Notes under the pieces: model-generated | Database searches by the model: none | What the model was told of the DNA's origin: nothing | Seen by the model: only the letters and a program-made list of their open reading frames with translations | Made by a program: the position numbers and the translations under genes | DNA from: Mesorhizobium sp. WSM4904 | GTDB taxonomy: Bacteria; Pseudomonadota; Alphaproteobacteria; Rhizobiales; Rhizobiaceae | DNA: 64,000 nt | Assembly (NCBI RefSeq): GCF_029674545.1 | Contig: NZ_CP121354.1 | Location: 2,551,001-2,615,000, forward strand | Direction: 5' to 3' | In this document: in pieces, positions 1 through 64,000 of the stretch | Numbering within the stretch: the first letter of the stretch is position 1 | Layout of the letters: each line of letters begins with the position of its first letter

Positions 1-93
1 TGCCGTCGGTCGCGCGGGCTGCTTCTCAAATCACGATCCGGCCGCTATCTTGCCGACCGGGTGTCGCCGGTCGGGCACTGGCGTGGAGTTCAA

Positions 94-1032
94 TTGTTGA
101 CTGCGGTCAGTGTCATCATTCCAGCACATAACGCGTCGGCGACCGTCGCCGACACGCTGGCAACGTTGCGTCCGGAGGCCGAGGTCATCGGCGAAGTGAT
201 ACTGGTCGACGATTCCTCGACGGACAACACGGCGGCGGTGGCCGCGGATGCAGCCTCGCGACTGGCCTTGCCGCTCCGCATCATCCAGTCGAGCTGTCGG
301 GACGCGGGCGGCTCCCGCAACCTTGCGCTGGCCGCGGCACGCTTTCCCTGGATCTACATGATCGACGCGGACGATTTGCATCTCGATGGTGGATTGCGGG
401 CGCTGCTGTCCAAGACCAGGACAAAGCCAGGTGCGGATATGGTGGTCGGCGCCTACCGCCGACGAACCGACGGTCAGAACCGGCAGTTCAAAATGCCGTG
501 CGGCTATACGGCCGCGGGGCTCGCCAACGCATCCGCCTATCTGGCGGGCAGGGTGCGGTCGATCGCCGTCGGCAGCGCGCTGGTCTCGCGGCGCGCGGTC
601 GGCGATACGCGCTTTCCGACCGGGCTTGCCTATGATGAGGACACTTTGTTCTGGGCGCGGGTGATGAGCAAGGCATCGCTCGAGGTCGTGACGCAGCCCA
701 TCATGGTCTATTTCGTATCGTCGGGGCGCTCGGACGACCGCTTCACCATCAAGCCTGAGCGACGCTTCCTCGAATGGCGCCTGGCGCTGCGCGAACTCCT
801 CGAATGCGGCATCCCCAAATCATCGCTGAAGGCGCGGGAGGGTCTTGTCGCGCTCAAGATCGCCCGTGTCCACTACGCACGGGGCGATCTCGAAACGGCG
901 GCAAAATTCCTGGCGATTGCCAACGCCGCTCCCAAGGTCTCCGTCGATATCTGGCGCTGCATGCGCTATCGGCTGAAAATCGCGGCGTGGCGTCGTTTCT
1001 CCGACCATCAAATCCAGCTGCAAAGTGCGTGA
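94..1032 (+). CDS. Glycosyltransferase family 2
   Basis: A GT-A fold glycosyltransferase, likely transferring a sugar to a surface polysaccharide or glycolipid in the cytoplasm. The N-terminus carries the family 2 opening (VSVIIPAHN), then LVDDSSTDN and the metal-binding acidic motif MIDADD near residue 95. The frame is open to the left edge of the window, so the start is a choice. I favour TTG at 94 or 97 because GGAG at 85-88 sits just upstream and the GT2 core begins right after; GTG at 61 is the alternative and has no obvious ribosome site. The stop overlaps the next start (TGATG), so the genes are probably translationally coupled. Donor and acceptor cannot be read from sequence. Confidence 0.85.
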   Translation: MLTAVSVIIPAHNASATVADTLATLRPEAEVIGEVILVDDSSTDNTAAVAADAASRLALPLRIIQSSCRDAGGSRNLALAAARFPWIYMIDADDLHLDGGLRALLSKTRTKPGADMVVGAYRRRTDGQNRQFKMPCGYTAAGLANASAYLAGRVRSIAVGSALVSRRAVGDTRFPTGLAYDEDTLFWARVMSKASLEVVTQPIMVYFVSSGRSDDRFTIKPERRFLEWRLALRELLECGIPKSSLKAREGLVALKIARVHYARGDLETAAKFLAIANAAPKVSVDIWRCMRYRLKIAAWRRFSDHQIQLQSA

Positions 1033-1904
1033 TGGCCGATGGGCCCGAGCTCGCAGTTGTGGTCATCGGTTTTCGGGCGCCAGCTGAGCTGGTGGCGGCG
1101 GTGAGGTCTCTGCTTGCCCAGAACATTCCGATCGAGGTCGTGGTCGTGAATTCCGGCGGGGGGAATGCCCAGGCGCTTCTGGCCGACGCCGGGCTCGCTG
1201 TGCCTGTCATCGAATTCGAGCAGAGGCTGTTCGCCGGCGCAGCGAGAAATAGCGGCATAGCGGCTACGAAGGCTCCTTTCGTCGCCTTTCTCGCGGATGA
1301 TTGCCTGGCCTGCCCGCGATGGGCCGAAGTCCGGCTGCGGCATCATCGGGAAGGCGCAGCGACTGTCGCGAGCGCCGTCGTCAACAGCCACCCGCGCAAC
1401 CTGGTCGCTTGCGCGGCGCATCTCGTTACCTACATGCGACGCCTGCCTGGCCTCCCCGACGAAAAGGCCCAGCGCTACGGCGTTTCCTTCGACCGTAGAC
1501 TGTTCGATCAATACGGATTGTTCGATGAGCGACTGGCGTCGGGAGAAGACACCGAATTCATGGCCAGGTTGCCTGAGGCGATGCGGCCGGTCTGGGAACC
1601 GCGTATCCTCACCATCCATCGCAACGAGACGCGCCTGCTCGACATGCTGGCCGACCAGTATCGGCGTGGACGCCGCTACGGCGCCTATCTCGGGTCCGTC
1701 GATGCCGAAAGACCGCAGCGCCCCTTTCGCAAGGTGTTCCGCGACCGACGCAACGTCGCCAAGCTGGCGAGAGCGGGGCTGTCCGGAACGGAGAGGACTT
1801 TCGCGATGATGTCGCTGCCGATCGTGTGGCTGGCGTTGTTCGCCAAATCGCTCGGAGCCGTCGCCGGCGCCAAATATGGCGACAAGGCGGGCCGACGCCA
1901 ATGA
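1032..1904 (+). CDS. Glycosyltransferase family 2
   Basis: A second GT2-type enzyme of about 290 residues. The start ATG shares its A with the TGA of the preceding gene, and its own stop overlaps the next ATG (ATGA), which makes this the middle of a tight three-gene unit. Visible family features are the N-terminal beta strand LAVVVIGFRAP, the segment FAGAARNSGIAATKAPFVAFLADD in which the acidic pair binds metal-nucleotide, and a C-terminal half with GEDTEF, the usual ED motif of the acceptor site. The C-terminus has a hydrophobic stretch (MMSLPIVWLALFAKSLGAV) that could anchor it to the membrane. Substrate unknown. Confidence 0.85.
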   Translation: MADGPELAVVVIGFRAPAELVAAVRSLLAQNIPIEVVVVNSGGGNAQALLADAGLAVPVIEFEQRLFAGAARNSGIAATKAPFVAFLADDCLACPRWAEVRLRHHREGAATVASAVVNSHPRNLVACAAHLVTYMRRLPGLPDEKAQRYGVSFDRRLFDQYGLFDERLASGEDTEFMARLPEAMRPVWEPRILTIHRNETRLLDMLADQYRRGRRYGAYLGSVDAERPQRPFRKVFRDRRNVAKLARAGLSGTERTFAMMSLPIVWLALFAKSLGAVAGAKYGDKAGRRQ

Positions 1905-2644
1905 TCACCGTCGAGATGAAGCAGCCGCGTCGGCGACGCGGCCGATGGCTTTGGTCGCGGCAAAGGATCATCGCCGTCTTCAGCTATCGGTACGACGCGC
2001 ATCTGGTGCCCGACCTCCTTGCCAATCTCGACCCTATCGTCGATGGCTGGATCGCCTATGACGACAGGGCAACGGATGAGATTTTCAGCAGCGAACCGCG
2101 AAGACGGCGCGCGCTTATCGCCGCAGCCCATGAGGCGGGCGCCGATTGGGTTCTGGCAATGGACCCCGCCGAAAGGATGGAAAATGCCGTCGCCGGCCGT
2201 ATCGGCCAACTGACCGGCGGATCCAGACGCATCGTCTGGGGTTTTCACTGCCGGGAGATGTACACGCCGACAAGCTACAGGATCGACGGAACCTGGGGCC
2301 GGAAGATGCAGCACAGGCTTTTCGGCGCCTACCATCCGGATCGGTACCGGTCGAAGGATCTCCATGGCGCCTGGTTCCCCGAGGACCTCGGTCTCAAGCT
2401 CAGGGACAGCGGTCTCAACCTCTATCATTTGAAGATGATCGAGCCGAAACGGCGCGCGGCGCGTCGGGATCTCTACAACCGTCTCGATCCCGATCGCCGG
2501 TTGCAAGAGATCGGCTACGACTATCTGGCGGACGAAACCGGAGCGGTTCTCGAGACGATACCGGCCGGGCGAAATTATTTTCCCGCCCATGCCGACAACG
2601 GCGGGCTCTGGATGGCGGATGTGTCGGCCAACAGGCAGGGCTGA
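1901..2644 (+). CDS. Putative glycosyltransferase-like protein
   Basis: A 247-residue protein starting at an ATG that overlaps the previous stop. It has a strand IIAVFSYRYDAHLVPDLLANL followed by GWIAYDDRATDE and then a long helix ending in GADWVLAMDPAERME. That order resembles the nucleotide-binding half of GT-A enzymes that open with a short beta strand and end with an acidic WVLxxDxDE-type motif. The second acidic residue of a classic DxD is replaced (MDPAE), so activity is uncertain. The coupling with two clear GT2 genes is the main reason to call it a glycosyltransferase. Fold assignment is by inspection only. Confidence 0.6.
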   Translation: MITVEMKQPRRRRGRWLWSRQRIIAVFSYRYDAHLVPDLLANLDPIVDGWIAYDDRATDEIFSSEPRRRRALIAAAHEAGADWVLAMDPAERMENAVAGRIGQLTGGSRRIVWGFHCREMYTPTSYRIDGTWGRKMQHRLFGAYHPDRYRSKDLHGAWFPEDLGLKLRDSGLNLYHLKMIEPKRRAARRDLYNRLDPDRRLQEIGYDYLADETGAVLETIPAGRNYFPAHADNGGLWMADVSANRQG

Positions 2645-2730
2645 GGGCTGTCCCCAAGGAAGCAACAAACAAGCACGGAACCAGCAGCCCGCTGTGCGGC
2701 TTATCCACGGACACGTTCCGTGGAGCCATC

Positions 2731-3822
2731 ATGCTGCAGCGATCACACCCGTCCCCCGGCCGTTCGGCTAGCGCGGACGAAGCCCGCGAGAACGGTGCGC
2801 AAAATTCGGCCGAGCGCGCGTCGCTCAGCTATGTCAGCGATGCCGATCCCGGCATTCGCCGATTGAGAAAAGGTAAGGGATTTCGTTACGTCGACCCGAA
2901 CGGGAAACCGGTGACCGCACCGACGCTTGACCGCATCAAGGCGATCGTCATCCCGCCGGCGTGGACCGATGTGTGGATCTCGCCCGATCCGAACGGCCAT
3001 ATCCAGGCGACCGGCCGGGATCAACGCCGACGCAAGCAGTACCGCTATCACCCGCAATGGACGGAGGAACGGGACGGCGTCAAATTTTCCAGTCTTGTCG
3101 CTTTTGCCGAGGCGCTGCCTAACCTCCGGCGCCGGATCGATGCCGACCTGCGGCGGCACGGGCTGCCGCTGGAACGTGTAGTCGCTGCGATCGTTTGGCT
3201 GCTCGACAACACCATGATCCGCATCGGCAATGCCGCCTATGCCCGCGACAACAAGAGTTTCGGCCTAACCACTCTGCGCGACCGCCATGTCGAAATCACC
3301 GGCTCCAGCCTGCGCTTCGCCTTCAAGGGCAAATCCGGCAAGGAATGGAAGCTGAAGCTGGTCGATCGCCGCATAGCAAAGATCGTGCGCGGCGCGCAGG
3401 ACCTGCCCGGCCAGAAATTGTTCCAATATCTCGACGAAGACGGCGATCGGCGGCCGTTGCGGTCGGAGGACGTCAACCGCTACCTCCGCGAGGCGTCCGG
3501 CCCGGAGTTCAGCTCCAAGCATTTCCGCACCTGGGGTGGCACCATTCATGCGGTAGCGCTGTTTGCGCAAGCGGAGCTCCCAGAAAGCATGACCCAGCGA
3601 AAGCGGGTGATGAACGGCATCGTCGACAAGGTTGCTGAACGGCTCGGCAACACGCGAGCCGTCTGCCGCCGGTGCTACATCCACCCGCTCGTCTTCGAGG
3701 CGTGGGCGCAAGGCACGCTGCTCAGCGAAATGACCGAGGCCAACAAGCGAAAGCGTCTCATACCGGGCCTCGACGAGGAGGAGACGCTGGTGCTCAGATG
3801 GCTCGAGGCGCGCGGAGCCTGA
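2731..3822 (+). CDS. DNA topoisomerase IB (poxvirus type)
   Basis: A 363-residue type IB topoisomerase that relaxes supercoils by nicking one strand through a 3'-phosphotyrosine. Family features seen: an N-terminal domain with GKGFRYVDPNGKPV and IPPAWTDVWISP, then the catalytic domain with MIRIGNAAYARDNKSFGLTTL (first catalytic Arg region), FKGKSGKEW (catalytic Lys region), KHFRTWGGT (second Arg) and VCRRCYIHP, whose Tyr316 is the expected nucleophile. All catalytic positions appear present. ATG 2731 is preceded by GGAG at 2722-2725. The open frame continues upstream of this start, but that part overlaps the glycosyltransferase and has no family similarity. Such enzymes occur as accessory genes in many rhizobia. 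Confidence 0.93.
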   Translation: MLQRSHPSPGRSASADEARENGAQNSAERASLSYVSDADPGIRRLRKGKGFRYVDPNGKPVTAPTLDRIKAIVIPPAWTDVWISPDPNGHIQATGRDQRRRKQYRYHPQWTEERDGVKFSSLVAFAEALPNLRRRIDADLRRHGLPLERVVAAIVWLLDNTMIRIGNAAYARDNKSFGLTTLRDRHVEITGSSLRFAFKGKSGKEWKLKLVDRRIAKIVRGAQDLPGQKLFQYLDEDGDRRPLRSEDVNRYLREASGPEFSSKHFRTWGGTIHAVALFAQAELPESMTQRKRVMNGIVDKVAERLGNTRAVCRRCYIHPLVFEAWAQGTLLSEMTEANKRKRLIPGLDEEETLVLRWLEARGA

Positions 3823-3883
3823 CGAACGGTAGGCGGCCGAGGGTAAGCCCGTGATCGCCCTACAAATATTTTTATCGACGTTG

Positions 3884-3910
3884 TGTCGGGAAGGGTCCTA
3901 CTGTCGCGTC
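3884..3910 (+). promoter_or_regulatory. Candidate ECF42-type promoter
   Basis: TGTCGG at 3884-3889 and CGTC at 3907-3910, 17 bases apart, lie 24 bases upstream of the YciI start. From memory, the ECF42 group in Streptomyces uses TGTCGA and CGTC-like boxes, and such sigma factors commonly transcribe their own YciI-sigma operon. The fit is by eye; no transcript data support it. Confidence 0.45.
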
Positions 3911-3934
3911 CTTTGATACGGAAAGGACCAGACC

Positions 3935-4309
3935 ATGCTCTATGCCATCCTCTGCTACGCCTCCGAAGACGTCGTCTGCTCCTGGAGCAAGGAACAAGAC
4001 GACGAGGTGATGGCAAAGCTCCTCAACGTACAGGACAAATACGCCAAGGCAGGCCGGCTGGGACCGGTGGCGCGTCTCTTGCCGACCACCGCAGCGACGA
4101 CTCTCCGCAAGGTCAAGGGCGAATCGATGGTGCTCGATGGGCCTTTCGCCGAGACCAAGGAGCAGTTCCTCGGCTTCTACACGCTCGAATGCCAAGACTT
4201 GGATGAGGCTGTCGAGTTCGCCCGCGAGCTCTCCGAGGTCAATCCGAGCGGCGGCTCCTACGAGATCAGGCCGATCTCCGTCTTCAATCCGACCAAGGTT
4301 CCCGCATGA
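3935..4309 (+). CDS. YciI/DGPF-domain protein
   Basis: A 124-residue protein of the YCII-related family, a small dimeric ferredoxin-like fold. The family signature VLDGPFAETKEQFLGFYTLE is present at about residues 67-86, with the usual SYEIRPI C-terminal strand. These proteins are almost always encoded beside ECF42-type sigma factors, as here: its stop overlaps the sigma start (ATGA). Its biochemical role is not established; a partner or ligand sensor for the sigma factor is a reasonable inference. AAAGGA upstream provides a ribosome site, and the gene is the first of a two-gene operon. Confidence 0.9.
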   Translation: MLYAILCYASEDVVCSWSKEQDDEVMAKLLNVQDKYAKAGRLGPVARLLPTTAATTLRKVKGESMVLDGPFAETKEQFLGFYTLECQDLDEAVEFARELSEVNPSGGSYEIRPISVFNPTKVPA

Positions 4310-5580
4310 CCGACCTGGCCTGGATCAGCAATGCGATCAGCACCGCCCGTCCGCAGGCGATGGGCGCGCTGCTGCGCTATTTCCGCGACCTCGATGCCGC
4401 GGAAGAAGCTTTCCAGGATGCTTGCCTGAGGGCATTGAAGAATTGGCCGAAGAACGGTCCGCCGCGCGATCCGGCGGCCTGGCTGATCTTCGTTGGCCGC
4501 AACAGCGGCATCGACGCCGTGCGCAAGCGCGCCAAGCAGGCGCCGATGCCGGAAGAGGACCAGATTTCCGATCTCGAGGATGCCGAAGGCGATATGGCCG
4601 AGCGGCTGGACGGCGCGCATTATCGCGACGATATCCTGCGGCTCCTGTTCATCTGCTGCCATCCCGACCTGCCGGCGACGCAGCAGATCGCGGTCGCGCT
4701 GCGCATCGTCTCCGGCCTGACCGTCAAGCAGATCGCGCGCGCCTTTCTCGTCGGAGAGAGCGCCATGGAGCAGCGTATCACCCGCGCCAAGGCGCGCATT
4801 GCGGACGCCGGCGTGCCGTTCGAGACGCCCGGCGCGGTCGAGCGCTCCGAGCGCCTCGCGGCGGTTGCGGCCATGGTCTATCTCATCTTCAACGAGGGCT
4901 ATTCGACCAATGGCGGCGAGGCGCCGGCCCGCGCGCCGCTTTGCGAGGAAGCGATCCGGCTCGCCCGGCTGCTGCTCAGGCTGTTTCAGCAGGAACCGGA
5001 GATCATGGGGCTGACCGCGCTGCTTTTGCTGCAGCATGCGCGCGCGCCGGCGCGTTTCGACGAGAATGGCGAGATCGTGCTGCTCGAGGACCAGGACCGG
5101 TCGCTCTGGAGCCGCAAGATGATCGACGAGGGCCTGGCCCTGGTCGACAAGGCGCTCCGCCACCGCAAGCCCGGTCCCTACCAGGTGCAGGCGGCGATCG
5201 CGGCGCTGCATGCGCGTGCGGCAACGCCCGAGGACACGGACTGGACAGAGATCGACCTGCTTTACGGCCTGCTCGAGCAGATGCAGCCGTCGCCGGTGGT
5301 GACGCTCAACCGCGCCGTTGCGGTAAGCAAGGTGCGCGGGCCGGAGGCCGCGCTCGCCATGATCGAGCCGCTGGAAGACCGGCTGTCCGGCTATTTCCAC
5401 TTCTTCGGCCTGAGGGGTGGCCTGTTGATGCAGCTTGGCCGGGACGAGGAGGCGCGCGTCGCCTTCGACCGCGCCATCGCGCTAGCCAACACCGCCGCCG
5501 AGGCCGCTCATATCCGCATGCATATCGACCGGCTGATCAAGGAAAGCGGCCAGCGGACCTCCGCCAAAAAAGCGCACTGA
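4306..5580 (+). CDS. ECF42-type RNA polymerase sigma factor
   Basis: A 424-residue sigma factor, roughly twice the length of a normal ECF sigma. Region 2 lies near residues 10-80 (ALLRYFRDLDAAEEAFQDACLRAL), region 4 near 115-165 (LRIVSGLTVKQIARAFLVGESAMEQRITRAKARI). The long C-terminal extension carries the group hallmarks YLIFNEGYSTNGGEAPAR, TLNRAVAVSKVRGPEAAL and a TPR-like end. No anti-sigma gene is adjacent. In this group the C-terminal extension is thought to control activity in place of an anti-sigma factor. Start codon overlaps the YciI stop, so the two are coupled. Target genes in this window are unknown apart from the probable own promoter. Confidence 0.92.
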   Translation: MTDLAWISNAISTARPQAMGALLRYFRDLDAAEEAFQDACLRALKNWPKNGPPRDPAAWLIFVGRNSGIDAVRKRAKQAPMPEEDQISDLEDAEGDMAERLDGAHYRDDILRLLFICCHPDLPATQQIAVALRIVSGLTVKQIARAFLVGESAMEQRITRAKARIADAGVPFETPGAVERSERLAAVAAMVYLIFNEGYSTNGGEAPARAPLCEEAIRLARLLLRLFQQEPEIMGLTALLLLQHARAPARFDENGEIVLLEDQDRSLWSRKMIDEGLALVDKALRHRKPGPYQVQAAIAALHARAATPEDTDWTEIDLLYGLLEQMQPSPVVTLNRAVAVSKVRGPEAALAMIEPLEDRLSGYFHFFGLRGGLLMQLGRDEEARVAFDRAIALANTAAEAAHIRMHIDRLIKESGQRTSAKKAH

Positions 5581-5764
5581 TCCGCCGATTCGCCGGCTGG
5601 CCCAATTTTGCGCGCCGGGCTTGGACCATGCCGGGGTGGCGGTTTTTCCCTGAAACGAGTAATGCCACGCATCAAAGGCGCCCGGACGTGCCCATGGCGC
5701 GCCAAGACGTGGCGCAAGGCTTCGACGCTCGCCATATCCAAGGCGGGATCTGAAAGGGATAAAA

Positions 5765-7279
5765 ATGACGATAGCGAAGGAAACGGCCTCACTTCTGGAG
5801 AAACTGGCTGTCGCCAAGGACGCGCTTGCCGGCGGCGAACTCATCGTGCGCAGCCCGGTTACGGGCGAGCAGATCGCGGCGTTGAAGTCGATTTCGGCGG
5901 CCGATGCCGGCAAGGCCATCGATGCCGCGCACAAGGCCTTCCAGGCCTGGCGGCTGGTGCCGGGGCCGAAGCGCGGCGAGCTGGTGCGCCTGCTCGGCGA
6001 AGAATTGCGCGCGCACAAGGCGGAGCTTGGCCGGCTGGTGTCGATCGAAGTCGGGAAGATCCCGTCCGAGGGCCTCGGCGAAGTGCAGGAGATGATCGAC
6101 ATTTGCGATTTCGCCGTCGGCCTTTCCCGCCAGCTCTACGGTCTGACCATCGCCACCGAGCGTCCCGGACACCGCATGATGGAGACCTGGCATCCGCTCG
6201 GCGTCGTCGGCGTGATCTCGGCCTTCAATTTCCCGGTCGCGGTGTGGTCGTGGAACGCGGCGCTTGCGCTCGTCTGCGGCGACGCGGTGGTGTGGAAGCC
6301 GTCGGAAAAGACGCCGCTGACGGCGCTTGCCTGCGAGGCGATCTTCACGCGTGCCGCCAAGCGTTTCGGCGCCGATGCGCCGGAGGGCCTGCTTCAGGTG
6401 CTGATCGGCGACCGTGCCGTCGGCGAGGTGCTGGTCGACCATCCGAAGGTGCCGCTGGTTTCGGCTACCGGCTCGACCCGCATGGGCCGCGAGGTCGGTC
6501 CGCGGCTCGCCAAGCGCTTTGCGCGCGCGGTGCTGGAACTCGGCGGCAACAATGCCGGCATCGTCTGCCCGACCGCCGATCTCGACATGGCGCTGCGCGC
6601 CATTGCGTTCGGCGCCATGGGCACGGCCGGGCAGCGCTGCACGACGCTCAGGCGCCTGTTCGTGCATGAGAGCGTCTACGACGCGCTGCTGCCGCGCCTG
6701 AAGAAGGCCTATCAGAGCGTCTCGGTCGGCAATCCGCTGGAGACGTCGGCGCTGGTCGGTCCGCTGATCGACAAGACCGCCTTCGACAACATGCAGAAGG
6801 CGCTCAAGGAGGCGCAGGCGCATGGCGGCAAGGTGACCGGCGGCGCGCGGTTCGAGAACGGGCACCCGGACGCCTACTACGTCCATCCTGCGCTGGTCGA
6901 GATGCCTGCCCAAGTCTCGCCGGTGACGGAAGAGACCTTCGCGCCGATCCTCTATGTGATGAAATATTCCGATTTCGACGAGGCGCTCGAGGCGCACAAT
7001 GCGGTGGGCGCCGGCCTGTCGTCGTCGATCTTCACGCGTGACCTGCAGGAATCGGAACGCTTCCTCGGCGTCGACGGTTCGGACTGCGGCATCGCCAACG
7101 TCAATATCGGCACCTCGGGCGCCGAGATCGGCGGCGCGTTCGGCGGCGAGAAGGAAACCGGCGGCGGTCGCGAGAGCGGCTCGGACGCCTGGAAGGCCTA
7201 TATGCGGCGCGCCACCAACACGGTGAACTTCTCCAAGGCGCTGCCGCTGGCGCAGGGCGTGTCGTTCGATATCGACTGA
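5765..7279 (+). CDS. amaB: L-piperidine-6-carboxylate/alpha-aminoadipic semialdehyde dehydrogenase (ALDH7 family)
   Basis: A 504-residue NAD-dependent aldehyde dehydrogenase of the antiquitin (ALDH7) family, which oxidises alpha-aminoadipic semialdehyde (in equilibrium with piperideine-6-carboxylate) to alpha-aminoadipate in lysine catabolism. Seen: the Rossmann region with GVISAFNFPVAVWSWN, KPSEKTPLTA, the glutamate motif LELGGNNAGIV, the catalytic cysteine in GTAGQRCTTLRR and the family-specific C-terminus NIGTSGAEIGGAFGGEKETGGGRESGSD. AAAGGGAT precedes the ATG. It stands alone on this strand with 184 bases upstream, and the convergent regulator-like gene begins 44 bases after it ends. In proteobacteria this gene is often beside a lysine 6-dehydrogenase or aminotransferase; none is adjacent here. 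Confidence 0.88.
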   Translation: MTIAKETASLLEKLAVAKDALAGGELIVRSPVTGEQIAALKSISAADAGKAIDAAHKAFQAWRLVPGPKRGELVRLLGEELRAHKAELGRLVSIEVGKIPSEGLGEVQEMIDICDFAVGLSRQLYGLTIATERPGHRMMETWHPLGVVGVISAFNFPVAVWSWNAALALVCGDAVVWKPSEKTPLTALACEAIFTRAAKRFGADAPEGLLQVLIGDRAVGEVLVDHPKVPLVSATGSTRMGREVGPRLAKRFARAVLELGGNNAGIVCPTADLDMALRAIAFGAMGTAGQRCTTLRRLFVHESVYDALLPRLKKAYQSVSVGNPLETSALVGPLIDKTAFDNMQKALKEAQAHGGKVTGGARFENGHPDAYYVHPALVEMPAQVSPVTEETFAPILYVMKYSDFDEALEAHNAVGAGLSSSIFTRDLQESERFLGVDGSDCGIANVNIGTSGAEIGGAFGGEKETGGGRESGSDAWKAYMRRATNTVNFSKALPLAQGVSFDID

Positions 7280-7323
7280 GGGTACCATCGCCGGCTGAGG
7301 CTGAGATGTAAGCGCTGCTGCGC

Positions 7324-8214
7324 TCAGCCTTCGCCCGCGGAAAAGCAGGCAGCGAAGGCCGCGTCGATAATGGCGAGCTTGGCTGCCTGAACGGCCATGT
7401 ACTCGTCGAAGAACTGCCGCGAGACCCACATTACGGAATGTCCGCGCTGGCCGACCCAGCCGATGCTGCCGAGCGCTTCGGCGTCATGCAGCTTTCGCGC
7501 CAGATGGGTGCGCGACAGCTTCAGCCAATGCGCGAACTCGCTGATCGAAATGACGCTGGTCGGAATCTTGTCGAGGTTGGCATCCTCCGGATCGATGCCC
7601 GACATCAGCCAGTCCATGACGATACCGCCGTTGTTCAGCCAGATAAACAGGGAGAAGGTTCGTTCAGGTTCCCGCACCGGAACGGATGTCAGCAAGCCGT
7701 CGCAGATCAACGGCTGCAGCTTTGCCAGCATGTCGGGTCGCTCGAGGAAGGTCGCCAGCCGGTTTCCACCATCGATGCGATCGAGCGTCCTCAAATGGGC
7801 ATAAATCCAGTTGGTGAAGGTCTCGATGGTGGCCTCGGTCACCCGCAAGGGGTGGGCGCGGCCATCACCGCTCGGCGAAACATGTTCGGCGATGTTGTAG
7901 TGCAGCATTTCCTTGACGAACGCCTCGGCGGTGTTGCGGCTGGCGACCGAGTTCCGGCGCACGACCTCGATGAAACGCGCCACCGTCATGTCGGTGCGGC
8001 GGTCATTGGGGTCGCGCCTGAAATGCAGAGCGAGCCCGACATGGCCGAGCAGCCAGCGCTGCTGGGTGGCAAAGACGGCGGCAAGGCGCGGACTGGTTTC
8101 GTAGACATGGATGAGCGCGCGCGACTGTTCCTGCACACTGCGAAGTGCTTCAGGATGACTGGCGATTTCTTCGGCGCTCAGCGGCATTTCCTGCGGCACT
8201 CCATTCGATTCCAA
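7324..8214 (-). CDS. Unrecognised protein with a C-terminal HTH-like segment, possible regulator
   Basis: A protein of up to 296 residues I cannot place in a named family. It is soluble, without signal peptide or membrane segment. The C-terminal third contains ISISEFAHWLKLSRTHLARKLHDAEALGSIGW, whose spacing resembles a helix-turn-helix (SEFAHWLKLSRTHLARKL), and the middle is helical. The longest reading starts at TTG 8214; an in-frame ATG lies at 8187, and neither has a convincing ribosome site. It is convergent with the ALDH7 gene and divergent from the GNAT gene. Its place beside a lysine-catabolic dehydrogenase makes a transcription factor plausible, but that is inference. Confidence 0.6.
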   Translation of the reverse strand: MESNGVPQEMPLSAEEIASHPEALRSVQEQSRALIHVYETSPRLAAVFATQQRWLLGHVGLALHFRRDPNDRRTDMTVARFIEVVRRNSVASRNTAEAFVKEMLHYNIAEHVSPSGDGRAHPLRVTEATIETFTNWIYAHLRTLDRIDGGNRLATFLERPDMLAKLQPLICDGLLTSVPVREPERTFSLFIWLNNGGIVMDWLMSGIDPEDANLDKIPTSVISISEFAHWLKLSRTHLARKLHDAEALGSIGWVGQRGHSVMWVSRQFFDEYMAVQAAKLAIIDAAFAACFSAGEG

Positions 8215-8479
8215 GCAACGACAATGAAGATTTATAGCCTTCGCCGGTAGTGTCCAGTTTGCCTATTGGAACAACGGCAGATGTTTCGGCGCGTTCCTAG
8301 TTAACCCGTTGCGCTGGTTTCGAAAATCCGTCCCGACAATAGTCTGGACCGCAACCTTGCGCACGTGCCTTTCGCAGCGCGGCCGACCCGTCGCCGAAGC
8401 GTGGCCTTTGCAACGTTGCCGGCGACGCCCTATCGTGGCGGCTTGAAACCATCGCCTCAGGCCGCCGCCGAGTGAAACG

Positions 8480-9304
8480 ATGCCGAGAACGATAAGGACG
8501 CTGACCGCCAACGACGTGGAAACGCTCGTCGACTGGGCGGCCGGGGAGGGTTGGAATCCGGGCATCGGCGATGCCGCCGCGTTGCGCGCGGCCGATCCGG
8601 AAGGGTTCATCGGCGCCTTTGTCGGCGGCGAGATGGCGGCCGGCATTTCGGCCGTCGCCTACGGCGCGGGTTTCGGTTTCATCGGCTTTTACATCTGCCG
8701 GCCCGACCGGCGTGGCGAGGGCCACGGCAAGGCAGTCTGGGATGCCGGCATGACCCGGCTCGGCAATCGCATCATCGGCCTCGACGGCGTGGCCGAGCAG
8801 CGGGCCAACTACCAGCGCAAGGGCTTCGTGCCCGCCTACGAGACCGTCCGCTACAGCGGAGCTCTCGGCCTGGCCCGCGGCAGCGACTTACGACCAGTTG
8901 CCAGCATGGCGGAGATATTTGCCTACGACCGCCAGTGCTTTCCGGCGCCGCGCGAGGCGTTCCTGCGCGAATGGCTGCAGCCGCCCCGGATCGCGCTCAT
9001 GTCCGCGGGCCCGGCCGGCATCGCCGGCTATGGCGTGGCGCGCCGGTGCCGGGAGGGATTCAAGGTCGGGCCGCTGTTCGCCGACGATATGGACATAGCC
9101 TTGGCGTTGGCGGCAGGACTGGCGGGCGAGGCGGGAGGCGAAGCGCTGCATATCGACGTGCCGGCCACCCAGGTCGGCTTCACCGCCATGCTTCAGGCCG
9201 CCGGCATGGTTGCGGGCTTCACGACGACCCGCATGTACAAGGGCGGCAAGCCCGGAAATGCCCCGTCGAAGGTTTTCGGCATCACGACGCTGGAACTGGG
9301 GTGA
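8480..9304 (+). CDS. GNAT family N-acetyltransferase with C-terminal second domain
   Basis: A 274-residue protein with an N-terminal GNAT acetyltransferase domain. The acetyl-CoA motif is seen as FYICRPDRRGEGHGKAVWDAGM near residues 75-95, and GVAEQRANYQRKGFV follows as motif B. The C-terminal half (about 140-274) matches the arrangement of the GNAT-related second domain (Acetyltransf_18 type) that ends such proteins: LREWL.PP, YGVARRCREGFKVGPLFAD, and HIDVPATQVGFTAMLQAAGM. Probable target is a small molecule; unknown. ATG 8480 follows GAGTGAAACG, a weak ribosome site. Stop at 9304 lies 110 bases ahead of the next gene. Confidence 0.85.
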   Translation: MPRTIRTLTANDVETLVDWAAGEGWNPGIGDAAALRAADPEGFIGAFVGGEMAAGISAVAYGAGFGFIGFYICRPDRRGEGHGKAVWDAGMTRLGNRIIGLDGVAEQRANYQRKGFVPAYETVRYSGALGLARGSDLRPVASMAEIFAYDRQCFPAPREAFLREWLQPPRIALMSAGPAGIAGYGVARRCREGFKVGPLFADDMDIALALAAGLAGEAGGEALHIDVPATQVGFTAMLQAAGMVAGFTTTRMYKGGKPGNAPSKVFGITTLELG

Positions 9305-9414
9305 TCGTGGGCCGCGTCGTCTCCTGTGATCATTGTTTGTCCGGCGTGGCGCATGCGACATGTCTGCGGGACATGGTTCGCATGGACGGGACGGTGTTTG
9401 GTGGAGATTTCCGA

Positions 9415-10185
9415 ATGGCTGGCAGGACGGTCCTGATCGCAGGCGGCACCGGGGGAATGGGCCTGGCGACCGGTCTTCGCCTTGCGGCTGACGGCGAGCT
9501 GATCGCGCTTGCCGACCTTCCCGGTGCGAAACTCGACGAGGCCGTGGCGAAGATCGCCGCCACCGGTGCAAACGCGATCGGCCTGCCGCTCGACATCCGC
9601 TCCGTCGCCGCTTGCCGGGAAGTGGTGGACAAGGCACGCGAGTGGGGCGGCGGCCTGGACATTCTCGTCAACGCCGCAGGCGTCTGGCTGGAGGGAGCGG
9701 CAGGCGAGGTCCGTGAAGAGCAATGGGACCTTGTGCTGGACGTCAATCTGAAAGGTGCGTTCTTCCTGATCTCGGCCGCCATTCCGCATCTATCGGCGAC
9801 GCAAGGCGTGATCATCAATATCGCCTCCGACGCGGGCATCGTCGGCAACAACGGCGCGGCGGTCTATTGCGCCTCGAAGGGCGGGCTGGTGCTTTTGACC
9901 AAGGCGCTCGCCCTGGAGCTTGCCCCACATGGCATCAGGGTCAACGCCGTCTGTCCCGGCGACACGGCGACGCCGATGATCGAGTATCAGGCGAGGACCT
10001 ATGGCGGAGATGACCCCGACGGCTACAAGCGAAGGCTCCTGGGGCACTATCCGCAGGTGGAAAGAGCACGGTTCATCACCGTGGAAGAGATCGCCTCCTT
10101 CATCCACTATCTTTGCCAGCCCGGCGCGGCCCCGATCACCGGGGCCGCGCTCTCGATCGATTTCGGCATCAGTGCGGGATACTGA
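9415..10185 (+). CDS. SDR family oxidoreductase
   Basis: A 256-residue short-chain dehydrogenase/reductase. The dinucleotide-binding motif is VLIAGGTGGMGLATGL, the NAAG region is ILVNAAGVW, and the catalytic Tyr-Lys lies in AAVYCASKGGL with Ser in IASDAG. The open frame extends upstream to 8551, but that is antisense-like sequence over the GNAT gene; ATG 9415 with GGAG at 9402-9405 gives the correct family N-terminus. A second SDR follows after 36 bases on the same strand, so they may form an operon. Substrate cannot be deduced; sugars and hydroxyacids are common for this subfamily. Confidence 0.85.
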   Translation: MAGRTVLIAGGTGGMGLATGLRLAADGELIALADLPGAKLDEAVAKIAATGANAIGLPLDIRSVAACREVVDKAREWGGGLDILVNAAGVWLEGAAGEVREEQWDLVLDVNLKGAFFLISAAIPHLSATQGVIINIASDAGIVGNNGAAVYCASKGGLVLLTKALALELAPHGIRVNAVCPGDTATPMIEYQARTYGGDDPDGYKRRLLGHYPQVERARFITVEEIASFIHYLCQPGAAPITGAALSIDFGISAGY

Positions 10186-10221
10186 ATTGCGGCGGCCTCG
10201 GCTTGATCGCCTGGAGGGTCC

Positions 10222-10983
10222 ATGACCGTGTTTCGCAAATCCCGCAGGGCGCTGGTGACCGGCGCGGGCGCGGCCGACGGCATCGGCATCGCGGTCGCGC
10301 GTGCGCTCGGCGAAGCCGGGCTTTCGGTCGCCATTACTGCCTCGTCGCAGCGTGTCGAGCAGCGCGCCGAAGAGCTGCGGGCCGACGGGCTCGACGTCCG
10401 CGCCGTGGTGGCCGACCTGACGCGCGCGGCGGATGTCGAGCGGCTATGCTCGGAGGTCGGCGAGGTCGATATCCTCGTCAACAATGCGGGGATGGGGACG
10501 GTCGCCCAGCCGGCGCTGCAGCGCCGCTTTCTCGATCTCTGTGAGAGCGACTGGGACCGCGGCATCGATGTCAGCCTGAAGACAACATTTCTTGCCACAC
10601 GCGCGTTTCTGGCCGGCATGGTTCAGCGCGGCCATGGACGCGTGGTGAACATGGCTTCGGTCACCGGACCCTACGTCTCCAACGAAGGAGAGGCCGCCTA
10701 CTCCGCCGCCAAGGCCGGCATGGTCGGGCTGACGCATGCGCTTGCACTCGAGGTCGGCCGCAGCGGCGTCACGGTGAATGCCGTGGCGCCGGGCTGGATC
10801 GCGACTGGCGCCTCGACGCCGGAAGAACTCGTCGCCGCGCAAAACACGCCGCTTGGACGCGCCGGCACTCCGCAAGAAGTCGCCGCCGCCGTGCTGTTCC
10901 TGGCATCCGACGGCGCCAGCTATATCAACGGCGCCGTTCTCGTCGTGGATGGCGGCAACATCCTGCAGGAGCGCAAGGGCTGA
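10222..10983 (+). CDS. SDR family oxidoreductase
   Basis: A 253-residue short-chain dehydrogenase with TGAGAADGIGIAVARALG as the cofactor motif, LVNNAGMG, catalytic Ser in NMASVTGPYV and Tyr-Lys in AAYSAAKAGM, ending with VVDGGN. It follows another SDR gene by 36 bases. The 3' end of this gene has a partial, decayed copy at about 40388-40453, continuing past the stop codon, so a past duplication or rearrangement involved this locus or a close homologue. Substrate unknown. The cofactor preference is not clear: after the second strand the residues are TASSQRVEQR, an Arg-containing loop that favours NADP. Confidence 0.87.
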   Translation: MTVFRKSRRALVTGAGAADGIGIAVARALGEAGLSVAITASSQRVEQRAEELRADGLDVRAVVADLTRAADVERLCSEVGEVDILVNNAGMGTVAQPALQRRFLDLCESDWDRGIDVSLKTTFLATRAFLAGMVQRGHGRVVNMASVTGPYVSNEGEAAYSAAKAGMVGLTHALALEVGRSGVTVNAVAPGWIATGASTPEELVAAQNTPLGRAGTPQEVAAAVLFLASDGASYINGAVLVVDGGNILQERKG

Positions 10984-11019
10984 CCGCGAAGGTCAACCGT
11001 CAGCCGCCGCCATCGACCG

Positions 11020-12120
11020 TTATTTGCTCGTGTCCGTCATCGCGTCCGGCACCACCACCAGCTTGCCGACGAAGTCCTTGGCCATGAAGTCGGTCTGGGC
11101 ACGGTGGAAATCCGACAGCTTGTAAACACCGCCGACCAGCGGCTTGATCTTCTTCTCCTCGATGTAGCGCACGATGCGGCGGAAGTCCGCGCGTGTCCCT
11201 TGGCTCGAGCCATGCAGCTGCAGCTGCTTCAGATACATGGTGCGGAGGTCGAGCTGCACGACTGGACCCGCGATGGCGCCGGCCGTGGTGTAGCGGCCCT
11301 CGGGCCGCAGGATGCGCAAGAGGTCGTTGAAGATGGCGCCGCCGACAAGGTCGGCGACCACGTCGATGGGCTTGCCGCCCGTCGCCTCGTTGACGGCGAC
11401 CGGCAGGTCGGCCACACCGCGCGTGATCACCTTCTCGGCGCCGATGTCGAGCACCGCCTGCTCCTTGCCCTTGCCAACAAGCGCATAGGGAATGGCGCCG
11501 CGCGCCCGCGCCAGCTGCACGATGCCCGAACCGACGCCGCCCGAGGCGCCGGTGACCAGCACCCGCTCGCCGGCCTTCAGCGCGGCGCGTTCCAGCATCT
11601 GCTCGCCGGTGAGATAGGCGCAGCAGAAGGTGGCGAGCTCGACATCGCTGAGGTCGGTGTCGACGACATGCGCGTTCTCGGCCGGAAGCGCCTGGTATTC
11701 GGCGTATCCGCCGTCGCGGCCATGGCCCATATAATCGATATCGGCAAGCGAATCGTCGTCGCGGTTGTAGATGGAGAAGTCCACCATCACGCGCTCGCCG
11801 ATACGGCTGGCAGGCACTCCGTCGCCGACGGCAATGATGGTGCCCACGGTGTCGGTGCCCTGGATGCGCGGAAAGGTCAGCGTGTTGCCTTGCCGGCGCC
11901 AGGTCGAAACCGCCCCGGCATCCTCCTCAGTGCCATAGGCGCCCTGGCGCACCCATACATCGGTGTTGTTCATGCCGCAGGCGCTGACCTTGACCAGCAC
12001 CTCGCCGGCGGCGGGCGAGGGCACCCTCACATCGGTGCGGTAGACGAGCTTTTCCATGCCGCCATGGCCGGTGAGCTGCACGGCGGCCATGGTTGCGGGA
12101 ACGGTGGGATGGGACTTCAT
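11020..12120 (-). CDS. Zinc-type alcohol dehydrogenase/quinone reductase-like (MDR) protein
   Basis: A 366-residue medium-chain dehydrogenase/reductase. Seen: the N-terminal catalytic domain with EVLVKVSACGMNNTDVWVR, then the nucleotide-binding motif VLVTGASGGVGSGIVQLARARG and DLVGGAIFNDLLRIL. The lobes keep Cys and a DxxG pattern, but I do not see a full set of structural zinc cysteines. The longest frame begins at 12276, inside a repeat; ATG 12120 preceded by GGAAG eight bases upstream is the better start. It lies downstream of doeD on the same strand, separated by the repeat at 12148-12273. That suggests it may be co-transcribed with ectoine degradation, possibly to reduce a semialdehyde, though no such step is established. 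Confidence 0.82.
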   Translation of the reverse strand: MKSHPTVPATMAAVQLTGHGGMEKLVYRTDVRVPSPAAGEVLVKVSACGMNNTDVWVRQGAYGTEEDAGAVSTWRRQGNTLTFPRIQGTDTVGTIIAVGDGVPASRIGERVMVDFSIYNRDDDSLADIDYMGHGRDGGYAEYQALPAENAHVVDTDLSDVELATFCCAYLTGEQMLERAALKAGERVLVTGASGGVGSGIVQLARARGAIPYALVGKGKEQAVLDIGAEKVITRGVADLPVAVNEATGGKPIDVVADLVGGAIFNDLLRILRPEGRYTTAGAIAGPVVQLDLRTMYLKQLQLHGSSQGTRADFRRIVRYIEEKKIKPLVGGVYKLSDFHRAQTDFMAKDFVGKLVVVPDAMTDTSK

Positions 12121-12147
12121 AGATGTTACTTCCAATTGTGCAGGTTT

Positions 12148-12273
12148 GCGCTGCCCCTCACCCTTACCCTCTCCCCGTGAATGACGGGGAGAGGGGGCGC
12201 CGGGGCTGGAGCTTGTCCCTTCTCCCCGTTTTTCACGGGGAGAAGGTGCCGGCAGGCGGATGAGGGGCAGCGC
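12148..12273. repeat. Palindromic intergenic repeat of rhizobial type
   Basis: The ends are inverted copies: GCGCTGCCCCTCA at 12148-12160 and TGAGGGGCAGCGC at 12261-12273, an exact 13-base match. Inside lie two hairpins: CTCTCCCCGT against ACGGGGAGAG near 12169-12193, and CCTTCTCCCCGT (12218-12229) against ACGGGGAGAAGG (12235-12246). Related GC-rich hairpins occur at 19287-19312 and at 21611-21769. It separates doeD from the downstream dehydrogenase and may act as an RNA processing or attenuation site. Confidence 0.85.
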
Positions 12274-12286
12274 CAACGGTCAAAGA

Positions 12287-13666
12287 TCAGAGAGCTGAGA
12301 ACACGCCGTTCACCGCGTCGGCGGTCTTGGCGACGATGGTGTCTGCCTCCTCGCGCGTCAGGCAGAGCGGCGGCGCGAAACCGAGGATGTCGCCCTGCGG
12401 CATGGCGCGGCCGATGACGCCACTGGCTGCCAGCGCCGTGGCGATCTGCGGTCCAACTTTAAGCGCCGGATCGAAGAAGACGCGATCGTCGTGATCCTTC
12501 ACGAACTCGACCGCTGCCAGCAGGCCGTCGCCACGGACCTCGCCGACATTTTTGTGGCCGCCGACGGCCTTGGCGAGCTCAGCGCGAAAGTAAGCGCCGG
12601 TCTCGCCGGCGTTCTTCACCAGGTCCATCTCGTCGATCAGTTCGAGATTGGCGACGCCCGCGGCAACGCAGATCGGGTGCGCCGAATAGGTCCAGCCATG
12701 GCCGAGCGAGCCGAGCTTGTCGGAACCCTTGACCAGCACCTGCCAGACCTTGTCGGAGACGATGACGCCGGAAAGCGGCGCATAGGCCGAGGTCAGGCCC
12801 TTGGCGATGGTGATCAGGTCCGGCTTGATGCCGTAATGATCGGAGCCGAACATGGTGCCGAGACGGCCGAAGCCGGTCACCACCTCGTCGGCGACGAGCA
12901 GCACGTCGTGCTTGTTCAGCACCGCCTGGATCTTCTGCCAATAGCCGGCCGGCGGCGGGACGATGCCGCCGGTGCCGAGGATCGGCTCGCCGATGAAGGC
13001 CGCGACGGTGTCCGGGCCCTCGGCAAGGATCATTTCCTCGAGCTTGTCGGCGCAATATTGCGAGAACTGCTCCTCGCTCATGGAGCGGTCGGCGCGGCGG
13101 AAATAATAGGGCGCCTCGGTGTGCATGATCGGCGCGCGCGGCAGGTCGAAGGCGTTGTGGAACAGCTCCAGCCCGGTCAGCGACCCGGTCATGACGCCGG
13201 ACCCGTGATAGCCGCGCCAGCGCGAGATGATCTTCTTCTTCTCCGATCGTCCGAGAACGTTGTTGTAGTACCAGATCAGCTTGATGTTGGTCTCGTTGGC
13301 GTCGGAGCCGGAGAGGCCGAAATAGACCCTCGACATGCCCTTCGGCGCGCGGTCGATGATCATCTTGGACAGCCGAATCGAGGCCTCGGTGCTGTGGCCG
13401 ACATAGGCGTGGTAGTAGGCAAGGTTCCTAGCCTGTTCAGCAATCGCATCGGCGATCTTCTGGCGGCCATAGCCGACGTTGACGCAATAGAGGCCGGCGA
13501 AGGCGTCGATGCTCTTCCTGCCGGTGTTGTCCCAGACGGTGACGCCTTCGCCGCCTGCCATGATGCGGGCCGGCGATTCACCGCGCGCGTGCGTGCCCAT
13601 ATGCGTCGAGGGATGGAAGAAGTGGTCGCGATCCCAGGCCGAAAGTTCGTTGGATTGCTCGAGCAT
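12287..13666 (-). CDS. doeD: L-2,4-diaminobutyrate transaminase (DoeD)
   Basis: A 459-residue class III aminotransferase. In ectoine degradation it converts L-2,4-diaminobutyrate to aspartate semialdehyde with PLP. Evidence: the PLP lysine K289 in LITIAKGLTSAYAP, the Asp in LLVADEVVTGFGR, SGSDANETNIKL and GRWRGYHGSG-like contact segments (SRWRGYHGSG). Position in the doeX-doeC-doeD block fixes the substrate better than sequence alone, since the family also holds omega-amino acid pyruvate transaminases. AAGGAG lies eight bases before ATG 13666. The next gene upstream in the operon, doeC, ends 36 bases away. Product passes to DoeC. Confidence 0.9.
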   Translation of the reverse strand: MLEQSNELSAWDRDHFFHPSTHMGTHARGESPARIMAGGEGVTVWDNTGRKSIDAFAGLYCVNVGYGRQKIADAIAEQARNLAYYHAYVGHSTEASIRLSKMIIDRAPKGMSRVYFGLSGSDANETNIKLIWYYNNVLGRSEKKKIISRWRGYHGSGVMTGSLTGLELFHNAFDLPRAPIMHTEAPYYFRRADRSMSEEQFSQYCADKLEEMILAEGPDTVAAFIGEPILGTGGIVPPPAGYWQKIQAVLNKHDVLLVADEVVTGFGRLGTMFGSDHYGIKPDLITIAKGLTSAYAPLSGVIVSDKVWQVLVKGSDKLGSLGHGWTYSAHPICVAAGVANLELIDEMDLVKNAGETGAYFRAELAKAVGGHKNVGEVRGDGLLAAVEFVKDHDDRVFFDPALKVGPQIATALAASGVIGRAMPQGDILGFAPPLCLTREEADTIVAKTADAVNGVFSAL

Positions 13667-13702
13667 CTTTTTTCTCCTTGCAGGGAATTCTTCCGGCGTG
13701 CG

Positions 13703-15196
13703 CTAGGCGACGTCCAGACAAACGTATTTCAGATCGGTGAAGGCTTCGAGGCCATGGCGTGAGCCTTCACGGCCAATGCCGGATTGCTTGACGCCGCCGA
13801 ACGGGATCGGCGCGCCGGTGATCTTGACCCGGTTGATCGCAACCATGCCGTAGTCCAGCGCGCGGCCCAGGCGTGCCTGCCGCGCGCCGTTCTCGGTCAC
13901 GACATAGGCGACGAGGCCGTATTCGGTGGCGTTGGCGCGGGCGACGACTTCCGCTTCGTCGTCGAACGGCGTCACGGCGGCGACCGGACCGAAGGTTTCC
14001 TCATGCATGATCAGCGCCTCGTCCGGCACGTCGACGAGCAGCGTCGGCTGGTAGAACAGCGGTCCGGCCGCGTGGCGCTTGCCGCCGGTGAGGCAGCGCG
14101 CGCCGCGGGCGAGAGCGTCGGCCACCTGCTCCTCCACCTTCTTGACGGCGCGCTCATGCATCAGCGGTCCGATGTCGGCGTCGCCGGAGAGCCCGTTGCC
14201 GGTGCGCAGCCGCTCGATGCGGCGGGCGAAGGCGGCGCAGAACCGGTCGTAGATCTGGCGCTGCACGTAGATGCGGTTGGCGGCAAGGCAATCCTGGCCG
14301 GAGGTGGCGAATTTCGCGTCGAGCGCGATCGCCACCGCCTTCTCGATATCGGCATCGTCGAAGACGATCAGCGGCGCATGGCCGCCGAGCTCCATGACCA
14401 GCCGCTTCATCGTCGGCGCGCTCTGCGCGGCGATCAACCGGCCGACTTCGGTCGATCCGGTGAAGCTCATGGCGCGCACGCGGGCATCGGCACACATCGT
14501 TCCGACGATCGTTCGTGCATCACCGGTGACGACGTTGAAGACGCCGGCCGGCAGTCCGGCGCGCTCGCCAAGCTCGGCCAGCGCCAGGGCCGACAGCGGC
14601 GTTTCGGAGGAGGGATGCGCCACCACGGTGCAGCCGGCGGCGAGCGCCGCGGCAGCCTTGCGAGTGAGCATGGCGGATGGAAAATTCCACGGGGTCACGA
14701 CGCCGACGACGCCGAGCGGCTCGCGGCGCACGGTCATCTCGGCATTGGGCAGGTGGCTGGTTACGCTCTCGGCGTTGATGCGTTTTGCCTCCTCGGCATA
14801 CCATTCGACGAAGGAGGCGGCGTAGTCGATCTCGCCGAGCGATTCCTTGAGCGGCTTGCCTTGTTCCAGCGTCATCAGCAGCGCCAGATCGTCTTTGGCA
14901 GCGATGATCAGATCGAACCATTTTCGCAAAATTCTGGAGCGCTCCTGCGGCAGGGCCGAGCGCCAGGCCGGCAGGGCGTGCGCTGCGGCGTCAACCGCTT
15001 CTGTCGTCTGCCCGGCACCGAGCGCGGCGACGAAGGCCACTGTGGCGCCGGTGGCCGGGTCGGTCACTTCGAAGCTGGCGGCCGAATGGCCGGCCGTCCA
15101 GTGACCGCCGACATAGCCGAGATCGCGCAATAGCCGGCGATCGGCAAGACGGTCGAGTGCTTCGTGGCGGTGCGGGCGTGCAAAATGCGCGGACAT
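13703..15196 (-). CDS. doeC: Aspartate-semialdehyde dehydrogenase of ectoine degradation (DoeC)
   Basis: A 497-residue NAD(P)-dependent aldehyde dehydrogenase of the succinate-semialdehyde type; in ectoine degradation DoeC oxidises aspartate semialdehyde to L-aspartate. Seen: PWNFPSAMLTRK, SSETPLSALAL, FTGSTEVGRLIA, the glutamate motif MELGGHAPLIV and the catalytic cysteine in ATSGQDCLAANRIYVQ. The C-terminus ends with FGGVKQSGIGREGSRHG. The frame continues to 15241, but ATG 15196 has GAGGGAGC upstream and starts the conserved region. Its substrate is taken from context: it is first in the doeC-doeD pair, downstream of the AsnC-type regulator doeX on the same strand. Confidence 0.88.
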   Translation of the reverse strand: MSAHFARPHRHEALDRLADRRLLRDLGYVGGHWTAGHSAASFEVTDPATGATVAFVAALGAGQTTEAVDAAAHALPAWRSALPQERSRILRKWFDLIIAAKDDLALLMTLEQGKPLKESLGEIDYAASFVEWYAEEAKRINAESVTSHLPNAEMTVRREPLGVVGVVTPWNFPSAMLTRKAAAALAAGCTVVAHPSSETPLSALALAELGERAGLPAGVFNVVTGDARTIVGTMCADARVRAMSFTGSTEVGRLIAAQSAPTMKRLVMELGGHAPLIVFDDADIEKAVAIALDAKFATSGQDCLAANRIYVQRQIYDRFCAAFARRIERLRTGNGLSGDADIGPLMHERAVKKVEEQVADALARGARCLTGGKRHAAGPLFYQPTLLVDVPDEALIMHEETFGPVAAVTPFDDEAEVVARANATEYGLVAYVVTENGARQARLGRALDYGMVAINRVKITGAPIPFGGVKQSGIGREGSRHGLEAFTDLKYVCLDVA

Positions 15197-15286
15197 TGAT
15201 AGCTCCCTCACTTGGGATGTTCCCTCGATTGGGCGAAGCATCGGACGTGCCGGGCAAAAAAGGAGACTGTTTCGGCGTCCGTCCGT

Positions 15287-15330
15287 AGAGAGATTGTCTC
15301 TATTGGATTGCCCGGGGAGACGATCTCTCT
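15287..15330. promoter_or_regulatory. Inverted repeat in the doeX-doeC leader
   Basis: AGAGAGATTGTCTC at 15287-15300 pairs with GAGACGATCTCTCT at 15317-15330, 13 of 14 positions complementary (one T-G). It lies about 90 bases upstream of doeC and 107 bases past the doeX stop on the minus strand. No U-rich run follows, so it is more like an operator or RNA processing hairpin than a classical terminator. A role for DoeX binding is possible but unproven. Confidence 0.5.
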
Positions 15331-15333
15331 GCC

Positions 15334-15437
15334 CTGAAGCGCGCCGTGATGTCTCAGAATCGCTTCGCGCGCTTTAGGTTTTTGATCTTCCGCATGTCTT
15401 TGTCCCGAAACCGGTTCGCACTTTCGGGAGCCATGCT
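15334..15437. repeat. Dispersed two-hairpin intergenic repeat, copy A
   Basis: The element starts with a hairpin (CTGAAGCGCG at 15334-15343 against CGCGCTTTAG at 15368-15377), then TTTTTGATCTTCCGCATG, and a second imperfect palindrome CCCGAAACCGGTTCGCACTTTCGGG between GCATG and CATGC. Copies B (34064-34167) and C (52412-52515) share the layout. It abuts the stop codon of doeX, whose TGA falls just past the final CATGCT. Rhizobial genomes carry many such elements. Confidence 0.75.
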
Positions 15438-15959
15438 TCACGCTTGCCCCGGCAGCAGATCGGCCACGGGCAACACGGTGTCTTCCTTCACCGTCTTGGT
15501 GACGATGTAGGTGAAGTAACGGTCGATGCCGATCTCGCGTTCCAGCAGGCTATCCACCAGCCGCTGATAGGCATCGATGTCGCGCGCCATCACCTTCAGC
15601 ACATAATCGACGCCGCCGCCGACCGACCAGCAGGCGACGATCTCCGGGATGTCGCGGATGACCCGCTCGAAGCGGTCGAAATCGGCCTGGCGGTGGCTGG
15701 CCAATGTCACTTCCATCAGCACGGTCGCCACCGGCGCGATGACGCGCATGGCGATCGCGGCGTGGTAGCCGGAAACGATGCCGGCCTTCTCCAGCTTGCG
15801 CAGCCGCATCCAGCAAGGGGTCGGCGACAGGCCGACCTTCTCGGCCAGCGCCAGCTTGGTGATGCGCCCGTCGCGCTGGATGGCGTCCAGGATCTTGAGG
15901 TCGATCGGGTCGAGTTTCGCTGCCGCCATGCCGGCTCCGTTTTTTGCTCGGGACACCAT
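15438..15959 (-). CDS. doeX: Lrp/AsnC-family regulator (DoeX)
   Basis: A 173-residue Lrp/AsnC regulator. The N-terminal winged helix-turn-helix is LDPIDLKILDAIQRDGRITKLALAEKVGLSPTPCWMRLRKLEKAGIV, and the C-terminal RAM (ligand) domain spans about 75-160 (VEVTL-type strand VLMEVTLASHR and SVGGGVDYVLKVMARDIDAYQ). In Halomonas, DoeX binds upstream of the doe genes; here it heads the doeC-doeD arm and is divergent from enuR across 53 bases. ATG 15959 gives the longest reading; ATG 15929 (MAAAKLDP) would also give a full domain. The 3' end abuts repeat copy A. Confidence 0.88.
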   Translation of the reverse strand: MVSRAKNGAGMAAAKLDPIDLKILDAIQRDGRITKLALAEKVGLSPTPCWMRLRKLEKAGIVSGYHAAIAMRVIAPVATVLMEVTLASHRQADFDRFERVIRDIPEIVACWSVGGGVDYVLKVMARDIDAYQRLVDSLLEREIGIDRYFTYIVTKTVKEDTVLPVADLLPGQA

Positions 15960-16009
15960 GACGATGCATTATTTCGATTGTCAATTGCACTGATTTCGAT
16001 CTCTAATAA

Positions 16010-16022
16010 GTCATGACATTAT
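16010..16022 (+). promoter_or_regulatory. GTCATGACATTAT motif over the enuR start codon
   Basis: GTCATGACATTAT spans the enuR ATG (16013-16015) and contains the palindrome GTCATGAC. A near copy, GTCATGATATTAT, lies at 17448-17460 upstream of ehuA (12 of 13 identical). A shared operator for EnuR, or for DoeX, is the simple reading: one copy would repress enuR and the other the uptake operon. No binding data. Confidence 0.4.
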
Positions 16023-17398
16023 GGCAGCCAGATCCAGCGCTCATTCGACGACCGGCCTATCTCTCGCTGGCCGACCAATTCGCCCGCGCGATCCATGACG
16101 GGCGGCTCGCCAACGGCGCGCGGCTGCCGACGCACCGCCGCCTTGCGGACGACTTGAAACTTTCGGTGCAGACCGTCAGCCGCGCCTATGAGGAACTGAT
16201 CCGCCGCGGCCTGATCTCCGGCGAGGTCGGACGCGGCAGCTTCGTGCAGACGCAGCGCCGCGAGCCGGAGCCTCCCTACCTCCCTGAGCGGCTGGGCGAG
16301 GTCATCGATCTCTCCATCCTGAAGCCGGTTTGCGAGCCGATGCATCTGGAGAAGCTGAAGCAGGCGCTCTCCTGGCTGGCCGAAAACCTGCCGTCGAGCT
16401 CCGCGCTGTCGTTCCGGCCGAACATGGTGTTCCCGCGCCACCGCGCGGTGGCGGTCGAGTGGCTGAAGCTCTGCGGCCTGGAAGCCTCGCCGCAGAATAT
16501 CTGCCTCACCAATGGCGCAACGGCCGGCATGACAGTGGCGTTGATGAGCGTCGCGCCACCCGGCTCGACTGTCGCCACCGAGGCGATCGGCCATCACACG
16601 CTGGTGCCGCTGGCCCGCTATCTCGGCTTCAATCTCGAGGGTCTGCCGATCGACGGCAACGGCCTGATCCCGGAAGCGTTGGACGAGGCCTGCCGGCTCT
16701 CGGACATCCGTGCCGTCTTCGTCCAGCCCTCGGTGATCAACCCGACGGCCACCTTGATGGACGCCACTCGACGCGAGCAGATCGCGGCGGTCGCGCGCAA
16801 GCACGACATCGCCATCATCGAGAACGACGTGCTTGGGCCTCTCGTCGAAGGTCGGCCGCCGGCCGTCGCCGCCTTCGCTCCAGAGCGAACCCTCTACGTC
16901 ACCTCCTTCACCAAGATCGTCGTGCCGGGCCTGCGCATTGGCTATCTCGCGGTGCCGGACCGCTACGTCGCGGCCGTCGCCAACCGCCATCTCGTCTCGA
17001 ACTGGATGGCGACACCGATGGTGGCGGAGATCGCGACGCGCTGGGTGAACGACGGCACGGCGATAGAGCTGGTCAACTGGCAGCGCGGCGCGCTGAGACG
17101 CCGGCAGGAGATCGCCGCCGAGGTGCTCACGGGGATCGACTACCGCGTCCATCGCGACGGGCTGCATCTCTGGCTTGAATTGCCGGGCGACCGCGCCGAG
17201 GAGAGCTTCGTCGCGCAGGCGCGCCTGCGCGGCGTGGCGATCGCGCCGGGCACTTCCTTCCGCATCGCCGACACGCCCTGGCATCCGGCCGTTCGTATCT
17301 CGCTCGGATCGACCACCGAAGGGGAACTGCGCGCCGGCTTGAGCGTTGTCGCCAAGCTCCTGCTTGGCGATCCGGAGCATCTCCTGCTCGCCATTTGA
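16013..17398 (+). CDS. enuR: MocR/GntR-type PLP-dependent regulator of ectoine catabolism (EnuR)
   Basis: A 461-residue MocR-type regulator: an N-terminal winged helix of the GntR type (about residues 12-80, LSLADQFARAIHDGRLANGARLPTHRRLADDLKLSVQTVSRAYEELIRRGLI) and a class I aminotransferase-like domain from about 100. The PLP lysine is K301 in TSFTKIVVPGLRIGYL. In Ruegeria pomeroyi EnuR represses the ectoine genes until intermediates of the pathway (diaminobutyrate derivatives) react with PLP. Here it is divergent from doeX and followed by the ehu-eut-doe operon on the same strand after 134 bases. The start ATG lies within the GTCATGAC palindrome, so autoregulation is plausible. Confidence 0.93.
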   Translation: MTLWQPDPALIRRPAYLSLADQFARAIHDGRLANGARLPTHRRLADDLKLSVQTVSRAYEELIRRGLISGEVGRGSFVQTQRREPEPPYLPERLGEVIDLSILKPVCEPMHLEKLKQALSWLAENLPSSSALSFRPNMVFPRHRAVAVEWLKLCGLEASPQNICLTNGATAGMTVALMSVAPPGSTVATEAIGHHTLVPLARYLGFNLEGLPIDGNGLIPEALDEACRLSDIRAVFVQPSVINPTATLMDATRREQIAAVARKHDIAIIENDVLGPLVEGRPPAVAAFAPERTLYVTSFTKIVVPGLRIGYLAVPDRYVAAVANRHLVSNWMATPMVAEIATRWVNDGTAIELVNWQRGALRRRQEIAAEVLTGIDYRVHRDGLHLWLELPGDRAEESFVAQARLRGVAIAPGTSFRIADTPWHPAVRISLGSTTEGELRAGLSVVAKLLLGDPEHLLLAI

Positions 17399-17445
17399 TG
17401 CACAACAGAAGCGCAGATTGCCCTGAAATTGTGCCGCCCGAAATA

Positions 17446-17478
17446 TTGTCATGATATTATTTTCCTAATTGACATGAT
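17446..17478 (+). promoter_or_regulatory. Direct repeats TTGTCATGAT/TTGACATGAT upstream of ehuA
   Basis: TTGTCATGAT at 17446-17455 and TTGACATGAT at 17469-17478 are 23 bases apart on the same face of the helix (about two turns). The first overlaps GTCATGATATTAT, matched at the enuR start. The stretch between is AT-rich. It lies 55 to 87 bases before the ehuA TTG start, in the right place for an operator and promoter of the uptake and catabolism operon. Confidence 0.45.
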
Positions 17479-17532
17479 TTGGCGCGTTTCGCATCGTTAA
17501 GGGCACAGGCTGCTCCAGAACGGGGAAATGTA

Positions 17533-18318
17533 TTGCCCGCGCCCATCATCAAGGTCGATGCCATTTCGAAGAGCTTCGGCACCTTCAAGGTGCTGGACGG
17601 CCTGTCGATGCAGGTCATGCCAGGCGAGAAGCTGGCGCTGATCGGCCCGTCCGGATCCGGCAAGACGACGATCCTGCGCATCCTGATGACGCTGGAGAAG
17701 ATCGACGGCGGCCACATCCAGATTGACGGCGAGCAGCTCTATCACATGGAGCGCAACGGTCAGTTGCTGCCGGCCGACGAGCGGCACCTCGCCAAGATGC
17801 GCCAGAAGATCGGCATGGTCTTCCAGCTCTTCAACCTGTTCCCGCACAAATGCGTCATGGACAACGTCACGCTGGCGCCGATGCTGACCAAGGGCGTCGC
17901 GCGCGCTGCCGCCGAAAAGCGGGCGATGGAGCTGCTCGACATGGTGGGGCTGGCCGACAAGGCCAAGGCGATGCCGGCGCAGCTTTCCGGCGGCCAGAAG
18001 CAGCGCGTCGCGATCGCCCGGGCGCTGGCGCTGTCGCCCAAGATCATGCTGTTCGACGAGGTCACCTCGGCGCTCGATCCCGAACTGGTCGAGGAGGTGC
18101 TCAACGTCATGCGCAAGCTCGCTGCCGAGACCGACATGACGATGCTGCTCGTCACCCACGAGATGGGCTTTGCCCACGACTTCGCCGACAGGGTGCTGTT
18201 CTTCGACCGCGGCAGGATCGTCGAGGAAGGCAAGCCCGATGAGATTTTCCGCCATCCCAAGCAGGAACGCACACAGGGTTTCCTGAAGAAGATCATCGCG
18301 GCCGGACATCGCGTCTGA
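17533..18318 (+). CDS. ehuA: Ectoine/hydroxyectoine ABC importer ATP-binding subunit (EhuA)
   Basis: A 261-residue polar amino-acid type ABC ATPase. Walker A is GPSGSGKTT (residues 38-46), the signature is [16 protein letters not shown], and Walker B is [15 protein letters not shown]. It energises uptake of ectoine and 5-hydroxyectoine with EhuC and EhuD at the inner membrane. I chose TTG 17533 because CGGGGA sits six bases before it and the protein then begins like other family members ([15 protein letters not shown]); a longer reading from TTG 17479 adds residues without similarity. First gene of a nine-gene operon, with the direct repeats at 17446-17478 in its promoter. Confidence 0.93.
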
Positions 18319-18425
18319 CCGCAATGCAAACGGGCGACGAAGTCGTCCCGGGCAACGAGCCGTCCTCGGGGTCCAAACGCCCAGGTGGGCAAACCAAGAA
18401 GATAGAAACTAAGGAGTTGGGAACG

Positions 18426-19277
18426 ATGAAGAAACTTGGCATTCTGGCTGGCGTCGCCGGCCTCGCAGTGGCCGCGGTGTTGGTCGCCTCCGGTGCGCGT
18501 TCGGCCGACGACGCCAAGCTGGAGCAGCTCAAGCAGCAAGGCTTCGCCCGCGTCGCCATCGCCAATGAGCCGCCCTATACGGCGGTCGCCGCCGACGGCA
18601 AGGTCTCGGGCGCGGCGCCGGATGTGGCGCGCGAGATCTTCAAGCGCCTCGGCGTCAACGACATCGTCGCCTCCATCTCCGAATACGGCGCCATGATCCC
18701 CGGCCTGCAGGCCGGCCGCTTCGATGTCGTCACCGCCGGCCTGTTCATGAAGCCGGAGCGCTGCGCGGCGGTCGCCTATTCCGAGCCGGTGCTGTGCGAT
18801 GCCGAGGCGATGCTGGTGAAGAAGGGCAATCCGAAGGGCTTCAAGAGCTATGAGGACATCGCCAAGGACAGCTCCGCCACCGTCGGCGCGCCCGGCGGCG
18901 GCACCGAGGAGAAGCTGGCGCTCAATGCCGGCGTGCCGCGTGATCGCGTCATCGTCGTGCCGGACGGCCAGAGCGGCCTGAAGATGGTGCAGGACGGTCG
19001 CATCGACGCCTATTCGCTGCCCGTTCTGTCGATCAACGACCTGGTCAAGAAGGCCAATGACCCGAACCTCGAAGTGATCGCGCCGGTGCAGGGCGCACCC
19101 GTCTATTGCGACGGCGCCGCCTTCAAGAAGGGCGACGAGGCGCTGCGCGACGCCTATGACGTCGAGCTCGCCAAGATGAAGAAGTCCGGCGAGTTCGCCA
19201 AGATCATCGAGCCCTACGGCTTCTCCGCCAAGGCGGCGATGTCGACGACGCGCGAGAAGCTCTGCGCGGCGAAGTAG
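18426..19277 (+). CDS. ehuB: Periplasmic ectoine/hydroxyectoine-binding protein (EhuB)
   Basis: A 283-residue family 3 solute-binding protein. It has a signal peptide (MKKLGILAGVAGLAVAAVLVASGARSA) with cleavage probably after ARSA, then the mature two-lobe domain beginning DDAKLEQLKQQGFARVAIANEPPYT. The central part contains RFDVVTAGLFMKPERC and GAPGGGTEEKLAL. In Sinorhizobium meliloti EhuB binds ectoines in the periplasm and delivers them to EhuCD. ATG 18426 is preceded by AAGGAG at 18411-18416. It is 107 bases after ehuA, and a strong hairpin follows at 19287-19312, fitting a binding protein made at a higher level than the permease. Confidence 0.93.
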   Translation: MKKLGILAGVAGLAVAAVLVASGARSADDAKLEQLKQQGFARVAIANEPPYTAVAADGKVSGAAPDVAREIFKRLGVNDIVASISEYGAMIPGLQAGRFDVVTAGLFMKPERCAAVAYSEPVLCDAEAMLVKKGNPKGFKSYEDIAKDSSATVGAPGGGTEEKLALNAGVPRDRVIVVPDGQSGLKMVQDGRIDAYSLPVLSINDLVKKANDPNLEVIAPVQGAPVYCDGAAFKKGDEALRDAYDVELAKMKKSGEFAKIIEPYGFSAKAAMSTTREKLCAAK

Positions 19278-19286
19278 TGCTCTTTG

Positions 19287-19444
19287 CCTTCTCCCCGCTT
19301 GCGGGGAGAAGGTGGCCCGAAGGGCCGGACGAGGGGCGGCGCCAGCATTTCAAGGTTAGCGCTGCCCTTCACCTGCCTGCCCGTCCTTCGCAGCAGCTGC
19401 GGAGGGTGAACCGGCATCTTCTGCCCGTTCAACGGGGAGAAGGA
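19287..19444. repeat. Palindromic repeat after ehuB
   Basis: CCTTCTCCCCGC (19287-19298) pairs perfectly with GCGGGGAGAAGG (19301-19312) over a two-base loop. Further on, GGGGCGGCGC and GCGCTGCCC form a second inverted pair and AACGGGGAGAAGGAA closes the block. The sequence is related to the repeat at 12148-12273. Lying between ehuB and ehuC inside one operon, the hairpin would stabilise the ehuB message or lower permease expression. Confidence 0.75.
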
Positions 19445-19470
19445 ACCTAAACCGCAAACGTTGGAACCCA

Positions 19471-20130
19471 ATGACCCAGTGGTCCGGCTATCTCGGCCTG
19501 ATATTGCAAGGAGCGCTTGTCACCATCGAGCTGACGCTGATGGGATCGGTGCTGGCGCTCGTCATGGCTTTCCTCGCCGGCATGGGCCGCGTGTCGCGCT
19601 TCTTCATTATTCGGGCGTTGGCCACGACCTATATCGAGTTCTTCCGCGGCACGTCGATCTTCGTGCAGCTGTTCTGGGCCTATTTCGTGCTGCCCTTCGC
19701 CGGCCTGTCGCTGACGCCGCTCCAAGCCGGCGTGCTGGCGCTGGGGCTCAATGTCGGCGCCTATGCCGCCGAGGTCGTGCGCGGCGCCATACTGTCGATC
19801 GGACGCGAGCAGTACGAAGCCTGCACGGCGCTCAATCTCGGCCGCTGGCAAGGCATGCGCCACGTGATCCTGCCGCAAGCGCTGCTGGTCATGCTGCCGA
19901 CCTTCGGCAACAATGCGATCGAACTGCTCAAGGCGACCTCGGTCGTGTCGCTGATCTCGCTCGCCGATCTCACCTTCCAGGCGCAGGTGGTACGCTCGCA
20001 GACCGGCAGCACGCTGATGCCCTTCGTCTCGGTGCTCGTCATCTATTTCGTGCTGGCGCTGATCATTTCCTGGGGCGTGCGTTCGCTGGAGCGCCGCATG
20101 GCGCGCGGCCTCGACGGAGTGCGTGTCTGA
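19471..20130 (+). CDS. ehuC: Ectoine ABC importer permease (EhuC)
   Basis: A 219-residue HisM-type amino-acid permease with about five membrane segments; the first is VTIELTLMGSVLALVMAFLAG. The EAA loop that contacts EhuA is seen in YEACTALNLGRWQGMRHVILPQALLVMLP. The domain is full length for the family. The start ATG at 19471 follows AACGTTGGAACCC, a weak ribosome site, and the repeat at 19287-19444 sits upstream. The stop is 16 bases before the ehuD ATG. It forms a heterodimer with EhuD in the inner membrane. Confidence 0.92.
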   Translation: MTQWSGYLGLILQGALVTIELTLMGSVLALVMAFLAGMGRVSRFFIIRALATTYIEFFRGTSIFVQLFWAYFVLPFAGLSLTPLQAGVLALGLNVGAYAAEVVRGAILSIGREQYEACTALNLGRWQGMRHVILPQALLVMLPTFGNNAIELLKATSVVSLISLADLTFQAQVVRSQTGSTLMPFVSVLVIYFVLALIISWGVRSLERRMARGLDGVRV

Positions 20131-20146
20131 TGGAGTGGGCCAAGTA

Positions 20147-20806
20147 ATGGAATGGGATTGGGACTTCGTCCGGCAGATCATGCCGACCCTGATCCAGGGC
20201 GTGAAGATCACGATCCTGGCGACGGTGCTCGGGTCGGTCCTGGCCGCCATCGTCGGCCTGGCAATAGCGCTGGCGCGGCGCTCGCCGAACCGGGCGGTGT
20301 CGCGCAGCGTCGGCTGGTTCGCCGAATTCATCCGCGGCACGCCGCTCCTGGTGCAGCTCTACTTCATCTTCTACGTGCTGCCCGATTTCGGCATCCTGTT
20401 GCCGCCTCTGGTGGCCGGCGTCATCGGGCTTGGCCTGCACTACGGCACCTATACGGCAGAGGTTTATCGCGCCGGCATCGACAATGTGCCGCGCGGCCAG
20501 TGGGAGGGCGCCAAGGCCTGCAACCTGAGTGGCCACCACACCTGGACGCATGTCATCCTGCCGCAGGCGATCCCGCCGATGATCCCGGCTCTGGCCAACT
20601 ATTTCATCGCCATGTTCAAGGAGACGCCGCTGCTTTCTGCGATCACCGTGCTGGAGCTGATGAACCAGGCCAAGAGCGTGGCCAACAGCTACTATCGCTA
20701 CATCGAGCCGATGACGCTGGTCGGCGCCTTCTTCCTCGTCATCAGCCTCTGCTCCGTCGTATTCTTGCGCTGGCTGGAGCACCGCTACGGCAGGATCGAA
20801 AGATGA
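20147..20806 (+). CDS. ehuD: Ectoine ABC importer permease (EhuD)
   Basis: A 219-residue permease paralogous to EhuC. It begins MEWDWDFVRQIMPTLIQGVKITILATVLG and has the EAA loop in WEGAKACNLSGHHTWTHVILPQAIPPMIP. Membrane segments include ILATVLGSVLAAIVGLAIAL and MTLVGAFFLVISLCSVVFL. GGAG at 20132-20135 lies 11 bases upstream of ATG 20147; a GTG at 20123 would add eight residues overlapping the ehuC end. The TGA overlaps the eutA start (ATGA). It completes the inner-membrane channel with EhuC and EhuA. Confidence 0.92.
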   Translation: MEWDWDFVRQIMPTLIQGVKITILATVLGSVLAAIVGLAIALARRSPNRAVSRSVGWFAEFIRGTPLLVQLYFIFYVLPDFGILLPPLVAGVIGLGLHYGTYTAEVYRAGIDNVPRGQWEGAKACNLSGHHTWTHVILPQAIPPMIPALANYFIAMFKETPLLSAITVLELMNQAKSVANSYYRYIEPMTLVGAFFLVISLCSVVFLRWLEHRYGRIER

Positions 20807-21588
20807 AAGTCATGAAACCGTTGCCCGAAATCCGGCTGGCGCCGAGCCGGCCCGCCCTCGATGCGCGTCCGCTGGAAAAACGTGTCGGTCTGATAGCTCT
20901 AGCCACCGACCACACCAGCGAGGCCGACTTCCGCCGCATGGTGGCGAGCGAACGGATCGGCGTCTATGTCGCGCGCATTCCCTATGCCAATCCGACGACG
21001 CCGGAGAATTTGCGCAAGATGCAGCCGCAGCTTTCGGCGGGCGCGGCGCTGATCCTGCCGGACGAGCCGCTCGACGCCATCTGTTACTCCTGTACCTCGG
21101 CCTCCGTGGTGATCGGCGACGCCGAGATCGAAGCCGCGATCCAGGCGGCCAAACCGAACGTTCCCGTGGTCACGCCACCGATGGCGGGCGTACGCGGCCT
21201 TAAGGCTTTCGGGGTGAAGCGGATCAGCATTCTCACGCCTTACACCGTCGAGACCAGCCGGCCGATGGCGACCTATTTCGCCGCGCACGGCTTCGATATC
21301 GAGAGCTTCACCTGCCTCGGATTCGAGGACGACCGCGAGATGGCGCGGATCAAGCCTGCCTCCCTCGTCGAGCTGGCGCGCAAGGCCATGCATGCCCAGG
21401 CCGACGCGCTGTTCGTCTCGTGCACGGCATTGCGCGCGGCGCTTGCCGTTCCGGGCATGGAAGAGGCGATCGGACGCCCGGTTGTCACCAGCAACCAGGC
21501 CAGCGCCTGGAATTGCCTGCGGCTCTGCGGCGATGACGCGCCGCGGCCGGAGTTCGGCCGGCTGATGACAAAGCCGCTTGGACAGTAA
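20803..21588 (+). CDS. eutA: Hydroxyectoine utilisation protein EutA (Asp/Glu racemase-like)
   Basis: A 261-residue protein of the aspartate/glutamate racemase and maleate isomerase superfamily. Two cysteines in the expected active-site places are Cys97 (CYSCTSAS) and Cys207 (FVSCTALRA), with TPYTVETSR between. Its start overlaps the ehuD stop. EutA, EutB and EutC are proposed to act together to convert 5-hydroxyectoine to ectoine, so they matter only for the hydroxylated substrate. The exact reaction of EutA is not settled; an isomerase step is the inference from its fold. The following gene is separated by a palindromic repeat at 21611-21769. Confidence 0.9.
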   Translation: MKVMKPLPEIRLAPSRPALDARPLEKRVGLIALATDHTSEADFRRMVASERIGVYVARIPYANPTTPENLRKMQPQLSAGAALILPDEPLDAICYSCTSASVVIGDAEIEAAIQAAKPNVPVVTPPMAGVRGLKAFGVKRISILTPYTVETSRPMATYFAAHGFDIESFTCLGFEDDREMARIKPASLVELARKAMHAQADALFVSCTALRAALAVPGMEEAIGRPVVTSNQASAWNCLRLCGDDAPRPEFGRLMTKPLGQ

Positions 21589-21610
21589 AAATTATGTCCT
21601 GCGTACAAGA

Positions 21611-21769
21611 GCGACCCCTTCTGGCCTGCCGGCCATCTCCCCCTCAAGGGGGGAGATTAGCTGCTGCTACGCTTTCGCCAATCATCGACATTGCAGGAAG
21701 AGAGACGGTGCCGAAGCTGCGGATCACCCCCCTTGAGGGGGAGATGGCCGGCAGGCCAGAGGGGGTCGC
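21611..21769. repeat. 159-bp palindromic repeat between eutA and eutB
   Basis: The two ends are inverted copies of about 43 bases, 21611-21653 and 21727-21769, differing at one position; the core reads CTGGCCTGCCGGCCATCTCC on the left and its complement on the right. The copies flank about 73 bases of ordinary sequence, so the element has the form of a small inverted-repeat element rather than a single hairpin. It ends three bases before the eutB start codon, and the GAGGGGG at 21759-21765 within it is the only ribosome-site-like sequence for eutB. Confidence 0.88.
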
Positions 21770-21772
21770 CCG

Positions 21773-22765
21773 ATGACGCGCGCCGTCGCCCTCGCGGACA
21801 TCCGTACCGCCCGCGAGCGTATCGCCAACAAGGTCGAGCGTACGCCGGTCGTGCTGTCGCAAAGCCTCTCCGATCGCGCAGGCCATCCCGTCCACCTCAA
21901 GCTGGAGCATCACCAGACCACCGGCGCGTTCAAACTGCGCGGCGCGTCCAACGCCATCGCCGCGCTGAGCCCGCAGGAGAGATCGCGCGGCGTCGTCGCG
22001 GCATCGACCGGCAATCACGGCCGCGCGCTCGCGCATGCGGCCATGCTCGAATGCATGCGCGCGGTGATCTGCATGTCGAAGCTGGTGCCCGAGAACAAGC
22101 TCGATGCCATCCGTCGTCTCGGTGCGGATATCCGCATCGTCGGCAACAGCCAGGACGATGCACAGCAGGAGGTCGACAGGTTGGTCGCGGAGGAGGGCCT
22201 CGTCATGCTGCCGCCCTTCGAGCACCCGGACATCGTCGCCGGGCAAGGCACGCTGGGATTGGAGATCATGGAACAGGTTCCGGACGCGGCAAGCGTGCTG
22301 GTGCCGCTCTCCGGCGGTGGATTGGCGGCCGGCGTCGCCGCGGCCGTCAAGGGTGTGAGCCCGAGCACCAGCGTCATCGGCATCTCGATGGAGCGAGGCG
22401 CCGCAATGAAGGCGAGCCTCGATGCCGGCCGGCCGGTGCAGGTCGAGGAACTGCCGACGCTCGCGGATTCGCTAGGCGGCGGCATCGGCCTCGACAACCG
22501 CCTGACCTTTGCCATGTGCCGCGACCTGCTCGACGACGTCATCCTGCTCTCAGAGGAGGAGATCGCCGCCGGCATCCGCCATGCCTATGAGGAAGAGCGC
22601 GAGATCATCGAAGGCGCGGGCGCCGTCGGCATCGGCGCGCTGCTTGCCGGAAAGGTGAAGGCGAAAGGCCCGATCGTCCTCATCCTGTCCGGCCGCAATA
22701 TCGACATGAGCCTGCATCGCCGCATCGTCTGCGGCGACCCTGCACCGGAGGAGAGCGCCGTATGA
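21773..22765 (+). CDS. eutB: Hydroxyectoine utilisation dehydratase EutB (threonine dehydratase-like)
   Basis: A 330-residue PLP enzyme of the serine/threonine dehydratase fold. The Schiff-base lysine is K54 in TTGAFKLRGASNA, the phosphate-binding glycine loop is LSGGGLAAGVAAAVKG, and STGNHGRALAHAA is the substrate loop. It is thought to catalyse dehydration of the hydroxylated ring intermediate in the conversion of 5-hydroxyectoine, with EutC as reductase partner. The end overlaps the eutC start (ATGA). The start follows the repeat at 21611-21769 directly, and the only ribosome-site candidate lies in that repeat. Length matches the family. Confidence 0.92.
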   Translation: MTRAVALADIRTARERIANKVERTPVVLSQSLSDRAGHPVHLKLEHHQTTGAFKLRGASNAIAALSPQERSRGVVAASTGNHGRALAHAAMLECMRAVICMSKLVPENKLDAIRRLGADIRIVGNSQDDAQQEVDRLVAEEGLVMLPPFEHPDIVAGQGTLGLEIMEQVPDAASVLVPLSGGGLAAGVAAAVKGVSPSTSVIGISMERGAAMKASLDAGRPVQVEELPTLADSLGGGIGLDNRLTFAMCRDLLDDVILLSEEEIAAGIRHAYEEEREIIEGAGAVGIGALLAGKVKAKGPIVLILSGRNIDMSLHRRIVCGDPAPEESAV

Positions 22766-23754
22766 GCCGCATGACCATTCTCACCGAAGCGGAACTGCGC
22801 AAGATCGTGACGCTCGATCTCGACGCCGTCGCCTGCGTCGAGAATGCCTTCCGCGCTCTTGCCACGAAGCAAGTGGTGATGCCGCCGATCTTGAGGCTCG
22901 ACATTCACGAGCATCGCGGCGAGGTCGACGTGAAATCCGCCTATGTGCCCGGCATAGACGGCTTCGCCGTCAAGATAAGCTCCGGCTTCTTCGACAATCC
23001 GAAGCTCGGCCTGCCGAGCGGCGGCGGCATGATGGTGCTGCTTTCAGCAAAGACCGGCGTAGTCGAGGCGCTGCTGCTCGACAACGGCTATCTGACTGAT
23101 GTCCGCACGGCGGCCGCCGGCGCTGTCGCGGCCAAGCATCTGTCGCGCGAAGAGTCCAGCGTAGCCGCGATCTTCGGTGCCGGCTTGCAGGCCGGCCTGC
23201 AATTGGAAGCCTTGCGCCTTGTCAGGCCGATCGAGGAAGCGCGCATCTGGGCGCGCGACGCCGCCAAGGCCGAGGCGACCGCCGCCCGCCTGCGCGAAAG
23301 GCTGGGCATCATGGTGCGCGCCGAGCCGGACGCAGCGAAGGCGGCGGCCGATGCCGACATCATCGTCACCACCACGCCGTCGACCGAACCGCTGATCAAG
23401 GCCGGGTTCGTCTCGGCCGGCCAGCACATCACCGCCATGGGCTCGGACGCCGAGCACAAGAACGAGATCGCGCCGGCGATCCTTCGCCTGGCCGATCTCT
23501 ATGTCGCCGACAGCGCGAAGCAGACGCGGCGTCTCGGCGAACTCCACCACGCCATCGAGGCCGGCGTGATGGCCGCCGACGCCGAAGTCACCGAACTCGG
23601 CCAGATCATCGCCGGGAAGAAGCACGGCCGGCGCTCGGCCGGCGACATCACCATCGCCGACCTCACCGGCACCGGCGTGCAGGACACCGCGATCGCCACC
23701 TTGGCCCGCGACCGCGCGCGGGCGGCGAAGGCCGGAACGATTTTGGAAAGCTGA
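22762..23754 (+). CDS. eutC: Hydroxyectoine utilisation protein EutC (ornithine cyclodeaminase-like)
   Basis: A 330-residue protein of the ornithine cyclodeaminase/mu-crystallin family. NAD-binding: AAIFGAGLQAGLQLEAL around residues 135-151; ADIIVTTTPSTEPLIK and GQHITAMGSDAEHKNEI follow; the N-terminal active-site segment has EVDVKSAYVPGIDGFAVKISSGFFDN. It is thought to reduce the unsaturated product of EutB. Coupled to eutB by overlapping ATGA; the next gene, doeA, starts 37 bases after. Family members act on imines and cyclic amino acids, which fits a ring intermediate. Confidence 0.91.
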   Translation: MSRMTILTEAELRKIVTLDLDAVACVENAFRALATKQVVMPPILRLDIHEHRGEVDVKSAYVPGIDGFAVKISSGFFDNPKLGLPSGGGMMVLLSAKTGVVEALLLDNGYLTDVRTAAAGAVAAKHLSREESSVAAIFGAGLQAGLQLEALRLVRPIEEARIWARDAAKAEATAARLRERLGIMVRAEPDAAKAAADADIIVTTTPSTEPLIKAGFVSAGQHITAMGSDAEHKNEIAPAILRLADLYVADSAKQTRRLGELHHAIEAGVMAADAEVTELGQIIAGKKHGRRSAGDITIADLTGTGVQDTAIATLARDRARAAKAGTILES

Positions 23755-23791
23755 TGCTGGCCGTAAAGGCCCAAAAACGAGGACCAACAAA

Positions 23792-24970
23792 ATGCAGCCA
23801 AACCTGAAATTCTCGCGAAGCGAATTTGCCGATCGCCTCGCCAAGACGCGGAAAGCCATGCAGGCCAAGGGGGTCGATCTCTTGATCGTCAGCGATCCCT
23901 CCAACATGGCCTGGCTGACCGGCTATGACGGCTGGTCCTTCTATGTGCATCAAGCGGTCATCGTGCCGCCTTCGGGCGAGCCGGTCTGGTATGGCCGCGG
24001 CCAGGACGCCAACGGCGCCAAGCGCACCGCCTATCTCGCGCACGACAACATCATCGGCTACGCCGACCATTATGTGCAGTCGACTGAACGGCACCCGATG
24101 GACTACCTCGCCAGCGTGCTGGCGGAGCGCCGCTGGGACAAGCTCACCATCGGCGTCGAGATGGACAATTACTGGTTCTCCGCCGCGGCCTTCGCCTCGC
24201 TGCAGAAGCACCTGCCCAACGCCCGGTTCGTCGACGCCACCGCGCTGGTCAACTGGCAGCGCGCGGTGAAGAGCGCGACCGAGATCGACTACATGCGCAA
24301 GGCGGCGCGCATCGTCGAGGCCATGCATAAGCGCATCGTCGACAAGATAGAGGTCGGCATGCGCAAATGCGATCTGGTCGCCGAGATCTACGATGCCGGC
24401 ACGCGCGGCGTCGAAGGCATCGGCGGCGACTATCCGGCGATCGTGCCGCTCTTGCCGTCGGGCGCCGACGCTTCGGCACCGCATCTCACCTGGGACGACA
24501 AGCCGATGAAGGCGGGCGAGGGCACGTTCTTCGAGATCGCCGGCTGCTACAATCGCTACCATTGCCCGCTGTCGCGCACCGTCTTCCTCGGCAAGCCGAC
24601 GCAGGCCTTCCTCGACGCCGAGAAGGCGACGCTGGAAGGCATGGAAGCAGGCCTTGCCGCGGCGAAGCCGGGCAACGCCTGCGAGGACATCGCCAACGCC
24701 TTCTTCGCGGTGCTGAAGAAGTACGGCATCGTCAAGGACAACCGCACCGGCTACCCGATCGGCATCTCCTATCCGCCGGACTGGGGCGAGCGTACGATGA
24801 GCCTGCGCCCCGGCGACTGCACCGAGCTCAAGCCCGGCATGACCTTCCATTTCATGACGGGTCTGTGGCTGGAGACGATGGGACTGGAGATCACCGAGTC
24901 GATCCTGATCACCGAGACCGGCGTCGAATGCCTGGCCAACGTGCCGCGCAAGCTGTTCGTGAAGGATTGA
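23792..24970 (+). CDS. doeA: Ectoine hydrolase (DoeA/EutD)
   Basis: A 392-residue creatinase/M24-type hydrolase that opens the ectoine ring to give N-alpha-acetyl-2,4-diaminobutyrate (and possibly its gamma isomer). N-terminal domain: MAWLTGYDGWSFYVHQA. C-terminal pita-bread fold: CDLVAEIYDAGTRGVEGIGGDYPAIVPLLPSG, FFEIAGCYNRYHCPLSRTVFLGK and RPGDCTELKPGMTFHF. The usual M24 metal ligands are partly replaced, as in creatinases, so it is a metal-free hydrolase by family precedent. Situated between EutC and DoeB, in pathway order. Upstream AACGAGGACCAAC contains a weak GAGGA ribosome site. Confidence 0.94.
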   Translation: MQPNLKFSRSEFADRLAKTRKAMQAKGVDLLIVSDPSNMAWLTGYDGWSFYVHQAVIVPPSGEPVWYGRGQDANGAKRTAYLAHDNIIGYADHYVQSTERHPMDYLASVLAERRWDKLTIGVEMDNYWFSAAAFASLQKHLPNARFVDATALVNWQRAVKSATEIDYMRKAARIVEAMHKRIVDKIEVGMRKCDLVAEIYDAGTRGVEGIGGDYPAIVPLLPSGADASAPHLTWDDKPMKAGEGTFFEIAGCYNRYHCPLSRTVFLGKPTQAFLDAEKATLEGMEAGLAAAKPGNACEDIANAFFAVLKKYGIVKDNRTGYPIGISYPPDWGERTMSLRPGDCTELKPGMTFHFMTGLWLETMGLEITESILITETGVECLANVPRKLFVKD

Positions 24971-24974
24971 GGCA

Positions 24975-25976
24975 ATGTCAGCTCTGCGTCCATCTCCGAT
25001 CACGCCGACCGTCGACTTCGAGCGCGACGGCGTGCAGCACGGCTTCCTGCGCCTGCCTTACAGCCGCGACGATTCGGCCTGGGGTTCGGTGATGATCCCA
25101 ACCTGCGTGATCCGCAACGGCAAGGGGCCGACGGCGCTGCTCACCGGCGGCAATCATGGCGACGAATATGAGGGGCCGCTGGCGCTCTACGAGCTCGCCC
25201 GCACCCTCGACCCGAAGAACGTCACCGGCACGGTCATCATCGTGCCGGCGATGAATTATCCGGCGTTCCGCGCCGGCACGCGCACGTCGCCGATCGACAA
25301 GGGCAACATGAACCGCAGCTTCCCTGGCCGGCCCGACGGCACGGTGACGGAGAAGATCGCCGACTATTTCCAACGCGAATTGCTGCCGCGGGCGGACATC
25401 GTGTTCGACTTCCACTCCGGCGGAAGGACGTTGGATTTCGTGCCGTTCTGCGCCGCGCACACGCTGCCCGACAAGGCGCAGGAAAAGAAAGCCTTCGCGG
25501 CGGTCGAGGCCTTTTCGGCGCCGTTCTCGATGCGCATGACCGAGATCGACACGGTCGGCATGTATGACACGGCGGCCGAGGAGATGGGCAAGGTCTTCGT
25601 CACCACCGAACTCGGCGGTGGCGGCACGTCACGGGCCGAGACGGTGCGCATCGCCCGGCGCGGCGTGCTCAACGTGCTGCGCCATGCCGGTATCGTTGCT
25701 GGTGCGGTCGAGAAGACTCGAACTCAATGGCTCGACATGCCCTCGGGCGATTGCTTCGCTTTCGCCGAGGACGACGGCATGATTGAGACCATGGTCGACC
25801 TTGGCGAGAAAGTGGACGAGGGGCAGGTCGTGGCGCGCATCCATTCGACCGGCCGTACCGGCATGGCGCCACAGGAGATCAGGGCCAGGATGTCGGGCCT
25901 GCTGGCGGCGCGCCATTTCCCTGGCCTGGTCAAGGCCGGCGATTGCGTCTCGGTGCTTGCCGTCGAGGTCGATTGA
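24975..25976 (+). CDS. doeB: N-alpha-acetyl-L-2,4-diaminobutyrate deacetylase (DoeB/EutE)
   Basis: A 333-residue zinc hydrolase of the succinylglutamate desuccinylase/aspartoacylase family. The zinc and catalytic residues are seen in GGNHGDEYEG (His61, Glu64) and in VFDFHSGGRTLD (second His). It removes the acetyl group from the DoeA product to give L-2,4-diaminobutyrate, which passes to DoeD. Starts four bases after the doeA stop, with GGCAATG at the junction, so the two are probably coupled. The gene closes the plus-strand operon and is followed by a strong hairpin at 26029-26059. Confidence 0.94.
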   Translation: MSALRPSPITPTVDFERDGVQHGFLRLPYSRDDSAWGSVMIPTCVIRNGKGPTALLTGGNHGDEYEGPLALYELARTLDPKNVTGTVIIVPAMNYPAFRAGTRTSPIDKGNMNRSFPGRPDGTVTEKIADYFQRELLPRADIVFDFHSGGRTLDFVPFCAAHTLPDKAQEKKAFAAVEAFSAPFSMRMTEIDTVGMYDTAAEEMGKVFVTTELGGGGTSRAETVRIARRGVLNVLRHAGIVAGAVEKTRTQWLDMPSGDCFAFAEDDGMIETMVDLGEKVDEGQVVARIHSTGRTGMAPQEIRARMSGLLAARHFPGLVKAGDCVSVLAVEVD

Positions 25977-26028
25977 TGCCGATCGCGGCCCCAGACCACG
26001 CATCGTGCTGAGCGGTTGAAGAAGAGAT

Positions 26029-26059
26029 GTCGTACGCAGGCCAATTGCCTGCGTACGAC
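26029..26059. terminator. Bidirectional terminator-like hairpin
   Basis: GTCGTACGCAGGC (26029-26041) pairs perfectly over 13 bases with GCCTGCGTACGAC (26047-26059), with a five-base loop CAATT. It sits between the convergent ends of doeB and the fuconate dehydratase gene. No T-run follows on either strand, so termination may need Rho or another factor. The stem is the longest uninterrupted one seen in a gene-end spacer in this window. Confidence 0.65.
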
Positions 26060-26065
26060 TCGCGT

Positions 26066-27343
26066 TCAACCGTGGAACTGGTAGGCGGCAATGGACTCCG
26101 GCTTCATCTCGATCGAGAAGCCCGGCGCCGCCGGCGGCATGTAGGCCGCGTTCTCGATGACGCAGGGCTCGAGGAAATGCTCGTGCAGGTGGTCGACATA
26201 TTCGATCACTCGGCCGTCCTTGGTGCCTGATACCGCGACATAGTCGATCATCGAGAGATGCTGGACATATTCGCACAAGCCGACGCCGCCGGCATGCGGC
26301 CAGACCGGCAGGCCGAACTTGGCGGCGATCAGCAGGACGGCCAGCACCTCGTTCAGCCCGCCCATGCGGCAGGAATCGATCTGCACGACGTCGATGGCGC
26401 CGCCGGCGATGAACTGCTTGAACATGATGCGGTTCTGGCACATCTCGCCGGTCGCGACCTTGATCGGCGCAACCGCCTTGCGGATCTTGGCATGGCCGGC
26501 GACGTCGTCCGGGCTGGTCGGCTCCTCGATGAAGAAGGGCCTGGCGAAGGCGAGATCGCGCAGCCAGCCGATCGCCTGGTCAACCTCCCAGACCTGGTTG
26601 GCGTCGATCATCAGGTAGCGGTCCGGACCGATCACTTCGCGGGCGATCCTGAGGCGGCGGATGTCGTCGGCGCGGTCGCGGCCGACTTTCAGCTTGACGT
26701 GATTGAAACCCTGGTCGACCGCTTCCTGGCAGAGCCGCCGCAGCTTGTCGTCCGGATAGCCGAGCCAGCCGGCCGAGGTGGTGTAGCAGGCATAGCCTTC
26801 GCGCTCGAGCGTGGCTATGCGCTCGGACTTCCCCGCTTCGGCTCGCTTCAGAATCTCCAGCGCCTCGCCCGGCGTGATCGCATCGGTGAGATAGCGGAAG
26901 TCGACGATGCGCACGATCTCTTCCGGGCTCATCTCGGCGACCAGGCGCCAGACCGGCTTGCCGGCTTCCTTCGCCCATAGGTCCCAGACCGCATTGACCA
27001 CCGCGCCGACGGCGAGATGCATGGCGCCCTTGTCCGGGCCGATCCAGCGCAACTGGCTGTCGCCGGTCACGTGATGCCAGAAACGGCCGGGATCCTCTCT
27101 GACCCAGTCGAGGTCGAGTCCGACGACGAGATGGCGCAGCGCCTCGATCGCCGCGCAGCAGATCTCGTTGCCGCGGCCGATGGTGAAGGTGAGCCCGTGG
27201 CCCTTCAGCGAGGGCACGTCGGTGTCGAGGATGACGTAGGCTGCGGAATAATCCGGGTCGGGGTTCATCGCATCCGACCCGTCGAGGTTTTGCGAGGTTG
27301 GAAAGCGCAGGTCGAAGACGCGAAGATCGGTAATGCGGGTCAT
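26066..27343 (-). CDS. L-fuconate dehydratase-type enolase superfamily enzyme
   Basis: A 425-residue enolase-superfamily enzyme. The N-terminus MTRITDLRVFDLRFPTSQNLDGSDAMNPDPDYSAAYV is the L-fuconate dehydratase opening, and FNHVKLKVGR (the KxK pair), LMIDANQVWEV (metal Asp), FFIEEPTSPDD (metal Glu), VATGEM (metal Glu), DSCRMGG (the Asp of the general base pair) and VWPHAGGVGL (its His) are all present. It dehydrates L-fuconate to 2-keto-3-deoxy-L-fuconate. A longer frame starts at 27439, but ATG 27343 begins the conserved sequence. It is the last gene of a ten-gene operon and is preceded by the SDR that would act on its product. Confidence 0.92.
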   Translation of the reverse strand: MTRITDLRVFDLRFPTSQNLDGSDAMNPDPDYSAAYVILDTDVPSLKGHGLTFTIGRGNEICCAAIEALRHLVVGLDLDWVREDPGRFWHHVTGDSQLRWIGPDKGAMHLAVGAVVNAVWDLWAKEAGKPVWRLVAEMSPEEIVRIVDFRYLTDAITPGEALEILKRAEAGKSERIATLEREGYACYTTSAGWLGYPDDKLRRLCQEAVDQGFNHVKLKVGRDRADDIRRLRIAREVIGPDRYLMIDANQVWEVDQAIGWLRDLAFARPFFIEEPTSPDDVAGHAKIRKAVAPIKVATGEMCQNRIMFKQFIAGGAIDVVQIDSCRMGGLNEVLAVLLIAAKFGLPVWPHAGGVGLCEYVQHLSMIDYVAVSGTKDGRVIEYVDHLHEHFLEPCVIENAAYMPPAAPGFSIEMKPESIAAYQFHG

Positions 27344-27356
27344 GCTCGGTGCCTCA

Positions 27357-28088
27357 TCAGATCGACCAGCCGCCGTCGATATTGTAGGCCTGTCCGGTCG
27401 TATAGGTGGCGCCGGCGAGATAGACTGCAAGATCGGCAATCTCCTCAGCCGTGCCCAGCCTGCCCATCGGCTGGCGGGCGATGAAGGCCGCGCGAGCCGC
27501 TTCGTAGTCGCCCTGCGCGCGCATGCGGCTTTCGAGCGACGGGCTCTCCACCGTACCGGGGCAGATCGCGTTGCAGCGGATGCCCCTCGCGACGTAGTCG
27601 GCCGCGATCGACTTGGTGAGGCCGATCACGGCCGCCTTGGTCACGCCATAGGCGAAGCGGTTCGGCACACCCTTCGGCGCGCCGGCGACCGAGGACATGT
27701 TGATGATCGCGCCGTCGCCGCGCTCCAGCATACCGGGCAGCACGGCGCGGATGGTGCGGATCATGGCGCGCACATTGAGATTGAAGGCGAAGTCGAGGTC
27801 CTCGTCCTTCATGTCGAGGATCGAGCCGGAATGGACGAAGCCGGCGCAGTTGAACAGCACGTCGACGCGGCCGATCTCGGCGAAGGCGGCCTTCACGGCC
27901 TCGTCGTTCAGCACATCGAGCTTGCGGGTTACGATTCCTTTATGGCCGCTGAGCTCGGCCAGCGCGGCTTCGTTGATGTCGGTGGCGTGGACAGTGGCGC
28001 CAGCCTCGGCAAAGGCCAGCGCGCTTGCCCGACCGATGCCCTGCGCCGCCGCGGTTACGACAACGATTTTCCCCGTAAGATCAGCCAT
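27357..28088 (-). CDS. SDR dehydrogenase, probable 2-keto-3-deoxy-L-fuconate dehydrogenase
   Basis: A 243-residue short-chain dehydrogenase with VVTAAAQGIGRASALAFAEAG, HATDINE (Asp favouring NAD), LFNCAGFVH, catalytic Ser in NMSSVAGAPKG and Tyr-Lys in FAYGVTKAAV, ending NIDGGWSI. It sits directly upstream of the fuconate dehydratase gene in the operon. In the non-phosphorylative fucose route this enzyme oxidises 2-keto-3-deoxy-L-fuconate to the 2,4-diketo acid. Assignment rests on close similarity in pattern to that group and on context; it could also act on the sugar itself. Confidence 0.85.
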   Translation of the reverse strand: MADLTGKIVVVTAAAQGIGRASALAFAEAGATVHATDINEAALAELSGHKGIVTRKLDVLNDEAVKAAFAEIGRVDVLFNCAGFVHSGSILDMKDEDLDFAFNLNVRAMIRTIRAVLPGMLERGDGAIINMSSVAGAPKGVPNRFAYGVTKAAVIGLTKSIAADYVARGIRCNAICPGTVESPSLESRMRAQGDYEAARAAFIARQPMGRLGTAEEIADLAVYLAGATYTTGQAYNIDGGWSI

Positions 28089-28106
28089 GTTGTTTGTCTC
28101 CGTCTT

Positions 28107-28559
28107 TCAGCCGAGCCGGGGGCGCCGCTCGACGATGTAGATATGATCGGCGGCGAGTACGACTTCGTCGCGCTGGTTGATGACCTCGACGCGCTCGATG
28201 ACGCGCCCTGAGTCCGGCCGTTTCGGATCGTCTTCTTTTGCTGCGATCGTCGTGCGCGTGCGGATCGTGTCGCCGATGAAGACCGGCTTGATGAAGCGCA
28301 GCCTGTCGTAGCCATAGGAGAAGGCCACCGGGTTGATCACGTTCGCCGTCAGGCCGACGCCGACCGAGAAGACGAGCGTGCCATGCGCGATGCGCTGGCC
28401 GAAGGGCGTCGTCTTCATGAACTCGGCGTCTATGTGGTGCGGAAAGAAATCGCCGGTGTGACCGGCGTGGACGACGAAGTCCGTCTCGGTGATGGTGCGG
28501 CCGCTGGTCAGCCGCGACGAACCGATCTCGTAGTCCTCGAAATAGATGACCCGTTCCAT
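28107..28559 (-). CDS. MaoC-family hydratase
   Basis: A 150-residue single hotdog-fold protein. The hydratase motif is clear: [30 protein letters not shown], with Asp and His in the expected places. Enoyl-CoA hydratases of this type act on CoA thioesters, so its presence in a sugar operon is unexpected. Part of its sequence ([19 protein letters not shown]) is almost the same as in the MaoC protein at 39671-40225, so they are paralogues. It lies 19 bases after the SDR and eight bases before the Gfo/Idh gene. Function in this operon unknown. Confidence 0.85.
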
Positions 28560-28567
28560 CTCGTGCC

Positions 28568-29641
28568 CTACGGTTTTGCGGCGAGCGGCGTCGCCGGCGC
28601 GGCGCTCGATTTATAGGCGGCCTCGACCAGCGCCATCGTGTTCCAGGTGTCCTCGACGGAACTGACCAGCTCGGCGTCCTCGCCAGACGCGAAGCGCTGG
28701 ACATTGGCCATGCGCCCGACAAAGGCGTCGGGGAACCATTCGCCAATGAGCGGCACGCCGACCCAGTCGGAGCCGCCTTTGGGATAGATCTCGAGCACGT
28801 CGGGCTCGCCGCGCGGATAGTCGAGATTGAGGCCGAGCTTGACGTAGGCGGCGCCCTCGGTGCCGCAGACGCGGAACTCGCAGGCCTGATGCCGCCGGCC
28901 GAACTTGTGGTCGTGGTTGATCGAAAGCGCGCAGCGCACCGTGTCGCCATAGTCGAGGATGGCGCTGGTGCGTGTCTGCGCGACCTGGTGATCGGGGTGA
29001 CCGAGCGTCTTGGCATGCACGCCCTTCGGGTCGCCCAACAATTGCCGGATCAGGTCGAGATAGTGGATCGAGTGCATGGCGATCTCGACGCGCGGCGCCG
29101 TGAGCAGAAATTCCCAGAGCTGCCACGGCGTCGCGAGCGCCAGCCAGGCGTCGAAGTCGACGACCTCGCCGAGCCAGCCCTTGGCGATCGCGTCCTTCAG
29201 CGCGAGCATCATCGGCGCGAAGCGGAGCTGGAAATTCACGGCAGCCTTGAGTTTCTTGGCGCGGCAGATTTCGAGGATCTCGGTCGCCTCGCCGAGATAG
29301 TTGCCCATCGGCTTCTGGATCAATGCGACCGCATCGTCGGGCAGAGCCTTCAGCACCTCGGCGTGCCGGCCGGGCGGCGTCGCCAGATCGAAGATCGCGT
29401 CCTTGACGGCGGCCGCCTCGTCCACCGAGCGGAACGCCGTCACGCCCCATTGCTCAGCCAGTTTTCCGGCCTTGGCATGGTCGGGATCGTAGAGGCCGGC
29501 AACCGGAAAGCCGGCCCTGCGATAGGCCGGAAAATGCGCGTCGCCGACGATCGAGCCGGCACCGAAGGTGACGATTGGGCGCGGCTTCGCAGGAGCCGGC
29601 CAGGACTGCGCCAGCGATGCGGGATCGAAAGCGTCAGTCAT
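28568..29641 (-). CDS. Gfo/Idh/MocA-family oxidoreductase
   Basis: A 357-residue NAD(P)-dependent oxidoreductase with the Rossmann motif [22 protein letters not shown] at the start, [11 protein letters not shown] in place of the usual EKPxA, and a C-terminal substrate domain. Members oxidise sugars or inositol-type rings. ATG 29641 overlaps the end of the mutarotase by eight bases; a longer start at 29656 is possible. It may be the missing sugar dehydrogenase of the pathway, since no other dehydrogenase for the first oxidation is visible in the operon. That is inference. Confidence 0.85.
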
Positions 29642-29963
29642 GGTGGAAGACTTCATCCATCATCGCCCACCATTCGCCTTCCTGCCTGGTCGGCAAAGGC
29701 TGCTGGCAAGGCATGCAGACCGCCCACCATTCCTGGGTCGTGGGGTCCGCGGCCATCTTGGCCATGTCGGCGGCGTAGTCGGTGCCGTGATACTCGAAAT
29801 AGGAGAACAGCAGGTTTTCCGGCCGCTTGAGGTAGATCGAGTAGTTCTTGATGTTGCAGGCCGAGATCATCTTGAGCACGTCCGGCCACACGGCGGCGTG
29901 CAGGCGCGCATATTCCTCGACCTTCTCCGGCTTGAGGCCGAGCACCATGCCCATTCGCTGCAT
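29634..29963 (-). CDS. L-rhamnose mutarotase-family protein (RhaM type)
   Basis: A 109-residue mutarotase that interconverts alpha and beta anomers of a 6-deoxyhexose. Seen: the active-site His22 in EEYARLHAAVWPDVL, the tyrosines IYLKRPENLLFSYFEYHG, and the tryptophan pair WWAVCMPCQQPLP. The start ATG 29963 has GGAGG seven bases upstream. RhaM-type proteins act on L-rhamnose; relatives act on L-fucose, and the neighbours here favour L-fucose or a similar sugar. It overlaps the Gfo/Idh gene and follows the enolase-superfamily gene by one base. Confidence 0.9.
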   Translation of the reverse strand: MQRMGMVLGLKPEKVEEYARLHAAVWPDVLKMISACNIKNYSIYLKRPENLLFSYFEYHGTDYAADMAKMAADPTTQEWWAVCMPCQQPLPTRQEGEWWAMMDEVFHHD

Positions 29964-29964
29964 C

Positions 29965-31086
29965 TCAATCCCTCCGTTCGGTGACGGTGACGTCGAATTC
30001 GGCGATGCTGCGCGACTTGAGCGCATCGAAATCCCAGTCGATGCCGAGGCCCGGCTCGCCCGGCGCCAGCGCATGGCCGTTTTCGATCACCATCTTCTTG
30101 CCCGTCAACTCGTCCAGCTGCGGAATGTATTCGACATATTTGCCGTTCGGCACCGCGCAGGCCAGGCTGACATGCAGTTCCATCAGGAAATGCGGGCAGA
30201 TGGGCATGTCGAAGGCTTCCGCCATATGCGCCACCTTCAGCCAGGGCGTGATGCCACCGATGCGGCCGACATCGACCTGCACGACGTTGCAGCCGCCCTT
30301 CTGCATATATTCGCGGAAATGACGGATCGAATAAAGCGACTCGCCGACGGCAATAGGCGTGGCGGTCGAATTCGACAGCCGTACATGGCCGTCGATGTCG
30401 TCGGCCGGCAGCGGCTCCTCGATCCAGGCGAGATCGAGATCGCGCAGCCGCTCGGCGCGCCTGATGGCCTCGTCGACGGAAAAACCCTGGTTGCAGTCGG
30501 TCATGATCTCGTAGCCGTCGCCGACAGCCTTTCGCACAGCCGAAAGCCGGGCGAAGTCCTCCGAGCCGTGCGGCTTGCCGATCTTGACTTTGGAGCCGGT
30601 GAAGCCTTTCGCCTTGGCGGCTGACGCGTCCTCGACGAGCGCTTCCATCTCGATGTGCAGCCAGCCGCCTTCGGTGGTGTAGAGCGGACAGCGGTCCTTG
30701 GCGCCGCCGGCAAGCTTCCAGAGCGGCAGTTTCTGCTTCCGCGCCCGCAGATCCCAGAGCGCGGTGTCGATCGCGGCGAGCGCGATGGCCGTGATGGCGC
30801 CGATCGTCGTGGCATGGGTCGCGAATTCGAGATCGTGCCAGATGGCCTCGATCCGGTCGGCATCCTCACCGATCAGGCGCGGCGCCAGGTGATCGGCCAG
30901 AAGCCGCATCACCGAAGAGCCGCCGGTGCCGATCGTGTAGGAATAGCCCATGCCGACCGCGCCGTCGGCGTCGGTGATGGTGACGATCGGGGTTTCCTGG
31001 CTGACGAAACTCTGGATCGCGTCGGTGCGCTTCACCTTCGGCGCCAGATCGACCATTGCAAGCTCGACCTTCTCGATCTTCGCCAT
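29965..31086 (-). CDS. Mandelate racemase/muconate lactonizing-family enzyme, acid-sugar dehydratase
   Basis: A 373-residue enolase-superfamily enzyme. Metal ligands and bases are in place: KVK pair (K166, K168) in GSKVKIG, D197 in MTDCNQG, E223 in WIEEPL, E249 in VGES, and the D272-H299 dyad (VQVDVGRIGG and ICPHFLMELH). It is distinct from the fuconate dehydratase 2.6 kb away, so the operon carries two acid-sugar enzymes. The substrate cannot be read; galactarate/talarate or an aldonate are the usual options for this subgroup. It lies between the ABC ATPase and the mutarotase with very short spacers. Confidence 0.85.
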   Translation of the reverse strand: MAKIEKVELAMVDLAPKVKRTDAIQSFVSQETPIVTITDADGAVGMGYSYTIGTGGSSVMRLLADHLAPRLIGEDADRIEAIWHDLEFATHATTIGAITAIALAAIDTALWDLRARKQKLPLWKLAGGAKDRCPLYTTEGGWLHIEMEALVEDASAAKAKGFTGSKVKIGKPHGSEDFARLSAVRKAVGDGYEIMTDCNQGFSVDEAIRRAERLRDLDLAWIEEPLPADDIDGHVRLSNSTATPIAVGESLYSIRHFREYMQKGGCNVVQVDVGRIGGITPWLKVAHMAEAFDMPICPHFLMELHVSLACAVPNGKYVEYIPQLDELTGKKMVIENGHALAPGEPGLGIDWDFDALKSRSIAEFDVTVTERRD

Positions 31087-31088
31087 CG

Positions 31089-32186
<1,098 letters not shown>

Positions 32187-32190
32187 CGGA

Positions 32191-33057
32191 TCAACCTTTC
32201 ACCGCGCCGGAGGTCAGGCCGCCGACGAGGTGTTTTTGCACGATGAAGGTAAGGATAAGCGCCGGAATGATCATCACCACGGCCAGCGCGCACATGCCGC
32301 GCCAGTCGATGGTGAATTCGGCGGTGTAGTCGAGCAGCCCGACGGGCAGCGTCTTGGAATTGATCGAGCGCGTCAGCTGCGAAGCCAGCGCAAACTCGTT
32401 CCAGGAGGTGAGAAAGGCGAAGATGCCGGCCGAGGCGATTCCCGGTCCAGCGAGCGGGAACTCGACCTGCCAGAAAGCCTGCCAGCGCGTGCAGCCGTCG
32501 ATCTGCGCGGCCTCGGCGAGGTCCTTCGGCACCTGGCGGAAGAAGCCGTCGATCAGCCAGATGGTGAAGGGCACGTTTAGCGCGACATAGGCCAGGATCA
32601 GGCCGAAATGCGTGTCGATGATGTCAAGCCGCGCATAGACGAAGAACAGCGGCAGCGAGAGTGCGATGCCCGGCACAGTGCGCGTCAGCATCAGCCCGAG
32701 GAACATCGCCGACTTGCCGCGGAAGCGGTAGCGCGCGAAGGCGTAGCCGCCGGCCATGCCGATGGCGATGGCAATGACGGTCGACGTCACCGAAATGATC
32801 AGCGAGTTGCGGAAATAGTCGAGGACGGGAATGCCGCCCTTGCCGACGCCGCTGAACATGGCGATGTAGGCGTCGAGCGAGACCTGCTGCGGGATCCAGA
32901 CCGGCGGCTTCGCGAGGATCTCGACCGTCGGCCGCAACGAGGACAGCACGATCCAGATGCCGGGCAGGCAGATGAAAAGCATGGCCAGAAACAGACCGAC
33001 GCGGTGCGCGACGGTTGCAGCGCGGCGCTTCAGGCGGGCGGATGCGTTGGCGTCCAT
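32191..33057 (-). CDS. Carbohydrate ABC transporter permease (MalG type)
   Basis: A 288-residue MalG-type inner-membrane permease. It begins MDANASARLKRRAATVAHRVGLFLAMLFICLPGIWIVLSSLRP with the first membrane segment, and has about six segments. The EAA loop is DLAEAAQIDGCTRWQAFWQVEFPLAGPG. The start ATG 33057 is two bases after the stop of the other permease gene; the longer frame to 33213 has no support. It ends ETLVGGLTSGAVKG, a common C-terminus of this family. Works with the partner permease at 33060-33956. Confidence 0.9.
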   Translation of the reverse strand: MDANASARLKRRAATVAHRVGLFLAMLFICLPGIWIVLSSLRPTVEILAKPPVWIPQQVSLDAYIAMFSGVGKGGIPVLDYFRNSLIISVTSTVIAIAIGMAGGYAFARYRFRGKSAMFLGLMLTRTVPGIALSLPLFFVYARLDIIDTHFGLILAYVALNVPFTIWLIDGFFRQVPKDLAEAAQIDGCTRWQAFWQVEFPLAGPGIASAGIFAFLTSWNEFALASQLTRSINSKTLPVGLLDYTAEFTIDWRGMCALAVVMIIPALILTFIVQKHLVGGLTSGAVKG

Positions 33058-33059
33058 TC

Positions 33060-33956
33060 TCACCACTCCGCGCCGATCTGGGTGCGCGCCGCGGCGAGCT
33101 TCTTGAAGAAATAGACGGTGAAGACGATCGACAGCAGGATCGAAAAATATGCCATCGCATTGGCGACGCCCATGCGCGCGTCGCTGTAGGCGGTGCGCGC
33201 GACCAGCGTCCACAAAAGTTCCGTGCGGCCGGCAGGGCCGCCGTCAGTCATAATCTTGACGATGTCATAGGCGCGCGCGACGTCGAGCGAGCGGATGGTC
33301 ATGGCGATATAGGCGAAGGGCATGATGAAGGGCCAGGTCACATAGCGGAAGGTCTGCCACGGCGTGCAGCCGTCGACGCGCGCCGCCTCGACCGGCTCCT
33401 TCGGCATGGCGAGCAGGCCGGCCAGGATCAGGATCGCGAAGATCGAGGTCGACGACCAGATCTCGGCGATGGAGATGGCGATGAAGGCGAGATGGCCTTC
33501 GATCAGCCAGGGGATCGCGTCCTGCGTGATGCCCAGCGACTGCAATGCGTTGTTCACCAGCCCGATATTGTCGTTGAACATGAACTTGAACTGGAAGCCG
33601 ACAAGGATCGGCGAGAACATCATCGGGAACATCATGATGGTGCGCAGCACCCGCTGGCCGCGGCTGGCCTTCTCGACCAGCAGCGCCAGGCCGAGCCCCA
33701 GCAGCATTTCGAGATTGAGCGCTATGGTGAGCAGAAGCACGGTGCGGCCGAAGGCCCACCAGAAATTCGCGTCGGACAGAATGTTGCGATAGTTGCGCAG
33801 CCCGATGAAGGTGAAGAAGGTCTCCGGCCGCGTCAGCCTGAACGGCGTGAAGCTGGAATAGAAGGACAGGCAGAGCGGCACGACCACCACGGCCGCCAGC
33901 ACGAGCACGGCCGGCAGCAGAAGAAGGGTTGGCGCGGAAAGCCGCTTGGCCGTCAT
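33060..33956 (-). CDS. Carbohydrate ABC transporter permease (MalF type)
   Basis: A 298-residue permease beginning MTAKRLSAPTLLLLPAVLVLAAVVVVPLCLSFYSS, with six predicted membrane segments and the EAA loop PVEAARVDGCTPWQTFRYVTWPFIMP. ATG 33956 follows TTGGAACAT (GGAA six bases upstream); the longer frame to 34034 includes non-coding sequence and a hairpin. It is preceded in the operon by the binding-protein gene across about 210 bases that hold two hairpins (34021-34107), which suggests that permease expression is lower than that of the binding protein. Confidence 0.9.
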   Translation of the reverse strand: MTAKRLSAPTLLLLPAVLVLAAVVVVPLCLSFYSSFTPFRLTRPETFFTFIGLRNYRNILSDANFWWAFGRTVLLLTIALNLEMLLGLGLALLVEKASRGQRVLRTIMMFPMMFSPILVGFQFKFMFNDNIGLVNNALQSLGITQDAIPWLIEGHLAFIAISIAEIWSSTSIFAILILAGLLAMPKEPVEAARVDGCTPWQTFRYVTWPFIMPFAYIAMTIRSLDVARAYDIVKIMTDGGPAGRTELLWTLVARTAYSDARMGVANAMAYFSILLSIVFTVYFFKKLAAARTQIGAEW

Positions 33957-34020
33957 GCAATGTTCCAAAATTGCTTGCGCGGCCGGCGATCCAATCGCAG
34001 GGCGGCCGCATCGGTCAAAA

Positions 34021-34048
34021 GCGGCGCCGGCCACAAGACCGGCGCCGC
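34021..34048. terminator. GC-rich hairpin between binding-protein and permease genes
   Basis: GCGGCGCCGG (34021-34030) pairs with CCGGCGCCGC (34039-34048), a perfect 10-base stem over an eight-base loop. It lies between the binding-protein gene and its permeases, together with repeat copy B. No T-run follows; an attenuator or message-stabilising hairpin is more likely than full termination. Confidence 0.6.
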
Positions 34049-34063
34049 AGGGAGGATGGTTCC

Positions 34064-34167
34064 TTAAAGCGCGTCGTGCTGAAACGGATTCAGGCGACGC
34101 GCTTTAAGTCCTTGTTCTTGTGCGTGTCGTTTTCGCAAAACCGCTGCACACTTTTGCGCGACATGCA
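34064..34167. repeat. Dispersed two-hairpin intergenic repeat, copy B
   Basis: First hairpin TTAAAGCGCGTCG (34064-34076) against CGACGCGCTTTAA (34095-34107), perfect 13-base stem. Second imperfect palindrome follows with CAAAACCGCTGCACACTTTTG at 34136-34156 flanked by TGTCG and CGACA. The final CATGCA abuts the stop codon of the binding-protein gene, as copy A does for doeX. Same layout as copies A and C. Confidence 0.8.
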
Positions 34168-35481
34168 TCAGAGCTTGCCGGCGTCCTCGAGAATCTGCGT
34201 CGCCTTGGCGGCAGCATCGTCGAGCGCCTGCTTGGAAGTCTTGTCGCCGAGGATGGCGGCCTGGAGCTCCGGATAGACGGCGTTGGAGATCTCGATCCAC
34301 TCCGGCGTCTGCGGCACCGGGAAGGCGTTCTTGGCGGCTTCCTGGAAGGCCTGCAGCACCTCGGTCTTGTAGGGATCGGACTTCGCCTGCTCGAGGTCCC
34401 ATTCCCAGACCTTGGTGCGGGTGGGCAGCGGGCCGGCGGCTGCCTCCAGCTTCTGGCTGTCCTCATTGGTCAGCCACCAGACGAGCGAGGCGGCGGCTTC
34501 CTTGTTGGCGCAGTTCTCGGTCACCGAGAAGCCGTGCGCGCCGGACCAGCCCGAGCGCTTGCCGGACGAGCCCTTCGGCTGGACCTTGACGCCGACATTG
34601 CCTGCAATCTTCGACGACTTCGGGTCGTTGAAGAAGCCAGCCCAGCCCGGCCAGTCGAGGTTGATCGCCACGGTGCCGGAAGCGAAGCCCTGGCCGAGAT
34701 CGTCCCACAGATAGTTGGTCGTGCCGGCCGGCACGGCCTTGGCCTTGTAAAGCTTGACGAACCAGTCGAGCGCCTTGACGCCGGCGTCCGAGTTGAAGGC
34801 CGGCTTGCCGTCCTTGTCGAGATATTCGCCGCCGTCGGCAATCACCATCTCGTAGAAGCGGCCGTTGATCGCCTCTTCCTTGCCGGCATATTGCGTGCCG
34901 TAGAAATCGGGCGGGCTGGCGAAGAATTCCGCCTGCTGGGCCATCTCGTCGAAGGTGTCCGGGGGAGCGAGGTCCTCGCCGTATTTCTCCTTATAGGCCT
35001 TCTTCTTGGCTTCGTCCTGATAGAGGCTCTTCTGGTAGTAGAGCGCCGAGACGTCGAACTGCGCGCGCGGCAGCATCACCAGCTTGCCGTCTAGCGTCCC
35101 CGCCGCGATGTTGGCCGGGACGAAGGCGTCGATCTCCTCCTTAGGCAAGAGCTTGGCGAGATCGGTGTAGATGCCCGGATATTGCGGCGCGAACGAGGTG
35201 TGGTTGGAACCGACGCACCAGGTGATCGAATTGGAGGCGATGTCCGACTTGATCTCCTTGTCGAGATCGAAGTGATTCTTCTTGGAGATGACGTTGACCT
35301 TGGCGCCGGTCGCCTTCTCCCACTCGCCGATGCGCTCGTAGAGCTTTTCGTATTGCTGGCCGCCGATCAGCTTGGCGTCGATGGTGACGCCGGGAAACTT
35401 GCCCGGCAGGTCGGCCGCGAATGCAGCGCCCGATGCCATGAGCAATGCGCCGGCGGCGACGCCGGAAAGCAGTCTGTTCAT
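34168..35481 (-). CDS. Sugar ABC transporter substrate-binding protein
   Basis: A 437-residue family 1 solute-binding protein. It has a clear signal peptide (MNRLLSGVAAGALLMASGAAFAA, cleavage after AFA). The mature protein begins DLPGKFPGVTIDAKLIGG. Typical features: KYGEDLAPPDTFDEMAQQAEFFASP, WDDLGQGFASGTVAINLDWPGWAGFF and LVWWLTNEDSQKLEAAAG. It binds the sugar in the periplasm for the two permeases and the UgpC-type ATPase downstream. GGAGGAATTC lies just before the ATG. First gene of the ten-gene operon, divergent from the IclR regulator across 157 bases. Confidence 0.92.
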   Translation of the reverse strand: MNRLLSGVAAGALLMASGAAFAADLPGKFPGVTIDAKLIGGQQYEKLYERIGEWEKATGAKVNVISKKNHFDLDKEIKSDIASNSITWCVGSNHTSFAPQYPGIYTDLAKLLPKEEIDAFVPANIAAGTLDGKLVMLPRAQFDVSALYYQKSLYQDEAKKKAYKEKYGEDLAPPDTFDEMAQQAEFFASPPDFYGTQYAGKEEAINGRFYEMVIADGGEYLDKDGKPAFNSDAGVKALDWFVKLYKAKAVPAGTTNYLWDDLGQGFASGTVAINLDWPGWAGFFNDPKSSKIAGNVGVKVQPKGSSGKRSGWSGAHGFSVTENCANKEAAASLVWWLTNEDSQKLEAAAGPLPTRTKVWEWDLEQAKSDPYKTEVLQAFQEAAKNAFPVPQTPEWIEISNAVYPELQAAILGDKTSKQALDDAAAKATQILEDAGKL

Positions 35482-35535
35482 GAATTCCTCCCTGGACGGC
35501 CGGTGGCCGTCATGACCTGAAGCTCAACCGCTTCA

Positions 35536-35611
35536 TTCATATGCAAACAAAATATTCATAAGTCGTCAAGCCGAAACTTCTTCCCAATGAAGGCACTCTT
35601 GCGTATATGAA
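35536..35611. promoter_or_regulatory. Divergent promoter region with inverted TTCATAT / ATATGAA elements
   Basis: TTCATATGCAAAC at 35536-35548 and TTGCGTATATGAA at 35599-35611 are oppositely oriented and lie 51 bases apart between the sugar operon and the IclR gene. The second is close to TTGCGTATGTAAA at 59793-59805, upstream of the second leaderless binding-protein-like gene. They may bind the IclR proteins. AT-rich sequence between them is suited to divergent promoters. Confidence 0.4.
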
Positions 35612-35638
35612 GATGAAAATTCACCAGAGAGGCATCCG

Positions 35639-36424
35639 GTGCAGGACGACGAGGAAGACCGCTATCGCGCGCCGGCTCTGGACAAGGGGCTGGATATCCT
35701 GGAGCTGCTCGCTAGCGTCGACGGCGGCCTGACGCAGGCCGAGATCGCCAAGCGGCTCGACCGCAGCCCGAACGAGTTCTACCGGATGCTGGACCGGCTG
35801 GTGAAACGCGGCTACGTCACACGCCCCGACGGCGACCGTTACTCGCTGACGCTGAAGCTCTTCGGGCTCGGCCAACTGCATGCGCCGGTGCGCAGGCTGG
35901 TTTCCTACGCCACCTCGATCATGCGCGAGCTGGCCGAAACCGCATGGCAGGCGAACCAGCTCGTGGTGTTCGATCGCGGCAGCGCCGTCGTCATCGCGCA
36001 GCAAGAAGCGCCGCGATACTGGGGAATCTCCATCCGCGTCGGCTCGCATATCAGCCTGTTCGACACCGGGTCGGGACATGTGCTGCTGGCCTTCCGCTCG
36101 CCGGAAGAGCGCGAGATGATGATCGCCGAACACTTGCGCAGCAACGAGGAGATGAAGCTGTCGCCCGACTTCTTCGCCCGCCTCGACCAGGTGCGCGACC
36201 GCGGCTATGAGATGATGGCTTCGCTGCAGACGGCCGGCGTCTACAATCTGTCGGCGCCGGTGCTCGGTCCCGACGGGCGCGGCATCGCCGCGCTCACCAT
36301 ACCCTACATCACCCTGGTCAACGCGCCAGCCGCGCCCGATATCACCAGGACCATCACGCTGCTCCAGGCGGCGGCGGCTCGTCTGTCGCAACTTGCCGGA
36401 TCGGATGTGAGGCCCAAGGAGTAA
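35639..36424 (+). CDS. IclR-family regulator of the deoxysugar operon
   Basis: A 261-residue IclR regulator starting at GTG 35639 with GAGAGG upstream. The winged helix-turn-helix is ALDKGLDILELLASVDGGLTQAEIAKRLDRSPNEFYRMLDRLVKRGYV (about residues 12-60), and the GAF-like effector domain fills the rest (SHISLFDTGSGHVLLAF). It is clearly paralogous to the IclR protein at 61028-61876: both share DILELLAS-type and SLKLFELA/SLTLKLFGLG segments and the order of the motifs. Divergent from the sugar operon and followed by the fuconolactonase gene after 75 bases. Likely controls both. Effector unknown. Confidence 0.9.
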   Translation: MQDDEEDRYRAPALDKGLDILELLASVDGGLTQAEIAKRLDRSPNEFYRMLDRLVKRGYVTRPDGDRYSLTLKLFGLGQLHAPVRRLVSYATSIMRELAETAWQANQLVVFDRGSAVVIAQQEAPRYWGISIRVGSHISLFDTGSGHVLLAFRSPEEREMMIAEHLRSNEEMKLSPDFFARLDQVRDRGYEMMASLQTAGVYNLSAPVLGPDGRGIAALTIPYITLVNAPAAPDITRTITLLQAAAARLSQLAGSDVRPKE

Positions 36425-36499
36425 TTCTTATTTGAATGATCAATTCTCCCGTGAGATGATCTTTGGGTAACATGCATAAGCGCGACAAGGGAGGAAGCC

Positions 36500-37336
36500 A
36501 TGATCGTCGACACGCATCTGCATCTCATCGACAAGGCGGCGCTGCGCTATCCGTGGCTGACCGGCGTGCCGGCGCTCGACCGCGACTTCTCCCACGATGA
36601 ATACGCAACCGAAGCGCGCCGCGCCGGCATAGAACTGGCGCTGCATATGGAAGTCGACGTCGACCCGGCCGATATCGAGGCCGAGACGGCCCATGTCGAA
36701 GGATTGTCGAGGAAGCCGGGCAGCCTGGTGCAGGGCGCGATCGTGTCGTGCCGGCCGGAAGAGGCCGGCTTCGCCGCCTGGCTGGACAAGGTGAAAGCCG
36801 ATCCTTTCGTGAAGGGTTTTCGCCGCGTGCTGCATGTGGTGCCCGACGACGTTTCCGAGGGTGTGCTTTTTCGTGAAAACATCCGGCGTATCGCCGGCAG
36901 CGGGCTGACCTTCGATCTCTGCGTGCTGCCGAGACAGATGAGCCAGGCGATCACGCTGGTCGATCTGGCGCCGGACGTACAGTTCGTCCTCGATCATTGC
37001 GGCGTGCCCGACATCAAGGGCAAGGCCGAGCACCCCTGGCGCGAGCAGATCGCCGCGATCGCGCGGCGCCCCAATGTCGTCGGCAAGATCTCCGGCGTCG
37101 TCGCCTATGCCGATTCCGCGACCTGGACCGCCGAGACGCTGCGACCCTATGTCGAGCACACGATCGAAAGCTTCGGCTGGGACCGCGTCGTGTGGGGCAG
37201 CGACTGGCCGGTCTGCACGCTGGGCGGCGGACTGCTCGGCTGGGTGGCTGCGACGCATGCGCTGATCGCGGGCGCGAGCGAGACCGAGCGCGCCAAGCTG
37301 CTGTCCGGCAATGCGAAGAAGCTCTGGCGGCTCTAG
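36500..37336 (+). CDS. Amidohydrolase, L-fuconolactonase type
   Basis: A 278-residue TIM-barrel amidohydrolase. HxH motif at the start (THLHLID, H6 and H8), metal/base residues in VLDHCGVPDIKG and in WGSDWPVC near the C-terminus. It would open L-fucono-1,5-lactone (or the 1,4-lactone) to L-fuconate, feeding the dehydratase in the operon. AAGGGAGGAAGCC precedes the ATG. It stands on the opposite strand to the operon, beside the IclR gene, and ends 35 bases from the leaderless binding-protein-like gene. The family also contains lactonases for rhamnono- and galactono-lactones. Confidence 0.88.
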   Translation: MIVDTHLHLIDKAALRYPWLTGVPALDRDFSHDEYATEARRAGIELALHMEVDVDPADIEAETAHVEGLSRKPGSLVQGAIVSCRPEEAGFAAWLDKVKADPFVKGFRRVLHVVPDDVSEGVLFRENIRRIAGSGLTFDLCVLPRQMSQAITLVDLAPDVQFVLDHCGVPDIKGKAEHPWREQIAAIARRPNVVGKISGVVAYADSATWTAETLRPYVEHTIESFGWDRVVWGSDWPVCTLGGGLLGWVAATHALIAGASETERAKLLSGNAKKLWRL

Positions 37337-37371
37337 GCTACGACACTACTGCGCAGCCCGAGAGACATGGA

Positions 37372-38517
37372 TTAGCCGGCGACGGCCGGCGCGAAACTCT
37401 CGCGGAACAGGCGGTTGATGTCGGCAACGACACGGCTGGCGTCCTGCCGGCCGGCAAGGCCCGCGTTGAGGCAGTCGGATGCCACCTGCTGGAACGCCAT
37501 GTAGCCGTCGTGACGCGGGCGCACCCAGGCGCCCTCCAGCGTCGCCCGCGTGGCGCGATAGAAGTCGCCGGTCGCGGCGTTGACGGCCGCATCCTCCCAG
37601 GCGGCGGCATGGCCCGGCTGGCCGCCGGCGGCGGCATAGGGTCCGCGCTGCACGTCGCCGCTGGCGATCCAGTAGGCGAAGTCGATTGCTTGCCGGCCGG
37701 CAGCGGAGAAGGCCGAGACGGCAATGCCGGTGCCGCCGAGCGCGGAGCCGACCGGGCCGTTGCCGCCCACGGACGGCATGTCGCAAAAGAAAAGCCGGTT
37801 CGGACGGAAACCGGCCGTCGCGTAAGGCACATAGCCATAGATCAGCGGCGCGCAGGCGATGCGCGAGCCGGCCTCGGCCATCTTCTCGAACACCGCGATC
37901 GGGTCCATCGTCAGGCATACGGGGTCGACCAGCGCCGCGATCTCGCTTAGCATCTCGATGACGGTTTCGCCGGTCTCGGGATCGACCAGATCGCCCGGGC
38001 CTTCGACGGCGCATGGCCGGCCGAGATCGGCCGCAAGCGTGAAGAAGCACATCAGCGAGTGCGGCGGCCTGAGCGGCAGGAGCACGCGGCCCTGTTCGGC
38101 AAGCTCCAGCACCTCGGTCCAGATCGCCGGCGCGGCCTCGATCAGATCGGGCCGCCAGGCCTGGACCTGGGTCGCGGCATCGATCGGAAACGCCCATTGC
38201 CGCCCTTGCCAGGTATAGCTCGGATAGGATCGACCGACGCTTGCCCTCGCCAGCGCGTCGCGTTCGGCCTCGCGGCCCGGCACGTCGAGCGGCGCCAGGC
38301 ATTTTTCGGCGGTGATCTGGCCGACATGCGGGTGATCGATGACGATCAGGTCATAGGCGCGGGCGAGTTCTTCCACCGGGAAGGATTCGAAATCCTGCAG
38401 CGAGCGTTTCTCCCATTCGATCGAAACGCCGGTCTTTTCCTGCCACAGCCTGGAACAGGCGACCATCGGATCGTAGCCGCGCGGATGGTTCCAGGTCATG
38501 CCCTTGAGCGACGTCAT
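37372..38517 (-). CDS. Leaderless solute-binding-protein-like protein (paralogue 1)
   Basis: A 381-residue protein with the overall layout of an ABC extracellular solute-binding protein but without a signal peptide: the start [21 protein letters not shown] has no hydrophobic core or charged n-region. Binding-protein features: EELARAYDLIVIDHPHVGQI, RQWAFPIDAATQVQAWRPDLI and GGTGIAVSAFSAAGRQAIDFAYWI. It is clearly homologous to 59886-61028 (same opening TW/AWxH, same DLIV/DLVVFDHPxxG and ALPIDAA.HVASYRPDL). No permease or ATPase is adjacent. The start overlaps the CoA-transferase stop (ATGA), so the two are coupled. A cytoplasmic sugar- or CoA-ligand-binding role is inference. Confidence 0.75.
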   Translation of the reverse strand: MTSLKGMTWNHPRGYDPMVACSRLWQEKTGVSIEWEKRSLQDFESFPVEELARAYDLIVIDHPHVGQITAEKCLAPLDVPGREAERDALARASVGRSYPSYTWQGRQWAFPIDAATQVQAWRPDLIEAAPAIWTEVLELAEQGRVLLPLRPPHSLMCFFTLAADLGRPCAVEGPGDLVDPETGETVIEMLSEIAALVDPVCLTMDPIAVFEKMAEAGSRIACAPLIYGYVPYATAGFRPNRLFFCDMPSVGGNGPVGSALGGTGIAVSAFSAAGRQAIDFAYWIASGDVQRGPYAAAGGQPGHAAAWEDAAVNAATGDFYRATRATLEGAWVRPRHDGYMAFQQVASDCLNAGLAGRQDASRVVADINRLFRESFAPAVAG

Positions 38518-39674
38518 AGACCGAATTCCTCGCGGATTTTTGCGCTGTGCTCGCCGACGCGGGGTGCCGCCTGCTCGACCTTGGCGCGCACGCCGTCGAT
38601 CCTCAGCGGCGACCGGGTGGTGTGGATCGCCACGCCGTCCTCGCGCGTCACCGTCTGCAGGAGGTCGAGCGCCGTGAAGCCGTCGCTCTCCAGCACCTCC
38701 TTCCAGTTCAGCACCTTGGCGCACCAGATGTCGGCGGGCTCGAGGATGGCTAGCCATTCGTCGACCGATTTCTGCGCGATGCGCTGGGCGATGATCGCCT
38801 TGATCTCGTCGCGGGCGGTGAACCAGGTCGACGGCTGGTCGCGGTAGGGCGCCAGCGCCTCGATCTCGAGCAGGTCGGCAAGCTTCGGGATCGGTGTCAT
38901 GGCGATCGCCAGGAAACCGTCCTTGGCCGGATAGACGCCGTAGGGTGCCGCCAGATAGGCATGGGCGCTGCGGAAGGACGAGCGGCGCGGCAAGCGCCGG
39001 CCATCGTTGAGGTGGGTCGTCAGGACCTCGAACTGGAAGTCGATCAGCGCCTCGAACAGGCTGGTCTCTACGTGGCCGCCTTGGCCGGTGATGCCGCGCC
39101 GGACCAGCGCTGCAAGGATGCCCTGCGCGCAGGCCGCGCCCGCCAGCATGTCGGCGATCGCCAGGCCGAACGGCACCGGCCCCTGATCTTCGTCTCCGTT
39201 CAGCCACATCACGCCGGAGCGCGCCTGGGCGAGCAGGTCCTGGCCGGGGCGCTTCACCCACGGGCCGTCCTCGCCATAGCCGCTGATCGAGGCATAGACC
39301 AGGCGCGGGTTGAGCGAACGCACATGCTCGTAGTCGAGGCCGAGCCGCTCGATGACACCGGGGCGGAAATTCTGGATCAGCACGTCGGCTTTCGCGAGCA
39401 GCCCGCGCAGCGCTTTCAGGTCGTCCTCGTTCTTCAGATCGACGGCAAAACTTTCCTTGGCGCGGTTGATGGCGTGGAAGATGGTGGAATCGCCGCCGAT
39501 CTCGGTGTCGCTGAGATAAAGCCGGCGCGAGAGGTCGCCGCCATCGGGCCGCTCGATCTTGATGACGCGGGCGCCGAGGTCCAACAGCCTCAGCGAGCAG
39601 TAAGGTCCCGACAGGAACTGGCTCATGTCGACGACGACAAGGCCGGACAGCGGCAGGTCGGCGACCATCGTCAC
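38514..39674 (-). CDS. CaiB/BaiF-family CoA-transferase
   Basis: A 386-residue type III CoA-transferase, which moves CoA between acyl groups through aspartyl anhydride intermediates. Family features: [36 protein letters not shown] at the start, the catalytic Asp175 in [18 protein letters not shown], and the C-terminal [11 protein letters not shown] and AEEWL-like region [16 protein letters not shown]. It is between the MaoC gene and the leaderless binding protein, with four-base overlaps at both ends, so all three are one translational unit. Substrate unknown; the neighbours suggest an acid derived from a sugar. Confidence 0.9.
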
Positions 39675-40225
39675 TTCTCCGTCTTGCCGGCGAAGTCGGC
39701 CGGATTCTTGTACTTCACGGTCTGCAGGTGCTCGCAGTAGAGGACCAGCTCGCCTTCGCCCTTGAACACCTCGTAGCTGGCGCGGATCAGCCCCATCTCA
39801 TGATAGCGGGGTTTCTTTTCCATGTTGGTGCGGATCGAATAGATGGTGTCGCCGATGAAGACCGGCTTGATGAAGCGGAGCTTGTCGTAGCCGTAGGAAA
39901 AGGCGTTGACGCAATTGGTGGCGACAAGGCCGAGCCCGGCGGAGAACACGAACGCGCCGGCGACCAGGCGCCTGCCGAAAATGCCTTCGCGCTCGGCGAA
40001 CATCTGGTCCTGCACGTAAGGGTGGATGTCGAGCACCAGAGTGTTGAAGAGATGGCTGTCGCCTTCGGCCATGGTGCGCCGGAGCGAGCGGATCTTCTGG
40101 CCGACCGGCCAATCCTCATAAAACCAGTTTTCGGCGTTCCACACCGGCAGCTCGGCGTGATCGGCCGGCATGTCGGAAGGGTGTGTCGAGGCGACGCCGA
40201 CGGTGGGCGGGAAGCTGGTCATCAT
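39671..40225 (-). CDS. MaoC-family protein
   Basis: A 184-residue hotdog-fold protein with an N-terminal extension of about 30 residues. The core shares [21 protein letters not shown] with the MaoC protein in the deoxysugar operon. The hydratase signature is altered: [18 protein letters not shown], and IFGRRLVAG carries AG where HG is usual, so catalytic competence is uncertain. It is the first gene of the three-gene unit with the CoA-transferase and the leaderless binding protein. ATG 40225 has weak ribosome signals; the promoter region is at 40226-40340. Confidence 0.82.
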
Positions 40226-40300
40226 CCTGTTCGTCCGCTGCCGGAGAATAGGCCGCGCCGTCCGGGTCAGGCCGGAGCCAAACGCGATCGATCCTCCCCA

Positions 40301-40336
40301 AATCTTCTCTTGTGAAGATTATATTCACATATGAGA
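40301..40336. promoter_or_regulatory. Promoter region of the MaoC-CoA-transferase operon
   Basis: AATCTTC (40301-40307) and GAAGATT (40314-40320) form a 7-base inverted repeat. Just after it, TTCACATATGAGA at 40324-40336 resembles the TTCATATACGCAA-like elements near both IclR genes (about 10 of 13 positions). It lies 75 to 110 bases upstream of the MaoC start, in a sensible place for an operator. The match is by eye. Confidence 0.35.
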
Positions 40337-40387
40337 TTTGGGTACAAGCGGGTTGGGCAGAAATTTTACCCGCCCGGCCGAACCGTC

Positions 40388-40453
40388 GACGGCGCCGTAT
40401 CGATCGTGGGAAGCGGTAACGTGCCGCAGGAACGCAAGGGTTGATAGCGAAGG
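40388..40453 (+). pseudogene. Relic of an SDR gene 3' end
   Basis: The stretch reads DGAVSIVGSGNVPQERKG then a TGA stop (40442-40444), against NGAVLVVDGGNILQERKG and TGA at the end of the SDR at 10222-10983. By hand alignment 49 of 66 bases match, and the match continues past the stop (GCGAAGG in both). No upstream SDR coding remains. It marks a duplication or rearrangement breakpoint upstream of the MaoC operon. Alternatively it is a tail from another closely related SDR not in this window. Confidence 0.55.
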
Positions 40454-40716
40454 CTAGGCCCGGGCAACCAGGAAAACGCGTAGCGACTTTCCGCCTGAAT
40501 CACGCAGAAATAAATGGTTATTAGGCAACTCTACAACGTCCAATACCCTTATCGGTTGTAGGATTCGGAAGATCAGTTGTGGCAGGAGAGCGCCGCAGGG
40601 TGCCGTGAGACATGGCCAATAAAATTGGCTTCGATGGCAGTGTAATTCGTTAGTAATCGATCATCAGGATAATACGGGTCTCGACCATATTTTGTGCCTT
40701 TTTTCTTGAGTCCACT
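40454..40716. other. Intergenic stretch, no gene seen
   Basis: About 260 bases between the SDR relic and the acyltransferase-like gene. It is richer in A and T than the flanks and holds no convincing open frame with a ribosome site. A small possible inverted pair (ACAACG...CGGTTGT) lies near 40533-40560. Some of it is likely the promoter of the next gene. Confidence 0.4.
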
Positions 40717-41601
40717 ATGGCTGTTCTCGGTGCGTTTCCTCCCGGTGTCGGCTGCCGACCCTTCGATGAGGAGGATTGGGAAGGCGTCGCGGATTGCCTG
40801 CGCAGGGGCTTTCCGGAACGCAGCCGCGGCTATTGGATCGAGGCGCTGACCCGCCTGTCGCGGCGGCCCGCGGTCGCCGATTTCCCGCGATATGGTTTCG
40901 TCCTCGAGAAGTCGGGCAAAATCGTCGGCGCCGTGCTTACGCTCTATGCCAGGCACAGGGGCGTGGACGGCGACGAAATCCGCTGCAATCTCTCGAGCTG
41001 GTCGGTGGATGCGGAGTTCCGGCCCTATGCCAGCCGGATGATCGCGACGGTCATCGCGCGCAAGGACGTTGTCTACACCAACATTTCCCCGTCACCCGGA
41101 ACATTGAAGCTCAACAAGGCATTCGGCTTTCGCCTGTTTTCCGGCGGACAGGTCGCCTTCCTCCCCGTCCTGAACGCGATGCCGCGCCCGGACCGCGTGC
41201 TGGAAGCCGGTTCGGACCTCGCCGAGATGGCGCAGCTCACCGACAATGAAAGATACATACTCCTGGAGCATGCGGCGCTGGGCTGCCTGTCGCTGATCTG
41301 CATTTGCGACGGCCTGGCGCTGCCGCTCGTGCTGAAGCCGCGGCGCATATTGCACGGTCTCATTCCGTGCTGTCAGATCGTCTACTGCCGCTCCCACGCG
41401 GATCTGGTCCGGTGCGCCGGGGCCGTGGGGCGCTTTCTCCTGCGGCGCGGCAAGCTGCTTTGCCTCGTCGATGCCATGGGCCCGGTTCCCGGTCTGGGCG
41501 GCCGGTATTTTCCGAAGAAGGGCCTGAAGTATTTCAAGGGCCCGAAGTCGCCCTCGCCAGGAGACCTGACGTTCACCGAGATGGTGCTGTTCGGCTCCTG
41601 A
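40717..41601 (+). CDS. GNAT-like acyltransferase of the polysaccharide locus
   Basis: A 294-residue protein with an acyltransferase-like N-terminal half: RPFDEEDWEGVADCLRRGFPERSRGYWIEALTRL, then a central strand FVLEKSGKIVGAVLTLYARH and SSWSVDAEFRPYASRMIA in the place of the acetyl-CoA loop. This resembles the GNAT fold; the C-terminal half is less clear. Similar proteins occur beside rhizobial exopolysaccharide genes and may add acetyl groups to sugars, which is inference. ATG 40717 has no strong ribosome site. The end is convergent with the polymerase gene after 31 bases. A second GNAT-like protein lies at 51224-52378. Confidence 0.6.
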   Translation: MAVLGAFPPGVGCRPFDEEDWEGVADCLRRGFPERSRGYWIEALTRLSRRPAVADFPRYGFVLEKSGKIVGAVLTLYARHRGVDGDEIRCNLSSWSVDAEFRPYASRMIATVIARKDVVYTNISPSPGTLKLNKAFGFRLFSGGQVAFLPVLNAMPRPDRVLEAGSDLAEMAQLTDNERYILLEHAALGCLSLICICDGLALPLVLKPRRILHGLIPCCQIVYCRSHADLVRCAGAVGRFLLRRGKLLCLVDAMGPVPGLGGRYFPKKGLKYFKGPKSPSPGDLTFTEMVLFGS

Positions 41602-41632
41602 ACGACGTCGCGAAGCCGGCCGATCCTTGAAA

Positions 41633-43150
41633 TCAGTCCAGTGCCCCGGCCCTTGCCGCCGCGGTTATGCGCCAGCGTGTTCCGAGCGAGATACCCACCA
41701 GCAACAGGCAGAAGGCGAGGGCAAGAGGGGAGTAGAACGCCTCCTCCTGCAGCACGGCGTTGGCCGAGATGGTGGCGATGCCGACAAAACCGAACAGGAA
41801 ATCCGAGTCGCCGGTTTCGACGAGCTGCCGGCGCAGCGCCACCAACAGCGCCGCCAGGAAGCCGAAGAAGACGAGGCTGCCTACGCCCATCTGGTAAAGC
41901 ATGACACCAACCGCGCTCTCGACCGGCACCGAGGCGGCACCCTCGGCCTGAGCGCTTTGCCAGTTGAGATTGATGCTCGTGCTCGACAGGTTGCCGCCGA
42001 GCCCCAATCCTTGTCCCAGCGGGTCGGCCAGGAAGTCGCGCATGCCTGCGATCAGGCCGAGGACGTGATAGTCGCCATGCGTCGCGCCGTAGCCGATCGC
42101 CGCCGTCGTCCAGACCACGGCCAGCGCTATCACCGCCATGAGCGCCAGGCCGGTGCGCGAGGGCTTGTAGATCAGTCGCGCGGCAATCGCGACGAAGAGC
42201 ATGAACGTCGCCCCCTTGGAGCCGATGACGAGCAACAGCGGCAAGGCTGCGACAGGCAGCAACCACCGTCCTCTGAACAGGAGCCAGGCCGAAATGGTGC
42301 TCAAGGCGTAAGCATAGCTGATCGGATGGAAGTTCGGGCCGCCGATGCGAAACACGCTCGGCAGGATGTCGTTGAACAGCGGCGTGTTGAAGAAGGTCGT
42401 GGTCATCACGTCCTCGATGCCACGATAAACGAAACCGGTTTCCTTCAGCGCTTGCTCCCACACTCCCGTCTCGACCTGCCGCGATATGCTGCGCTCGACG
42501 TAAAGGTCGCCATGGAAGAGGCCGAGGAAATCCATCGTGAAGATCAGTTCGGCGTAGCCATAGATGATCGCGCCGGCGCCGAGCCAGAGCATGCTCTTGC
42601 GCAGATCGACGGGATAAAGGCTGGCGGCGAGGACCGCGACGTGAAAGCAGGCGAGCGGTGTGATCGTGTTGCGGAAATAGACGACCGCGTCCTTGGGGCC
42701 GCCATGCACGACGCCGAGGGCGAAATAGAAACAGACCGTTCCGCACAGCGCCATGTTGAGCAGCAGCCATGGACGCAATTCGGTCAGCGCGCGGACGCGG
42801 TGCTGAAACGAGGCGGCGAGGAAGATGCCGAACGCGGTCATCAGGATGATGAAGTTCGTGCCGCGCAGCGCGTCGAACGTGTCGTTGTCGGGAATGTACG
42901 GGGTGAACCAGGCGACCACGAGGTTCTGATAGAGGAAGGCGCAGATGATCAGCACGGGAACGCCCGAAGGCACCGCGTTCGCAATGATCAGCGTCAACAC
43001 GAAGGTCGCGGCAACCCCGAACGGGGTCCAGACAGCAAAGGAGGAGACGGCGAGCGCAACGACAAGCAAGGCCGTGCCGACATGCAGCAGGGCTTCGGGC
43101 ATGTCGCGGCCCGGCAGTCCGACAGGCGAATAGGCCTGCGTCGTGCTCAT
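41633..43150 (-). CDS. Wzy/O-antigen ligase-like polysaccharide polymerase
   Basis: A 505-residue integral membrane protein with about 11 to 12 hydrophobic segments. A large loop with the Wzy_C-type pattern is seen near the C-terminal half: LLVIGSKGATFMLFVAIAARL and FLADPLGQGLGLGGN, before further segments. It probably polymerises repeat units or ligates the chain in the periplasm, with the flippase and Wzz-type protein nearby. It is the last of a minus-strand series Wzz, GH5, Wzy with gaps of 20 and 64 bases. Sequence is too diverse to name the sugar. Confidence 0.75.
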   Translation of the reverse strand: MSTTQAYSPVGLPGRDMPEALLHVGTALLVVALAVSSFAVWTPFGVAATFVLTLIIANAVPSGVPVLIICAFLYQNLVVAWFTPYIPDNDTFDALRGTNFIILMTAFGIFLAASFQHRVRALTELRPWLLLNMALCGTVCFYFALGVVHGGPKDAVVYFRNTITPLACFHVAVLAASLYPVDLRKSMLWLGAGAIIYGYAELIFTMDFLGLFHGDLYVERSISRQVETGVWEQALKETGFVYRGIEDVMTTTFFNTPLFNDILPSVFRIGGPNFHPISYAYALSTISAWLLFRGRWLLPVAALPLLLVIGSKGATFMLFVAIAARLIYKPSRTGLALMAVIALAVVWTTAAIGYGATHGDYHVLGLIAGMRDFLADPLGQGLGLGGNLSSTSINLNWQSAQAEGAASVPVESAVGVMLYQMGVGSLVFFGFLAALLVALRRQLVETGDSDFLFGFVGIATISANAVLQEEAFYSPLALAFCLLLVGISLGTRWRITAAARAGALD

Positions 43151-43214
43151 CGGCGGCCCCCTCCTGTCGTTGCTCGCCCCAGCAAGCGTCTATGGCGCCT
43201 GTCGTCCACGTCCG

Positions 43215-44324
43215 CTAACCTCCAAGGAGCGCGGCGATCATCGAGCCGTCGAAGCCTTCGACGCTCCGCCGGTTCTTGATGAAGCCGAAACCCTGATCGA
43301 GCTCCCAATAGGTCCATGCGACCTGATTCGTTTCCGCCGCCTTGCGCACGGCGCGCACCCAGGAAGCGCGGCTTTCGGCATCCACGCAGAAATTGAGCAC
43401 GCCGAATTCGTTCAGCATCGCCGGGCAGTCATGGGTCGCGGACCAACGCGCCAGATCGGCAAAATCGGAGGCGATCCGTGCCTCTGTCCAAGGCGCCGAC
43501 AATCCGTCCTCAACGAGGTTGGCGGCCTCCTCGTCGCCGGCCGCGCGCAGTTTGGAAAGCAGCTGGTTCACCGCCGCCGTTTCCTTGCTTGCGGGAAAGG
43601 GCAGGCCCGCGATGCGGGCGAGCGGCGACGCATCCCAGTTTTCGCACTGATGGGTGAATGCCATCGGAGCGTAGTAGTGAACCGCGGCAATCTGATTGTC
43701 GTCGGCGAGCGGCGGCGTATCGGCGATTTCCCAGATGCCCTGAAACCGTGCCGGTCCCCAGACCAGCGTGTGGAGCGGACACTTCGCTCGCAACCTTGCG
43801 GCGATCCGTTCGCGCAGCGCCAGCCATGCGTTCCGTTCCATCGGTGGCTCGTTCAGCAGCTCCGGGTAGACCGATTCCATCGGCAGGTCGGCGACAACGA
43901 CACGCAAGGAGGTCCAGGCCCGAAGCACCTGCCCGCCCGCGGCTTCGGGATCGTTTCGGAAAGCCGCCACCAGCTCGCCCGAGGGATGCATGTCGAGGAG
44001 GACCGAAAAGCCCAACCCGACAAGATCCCGGATCCCATTCTGGATGCGGCGAAGCGTTGCCGGATGGCCGCTGGAGACGAGGTCGCCGTTCACCGGCAGC
44101 CGAATGGTTTCGAAGCCCGCCTGGCGCAGCTTTTCAAGCGTGGCCGTGGCGGGGGCAGGTCCACCGTCGCGGTCGAACCATCCTGGAAGGTTGAAGCCGC
44201 GCGACGGGACGCGGACGCCGCCCGTCGCCAGCGCGGCCGACCGTGGCAGAGGGGAGGTGGCGAGCAGGACTCCGGCGGCAAGTGCCAGCGCATGTCGCCG
44301 TGACATCTTGGACGGCGATGTCAT
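43215..44324 (-). CDS. Secreted glycoside hydrolase family 5 (cellulase-like) protein
   Basis: A 369-residue hydrolase with a probable Tat-type signal: MTSPSKMSRRHALALAAGVLLATSPLPRSA, where RR is followed by a hydrophobic run. The (beta/alpha)8 barrel shows GFNLPGWFD, FETIRLPVNGDLV, the acid/base Glu in PELLNEPPME and the nucleophile Glu in AMLNEFGVLNF. Both catalytic glutamates are present. ATG 44324 has GGAGG ten bases upstream; ATG 44306 would trim the leader. Gene order places it between the Wzz-type and Wzy-type genes, so it may process or remodel the polymer in the periplasm. Similar endoglycanases occur with cellulose and exopolysaccharide loci. Confidence 0.88.
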   Translation of the reverse strand: MTSPSKMSRRHALALAAGVLLATSPLPRSAALATGGVRVPSRGFNLPGWFDRDGGPAPATATLEKLRQAGFETIRLPVNGDLVSSGHPATLRRIQNGIRDLVGLGFSVLLDMHPSGELVAAFRNDPEAAGGQVLRAWTSLRVVVADLPMESVYPELLNEPPMERNAWLALRERIAARLRAKCPLHTLVWGPARFQGIWEIADTPPLADDNQIAAVHYYAPMAFTHQCENWDASPLARIAGLPFPASKETAAVNQLLSKLRAAGDEEAANLVEDGLSAPWTEARIASDFADLARWSATHDCPAMLNEFGVLNFCVDAESRASWVRAVRKAAETNQVAWTYWELDQGFGFIKNRRSVEGFDGSMIAALLGG

Positions 44325-44344
44325 CGATGCATCGCCTCCACTGC

Positions 44345-46504
44345 CTATCCCCGGGCGGCGGCGCTGCGGCGCTGTTCGCCCACCGCTCGCGGACCGTCCA
44401 TCGCCTCGGCCGGCCGTGCGCCGTCCGGCGCGACGACAAGAGTGGCGCTGCGGCCGATCTGGCCGGCGCCGAATTTTTGCGCAAGCAGCTTGGCGGCTTC
44501 CGAAGGCTGCTCGAACGGGCCGAGCGCAAGAAGCGCAAGGTCGGCTTTGGCGAAGAGTTCCGGAATCCAGCCATTCTCATTGAACGAAGGGGCGATCACG
44601 AGCACGAAATCGAACGCGCTCCCGGCTTCCGCCAGAATGCCGCGGAAGGTGTTGCGATCCGGCACGCCAGGACCTTTCTCCATCACGGAGCTGCAGACGA
44701 CCGTCCGCAGGCCGGTCGCGCCGTCGATGAACAATCCGGCTCCGTCTGTCGTCGAGCTAGACAGATGATCGCCGATTTCCACCATCAGCACATTCTGATC
44801 GGCCCGTTGCATGCCGATGCCCAGCATCGCGCCCGCGATCCTTGCCTCGAAGCTGCTGCGGATCGAGGACACGAGGATGACAAAGGGTTTGCCGTGGTCG
44901 TTCAGGTGCAGGACCATCTGCCGCATGATCTTCAGGACGTCGAGCGACAGCGTTTCGTTTCCGGTCTGGAACAGCTGCTTCCTGATCGCCTTGATGTTGG
45001 AATAGGCGGTTCCGCCGGCGACGCCGGGCAGGCGGTATTCGCCGAAATTGGCGGGCATCGGCAGTGGCCGGGGGCTGACGGGCGCGCTGTCCTTGCGGTC
45101 CACGACCGGCTCCTGTGCGGCATGCTTCGGCGCCTGCGGATCCTCTTCCGGCTGCGGGACCGGACCAAGCGCCAAGGCAAGGCCGCATCCGGCGAGAAGC
45201 CCCAGCACGACGCTCACCAGGAGAAGCAGGACCGGCTTCGGCCATGTCGGCTGGACCGGCGGCGAGGCGACGCCGATCTTGCGCGCCTCGGACGTCTGCA
45301 CGCCCTGCATCTGGGACGTTTCCTGGGCGCGCTTGAGATAGTCGTCGAGCACGGCGCGCGCGGCCTGCGCCTTGGATTCCAGTTGCCGCAGCTGCACCTG
45401 CGCGATGTTCGAGTCCGTGGACTGCTGACGCAGGGCTTCGAGCTTGTCCTGCAGCTTGCCGACATTCTGCACGGCAAGATCGTAGCTGGCCTTCAACTGC
45501 TGCCTTATCCGATCGGCCTCGGCCGCCATCAGTCGCTGCAACCGCTCCAGTTCGGACTGAAGCCGTCCGATCGTCGGGTGACGCGGCCCGTACATGGTTT
45601 GCAGGCTGGCAAGCTCGGTGGCGCGCTGGTTGTAGTCGTCGCGCAATTTGCTGGCGGAGGTGGAGGTAAGAATATCCGCGAGCTTGGCGAGTCCGGCCGG
45701 TGAATTGCCCGCCGCCAGCGCCTGGTTGTAGCGGTCCTTGGCCCGATCGGCGTCACCCTGGGCGGCTATCAGCTGCGCCGTGAGCTGATCGAGCTGCGAC
45801 TGCAGCGTGCCGCCATCCGTCGAATTCACGATATTGTGTTTCGTCTTGAAATCCTCGACCGCGCGCTCGGCGTCGCTGACATCCTTCTGCAGGCCCGAGA
45901 TCCTGTCCGTCAGCAGCGTGTTCACGTCGCTGTTGGCGGTCTCGCGTTCTCCCACGAGGCCTGCCCGGTACTGGTCGACGATGGCATTGGCGATGCGCGC
46001 TGCCTTTTCCGGCGACGGCGAGGTGAAGCTGACATTGATGACATAGGTAAGTCCTTCGCGCTCCACCGACACCTTGCTCTGGAAGCGTTTGAAGGCGGCA
46101 TCCTGCGTAGGGGTCGCGCCGGCTCCGAACAGCGACAGCAGACGCGACGTCATACCGGCGCCGGCGAATTCCGGATCGCTGTCGAGCTTCTGGCTTCTGA
46201 AGACCGCGCCCAGCAGGTCGGGCGACTGGATGACGAAGACCTGGCTGGCGATGGCGGCGCTGTCGGACCCGATCCCCGGAAGCACGTTGTTGAAATTGGT
46301 CGCGCGCGTGTCGCGGGGGTCGATCAGTATCGAGGCCGTCGCGGTATAGCTCGGTTTCGTCACCGCAAGATAGGAAAGCGCGAGCAGCAATGCCGCGCCG
46401 GCGATGGCAAGCACCATCAAGCGGCGCGCCCAAAGAATGGCCCACACGGCACCTATGTCGAACAGCGGCGGAAGAGTGCGCTCGTCGATCCTGGCTGGCT
46501 TCAT
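44345..46504 (-). CDS. Wzz/GumC/ExoP-type co-polymerase with degenerate kinase domain
   Basis: A 719-residue membrane protein. N-terminal: a membrane segment LMVLAIAGAALLLALSYLAV, the Wzz domain and a long coiled coil (about 180-440) with a second membrane segment VLLLLVSVVLGLLAGCGLALAL. The C-terminal domain should be a BY-kinase: Walker A is normally GxGKST, but here it reads ILVSSIRSSFEARIAGAM, without Gly-Lys-Ser. Walker A' is LMVEIGDHL rather than LLIDAD, and VLVIAPSF replaces DTPP. There is no tyrosine-rich tail. So it looks like a scaffold without ATPase. ATG 46504 has GAGGAAC upstream. It sets chain length or export of the polysaccharide. Confidence 0.85.
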   Translation of the reverse strand: MKPARIDERTLPPLFDIGAVWAILWARRLMVLAIAGAALLLALSYLAVTKPSYTATASILIDPRDTRATNFNNVLPGIGSDSAAIASQVFVIQSPDLLGAVFRSQKLDSDPEFAGAGMTSRLLSLFGAGATPTQDAAFKRFQSKVSVEREGLTYVINVSFTSPSPEKAARIANAIVDQYRAGLVGERETANSDVNTLLTDRISGLQKDVSDAERAVEDFKTKHNIVNSTDGGTLQSQLDQLTAQLIAAQGDADRAKDRYNQALAAGNSPAGLAKLADILTSTSASKLRDDYNQRATELASLQTMYGPRHPTIGRLQSELERLQRLMAAEADRIRQQLKASYDLAVQNVGKLQDKLEALRQQSTDSNIAQVQLRQLESKAQAARAVLDDYLKRAQETSQMQGVQTSEARKIGVASPPVQPTWPKPVLLLLVSVVLGLLAGCGLALALGPVPQPEEDPQAPKHAAQEPVVDRKDSAPVSPRPLPMPANFGEYRLPGVAGGTAYSNIKAIRKQLFQTGNETLSLDVLKIMRQMVLHLNDHGKPFVILVSSIRSSFEARIAGAMLGIGMQRADQNVLMVEIGDHLSSSTTDGAGLFIDGATGLRTVVCSSVMEKGPGVPDRNTFRGILAEAGSAFDFVLVIAPSFNENGWIPELFAKADLALLALGPFEQPSEAAKLLAQKFGAGQIGRSATLVVAPDGARPAEAMDGPRAVGEQRRSAAARG

Positions 46505-46744
46505 CAATGTTCCTCGTGCGGAGCCGCGACCTAACGACCTCACTCGTCTCCACATTATTAAGGATTATCGTTAGCCATCCGTTAAGCGTGGCGGCGTGAC
46601 GATGAGCTCGGCGTGGGCGATGCCGGTAACCATGCGAAGCGTTCGCGCTGGCGCGGTTGCGGCATTTTGCTTATGCAGGATCGGGTTTTGAGCGTCGTCG
46701 TAGGTGCTGGGTAGGCCCATCGCCGATCGTCTCAGGAGGCGACG

Positions 46745-48157
46745 TTGAAGGACAATACAGGGAACCGCGAGGCCGCCCAGGGGGCAGCGGCCAGCCCGGC
46801 GACCGACATGCGCATGTCGATCACAGCCCTCGCCAAGAGCGGCGCCGTGGCCGGCATCATCAAGCTTGCCAGCGCGGGCCTGTCCTTCCTCATGTTCGTG
46901 GCCGTGGCGATGGTGACGGACGAACGGGGGTTCGGCCTTTACAGCGCGACCTATGCCGGCGCGAGCCTGGTTTCCTTCTTCGCTTCTGTGGGGCAGCAGA
47001 GCACCGTGCTCAGGTTCTGGCCCCAATATGCCGGATTGGGCGATCTCGCCTCGGCTCACGGGCTGATGGCCCGCGCCATTCTCGTGGCGCTGGCCGGGCT
47101 TGTCGGCACCAGCCTGCTCATCATCGTGGTGGGTTTCCTGCCTTTCGTCGGCAGGGGAACGCCGGAATGGCTCCCGCTGTGCGTGGCGGCCGCGGTGCTG
47201 TCCTTCTCGCTCGGCTGGTCGGAATTTACCTCCGGCGCTTTCCGGGCCAAGAACGCGCTGATATCGGGCCTGTTGCCGCGGGACGTCATCTGGCGCGCGG
47301 CGACGATCGCGGCCGTTCTGGTGCTGCATTTCATGCATGTGAGGATGGATGCGGTCGCCGCGACGTATCTGACGGCGCTGCTGCTCATCCTCTCGGTTGT
47401 CCCGCAAACAATCATCCTGGTGCGCGACACGATGGGGGCCGATCGCGGCGGTCTCACCGAAGGGCAGAAGCGGGAATTCAAGACCGTGACGCTCGGCCTG
47501 TGGGGCGTCACCTCGCTGCCGCCAGCGCTCGGCCAGGTCAGCACCCTGCTCGTGGCGATGATCCTGGGGCCTGAGGCGGCAGGCGCGATCTTCGTGGCGG
47601 ACCGGACCACCCGTTTCGTCACCCTTGCGCTCAACGGCATCAACCAGGCGCTGGCGCCGCAGATATCGGCCGCCTTCTACAGCGGCGACAGGGCTCACGT
47701 GCAGCGCATCACCAGCCTCGCCGCGCTTGGCGGCTCGGCCATTGCGCTGTGCGTGCTGGCATCCTTCTGGATATTCGGCTACCTCATCCTGTCCATCTTC
47801 AATCCGGCCTATGCGACGCCGACCATGAGGGCGACGCTCGTCATCTTCGGCATAGGGGCGACGTTCGGCACCGCCTGCGGTCCGATCGAAATCCTGCTGC
47901 AACTGACCGGTCTCCAGCACGCGCTGTTCAAGGTGCTTGTCGTCGTCAACATCGCCGGGCTTTGCGTGACGGCGGTGGCAACCTATTACCTCGGACCGGT
48001 GGGTGCTGCGCTCAGCATTGCCGGAACCGTGATCGCCTGGACGGCGTTCGGAGTCTCGATCGCCCGGCGCAGAATCGGTATCAATCCATCGGTCCTTGGC
48101 TTGTCTTTCGACAGGATCGGTCTCGGGCCCCACCTGCTCCCGAGAGAGCGCACGTGA
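46745..48157 (+). CDS. Wzx-type oligosaccharide flippase
   Basis: A 470-residue membrane protein of the polysaccharide translocase (MOP) superfamily with about 12 to 14 segments. Early segments are SGAVAGIIKLASAGLSFLMFVAVAMV and YAGASLVSFFASVG; later GPEAAGAIFVADRTTRFVTLAL and AYATPTMRATLVIFGIGATFG are typical MATE-like repeats. It flips lipid-linked repeat units across the inner membrane. The start is TTG 46745 with a strong AGGAGG at 46734-46739, which justifies the rare start. Its stop overlaps the next start (GTGA). It is divergent from the Wzz-type gene across 240 bases. Confidence 0.88.
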   Translation: MKDNTGNREAAQGAAASPATDMRMSITALAKSGAVAGIIKLASAGLSFLMFVAVAMVTDERGFGLYSATYAGASLVSFFASVGQQSTVLRFWPQYAGLGDLASAHGLMARAILVALAGLVGTSLLIIVVGFLPFVGRGTPEWLPLCVAAAVLSFSLGWSEFTSGAFRAKNALISGLLPRDVIWRAATIAAVLVLHFMHVRMDAVAATYLTALLLILSVVPQTIILVRDTMGADRGGLTEGQKREFKTVTLGLWGVTSLPPALGQVSTLLVAMILGPEAAGAIFVADRTTRFVTLALNGINQALAPQISAAFYSGDRAHVQRITSLAALGGSAIALCVLASFWIFGYLILSIFNPAYATPTMRATLVIFGIGATFGTACGPIEILLQLTGLQHALFKVLVVVNIAGLCVTAVATYYLGPVGAALSIAGTVIAWTAFGVSIARRRIGINPSVLGLSFDRIGLGPHLLPRERT

Positions 48158-49248
48158 AGATCGTCCAGGTGCAGACCCAGGCGGAGGCGGCCGGGGCGCA
48201 ACGCATCTCCGACATGGTGGGCGAAGGATTGCGGGCGCGCGGACACGAAGTGCGCACCGTCTTCATGTATCGTAAGACCGATGCCTATGACCGCGATCCC
48301 AACGCGGATTTCATCCTCAAGGAACGGCCGCGAGGATTGCCAGGGCAGATCCGGGCAAGCGTCGGCCTGGCGCGATATCTGCGCGGGGCACGCCCCGACG
48401 CGGTCATCACCTACCAGCACTATGGCAACATCTTCGGCACGATCGGCGCCCGTCTGGCCGGTGTCAGGCATATCGTCGCAAACCAGAGTGGCGCCCCGCA
48501 CAGCAAGGGGGTCATGGGTCTTCTCTCGCAGATCGACAAGCTGATGGGCATGGTCGGCCTCTACCAGGCGAATGTCGTCAATTCCGGCTGGACGGAAGCG
48601 CAGTTCGATCGCTATCCGCAATCCTATCGGCGGCGTATGCGCCGCATCGACCATGGCGTTCCCATACCGGGCGAGGAATTCGACAAGGCAGCGGCGCGCG
48701 CCGCCTTCGGCCTGCCGCAGGACGTATGGCTGGCCGTGTCGTCCGGCCGGCTGACGCGCATGAAGAACCAGATCGCGCTTGTCGGGGCGCTCGACCAACT
48801 GCCTGACGTCCATCTCGCGCTTGCCGGCGCGGGGCCGGAGCGCGAGGCACTCGTCGCCTTTGCCGAGAACCACGGCGTGGCGAACCGCCTGCATCTCGTC
48901 GGCGAGGTTCCTCCGGCACGCATCTTCGAATTCCTCGCGGCCGGTGACGCTTATGCGTTCGCCTCGATGAACGAGACCTTCGGCCTCGCCTGCGTCGAAG
49001 CGGCGATCTCCGGCCTGCCGATCGTTGCGAGCAACCTCGACGTCATGCGCGAGGTGCTGACCGCCGAGGACGGCTCACCCGCCGCGCTGTTCGTCGAGGC
49101 CGACGCCGCCGGCATGGCCAAGGGGCTTGCCGATTTGTTCGCCCGGCCGGAATTCAAGGCGAGGCTTTCGGCGGCGGGGCGACGGCTCCGCGACAAATAT
49201 TCGCCGGCCAGGATGTGCGCGGGCTACGAGGCGCTACTGCTTGCCTGA
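48154..49248 (+). CDS. Glycosyltransferase family 4
   Basis: A 364-residue GT-B enzyme starting at GTG 48154, which overlaps the flippase stop. The N-terminal Rossmann half has VQTQAEAAGAQRISDMVGEGLRARGHEV; the C-terminal half has the GT4 nucleotide-sugar pattern SSGRLTRMKNQ, LALAGAGPEREAL, and MNETFGLACVEAAISGLPIVASNLDVMREVL with the two glutamates of the EX7E motif. Retaining sugar transfer in the cytoplasm, building the repeat unit flipped by the preceding protein, is likely. The sugar is unknown. Its stop lies at the edge of the 212-bp repeat. Confidence 0.92.
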   Translation: MKIVQVQTQAEAAGAQRISDMVGEGLRARGHEVRTVFMYRKTDAYDRDPNADFILKERPRGLPGQIRASVGLARYLRGARPDAVITYQHYGNIFGTIGARLAGVRHIVANQSGAPHSKGVMGLLSQIDKLMGMVGLYQANVVNSGWTEAQFDRYPQSYRRRMRRIDHGVPIPGEEFDKAAARAAFGLPQDVWLAVSSGRLTRMKNQIALVGALDQLPDVHLALAGAGPEREALVAFAENHGVANRLHLVGEVPPARIFEFLAAGDAYAFASMNETFGLACVEAAISGLPIVASNLDVMREVLTAEDGSPAALFVEADAAGMAKGLADLFARPEFKARLSAAGRRLRDKYSPARMCAGYEALLLA

Positions 49249-49458
49249 GAGCCCGTTTGGAAACTTTACTCCTGCGGCCATCTGAAGGCGTTTTCTGCGC
49301 TTCCGGTGCTCACGTACTCAAAGGTACGCTCCGCTCCGGCCTTCGCCGACCGAAGCCCTCGTAAGTGTCGCCGCTCTATGAAGGCTACGGCCGGCGTAGG
49401 CCGGTTCTCGAAAGCACCTTCATATGACTCGTAGGAGCGAGTTTCGAAACAGTCTCTG
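49247..49458. repeat. 212-bp MITE-like element with 42-base inverted ends
   Basis: The left end (from 49247) and the complement of the right end (to 49458) are imperfect copies over about 42 bases, with an internal one-base shift: both contain AGAG, GTTT.GAAAC, CTCCT and GAAGG in the same order. The element exactly fills the gap between the GT4 stop (49248) and the convergent gene stop (49460). Inside are short hairpins such as GTACTCAAAGGTAC. There is no transposase. No target duplication could be assigned by eye. Confidence 0.65.
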
Positions 49459-49459
49459 A

Positions 49460-50920
49460 CTACTTCCGCACCGCGGCGATCCCGTCGATCACCTCCAGGC
49501 GGCCCGCCCGATTGAGCGTGTGGATCTTCGGATAGGGCCAGTCGCCGGCCGCATCGATCGGCCGCGGCGCCGAAAGCCGCACCGTCTGCTGGTCGAGTTG
49601 CAGCAGCTCGGACAGGCCAAGCCCGCCGCCATAGCCCAGCGTTCCGTCCTGCACCGGAAGGAGGACACGGCCGTCGCGGTTGCGGACGAAGGCTCCGCCG
49701 GGGCGGGCCATGCGATGGTCGATCAGGATCGGGTTCGCCGGATGTGGCAGCCATGGGCCGGCGAGCGCGGGGGCCGAGAAGACCACCAGCATGTCGGAAG
49801 TGCTTCCGTGGCCGTCCCGGTCCGTGGCGAACAGCCAGAGCGTGCCTTCATGCTCGAACAAGGTTGCATCGGAAATCTCGCCCTCGACCAGCACGGTCTC
49901 GGCAATCCAACCGTCCGGGAAGCCCGAGGCGCGGTAGAGCGTGAGCCTGCCGCTGGCGCTCGCCTCGGGCAGCATCCAGACCGCGCCGTCGCGCTCGAAC
50001 ACTTGCGGGTAGGAGAGGTGGTGGGCTTCCTCCAGCACGACCCGAGGCGTGCCGGGGACACCGCCGGCATCGAACGGAACAACGGAGATGACCGCCTTGC
50101 CGGTGGCGTGCGGATAATCCTCGACGAAGACGAAGGGCTGGTCCTGCCACCAAAAAGGAAACGGGTCGGCATAGAAATGGTCGCCCATATCCGGCAGCAC
50201 CGACCAACCGGTCCCGAGCTTGCCGGTGTCGGCGACGCCCGGCGCATCGGTGAAGCGGTAGCCGACACGCCAATGCGCGTGGCGGAAGCGTGCGCGTCGC
50301 AGCGCCTCGCGGCCGAGCCGCGGCAGCGCCGTGCCGAGATAGGCGGATGTGAAACGGCCTCGCTCACCACGATCATGGCTCTCCGCGATCGGCTCCCGCA
50401 GCAGCCGGCCGGCAGCGAACGCGCGGGCGACCGACTGAACCAAAGTGACGGCCCGGGCGAACACGTCGTCGGTGCCGAGCGCGGTGGACTCACGCTTGTC
50501 GACCATCGGCCGCGCCTGGCCCACCACCGTCTTCCTGTCGAGCACGGCCTCGATCACCGGCAGCCTGCCGGCCGCGACGGCAATTGCTGCCGAGAGATCG
50601 GCGCTCGATCCGTCGAAGCGGAGGCCGATGGTCGGAACATCCGATGGGACCGCGTCGCCGGCAAGGTCGAGCCTCAGCGCGGCAGGGCGATTGCCGGGCC
50701 GAGCCTGTATTTCTTGCACCGCGGAGCCGAGAAGCGGGCCACGCCGGCGGAAAAGACGTTGCTCGAACTGGAAGGCGGCTTTTGCCGCGGCCGGCCAGCC
50801 TGCCGGCCCGGGCTGATGCGCTACCGCGACATCGTGGCCGTCCGCCTCCAGCCGCTCAATGGCAACCTGCTGCCAATGGCGCGGCGCCGATTGCGGAACG
50901 ATGACTTCGATCGCCAGCAT
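49460..50920 (-). CDS. Formyltransferase-like plus beta-propeller protein, similar to inositolphosphorylceramide glucosaminyltransferases
   Basis: A 486-residue protein. The N-terminal part (about 1-200) starts IEVIVPQSAPRHWQQVAIERLEADGHDV, like the methionyl-tRNA formyltransferase-like or GT-B half. The C-terminal part carries five-bladed propeller repeats: HFYADPFPFWWQDQPFVFVEDY, VFERDGAVWMLPEAS, LFEHEGTLWLFATD and RPGGAFVRNRDGRVLLPVQD. That arrangement is seen in glucosamine inositolphosphorylceramide transferase-type proteins and in GH43-like sugar-binding domains. In a polysaccharide locus it could add or bind a sugar at the polymer or a lipid. No catalytic residue is established. Converges with the GT4 gene. 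Confidence 0.65.
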   Translation of the reverse strand: MLAIEVIVPQSAPRHWQQVAIERLEADGHDVAVAHQPGPAGWPAAAKAAFQFEQRLFRRRGPLLGSAVQEIQARPGNRPAALRLDLAGDAVPSDVPTIGLRFDGSSADLSAAIAVAAGRLPVIEAVLDRKTVVGQARPMVDKRESTALGTDDVFARAVTLVQSVARAFAAGRLLREPIAESHDRGERGRFTSAYLGTALPRLGREALRRARFRHAHWRVGYRFTDAPGVADTGKLGTGWSVLPDMGDHFYADPFPFWWQDQPFVFVEDYPHATGKAVISVVPFDAGGVPGTPRVVLEEAHHLSYPQVFERDGAVWMLPEASASGRLTLYRASGFPDGWIAETVLVEGEISDATLFEHEGTLWLFATDRDGHGSTSDMLVVFSAPALAGPWLPHPANPILIDHRMARPGGAFVRNRDGRVLLPVQDGTLGYGGGLGLSELLQLDQQTVRLSAPRPIDAAGDWPYPKIHTLNRAGRLEVIDGIAAVRK

Positions 50921-51223
50921 GTCTTGCCGTCCGCGTCTATTTTCTATTCGGGTTTTCGTAGTTCCGACAATGAGGAGCGAAAGACTAGCCCTAAATGCTT
51001 ACATCAGCGTTACACGCAAAATCCAATTTCGACTTCGACGTTCACGGCGAAGATTCTCGACTTGCGATCCCGAACCGGCCGAGTGGGCGGGGCGCCCGGC
51101 CGCTTTTGCAACGCAACATTAGCATTTTACGCATATACCAAGATTCCAACTATCCCGGCGATCGATCTTGACCTGAAGGCCAAGACGTCGTCGATAGGCC
51201 GCTGTCCCGCCGGTTCGGATCAC
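50921..51223. other. Divergent intergenic region of the acyltransferase and propeller genes
   Basis: About 300 bases with elevated A and T, particularly around 50930-51045 and 51105-51160. No gene is supported; the long plus-strand open frame through it (from 49520) mostly runs antisense to the propeller gene. It probably contains both promoters. I see no convincing operator. Confidence 0.4.
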
Positions 51224-52378
51224 ATGTTTGAAGTCACTGCCGAGGATGCGTTCGATTTCCGTTCGACGGAATACGCCGAGCTCTTCGCCAGCTCGGCGGC
51301 GACCGCCTTTCAGCACCCCATATGGCTCGCGCAACTGTATGAGAGGCTCGTACGACAAGGCGCCGCCACGCCGCTGATCATCGTCGTACGTCTGCGCGCA
51401 AGCGGAAAGCTTGCGATGGTCCTGCCTCTGGTGAGGCGCCGCTACACGCTGCTGAAGGTCGTGGAATTCGCGGATATGCGGGTTTCCGACTATGTCTCGC
51501 CCGTCGCCGATGAGGAGACTTTCTCCCGCATCCTCGCGGACAGCCGCACGGTCGCCGCCATCCGCAAGCATCTGCGGCCATACGATCTCTTGCGCATCGG
51601 CAAGCTGGCGGACCGCTCACTGGCGATGGAGCGCCTGTTCGGCATCGACAAGCGCGACAGCATGGGCATGAGCGCCTATACCAGCAAGCTGGAGCCGACA
51701 TTCGCCGGCTGGCGCGAGCATCGGCTGGACCAGTCCTACCGCAAGGAGCTCGACAAGAAATCCCGGCAGCTCAACCGCATGGGGGAGGCGCGCTTCGAAC
51801 GCGTGGACGACCCGGCCGCCATCCGCACGACATTCGATGCCCTCAAGCTCTATCGCGGCAAACGCTTCGACGGGAGCGATGGCCCCGCCGACCTTTTGCA
51901 AACGTCCTCCTATTTCGATTTCTATCTGGCTGTCGCCAATGAAGGATCCCGCGGCTTTGCCCGCACCTACGTGTTCTGGATGAACGGCCGGCCGATCGCG
52001 GGCGCGCTCGGGCTCGAGCATCGCGACTCCCTCCTGATCATTCTCGGCGGCTTCGACGAGGCAGGCTACAGGAAGCAGTCGATCGGCAGCCTGATGTTCG
52101 AGCAGATCGCCCGCGACTGCATCGAGCGCGGAGATCACTATCTCGATTTCACCATCGGCGACGAGCCCTACAAGCGCATCTTCGGCGGCCGGCCTTCACC
52201 GATGTGGCAAGTCTACCATGCGGGGAGTCCGCTCGGCTATGCGGCGCATCTGACGGTGGAGAAGTTGCCGGCAGCCAAGGCGCTGGCACGGCATATCCTG
52301 GAGGCCGCGCATGTCAAGAAGGCCAAGCCTTCCGCCATCATCGTGCCGGCTCCCGATGAGGCTGCCGAATCTTCCTGA
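51224..52378 (+). CDS. FemAB/CelD-type GNAT acyltransferase
   Basis: A 384-residue protein of the FemAB-like GNAT group used in exopolysaccharide and cellulose loci (CelD/BcsL type). Seen: PIWLAQLYERLVRQGAATPLIIVVRLRASGKLAMVLPLVRRRYTLLKVVEF early on, then KELDKKSRQLNRMGEARFERV, the acetyl-CoA region with GFDEAGYRKQSIGSLMFEQIARDCIERGDHYLDFTIGDEPYKRIFGG. It probably transfers acetyl or a similar group to the polymer or a cell-surface sugar. ATG 51224 is chosen because the family N-terminus begins soon after; the frame is open far upstream without support. It converges with the FAD oxidoreductase gene at repeat copy C. Confidence 0.83.
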   Translation: MFEVTAEDAFDFRSTEYAELFASSAATAFQHPIWLAQLYERLVRQGAATPLIIVVRLRASGKLAMVLPLVRRRYTLLKVVEFADMRVSDYVSPVADEETFSRILADSRTVAAIRKHLRPYDLLRIGKLADRSLAMERLFGIDKRDSMGMSAYTSKLEPTFAGWREHRLDQSYRKELDKKSRQLNRMGEARFERVDDPAAIRTTFDALKLYRGKRFDGSDGPADLLQTSSYFDFYLAVANEGSRGFARTYVFWMNGRPIAGALGLEHRDSLLIILGGFDEAGYRKQSIGSLMFEQIARDCIERGDHYLDFTIGDEPYKRIFGGRPSPMWQVYHAGSPLGYAAHLTVEKLPAAKALARHILEAAHVKKAKPSAIIVPAPDEAAESS

Positions 52379-52411
52379 TTGAAAACGCGTTGGATACCTG
52401 TGTCGGGGAAC

Positions 52412-52515
52412 TAGAGCGGTTCACCGTTTCACGGAAACGGCGAACCGCTCTAACTCTTTGTTTTTACGCAATTCCGGACGGAAAACCGCTGCGCACTTTT
52501 CCTGGAATTGCTCTA
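52412..52515. repeat. Dispersed two-hairpin intergenic repeat, copy C
   Basis: First hairpin TAGAGCGGTTC (52412-52422) against GAACCGCTCTA (52442-52452), with an inner CCGTTTC/GAAACGG. A second palindrome follows, GCAATTCC and GGAATTGC around GAAAACCGCTGCGCACTTTTC. The block lies between two convergent genes, ending eight bases before the FAD gene stop. Matches copies A and B in layout and in the AAACCG...GCACTTTT core. Confidence 0.8.
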
Positions 52516-52522
52516 ACCTCGA

Positions 52523-53749
52523 TCAGTTGACGGCTTCGATCCGCGGCTGCTTGAGACCGCGCAGCCTGGCGGCAAAGCTCGGGCTGAATTTGTCGATCTC
52601 ATGCAGGATACGGCGGCGGCTGAAGTGAACCTGCCGGCGCGCGCGCCAGCGCAGGTCGGTGTCGATGGTCAGGCTGCGGCGGAAGTTTGCCAGTTCGAGC
52701 CCCCGCTCGTCCATCTGCCGTTTCATGGGATCGTCGTAGAAAGTGGCGATCTTTGCCGCCGCCATGCCGGGCGAGGCCATCCATTGCGGCACGTGCACCA
52801 TGCACAAGCGTTCGACGTCGGTGAGCAGGCGGCTGACGCCCGTTCCGGCGGCCGGACAGGATGTCTGGTAAGCGTCCCCGATCAGGACGACGCCGTCGCG
52901 CTTGCAATTCTCGGCGACGGTGATGTCGGTGAGCCAGCTCGAGACACGGTCGATGACCTCGAAATCGCCGAATGTCTTGAGGAGCCCGGGAAGCGTTTCG
53001 ACGAGCGTCTCGCGAGGGCGGTCGCGCAGCGCCTTGACCCAAGGGTCGGTATGCTCCCGGAAAACAAAGAGATTGGCGCGAGTGACGCCGCCGGCCGGGA
53101 AAAAGTTCAGGTAGTCGATCCCGTCCGACACCCGCTCGCCGTAATAGGTCAATGCCGGATGCTTGAAGGCACGTGCGCCCGCCGGCCGTACATTGAAGCC
53201 GAAGGTCAACGATTGCCGCTGGTGGACGAACCGCCGCTCGATACCCACGTCGCGTCGCAGGATATCTCCCATGCCGGTGGCGAGCACGAGGAGGCGAGCC
53301 GTCACATCCGGCTGGCCGATGATCGATACACGCTGCCGCTCCGGACCCGCTTCCACCGCGCTCACCCGACCGGCGACGAAGCGCACGGTCTTGGGCAGTT
53401 CGGCCCGCATCACCGCGACGAGGTCGTCGTAGAAAATGCCGTAATGAGGGGCGCGCGTGCGGTCGAGCACACGCCCCTTGCGCACGTTGACGATCTCGTC
53501 GAATGCCGCGGCCGCTGCAGAAAGACTATCGAGGAGACCGATCCGGCGCAGTTTGTCGATCTGGTCGCCGGCGATCTTCTCGACGCGGAACTCGCGCGGA
53601 AAAACGGGGTGGCGGTCGATCAGCGTGACATGGTAGCCCGACCGCCCGAGCAGGGTCGCGGCAAGCGTTCCGGAGAGTCCGCCGCCGACGATGGCGATCT
53701 CCGTGTCGGTCCCCTCCGGCAGCGGACGAAGCGAATGTTCGGCGGTCAT
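52523..53749 (-). CDS. FAD-dependent oxidoreductase
   Basis: A 408-residue flavoprotein of the aromatic-ring hydroxylase/geranylgeranyl reductase/halogenase group. FAD motif: IAIVGGGLSGTLAATLLGRSGYHVTLIDRH (G22-G27). The second FAD motif is VLIGDAYQTSCPAAGTGVSRLLTDVERL, and the middle has RLLVLATGMGD. No NADPH motif is obvious. Its start overlaps the stop of the WecG/TagA gene (ATGA), so both are coupled. In a polysaccharide locus it may modify a lipid carrier or a sugar; unknown. Ends near repeat copy C. Confidence 0.85.
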   Translation of the reverse strand: MTAEHSLRPLPEGTDTEIAIVGGGLSGTLAATLLGRSGYHVTLIDRHPVFPREFRVEKIAGDQIDKLRRIGLLDSLSAAAAAFDEIVNVRKGRVLDRTRAPHYGIFYDDLVAVMRAELPKTVRFVAGRVSAVEAGPERQRVSIIGQPDVTARLLVLATGMGDILRRDVGIERRFVHQRQSLTFGFNVRPAGARAFKHPALTYYGERVSDGIDYLNFFPAGGVTRANLFVFREHTDPWVKALRDRPRETLVETLPGLLKTFGDFEVIDRVSSWLTDITVAENCKRDGVVLIGDAYQTSCPAAGTGVSRLLTDVERLCMVHVPQWMASPGMAAAKIATFYDDPMKRQMDERGLELANFRRSLTIDTDLRWRARRQVHFSRRRILHEIDKFSPSFAARLRGLKQPRIEAVN

Positions 53750-54708
53750 TGCGAATACCTCAACAGGGCATAGAGAGCACGGGGATTGGTGGTGAAATAG
53801 CGCCAGAAGAGCCGGCGCGGCTCCATCAGCATGCGCCAGAGCCATTCGAAGCCGGCCTTCTGCACCCAAAGCGGCGCGCGCCGGACCTTGCCGGCGATAT
53901 GATCAAAGAGCCCCCCGGATGTCTTGATCACGCCGACATTCGAGAGCCGCGACGCAAAATCGCGAACAAAAATCTGCTCGCGCGGAACGCCGAGGCCCAA
54001 CCACAATATGTCCGGTGCGAGCGCGTTGATTTCATCGAGCTTTTTCTCGAGCGCCTGGCCGGAAAGATATCCGTGGCTGTGGCCGACGATGCGCAGGCGC
54101 GGGTAGCTGGCCTTGATCGCGGCTACGGCCTTGGCGTTCCCGGCCTCGGTCGATCCGAGCAGGTAGAAGGTCGCGGCCTCGTTCTCGGCGAGCCTTGCCA
54201 CGTCATGGAACAGGTCGGTGGTGGCCACCCGTTCCGGCAGCGGCGTGCTGCACAATAGGCGCGAGGCGAGAACGAGCGGCTGCCCATCGGCGAAAATCTG
54301 GTCGGCTTCGCGGAAGAGGGCGGCTATCTCGGACTTCGCGCGCGCCTGGGCGATGACCTCGCCGTTGGCTGAGGTGAAATAATACGGACGGCTGCCGTGG
54401 CGGTGCTGCCGCGCCGCCGCGATCATCAGACGGGCGGCGCCTTGCCGGTCGATCACCGTGACAGGAAGTCCGCCGAGTTGCACCGTCGGCAATGCAGCCA
54501 AGTCCTGCGGGGAAGGCGCTGCCTCCAGCTTCGCCACGGCGGTCACGCTTGGGTACCCGGTCGAAGTCTGATGCTGCAACCGGGGAAAATGAGAGGTCTC
54601 ATGGTTAGCGGGCGTCACATATTGGCTGGAGTGGAGCGGATCCGATCCGTTGGTGGTAACGCAGTCTTGTTCAAAATCTCTTTTTGAACTTTCTAAAACT
54701 TTTCGCAT
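53746..54708 (-). CDS. WecG/TagA/CpsF-family glycosyltransferase
   Basis: A 320-residue GT26-type enzyme. The conserved stretch is TSANGEVIAQARAKSEIAALFREADQIFADGQPLVLASRLL.STPLPERVATTDLF, and the later pair APDILWLGLGVPREQ and GGLFDHIAGKVRRAPLWVQKAGFEWLWRMLMEPRRLFWRYF is characteristic. It adds a sugar (often ManNAcA or glucose) to a lipid-linked intermediate. The N-terminal 60 residues are not conserved, and 54708 is only the longest start. It is first of a two-gene unit with the FAD protein. The upstream region at 54709-55056 is AT-rich, with the 22-bp palindrome. Confidence 0.88.
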   Translation of the reverse strand: MRKVLESSKRDFEQDCVTTNGSDPLHSSQYVTPANHETSHFPRLQHQTSTGYPSVTAVAKLEAAPSPQDLAALPTVQLGGLPVTVIDRQGAARLMIAAARQHRHGSRPYYFTSANGEVIAQARAKSEIAALFREADQIFADGQPLVLASRLLCSTPLPERVATTDLFHDVARLAENEAATFYLLGSTEAGNAKAVAAIKASYPRLRIVGHSHGYLSGQALEKKLDEINALAPDILWLGLGVPREQIFVRDFASRLSNVGVIKTSGGLFDHIAGKVRRAPLWVQKAGFEWLWRMLMEPRRLFWRYFTTNPRALYALLRYSQ

Positions 54709-55056
54709 AGGAGAAGTCGCCCCATTCTCCGATATTCAAGCTACCCCCTTCATCGTCATCATAAGTAAAAAAATCAAAACGTTAAGTGAATTGTTAATAG
54801 TTAGTTAATATGTAAAATTTGAATTGAAATTCAAATTGATTTTGTTCTTTCGATTGCAACTGCGACTTGTTTTTTGTCGATTTGAAGTTGTATTCTTTCC
54901 AGGCGTTTGCGGTGCGATTGCTGTTGATCGTAGCCACATCGGGGCGCCAGCTCGCATCCTGGATAGCGGCGGGTTGTCGATTGCAGCCGGGGTCCGGGAT
55001 GTGGCGGCTCTACCGGCCCCCATCAGCCGCACTGCGGCGGCGCCCACGGCTGTCCG
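54709..55056. other. AT-rich intergenic region ahead of the WecG/TagA gene
   Basis: About 350 bases without a gene. The part from about 54760 to 54900 is far poorer in G and C than its flanks, and contains the palindrome at 54816-54837. It separates the polysaccharide locus from the uronate island and looks like a strong regulatory region, perhaps silenced by an AT-binding protein such as MucR/Ros (known to act on exopolysaccharide genes in rhizobia). The 3' part is ordinary high-GC sequence. Confidence 0.5.
54816..54837. promoter_or_regulatory. 22-bp perfect palindrome AATTTGAATT-GA-AATTCAAATT
   Basis: AATTTGAATT at 54816-54825 is the exact complement of AATTCAAATT at 54828-54837, with a GA spacer. 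In a GC-rich genome such a perfect AT-rich inverted repeat is uncommon. It lies 108 bases upstream of the WecG/TagA ATG on the minus strand, as expected for an operator. The bound protein is unknown. Confidence 0.5.
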
Positions 55057-55744
55057 TCACATGATGCCGAAAGTCTTGTAAGCGTCGACCGCGCTCATCC
55101 CTTCGCGGATCGCCTTGGCGACGAGTTTTTCTCCGCGGACTTTCTCAAGGGCCAGCCGCACCACCTCTTCCTCGGCCTGCCGCGGAATGACGAGGACGCC
55201 TTCCTTGTCACCGAAAAGCAGCGTTCCCGGCTCTATGCGCACGCCACCGATCTCGAGCCCGCAGCGATAGTCCATGACCTTGCCGCGCACGCCCTGATCC
55301 TGCGCGTAGTAGCCGGTGCAGAAGCAGGGAAACCCCAGCGCCTTGATGCCATCCGTATCGCGGGCGAAGCCGTCGACCAGTGCGCCGCGCGCGCCGAGGA
55401 TTTTCGCGCGCGTCGACATGAGTTCGCCCCACAGCGCGTAGCGGGGCGAGGCGCCGCTGGCGACATAGATCTCACCGGGCTTCAGATCGTCGAGCGCTTC
55501 GAACATCAGCCCTCAACGGGTTCCGTGTCGCCTCGCCGGATGGAAAAATGTCGGCCTCGAGCACCGGCATGGCCCGACCAAGCAATCGCGTCTTCTCATC
55601 GACAGGCCTGAATACGGGCGGCAGGAACTGATGCTGCAGCCCAAGCGTGTCCATCACGTCGCCGACCACAGCGACGAAAAGCTCCGCTTCGAACAGGCGG
55701 TACATCTCGGCATCGTCGGCATAGAGGCCCGTCGATCCCGTCAT
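55057..55744 (-). pseudogene. RraA-like (4-hydroxy-4-methyl-2-oxoglutarate aldolase type) gene, frameshifted
   Basis: Two frames, each one half of an RraA-family protein. The first (from ATG 55744) gives the N-terminal part GDVMDTLGLQHQFLPPVFRP to NP; the second gives LMFEALDDLKPGEIYVASG, the aldolase signature GARGALVDGFARDTDGI and the C-terminus to 55057. Joining needs a single base to be removed: an extra A on the minus strand at about 55513 turns NPLGLMFEA into NPLR plus a frameshift. The family is about 220 residues, as the repaired product would be. Downstream of the mannonate dehydratase-like gene in the same arm. Sequencing error is possible. Confidence 0.8.
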
Positions 55745-56859
55745 CAGGCTTCTATCCCGATGTTGGTGGGTTGAGCGGTGCGGCAAGGCCCGAGCGCCGA
55801 GGCATTCTGCACCAGCGCGCGCATATAGCCGAGCGCGAAGGCCTTTCCCGCGTGCCAGGGCGCGTCGCAGGACATTTCCGGCGTATGGTCGGGGATAATG
55901 ACGCCGCCATAGTTTTCATCGCGCAGGATGCGGACGATCTCGGCCATGTCGATGTCGCCGTCGTCGACGAAGGTCTCGTGATAGTTCGGCACCTTGCCGC
56001 GGACGTTGCGGAAATGGATGTAGCCGATCCGCTTTCGCCGGGCGAAGCGCCGGACATGTCCGTAAATCTCGTCGGTGCCCGGCATCTCCTGCAACGAGCC
56101 GAGGCAGAGTTCCAATCCGTTGGACGGGGAATCGACGATATCCATCAGCCGGTCGTATTTCCGCGGCCGGTTGACGAGCCGCGCGGTACCGCGCAGCGTC
56201 TCGGCCGGCGGATCGTCGGGATGTGCTGCGAGCACGACGCCGGCTTCCTCGGCCACCGGAACCAGCTCCCGCAAGAAGGCGCCGAGCCGCTGCCAGAGTT
56301 CGTCACTGCTCACCGTCACCGGGCTGGCGTCCGGCCGGCCGGGGCGGTAGCGCATGTTCCAGACGACACCGTCGGGCAGCGGCAGATCGGGATCGATGGC
56401 CGCAAGGTCGAGTCCCACCGACATCGCCTCGCCGCGCGCGAACGGTCCGCGCGACCAGCCCCAGACGCCGGCAACGGAGAAGTTGTAGCCGATGCAGGGA
56501 ATGCCGGCGCGCCCGGCATCGCGGACCAGCCGCTTCAACCCTTCGATCTGCTTCGCCCGATCGGGGCCGTCGAGCAAAACGTCGGACCAGAAACGCGGCG
56601 AAAAATTCTCGATCGCGGCGATTTCCAGTCCGTTGTCGCGCACGGTCTTCACCAGGCCGGCGAAGTCCTCATAGCTCCAGAGCTCGTCGGTGGAGCAGTC
56701 GCCCCAGCCTTCCTTCTCGCTGCCGGCGGACAGCGAAGGATCGCGCCCGCGAAAATAGTTGGTGAGATGAGCAACGATGTGCGTGGCGCCCGCCTGACGG
56801 GCGAAGCGGAAATTGTCTGATGTCAGCGATTCCCGGTAGAGGCCAAGACCGATCTTCAT
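55744..56859 (-). CDS. Mannonate dehydratase-like protein (UxuA family, paralogue)
   Basis: A 371-residue TIM-barrel protein of the UxuA family. It shows FSPRFWSDVLLDGPDRAKQIEGLKRLVRDAGRAGIPCIGYNF, HPDDPP, CLGSLQEMP, IHFRNVRGK and IPDHTPEM. It is paralogous to 58584-59768 but diverged, with CLGS for CTGSYG and PDHTP for RPDHGH, so its substrate may differ. ATG 56859 begins the conserved part. It lies two bases from the SDR gene and its stop shares the A of the RraA-like start. Possible roles are dehydration of a different aldonate. Confidence 0.83.
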   Translation of the reverse strand: MKIGLGLYRESLTSDNFRFARQAGATHIVAHLTNYFRGRDPSLSAGSEKEGWGDCSTDELWSYEDFAGLVKTVRDNGLEIAAIENFSPRFWSDVLLDGPDRAKQIEGLKRLVRDAGRAGIPCIGYNFSVAGVWGWSRGPFARGEAMSVGLDLAAIDPDLPLPDGVVWNMRYRPGRPDASPVTVSSDELWQRLGAFLRELVPVAEEAGVVLAAHPDDPPAETLRGTARLVNRPRKYDRLMDIVDSPSNGLELCLGSLQEMPGTDEIYGHVRRFARRKRIGYIHFRNVRGKVPNYHETFVDDGDIDMAEIVRILRDENYGGVIIPDHTPEMSCDAPWHAGKAFALGYMRALVQNASALGPCRTAQPTNIGIEA

Positions 56860-56861
56860 GG

Positions 56862-57647
56862 TTACTTCACGCCGATCCCGGCGCTCAGGCCGCCGTCGAT
56901 TTTGTAGTCCGCGCCGGTGCAGAAGCTCGCCTTTGACGAGCACAGAAAGGCGATGAGCTCCGCCACTTCCTCCGGCTCGCCGATGCGGCCAAGCGGATGC
57001 GCAGCGCCGAAGCGCCGGTAGGCCTCCTCGACATCGGCATCACTGCCATTTTCGCCGCGTGCGGCCTTCTCGAGAATCGGCGTGCGGATCGAGCCCGGAC
57101 TGACCGAATTCACCCGGATGCCGGCCGCTGCGTAGTCGAGCGCGAGCGAACGCGTCAGCGTGTGGATGGCGCCCTTGGTCGTGGCATAGGCGGCGACGTT
57201 CTGCTGGCAGGCGAAACCCTGCACCGAGGCGACGTTGACGATGGCGCCGCCACCCCGGCGGATCATTTCGGGGACGCCGAAATGGGCGGTCAGATAGATC
57301 GAGCCGACATTGACAGTCATCGCCTTGTTCCAGGTTTCCCAGTCGGTCGTCGTCGCCGTTCCGTACGGATGGACGGCGGCCGAATTGACGATCACGTCGA
57401 GGCCGCCGAAGCGCGCGACGCCGGCTGCGACGGCGTCGCGGACCTGGTCCGGCACGGAGACGTCGGTGTCCACGACCAGCGCGACGGCTTCAGACCTTTC
57501 CAGTTCCGCTCGCATTGCCGCATTGGCCGAGCGGTCGATACCGCAGGCGACGATCGCAGCGCCGCCCGCGGCAAGGCGCCTTGCGGTCGCAAGGCCGATA
57601 CCGGTCGTCCCGGTCACCAGGGCGACCTTGCCGTCGAAATCCTTCAT
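56862..57647 (-). CDS. SDR-family dehydrogenase of the uronate island
   Basis: A 261-residue short-chain dehydrogenase. Cofactor motif VTGTTGIGLATARRLAAGG, then VIVNSAAVHPYG, catalytic Ser in NVASVQGFACQ and Tyr-Lys in AAYATTKGAI; ends KIDGGLSAG. AAGGAG sits nine bases before ATG 57647. In the pathway it could be a fructuronate- or mannonate-type reductase, since UxuB-type dehydrogenases are usually from other families. Co-directional with the GntR gene 17 bases upstream, and with the UxuA-like and RraA-like genes, so regulator and enzymes are one operon. Confidence 0.85.
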   Translation of the reverse strand: MKDFDGKVALVTGTTGIGLATARRLAAGGAAIVACGIDRSANAAMRAELERSEAVALVVDTDVSVPDQVRDAVAAGVARFGGLDVIVNSAAVHPYGTATTTDWETWNKAMTVNVGSIYLTAHFGVPEMIRRGGGAIVNVASVQGFACQQNVAAYATTKGAIHTLTRSLALDYAAAGIRVNSVSPGSIRTPILEKAARGENGSDADVEEAYRRFGAAHPLGRIGEPEEVAELIAFLCSSKASFCTGADYKIDGGLSAGIGVK

Positions 57648-57664
57648 TGCGGGAACTCCTTCAA

Positions 57665-58396
57665 TCACGTGGCGGAAGCCGGCTCTTCCGGCAGGAATCG
57701 CAGGGCGAAATCGAGATGGCGGCTCATCAGGTAGGCGTAGGCCAGCCTGTCGCGCGCGCGCAGCGCGGCGATGATCTCGCCATGCGCGGCGCGGGTATCG
57801 GCCAGTACCGGGCGCATTTCCTTGCCGATGGTCATGATCCGCAGGATCACCGGGGCAAGGAAGGAATACATGTCCGTCAGCATGCGATTGTCGGCCAGCG
57901 CGACCAGCGCCATGTGGAAATTGAAATCGTTCTCGGCGGCTTCCTCGATCGAGCGGCTGTCGACGATCCGGGCATTGATCTCGTCGAGCGCCTCGATCTG
58001 CTCGCTCGTGGCATTGAGCACGATGTGGTCGCCGATGCCGACTTCGATGATGCGCCTGAAACCCTGGATGTCGGCAAAGGACGAGCGCGAGACATCCATA
58101 TGCGCGGCGAAGAAATTCTGGATGGCGATGCTCTGCCCGTCGGCCAGGACGGCGCCGACGCGTGGTTTCGGTTCGATCAGCCCGTAGGTCCGAATGGTGC
58201 GCAACGCCTCGCGCACCGTGTTGCGGCTGGCGCCGGTGATCTCGCTGAGCTCGCGTTCGGTCGGCAGCACGTCGCCGACATTCAGCTGCCGCGCCCGGAT
58301 GAGGTCGAGGATCCGCCCGGCCGCGGCGTCAACCGCAGAGCTGCCGCCGGCGCGACGGCGGTCGGCATTGTCACGCACGGCCTGAGGGTTTTCCAA
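57665..58396 (-). CDS. GntR-family (FadR subfamily) regulator
   Basis: A 243-residue FadR-type regulator. The winged helix is AAGRILDLIRARQLNVGDVLPTERELSEITGASRNTVREALRTIRTYGLI; the all-helical FCD effector domain follows (EIVDSRSIEEAAENDFNFHMALVALADN with metal-binding His). I chose TTG 58396 because GGAG lies seven bases upstream (minus strand); the reading from ATG 58426 would overlap the operator at 58413-58425. It likely represses both arms of the uronate island by binding the matching sites at 58413-58425 and 58541-58553. The effector could be a uronate or an aldonate. Confidence 0.88.
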   Translation of the reverse strand: MENPQAVRDNADRRRAGGSSAVDAAAGRILDLIRARQLNVGDVLPTERELSEITGASRNTVREALRTIRTYGLIEPKPRVGAVLADGQSIAIQNFFAAHMDVSRSSFADIQGFRRIIEVGIGDHIVLNATSEQIEALDEINARIVDSRSIEEAAENDFNFHMALVALADNRMLTDMYSFLAPVILRIMTIGKEMRPVLADTRAAHGEIIAALRARDRLAYAYLMSRHLDFALRFLPEEPASAT

Positions 58397-58412
58397 TGAG
58401 CTGCTCCTAAAT

Positions 58413-58553
58413 TGTTGGACCAACATATCGCAAGATTTGGGGAAAACAACCAACTTCGGCCCTGCATTGGTTGATTTTGCAGACATAATGCTGGCCGGCG
58501 GCCTCCGCAAACGACGATATTTTTAATTTGACTCCTATCGTGGTCCAACAATA
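58413..58553. promoter_or_regulatory. Two GntR/FadR-type operators in the divergent promoter region
   Basis: TGTTGGACCAACA at 58413-58425 is a perfect palindrome about A58419. TGGTCCAACAATAA at 58541-58554 is the same site inverted: the 11-base TTGTTGGACCA is common to both. They flank the divergent promoters of the GntR gene and the mannonate dehydratase gene, and fit the TGGTCCAACA-type operators of FadR-subfamily regulators. This is the best-supported operator pair in the window. Confidence 0.7.
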
Positions 58554-58583
58554 AGTTGCTGCTCTCTCGAAAAGGAAACGGCG

Positions 58584-59768
58584 ATGGAACAGTGCTGGCG
58601 TTGGTACGGCCCGGACGATCCGGTGACACTCGATCATGTCAAGCAGGCGGGCGCGACCGGCGTCGTCTCGGCCCTGCACGACATCTATGACGGGCGCGCC
58701 TGGCCGCTTGAAAATATCCTGGAGCGCAAGCGGATCATCGAGGCGGCGGGGCTGACCTGGTCGGTCGTCGAGAGCATCCCCGTCCACAATTCGATCAAGA
58801 TCGGCTCGCCGGAACGGCTTCGTTATGTCGGCTTCTACAAGGATACGATCCGCGCGCTGGCGAAGGCTGGCATCGCGACGATCTGCTACAATTTCATGCC
58901 GGTAGTCGACTGGACCCGCACGGATCTGGCGTACCGGCTTCCGACGACCGGTTATGCATTGCGCTTCGACGCCATCGATTTCGCGACTTACGACCTGTTC
59001 GTACTGAAGCGCAAGAATGCCGAGGCCGGCTACACATCCGCCCGCATCGCCGCAGCGCAAGCGCGGCTGAAGGAACTCGGCGAGGAGAAGATCGACAGGA
59101 TAGAGCGCAACCTCATCGCCGGCCTGCCCGCCACCGAGCGCAGCTACGACCGCGACAGTTTTCGCGAGGCGCTGGCCGAATACGATGCGATCGGGCCGAA
59201 GGAATTGCGCGAAAACCTCGCCTGGTTCCTGCGCGAGATCATTCCGGTCGCCGAACAGGAAGGGGTGCGCATGTGCATCCATCCCGACGACCCGCCCTTC
59301 TCGCTCTACGGCTTGCCGCGCATTGTCTCGACGGCCGAGGACGCGCGCTTCATCCTCAATGCCGTCGACAGTCCGGCAAATGGGCTGACGTTCTGCACCG
59401 GCTCCTACGGCACGCGCGCCGACAACGACATCGTCGCCATGGTCAAGGAATTCGCCGACCGCATCCATTTCGTCCATCTGCGCAACATCACCATCGAGGA
59501 TGACGGCTCCTTCTATGAAGCCGAGCATCTCGAGGGCGGCACCGACATGGCGCATGTCATCCTTGCCCTGATGCAGGAGGAGGCGCGGCGTCGGAAGGAG
59601 GGCCGCGCCGATTGGCGCATTCCGATGCGGCCGGATCACGGGCATCTGCTCGCCGACGACATCGGCAAGACCAGGATCAATCCCGGCTACTCGCTGATCG
59701 GTCGGCTGAAGGGTCTCGCCGAACTGCGCGGCATCATGCGGGCCGTCGAGCGGTTTGGCCTGGCTTGA
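58584..59768 (+). CDS. uxuA: D-mannonate dehydratase (UxuA)
   Basis: A 394-residue metal-dependent dehydratase that converts D-mannonate to 2-keto-3-deoxy-D-gluconate in the hexuronate pathway. Diagnostic motifs present: [30 protein letters not shown] and [10 protein letters not shown]. Length is normal for the family. AAGGAAACG precedes the ATG. It is alone in the rightward arm, divergent from the GntR operon. The operator pair is just upstream. Its product enters the KDG pathway; kdgK and kdgA are not in the window. Followed after 118 bases by the leaderless binding-protein-like gene. Confidence 0.94.
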
Positions 59769-59790
59769 GGCCGGTCCGGGAGAATGCACG

Positions 59791-59805
59791 GTTTGCGTAT
59801 GTAAA
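59791..59805 (+). promoter_or_regulatory. GTTTGCGTATGTAAA element upstream of the leaderless binding-protein-like gene
   Basis: TTGCGTATGTAAA (59793-59805) matches TTGCGTATATGAA at 35599-35611 at 11 of 13 positions. The two sites are the only such pair noticed, and each lies upstream of an operon that includes an IclR gene. It is 81 bases before the ATG at 59886. Confidence 0.4.
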
Positions 59806-59885
59806 AACTATTTGCTCAGGTAAAAATACCTGCTACTGGTTTGCGGGCCGGGCGCAAGTCCGGTTCCAGGGAGGAATTGCCAGAT

Positions 59886-61028
59886 ATGACAAGACTGCGC
59901 GGTCTTGCGTGGGATCATCGACGTTGCTGGGGTCCGCTCGACGCCAGCGTCGGGCCGTATTGCGCCGCCAATTCCGGCCTCGAAATAGAATGGGACCGCC
60001 GCAGCCTCTACGAATTCGGCGAGGGCGCGCTCGGCCCGGTGCTCGGCGCGTATGATCTGGTCGTGTTCGACCATCCCTTCATCGGCGACATCGCGCAGGA
60101 CGAGCTGATGGTGCCGTTCGACGACTATCTGTCGGCCGAGCAGATCCGCTTCTTCGAGCGGGATTCGGTCGGTCCGTCCTGGCGGTCCTACGGCAGGAAT
60201 GGTCGCCAATGGGCATTGCCGATCGATGCCGCCTGCCACGTCGCCTCATATCGTCCGGACCTCCTGGAGCGCTACGGGCCGGTGCCCAATATGCATGAAG
60301 AAGTCGTCGCGCTCGGCCGGCTCGCGCGCAAGGACGGCAAATGGCTCGGCCTGCCCTTCGTGCCGACGGATGCCATGTGCATGCTCCTGACGCTCACGCA
60401 CCCGCAGGAGAACGGCGAGCAATTCATCGCAACGGACATGATCGAGCGGGCAATCGCGCAACTGCGCGAGCTGGCGGCGCTGTCGCATCCAAGCTCGTCC
60501 AGATGGAATCCGATCCGCTGCTACGACCATATGGTCGCGCATGACGACGTGGTCTATGTGCCGTTCGCCTTCGGCTATGTGAATTACGCCTCGAAGACCG
60601 ACCGGCCGTATCTGCGCTTTGCCGACGTGCCGACCGCGCGATCGGCCGGCGCCTTGCTCGGCGGCGCCGGCATCGGCATCAGCGCCCAGTCGAAACACAA
60701 GCAGGAAGCGATCGACTACGCGCTGTTCCTGTGTTCGCCCGAGTATCAGCGCGGTGACTATGTGAGATCGGGCGGCCAGCCGGGATCGCTGGCGGCCTGG
60801 AAGGATGCGAACGTCAACGGCCTTTCAGGCGATTTCTTCAATTCCACGCTGCGCACGATCAGCTCGTCCTATTTGCGTCCGACGCATCCGGGCTTCATCG
60901 CCTTCTTCCGCGAATGCGCGCCGCGTGCGGCCGCCGCCATCGCCGGCGACATCGCGCCGGCCGAACTGGCCGAGCACGTGAACCGCCTCTACCGCCAGAC
61001 CAGGCAACCGGAACGGAGCGTCGCGTGA
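59886..61028 (+). CDS. Leaderless solute-binding-protein-like protein (paralogue 2)
   Basis: A 380-residue homologue of 37372-38517. It starts MTRLRGLAWDHRRCWGPLDA, in register with the other protein, and again has no signal peptide. Shared features: YDLVVFDHPFIGDIAQDELM, RNGRQWALPIDAACHVASYRPDLL, GGAGIGISAQSKHKQEAIDYALFL, and QPGSLAAWKDANVNG near the end. GGAGG lies 12 bases before ATG 59886. The TGA overlaps the IclR start (TGATG), so here it is coupled directly to a regulator. No permease or ATPase belongs to it, although a separate ABC importer follows. A cytoplasmic ligand-binding partner of the IclR protein is a possibility. Confidence 0.75.
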   Translation: MTRLRGLAWDHRRCWGPLDASVGPYCAANSGLEIEWDRRSLYEFGEGALGPVLGAYDLVVFDHPFIGDIAQDELMVPFDDYLSAEQIRFFERDSVGPSWRSYGRNGRQWALPIDAACHVASYRPDLLERYGPVPNMHEEVVALGRLARKDGKWLGLPFVPTDAMCMLLTLTHPQENGEQFIATDMIERAIAQLRELAALSHPSSSRWNPIRCYDHMVAHDDVVYVPFAFGYVNYASKTDRPYLRFADVPTARSAGALLGGAGIGISAQSKHKQEAIDYALFLCSPEYQRGDYVRSGGQPGSLAAWKDANVNGLSGDFFNSTLRTISSSYLRPTHPGFIAFFRECAPRAAAAIAGDIAPAELAEHVNRLYRQTRQPERSVA

Positions 61029-61876
61029 TGGCAGCCGGCATTGCCGAAACGATCGAGGAAGGCGAAAGCGGCCGCAACGGATATCGCGTGCCGGCGGTGG
61101 AGAAGGCGCTCGACGTCCTGGAGTTCATGGCCTCCAGCGCCGAAGCGCTGACCCAGACCGAGATCGCGACCGGCCTCGGGCGATCCATCCACGAAATCTA
61201 CCGCATTCTGCTTCTGTTGGAGAAGCGGGGCTACATCTTCCGCACGCAATCGGATCGCTTCCGGCTGTCGCTGAAGCTGTTCGAGCTGGCGCATATGCAT
61301 CCGCCAGTGAACCGGCTGATCGAATGCGCGTTGCCGGTGATGCGCGAACTCACCACCAATGCCGATCAAAGCTGCCACTTGGTGGTGCGCGAGGGACAGA
61401 ACGCGCTGGTGGTGCTGCAGATCGATTCACCGCTGCCGATGCGCTACTCGGTCGCGCTGGGATCGCATTTCCCGATCCTCGAGACCAGTTCCGGCGCGGT
61501 GCTGCTTGCCCATTCAAGCCGGGCCGAGCGCGACCGCATCGTCGAGCGCATCGTGGCCGCCGGCGAAGGCCAGGGAACGCGGGAAGAAATCGAGGCGCGG
61601 CTGAACGAAGTGGCCAGGCTCGGCTACGAGATGCGCGCGTCGCTGGCCGTCGAAGCCTGCACCAACATCTCCATGCCGGTGCGCGATCACACCGGCGCCG
61701 TCATCGCGGCGCTCACGGTGCCGCTCTTGCCGCAGAAGGCGGCGCGCTTCGACCGTGGGACCGTCTTCGAACGAGCCCGCGCCGCAGCCGAGAAGATATC
61801 GGCGGCACTCGGCTGGGGTGAATCCACTTCGTTACGTGCCGACCCGGAACGGCGGGACTACCCGTTCAGCGACTGA
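61028..61876 (+). CDS. IclR-family regulator coupled to the leaderless binding-like protein
   Basis: A 282-residue IclR regulator with an N-terminal 20-residue extension. DNA-binding part: VPAVEKALDVLEFMASSAEALTQTEIATGLGRSIHEIYRILLLLEKRGYIF; effector domain: SHFPILETSSGAVLLAHSSRAERDRIVERI and ISMPVRDHTGAVIAALTVPLLP. Clearly homologous to the IclR at 35639-36424. The ATG shares its A with the preceding TGA, a coupled pair. It lies before an ABC importer operon (61903 on), so it may control uptake. Effector unknown. Confidence 0.9.
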   Translation: MAAGIAETIEEGESGRNGYRVPAVEKALDVLEFMASSAEALTQTEIATGLGRSIHEIYRILLLLEKRGYIFRTQSDRFRLSLKLFELAHMHPPVNRLIECALPVMRELTTNADQSCHLVVREGQNALVVLQIDSPLPMRYSVALGSHFPILETSSGAVLLAHSSRAERDRIVERIVAAGEGQGTREEIEARLNEVARLGYEMRASLAVEACTNISMPVRDHTGAVIAALTVPLLPQKAARFDRGTVFERARAAAEKISAALGWGESTSLRADPERRDYPFSD

Positions 61877-61902
61877 CAAAAGCAATAACCTGGGAGAAGG
61901 AA

Positions 61903-62934
61903 ATGCACTGGTCCAAGTCAATTCTGTTTGCATCCGCGGCCATACTAGCCCTGGGCACCGCCGCGGCGCATGCCGAGAACATGCCCAAGCGCATCGGCTA
62001 CGTCACCAACTACGCCACCCATGAGTGGTACCAGAACGTCATCAAGGGCATGAAGGCGCGCGCCAAGGATCTCGGGATCGAGTTCGAGGTGCAGGACGCC
62101 AATCTCGACATCGCCAAGGAAGTGTCGGCCGCGGAAGACTTCATGGCCAAGGGCGTCGACGTGCTGATCATCACGCCCGTCAACGAGGAGGGCGTGGTGC
62201 CGCTGCTGCGCCAGGCGAAGTCCAACAACATACCGGTGGTGCTCGAGGGCAATCCGGTCAAGGGCATGACCACGATGGTCGCCATCTGCGACTACGACAC
62301 CGGCTACATGTCCGGCGTCGAGGCGGGCAAATACGCCAAGGAAAAGCTCGGCGGCGTCGCCAAGGTGATGAATGTCGGCCTGCCGCTGCTTTCCGCCACG
62401 GTGCTGCGCTCGCACGGCTTCATGGACGGCCTGAAGACCATCATCCCCGACGCGGTCATGGTCCACGACCTCGACGGCGGCGGCAATCCGGACCGCGCGC
62501 TCGAGGTCTCGTCGGCGGCGCTGGCCAAGAATTCCGACATCAACATCATCTACGGCATCAACGATTCCTCATCGCTCGGCGGCTTGCAGGCCTGGAAAGC
62601 GGCCGGCAAGTCGCAAGACGGCCTGCTGACGGTCGGCACCGGCGGCGAGGGGCTCGCCTTCATCAACGCCATGCAGAACGAGCCGTCCTACCGCATCGAG
62701 GCCGCGATGTTCCCGGAGAAGGAAGGGTTCACCGCCATCGATGCCGCGGTCAAGCTCTTCAACAGCGAGGAAGTGCCCGAGCACATCGTCAGCCCGACCG
62801 CGCCGATGACCGGCGAGGACTGGAAGAAGTTCTATGACTACGACGGCACCACCCGCACCATCAAATGGGACGCCGTCAATGCGCTGCAGCCGCCGGCAAA
62901 GTGCATGAAGACCTCAGCCGATCTCAAGAAGTAG
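61903..62934 (+). CDS. Ribose/inositol-type ABC transporter substrate-binding protein
   Basis: A 343-residue family 2 (RbsB-like) periplasmic binding protein. Signal peptide MHWSKSILFASAAILALGTAAAHA, then the mature domain ENMPKRIGYVTNYATHEWYQNVIKGMKARAKDLGIEFEV with typical DFMAKGVDVLIITPVNEEGVVP and GINDSSSLGGLQAWKAAGK segments. GGAGAAGGAA precedes the ATG. It is followed by a hairpin and a permease gene. Likely takes up a hexuronate-derived or other sugar for the island; the sugar cannot be named. IclR is the likely regulator. Confidence 0.9.
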   Translation: MHWSKSILFASAAILALGTAAAHAENMPKRIGYVTNYATHEWYQNVIKGMKARAKDLGIEFEVQDANLDIAKEVSAAEDFMAKGVDVLIITPVNEEGVVPLLRQAKSNNIPVVLEGNPVKGMTTMVAICDYDTGYMSGVEAGKYAKEKLGGVAKVMNVGLPLLSATVLRSHGFMDGLKTIIPDAVMVHDLDGGGNPDRALEVSSAALAKNSDINIIYGINDSSSLGGLQAWKAAGKSQDGLLTVGTGGEGLAFINAMQNEPSYRIEAAMFPEKEGFTAIDAAVKLFNSEEVPEHIVSPTAPMTGEDWKKFYDYDGTTRTIKWDAVNALQPPAKCMKTSADLKK

Positions 62935-62945
62935 GCTGATCGACA

Positions 62946-62974
62946 CGGCCCTTCCCGCGAGGTGGGAAGGGCCG
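62946..62974. terminator. Hairpin between binding-protein and permease genes
   Basis: CGGCCCTTCCC (62946-62956) pairs with GGGAAGGGCCG (62964-62974), a perfect 11-base stem with a seven-base loop. There is no T-run. Like those at 19287 and 34021, it follows the binding-protein gene inside an operon, so message stabilisation or partial termination is probable. Confidence 0.6.
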
Positions 62975-63047
62975 CCCGGCTAGGCGCCGTTGGCGGCAAA
63001 GACACCGACACCGGCGCCTGACCCCCGAGCGACGGGAATGGATTGAG

Positions 63048-64000
63048 ATGAGCGAGCTTACACACGCCCCCGCGCAAAGACGTTCCATCGGCGGCCAGCT
63101 TCTGGGCGGCAGCCAGCTTGTGCTCGGCGTCATCCTGGCGGTGCTGTGCATCGCCATATCCCTCGCTGCGCCGCAGTTCTATTCGGAGGCCAACATCATC
63201 GCCATCCTGCGCCAATGCGCGCTGGTGCTGATCGTCGCCTCGGGCATGACCATGCTCATCATCACGGCGGAGGTCGACCTGTCGGTAGGAGCATCGCTCG
63301 CCTTCGTCGGCTGCATCGGTATGGCGGTGCTCAATTCCACACACAGCCTTGCGCTCGGCATGCTGGCGGCGCTTGCCTTCGCCGGCGGCGTCGGCTTGTT
63401 TAACGGGCTGGTCGTCACCAGGCTCCGGGTGAACTCGCTGATCGCCTCCATCGGCACGATGATGATGCTGCAGGGCGGCGTCTACCTGTTCACACGCGAG
63501 GCTGTGCAGAACCACAATCAGCTGGCGAGCTTCACCGATCTCGGCGCCGGCTATGTCGGCGCGGTGCCGGTTCCCGTCATCCTGGCGGCGCTGATCTTCG
63601 CGGTCGCCTATGTGACGCTGCGCTTCACCACGCTCGGCCGCTATCTCTACGCGGTGGGGGCCAATGAAAGGGCGGTGCGCCTGTCCGGCCTGCGCTCGGA
63701 ACGCCTCAAGCTGTTCGCTTTCGTGGTCACCGGCCTTTGTGTCGGCGTCGCCGGCATGATCCTGTCGTCGCTGATGAATGCCGGCCAGCCGACCGCCGGC
63801 CGCGGCTTCGAACTGACGGTCATCGCCGCCGTCATCCTCGGCGGCACCAGCCTGCTCGGCGGCCGCGGCTCGCTGTTCGGCACGCTGCTCGGCGTGCTGG
63901 TGCTGAAGGTGATCGACAACGGCATCATCATTCTCGGCTGGAACCAGGATTTGCAGATGGTGGTGCCTGGCGTCGTCATCATCCTGGCGACTTATCTCGA
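63048..64000 (+). CDS. Ribose-type ABC transporter permease (partial, runs off the window)
   Basis: The first 317 residues of an RbsC-type permease. It starts at ATG 63048 (MSELTHAPAQRRSIGGQLLGGSQLV) and has about ten membrane segments: LVLGVILAVLCIAISLA, MTMLIITAEVDLSVGASLAFVG with the conserved EVDLSVG segment, and the family motif GANERAVRLSGLR followed by LTVIAAVILGGTSLLGGRGSLFGTLLGVLVLKVIDNGI. The C-terminus lies beyond 64000. It is the inner-membrane partner of the binding protein just upstream; the ATPase gene should follow outside the window. Confidence 0.93.
   Translation, partial: MSELTHAPAQRRSIGGQLLGGSQLVLGVILAVLCIAISLAAPQFYSEANIIAILRQCALVLIVASGMTMLIITAEVDLSVGASLAFVGCIGMAVLNSTHSLALGMLAALAFAGGVGLFNGLVVTRLRVNSLIASIGTMMMLQGGVYLFTREAVQNHNQLASFTDLGAGYVGAVPVPVILAALIFAVAYVTLRFTTLGRYLYAVGANERAVRLSGLRSERLKLFAFVVTGLCVGVAGMILSSLMNAGQPTAGRGFELTVIAAVILGGTSLLGGRGSLFGTLLGVLVLKVIDNGIIILGWNQDLQMVVPGVVIILATYL

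What the first reader, a model, noticed from the sequence alone, without database searches (positions are those of the whole stretch)
37372..40225. Three-gene operon joining a leaderless binding-protein-like protein to CoA-transferase and MaoC
MaoC, CaiB/BaiF and the solute-binding-like gene overlap by four bases at both junctions, so they form one translational unit. The binding protein has no signal peptide and no transporter partner, although its fold is that of an ABC binding protein. This hints at a cytoplasmic ligand-binding or scaffold protein for a CoA-linked sugar-acid pathway, which I do not recognise as a described system.
Basis: partly seen in the sequence, partly recalled or inferred. 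Interest (0 to 1): 0.75.

Follow-up and report, generated by a model that had tools for sequence, protein, structure and literature searches.

The report
Leaderless sugar-binding protein with CoA-transferase
A protein with the shape of a sugar-importer's binding protein appears to stay inside the cell and is made together with a CoA-transferase in sugar-breakdown gene clusters of bacteria from three phyla, which suggests that an importer part has been re-used in metabolism.

Summary
On the minus strand MaoC, CaiB/BaiF and a 381-aa solute-binding-protein homologue (SBPL) overlap by four bases at both junctions. SBPL looks leaderless: strand beta-1 begins at residue 3, and 232 of 240 listed homologues carry the beta-1 motif by residue 15 (5 have longer N-termini without a strongly hydrophobic stretch; 3 lack the motif and were not judged). 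The model (pLDDT 93) matches CUT1 sugar-binding proteins over its whole length. Of 31 clusters at 70% identity, 23 lie next to CaiB and 26 within 10 kb; the family spans Pseudomonadota, Actinomycetota and Bacteroidota. In two Bacteroidota loci SBPL sits with CaiB and an L-rhamnose symporter, and no ABC permease or ATPase was found. In the window a complete importer with its own leadered binding protein lies beside it. Residues in the presumed pocket loops are nearly invariant. I propose a cytoplasmic sugar-acid-binding partner, or an SBP-derived enzyme, working with a dedicated CoA-transferase. A second leaderless SBP family occurs in similar clusters. Binding, catalysis and complex formation are untested. 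Ten text searches listed no description. Against: 4 of 31 clusters have no CaiB within the DNA held, and distance correlation does not single out CaiB.

The parts
37372..38517 (-). SBPL: leaderless SBP_bac_8 protein, 381 aa
38514..39674 (-). CaiB/BaiF family III CoA-transferase, 386 aa
   Evidence: PF02515 E 1.3e-102; Asp175 invariant in 13 of 13 aligned
39671..40225 (-). MaoC-like protein, non-canonical (catalytic His position is Val)
   Evidence: PF01575 E 1.7e-11; D/V at the D..H positions in 76 of 76 orthologues
38514..38517 (-). 4-base overlap, CaiB stop / SBPL start (ATGA)
   Evidence: same kind of overlap in 96 of 101 places with CaiB directly upstream, redundant set
39671..39674 (-). 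4-base overlap, MaoC stop / CaiB start (GTGA)
35639..36424 (+). IclR-family regulator
   Evidence: PF01614 and PF09339
36500..37336 (+). amidohydrolase_2; best NCBIfam model L-fucono-1,5-lactonase, below its cut-off
34168..35481 (-). importer SBP with leader
   Evidence: N-terminus MNRLLSGVAAGALLMASGAAFAA; no Pfam hit, weak NCBIfam hits to sugar SBPs
33060..34034 (-). importer permease 1 (ORF as listed; true start likely internal)
   Evidence: PF00528
32191..33213 (-). importer permease 2 (ORF as listed)
   Evidence: PF00528
31089..32186 (-). importer ATPase
   Evidence: sequence; orthologues in relatives, annotated UgpC-like
29965..31086 (-). enolase-superfamily, dehydratase-like
   Evidence: genes in the same place annotated mandelate racemase/muconate lactonizing family
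28568..29656 (-). Gfo/Idh/MocA oxidoreductase
   Evidence: genes in the same place annotated so
28107..28559 (-). second, canonical MaoC, 150 aa
   Evidence: D/H motif in 60 of 60 orthologues
27357..28088 (-). SDR oxidoreductase
   Evidence: genes in the same place annotated SDR
59886..61028 (+). SBPL2: second leaderless paralogue, 38% identical
   Evidence: PF13416 E 1e-8
58584..59768 (+). UxuA (mannonate dehydratase family) before SBPL2
   Evidence: PF03786 E 7.7e-126
61028..61876 (+). IclR-like regulator after SBPL2
   Evidence: label by similarity

Best explanation
SBPL is a CUT1-type solute-binding protein that lost its leader and was re-used in the cytoplasm. Shown by sequence comparison: no recognisable leader, SBP fold, nearly invariant residues in the loops that line the cleft in homologues, overlap with the gene of a CoA-transferase of particular clades, and occurrence with several kinds of transporter. 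Inferred: it closes around a sugar acid (aldonate or 2-keto-3-deoxy acid) made by the neighbouring dehydrogenase, lactonase and dehydratase, and presents it to, or gates, CaiB, which makes the CoA thioester; a MaoC or crotonase-type partner then acts on the acyl-CoA. Location and non-import role about 0.9; functional partner of CaiB about 0.75; non-catalytic binding and delivery rather than catalysis about 0.5.
For: Beta-1 motif by residue 15 in 232 of 240 listed homologues; 5 longer N-termini have at most a mean hydropathy of 1.64 over 10 residues; 3 without the motif not judged. Start position and upstream stops. CaiB adjacent in 23 of 31 clusters at 70% identity, within 10 kb in 26; for the window's SBPL2, one of the misses, a CaiB lies 6.4 kb beyond it just outside the window. 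CaiB may come before or after SBPL. Two Bacteroidota loci have SBPL-CaiB-CaiB-second SBP with RhaT and no annotated ABC permease or ATPase in 21 kb, and none by BLAST against my reference set. Of 385 alphaproteobacterial genomes, CaiB at 55% identity or more occurs in 3 (the own genome included), all with SBPL within 1.5 kb; the next best CaiB is 39%, and 0 of the 27 such loci fetched have SBPL within 1.5 kb (the remaining listed matches were not fetched). The label 'SBPL-linked' needs 2 changes on a 61-row CaiB tree against about 20 in shuffles, 0 of 500 as low. W9, H11, R13, D61, H62, D113, Y229, Q300 and R333 are at 94% or more in 37 diverse members. CaiB Asp175 kept in 13 of 13.
Against: 4 of 31 clusters have no CaiB within the DNA held (L117, L147, L148, L149; L147 and L149 are cut by contig ends); there SBPL sits with UxuA, SMP-30, SDR or enolase-family genes. 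Mirror-tree correlation is not specific: CaiB 0.77, IclR 0.73, Gfo/Idh 0.82, MaoC 0.37. Three of the 6 SBPL genomes lack the close CaiB. The loci are a convenience sample, rich in Mesorhizobium. Known family III CoA-transferases work without such a partner (recalled). No complex could be modelled. The ligand is unknown.
Confidence: 0.5

Rival explanations
1. SBPL is an enzyme: an SBP-fold catalyst (for example a dehydratase, epimerase or lyase) for one step of CoA-linked sugar-acid breakdown.
For: Charged and aromatic residues nearly invariant across three phyla and several cluster types, while 5 non-redundant importer SBPs from such loci share no invariant D, H, W, Y or Q. Precedent: cyclohexadienyl dehydratase evolved from an SBP (PMC7683729, abstract and passages). 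In L117 it overlaps enzyme genes and no CaiB was found near.
Against: No catalytic motif known; the dehydrogenase, lactonase and dehydratase steps have candidates already in the cluster. The importer-SBP control is only 5 sequences.
Confidence: 0.3
2. SBPL is a cytoplasmic sensor that reports a pathway intermediate to the IclR/LacI regulator of the cluster.
For: IclR-, LacI- or GntR-like genes lie in many of the clusters.
Against: Pfam shows no DNA-binding or signalling domain in it; the gene it overlaps is CaiB, not the regulator; IclR proteins usually bind their effectors themselves (recalled).
Confidence: 0.1
3. SBPL is an importer subunit whose leader was missed or that is exported in another way.
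For: SBP fold and Pfam; an importer lies nearby in many loci (60 of 80 close loci hold a CUT1 permease; 28 of 80 have CUT2-like genes right behind it).
Against: Start analysis, homologue N-termini, importers with their own leadered SBPs, Bacteroidota loci without a permease or ATPase gene found.
Confidence: 0.05
4. SBPL buffers or protects a reactive sugar-acid or lactone intermediate without touching CaiB.
For: Conserved residues; loci without CaiB.
Against: Overlap with CaiB of particular clades in most clusters.
Confidence: 0.05

Closest known systems
CUT1 sugar-binding proteins (TMBP 1eu8, LpqY 7ape, SmoF 7ofy)
   Different: No leader; Thr263 stands where TMBP has the Trp of LGGW, and Ala115 where it has the Asp of YIDAG, in the profile alignment (the ligand role of those residues is recalled); linked to CaiB rather than to a permease of its own
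Cyclohexadienyl dehydratase and other SBP-fold enzymes
   Same: An SBP fold that left transport (PMC7683729, abstract and passages)
   Different: That enzyme derives from amino-acid SBPs; here the parent is a CUT1 sugar SBP and catalysis is unknown
Family III CoA-transferases (CaiB, formyl-CoA transferase, benzylsuccinate CoA-transferase)
   Same: PF02515, conserved Asp, PDB relatives 10uh, 4ed9, 9br6, 9fn0
   Different: Encoded with an SBP-like partner; no NCBIfam equivalog cut-off reached
Cytosolic single-domain proteins hit by SBP Pfam models
   Same: A survey says that such proteins exist; around 1% of automatically retrieved proteins were predicted cytosolic (PMC9602780, passages)
   Different: The passages that I saw name no CoA-transferase-linked family

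Membership tests
ABC importer solute-binding protein | SBP fold and Pfam SBP domain | tested here: met
ABC importer solute-binding protein | N-terminal export signal | tested here: not met
   no dedicated predictor was run
ABC importer solute-binding protein | cognate permease that has no other SBP | tested here: not met
   the window's importer has its own SBP; so does the CUT2 importer of L020; no permease or ATPase found in L150, L151
ABC importer solute-binding protein | delivers ligand for import | not testable with these tools
   needs experiment
Family III CoA-transferase (CaiB) | PF02515 over the whole length | tested here: met
   1.3e-102, profile 1-366 of 366
Family III CoA-transferase (CaiB) | catalytic Asp | tested here: met
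   Asp175 invariant in 13 of 13, aligned with an Asp of 10uh; its catalytic role is recalled
Family III CoA-transferase (CaiB) | CoA transfer activity and substrate | not testable with these tools
   needs assay
MaoC-type enoyl-CoA hydratase (this operon's MaoC) | catalytic Asp-His pair (motif recalled) | tested here: not met
   D/V in 76 of 76 orthologues; the second MaoC has D/H in 60 of 60
SBP-fold enzyme (CDT-like) | type II SBP fold | tested here: met
   (matches are CUT1 sugar SBPs; their class is recalled)
SBP-fold enzyme (CDT-like) | catalytic activity | not testable with these tools
   needs assay

The most novel reading that the evidence does not exclude
Sugar-importer binding proteins were recruited at least twice (SBPL and the second leaderless family) into the cytoplasm as obligate partners, or catalytic components, of family III CoA-transferases in an undescribed CoA-dependent route for 6-deoxy-sugar acids. 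Aldonyl-CoA made by CaiB would be dehydrated by a MaoC or crotonase-type enzyme, and the binding protein supplies sugar-acid specificity.
Probability: 0.35. Interest if true: 0.85.

Novelty: new variant of a known kind. Interest (0 to 1): 0.68.

Why it matters
A large protein family commonly annotated as 'extracellular solute-binding protein' appears to be neither extracellular nor a transport part. If so, automatic transporter counts include it wrongly, the evolution of a binding protein into a metabolic partner can be studied with many natural examples, and a sugar-acid pathway that uses CoA is waiting to be assigned. The gene overlap and the neighbours give direct, cheap tests.

Tried and rejected
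Misplaced start or hidden leader: rejected. SBP of the neighbouring importer: rejected, that importer has its own SBP. I first guessed that the transporter behind SBPL in relatives was a Liv-type system; it is CUT2-like. Mirror-tree correlation was tried as evidence for CaiB and is not specific. A first CaiB tree held only 4 of the 9 own CaiB genes because of my motif filter; it was redone with all of them and with 27 further decoys. With 7 unlinked CaiBs the SBPL-linked ones were one clade (98/95); with 34 they fall in two groups, one of them weakly supported (88/44), so a single exclusive origin is not claimed. Literature: ten searches listed no paper whose title or abstract describes a leaderless SBP with a CoA-transferase; I saw listings only (in one search, 20 of 266 papers), and opened three papers by passages: PMC8407117 (not relevant), PMC7683729, PMC9602780. 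S. meliloti locus tags were guessed and not confirmed, so no expression data are used. A CaiB-SBPL complex model, signal-peptide prediction, a second structure job and the third protein search were not run.

Full report
Observation. On the minus strand the window holds MaoC (39671-40225), CaiB/BaiF (38514-39674) and a 381-aa SBP homologue, SBPL (37372-38517); each pair of neighbours shares four bases. Pfam gives MaoC_dehydratas, CoA_transf_3 and SBP_bac_8. The genome is Mesorhizobium-like by its best homologues, 6.65 Mb in one contig.

Leader. An open frame upstream of SBPL runs through CaiB, so a mechanical ORF call starts at 39261. In 117 of 121 places from the window and relatives (a redundant set) a beta-1 motif could be located; a start codon lies 0-9 residues before it in all 117, and an in-frame stop lies within 10, 20 and 30 codons upstream in 8, 26 and 38. 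In the AF2 model (pLDDT 93.2, pTM 0.91) strand 1 spans residues 3-9. Two protein searches gave 4480 and 2411 hits, of which the best 120 each are listed. Of these 240, 232 have the motif by residue 15, 5 have it at 16-36 with no strongly hydrophobic stretch before it (highest 10-residue mean 1.64), and 3 (335, 371 and 228 aa) lack the motif and were not judged.

Family boundaries. Three dissimilar queries (window SBPL, window SBPL2, Jannaschia SBPL) each found 145 plasmid records with 154 places at E limits of 1e-20, 1e-12 and 1e-5; a fourth query (L142) found 148 and 157 at 1e-5, the three more being labelled Rhizobium (not looked into). So there is a gap between this family and ordinary SBPs in that collection. 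It occurs in Pseudomonadota, Actinomycetota and Bacteroidota; 6 of 385 alphaproteobacterial genomes are positive, the own one included, and 18 of 398 of the phylum sample (profile search, own included).

Neighbours. In the 80 closest genome loci CaiB is adjacent in 79, MaoC lies upstream in 66, and a CUT1 permease is in the locus in 60; the one without CaiB has only 413 bases upstream (L073). In 28 of 80 CUT2-like ATPase and permease genes follow SBPL, and in one more another ATPase. In 121 places CaiB is directly upstream in 101, with the same 4-base overlap in 96, and directly downstream in 8 (this set repeats some genomes). Reduced at 70% identity, 31 clusters remain: CaiB adjacent in 23, within 10 kb in 26, a MaoC or crotonase hydratase within 10 kb in 26. 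The window's SBPL2 counts as a miss in that tally; its CaiB lies 6.4 kb further on, outside the window, as in three relatives where the cluster reads UxuA-SBPL2-IclR-CUT2 genes-SDR-CaiB-ECH. Four clusters have none: L117, L147, L148 and L149, of which L147 and L149 are cut by contig ends.

Transporter independence. SBPL clusters carry CUT1, CUT2, TRAP, MFS or RhaT transporters. In Persicobacter and Rufibacter the order is SBPL-CaiB-CaiB-second SBP-Gfo/Idh and further on MaoC, with RhaT and a SusD-type gene. No ABC permease or ATPase is annotated in the 21 kb (that gene table is incomplete), nor found by BLAST with my reference set. That is the clearest evidence against a transport role.

Dedicated CoA-transferase. 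Of the same 385 genomes, only three have a CaiB with 55% identity or more to the window's (100, 61 and 55%); the next is 39%. SBPL is within 1.5 kb in exactly these 3 of the 30 CaiB loci fetched (further listed matches were not fetched, among them the own genome's SBPL2-cluster CaiB). Three other SBPL genomes (G231, G163, G071) lack that CaiB. On a 61-row CaiB tree the label 'SBPL-linked' needs 2 changes, against about 20 in shuffles, and 0 of 500 shuffles reach it; the main group of 19 is supported 100/100, the second of 8 only 88/44. With only the 7 unlinked CaiBs of the own genome as decoys, the linked ones were one clade (98/95). Asp175 is invariant in 13 of 13. Correlated distances do not single out CaiB (0.77, against IclR 0.73, Gfo/Idh 0.82, MaoC 0.37).

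A second leaderless family. In Persicobacter, Rufibacter, Croceibacterium, two unnamed alphaproteobacterial genomes (L137, L139) and the archaeon Halostagnicola another SBP_bac_1 protein sits in similar clusters and appears leaderless (Pfam for four of them). The three bacterial ones compared have no BLAST match to SBPL at E 1e-3 but are about 24-29% identical to the window's importer SBP over part of the length. In Persicobacter it overlaps its CaiB. For Rufibacter the annotated start is internal, and no leader is seen between it and the upstream stop. For Halostagnicola the frame is open for 95 codons upstream, so its start rests on the annotation and on the likeness of its N-terminus. The window's genome has 10 weak hits to it, the best (25%) being the leadered importer SBP; the other hits were not checked for leaders.

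Pathway. Neighbours across relatives are L-rhamnose mutarotase, Gfo/Idh oxidoreductase, a fuconolactonase-like amidohydrolase, enolase-family dehydratases annotated L-fuconate dehydratase, SDR, FAH hydrolase, and alpha-L-fucosidase in three annotated regions (L114, L150, L173). I infer breakdown of 6-deoxy sugars such as L-fucose or L-rhamnose. Where CoA enters is not known. One possibility is CaiB making an aldonyl-CoA that a hydratase dehydrates to a 2-keto-3-deoxy-acyl-CoA; this is inference only.

Judgement. The finding is real and broader than described, and the importer-subunit reading fails on tested features. What SBPL does is open between a delivery or gating partner of CaiB (favoured) and an SBP-fold enzyme. 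It is new to me, and ten text searches of an open-access library that lacks many subscription papers listed no description.

Noticed in passing
window 59886-61028 (+): Second leaderless SBPL paralogue (38% identity) beside a UxuA-family gene and an IclR-like regulator; a CaiB lies 6.4 kb downstream of it, beyond the window.
   Followed up: yes
window 39671-40225 (-): The operon's MaoC has Val where hydratases have the catalytic His, in 76 of 76 orthologues, while the second MaoC nearby keeps it in 60 of 60.
   Followed up: partly
L150 13445-14677, L151 13670-14797, L114 3423-4610, L173 8001-9236: A second, apparently leaderless SBP family in CoA-transferase clusters, including a haloarchaeon; three of them are weakly related to the leadered importer SBP of the window cluster.
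   Followed up: partly
L020 11170-15809, like genes in 28 of 80 close relatives: CUT2-like transporter genes lie between SBPL and the amidohydrolase in about a third of close relatives and are absent there in the window.
   Followed up: partly
L116, L138, L140, L141: CaiB plus crotonase-type hydratase pairs lie several kb from SBPL in clusters where SBPL is not adjacent to CaiB.
   Followed up: no
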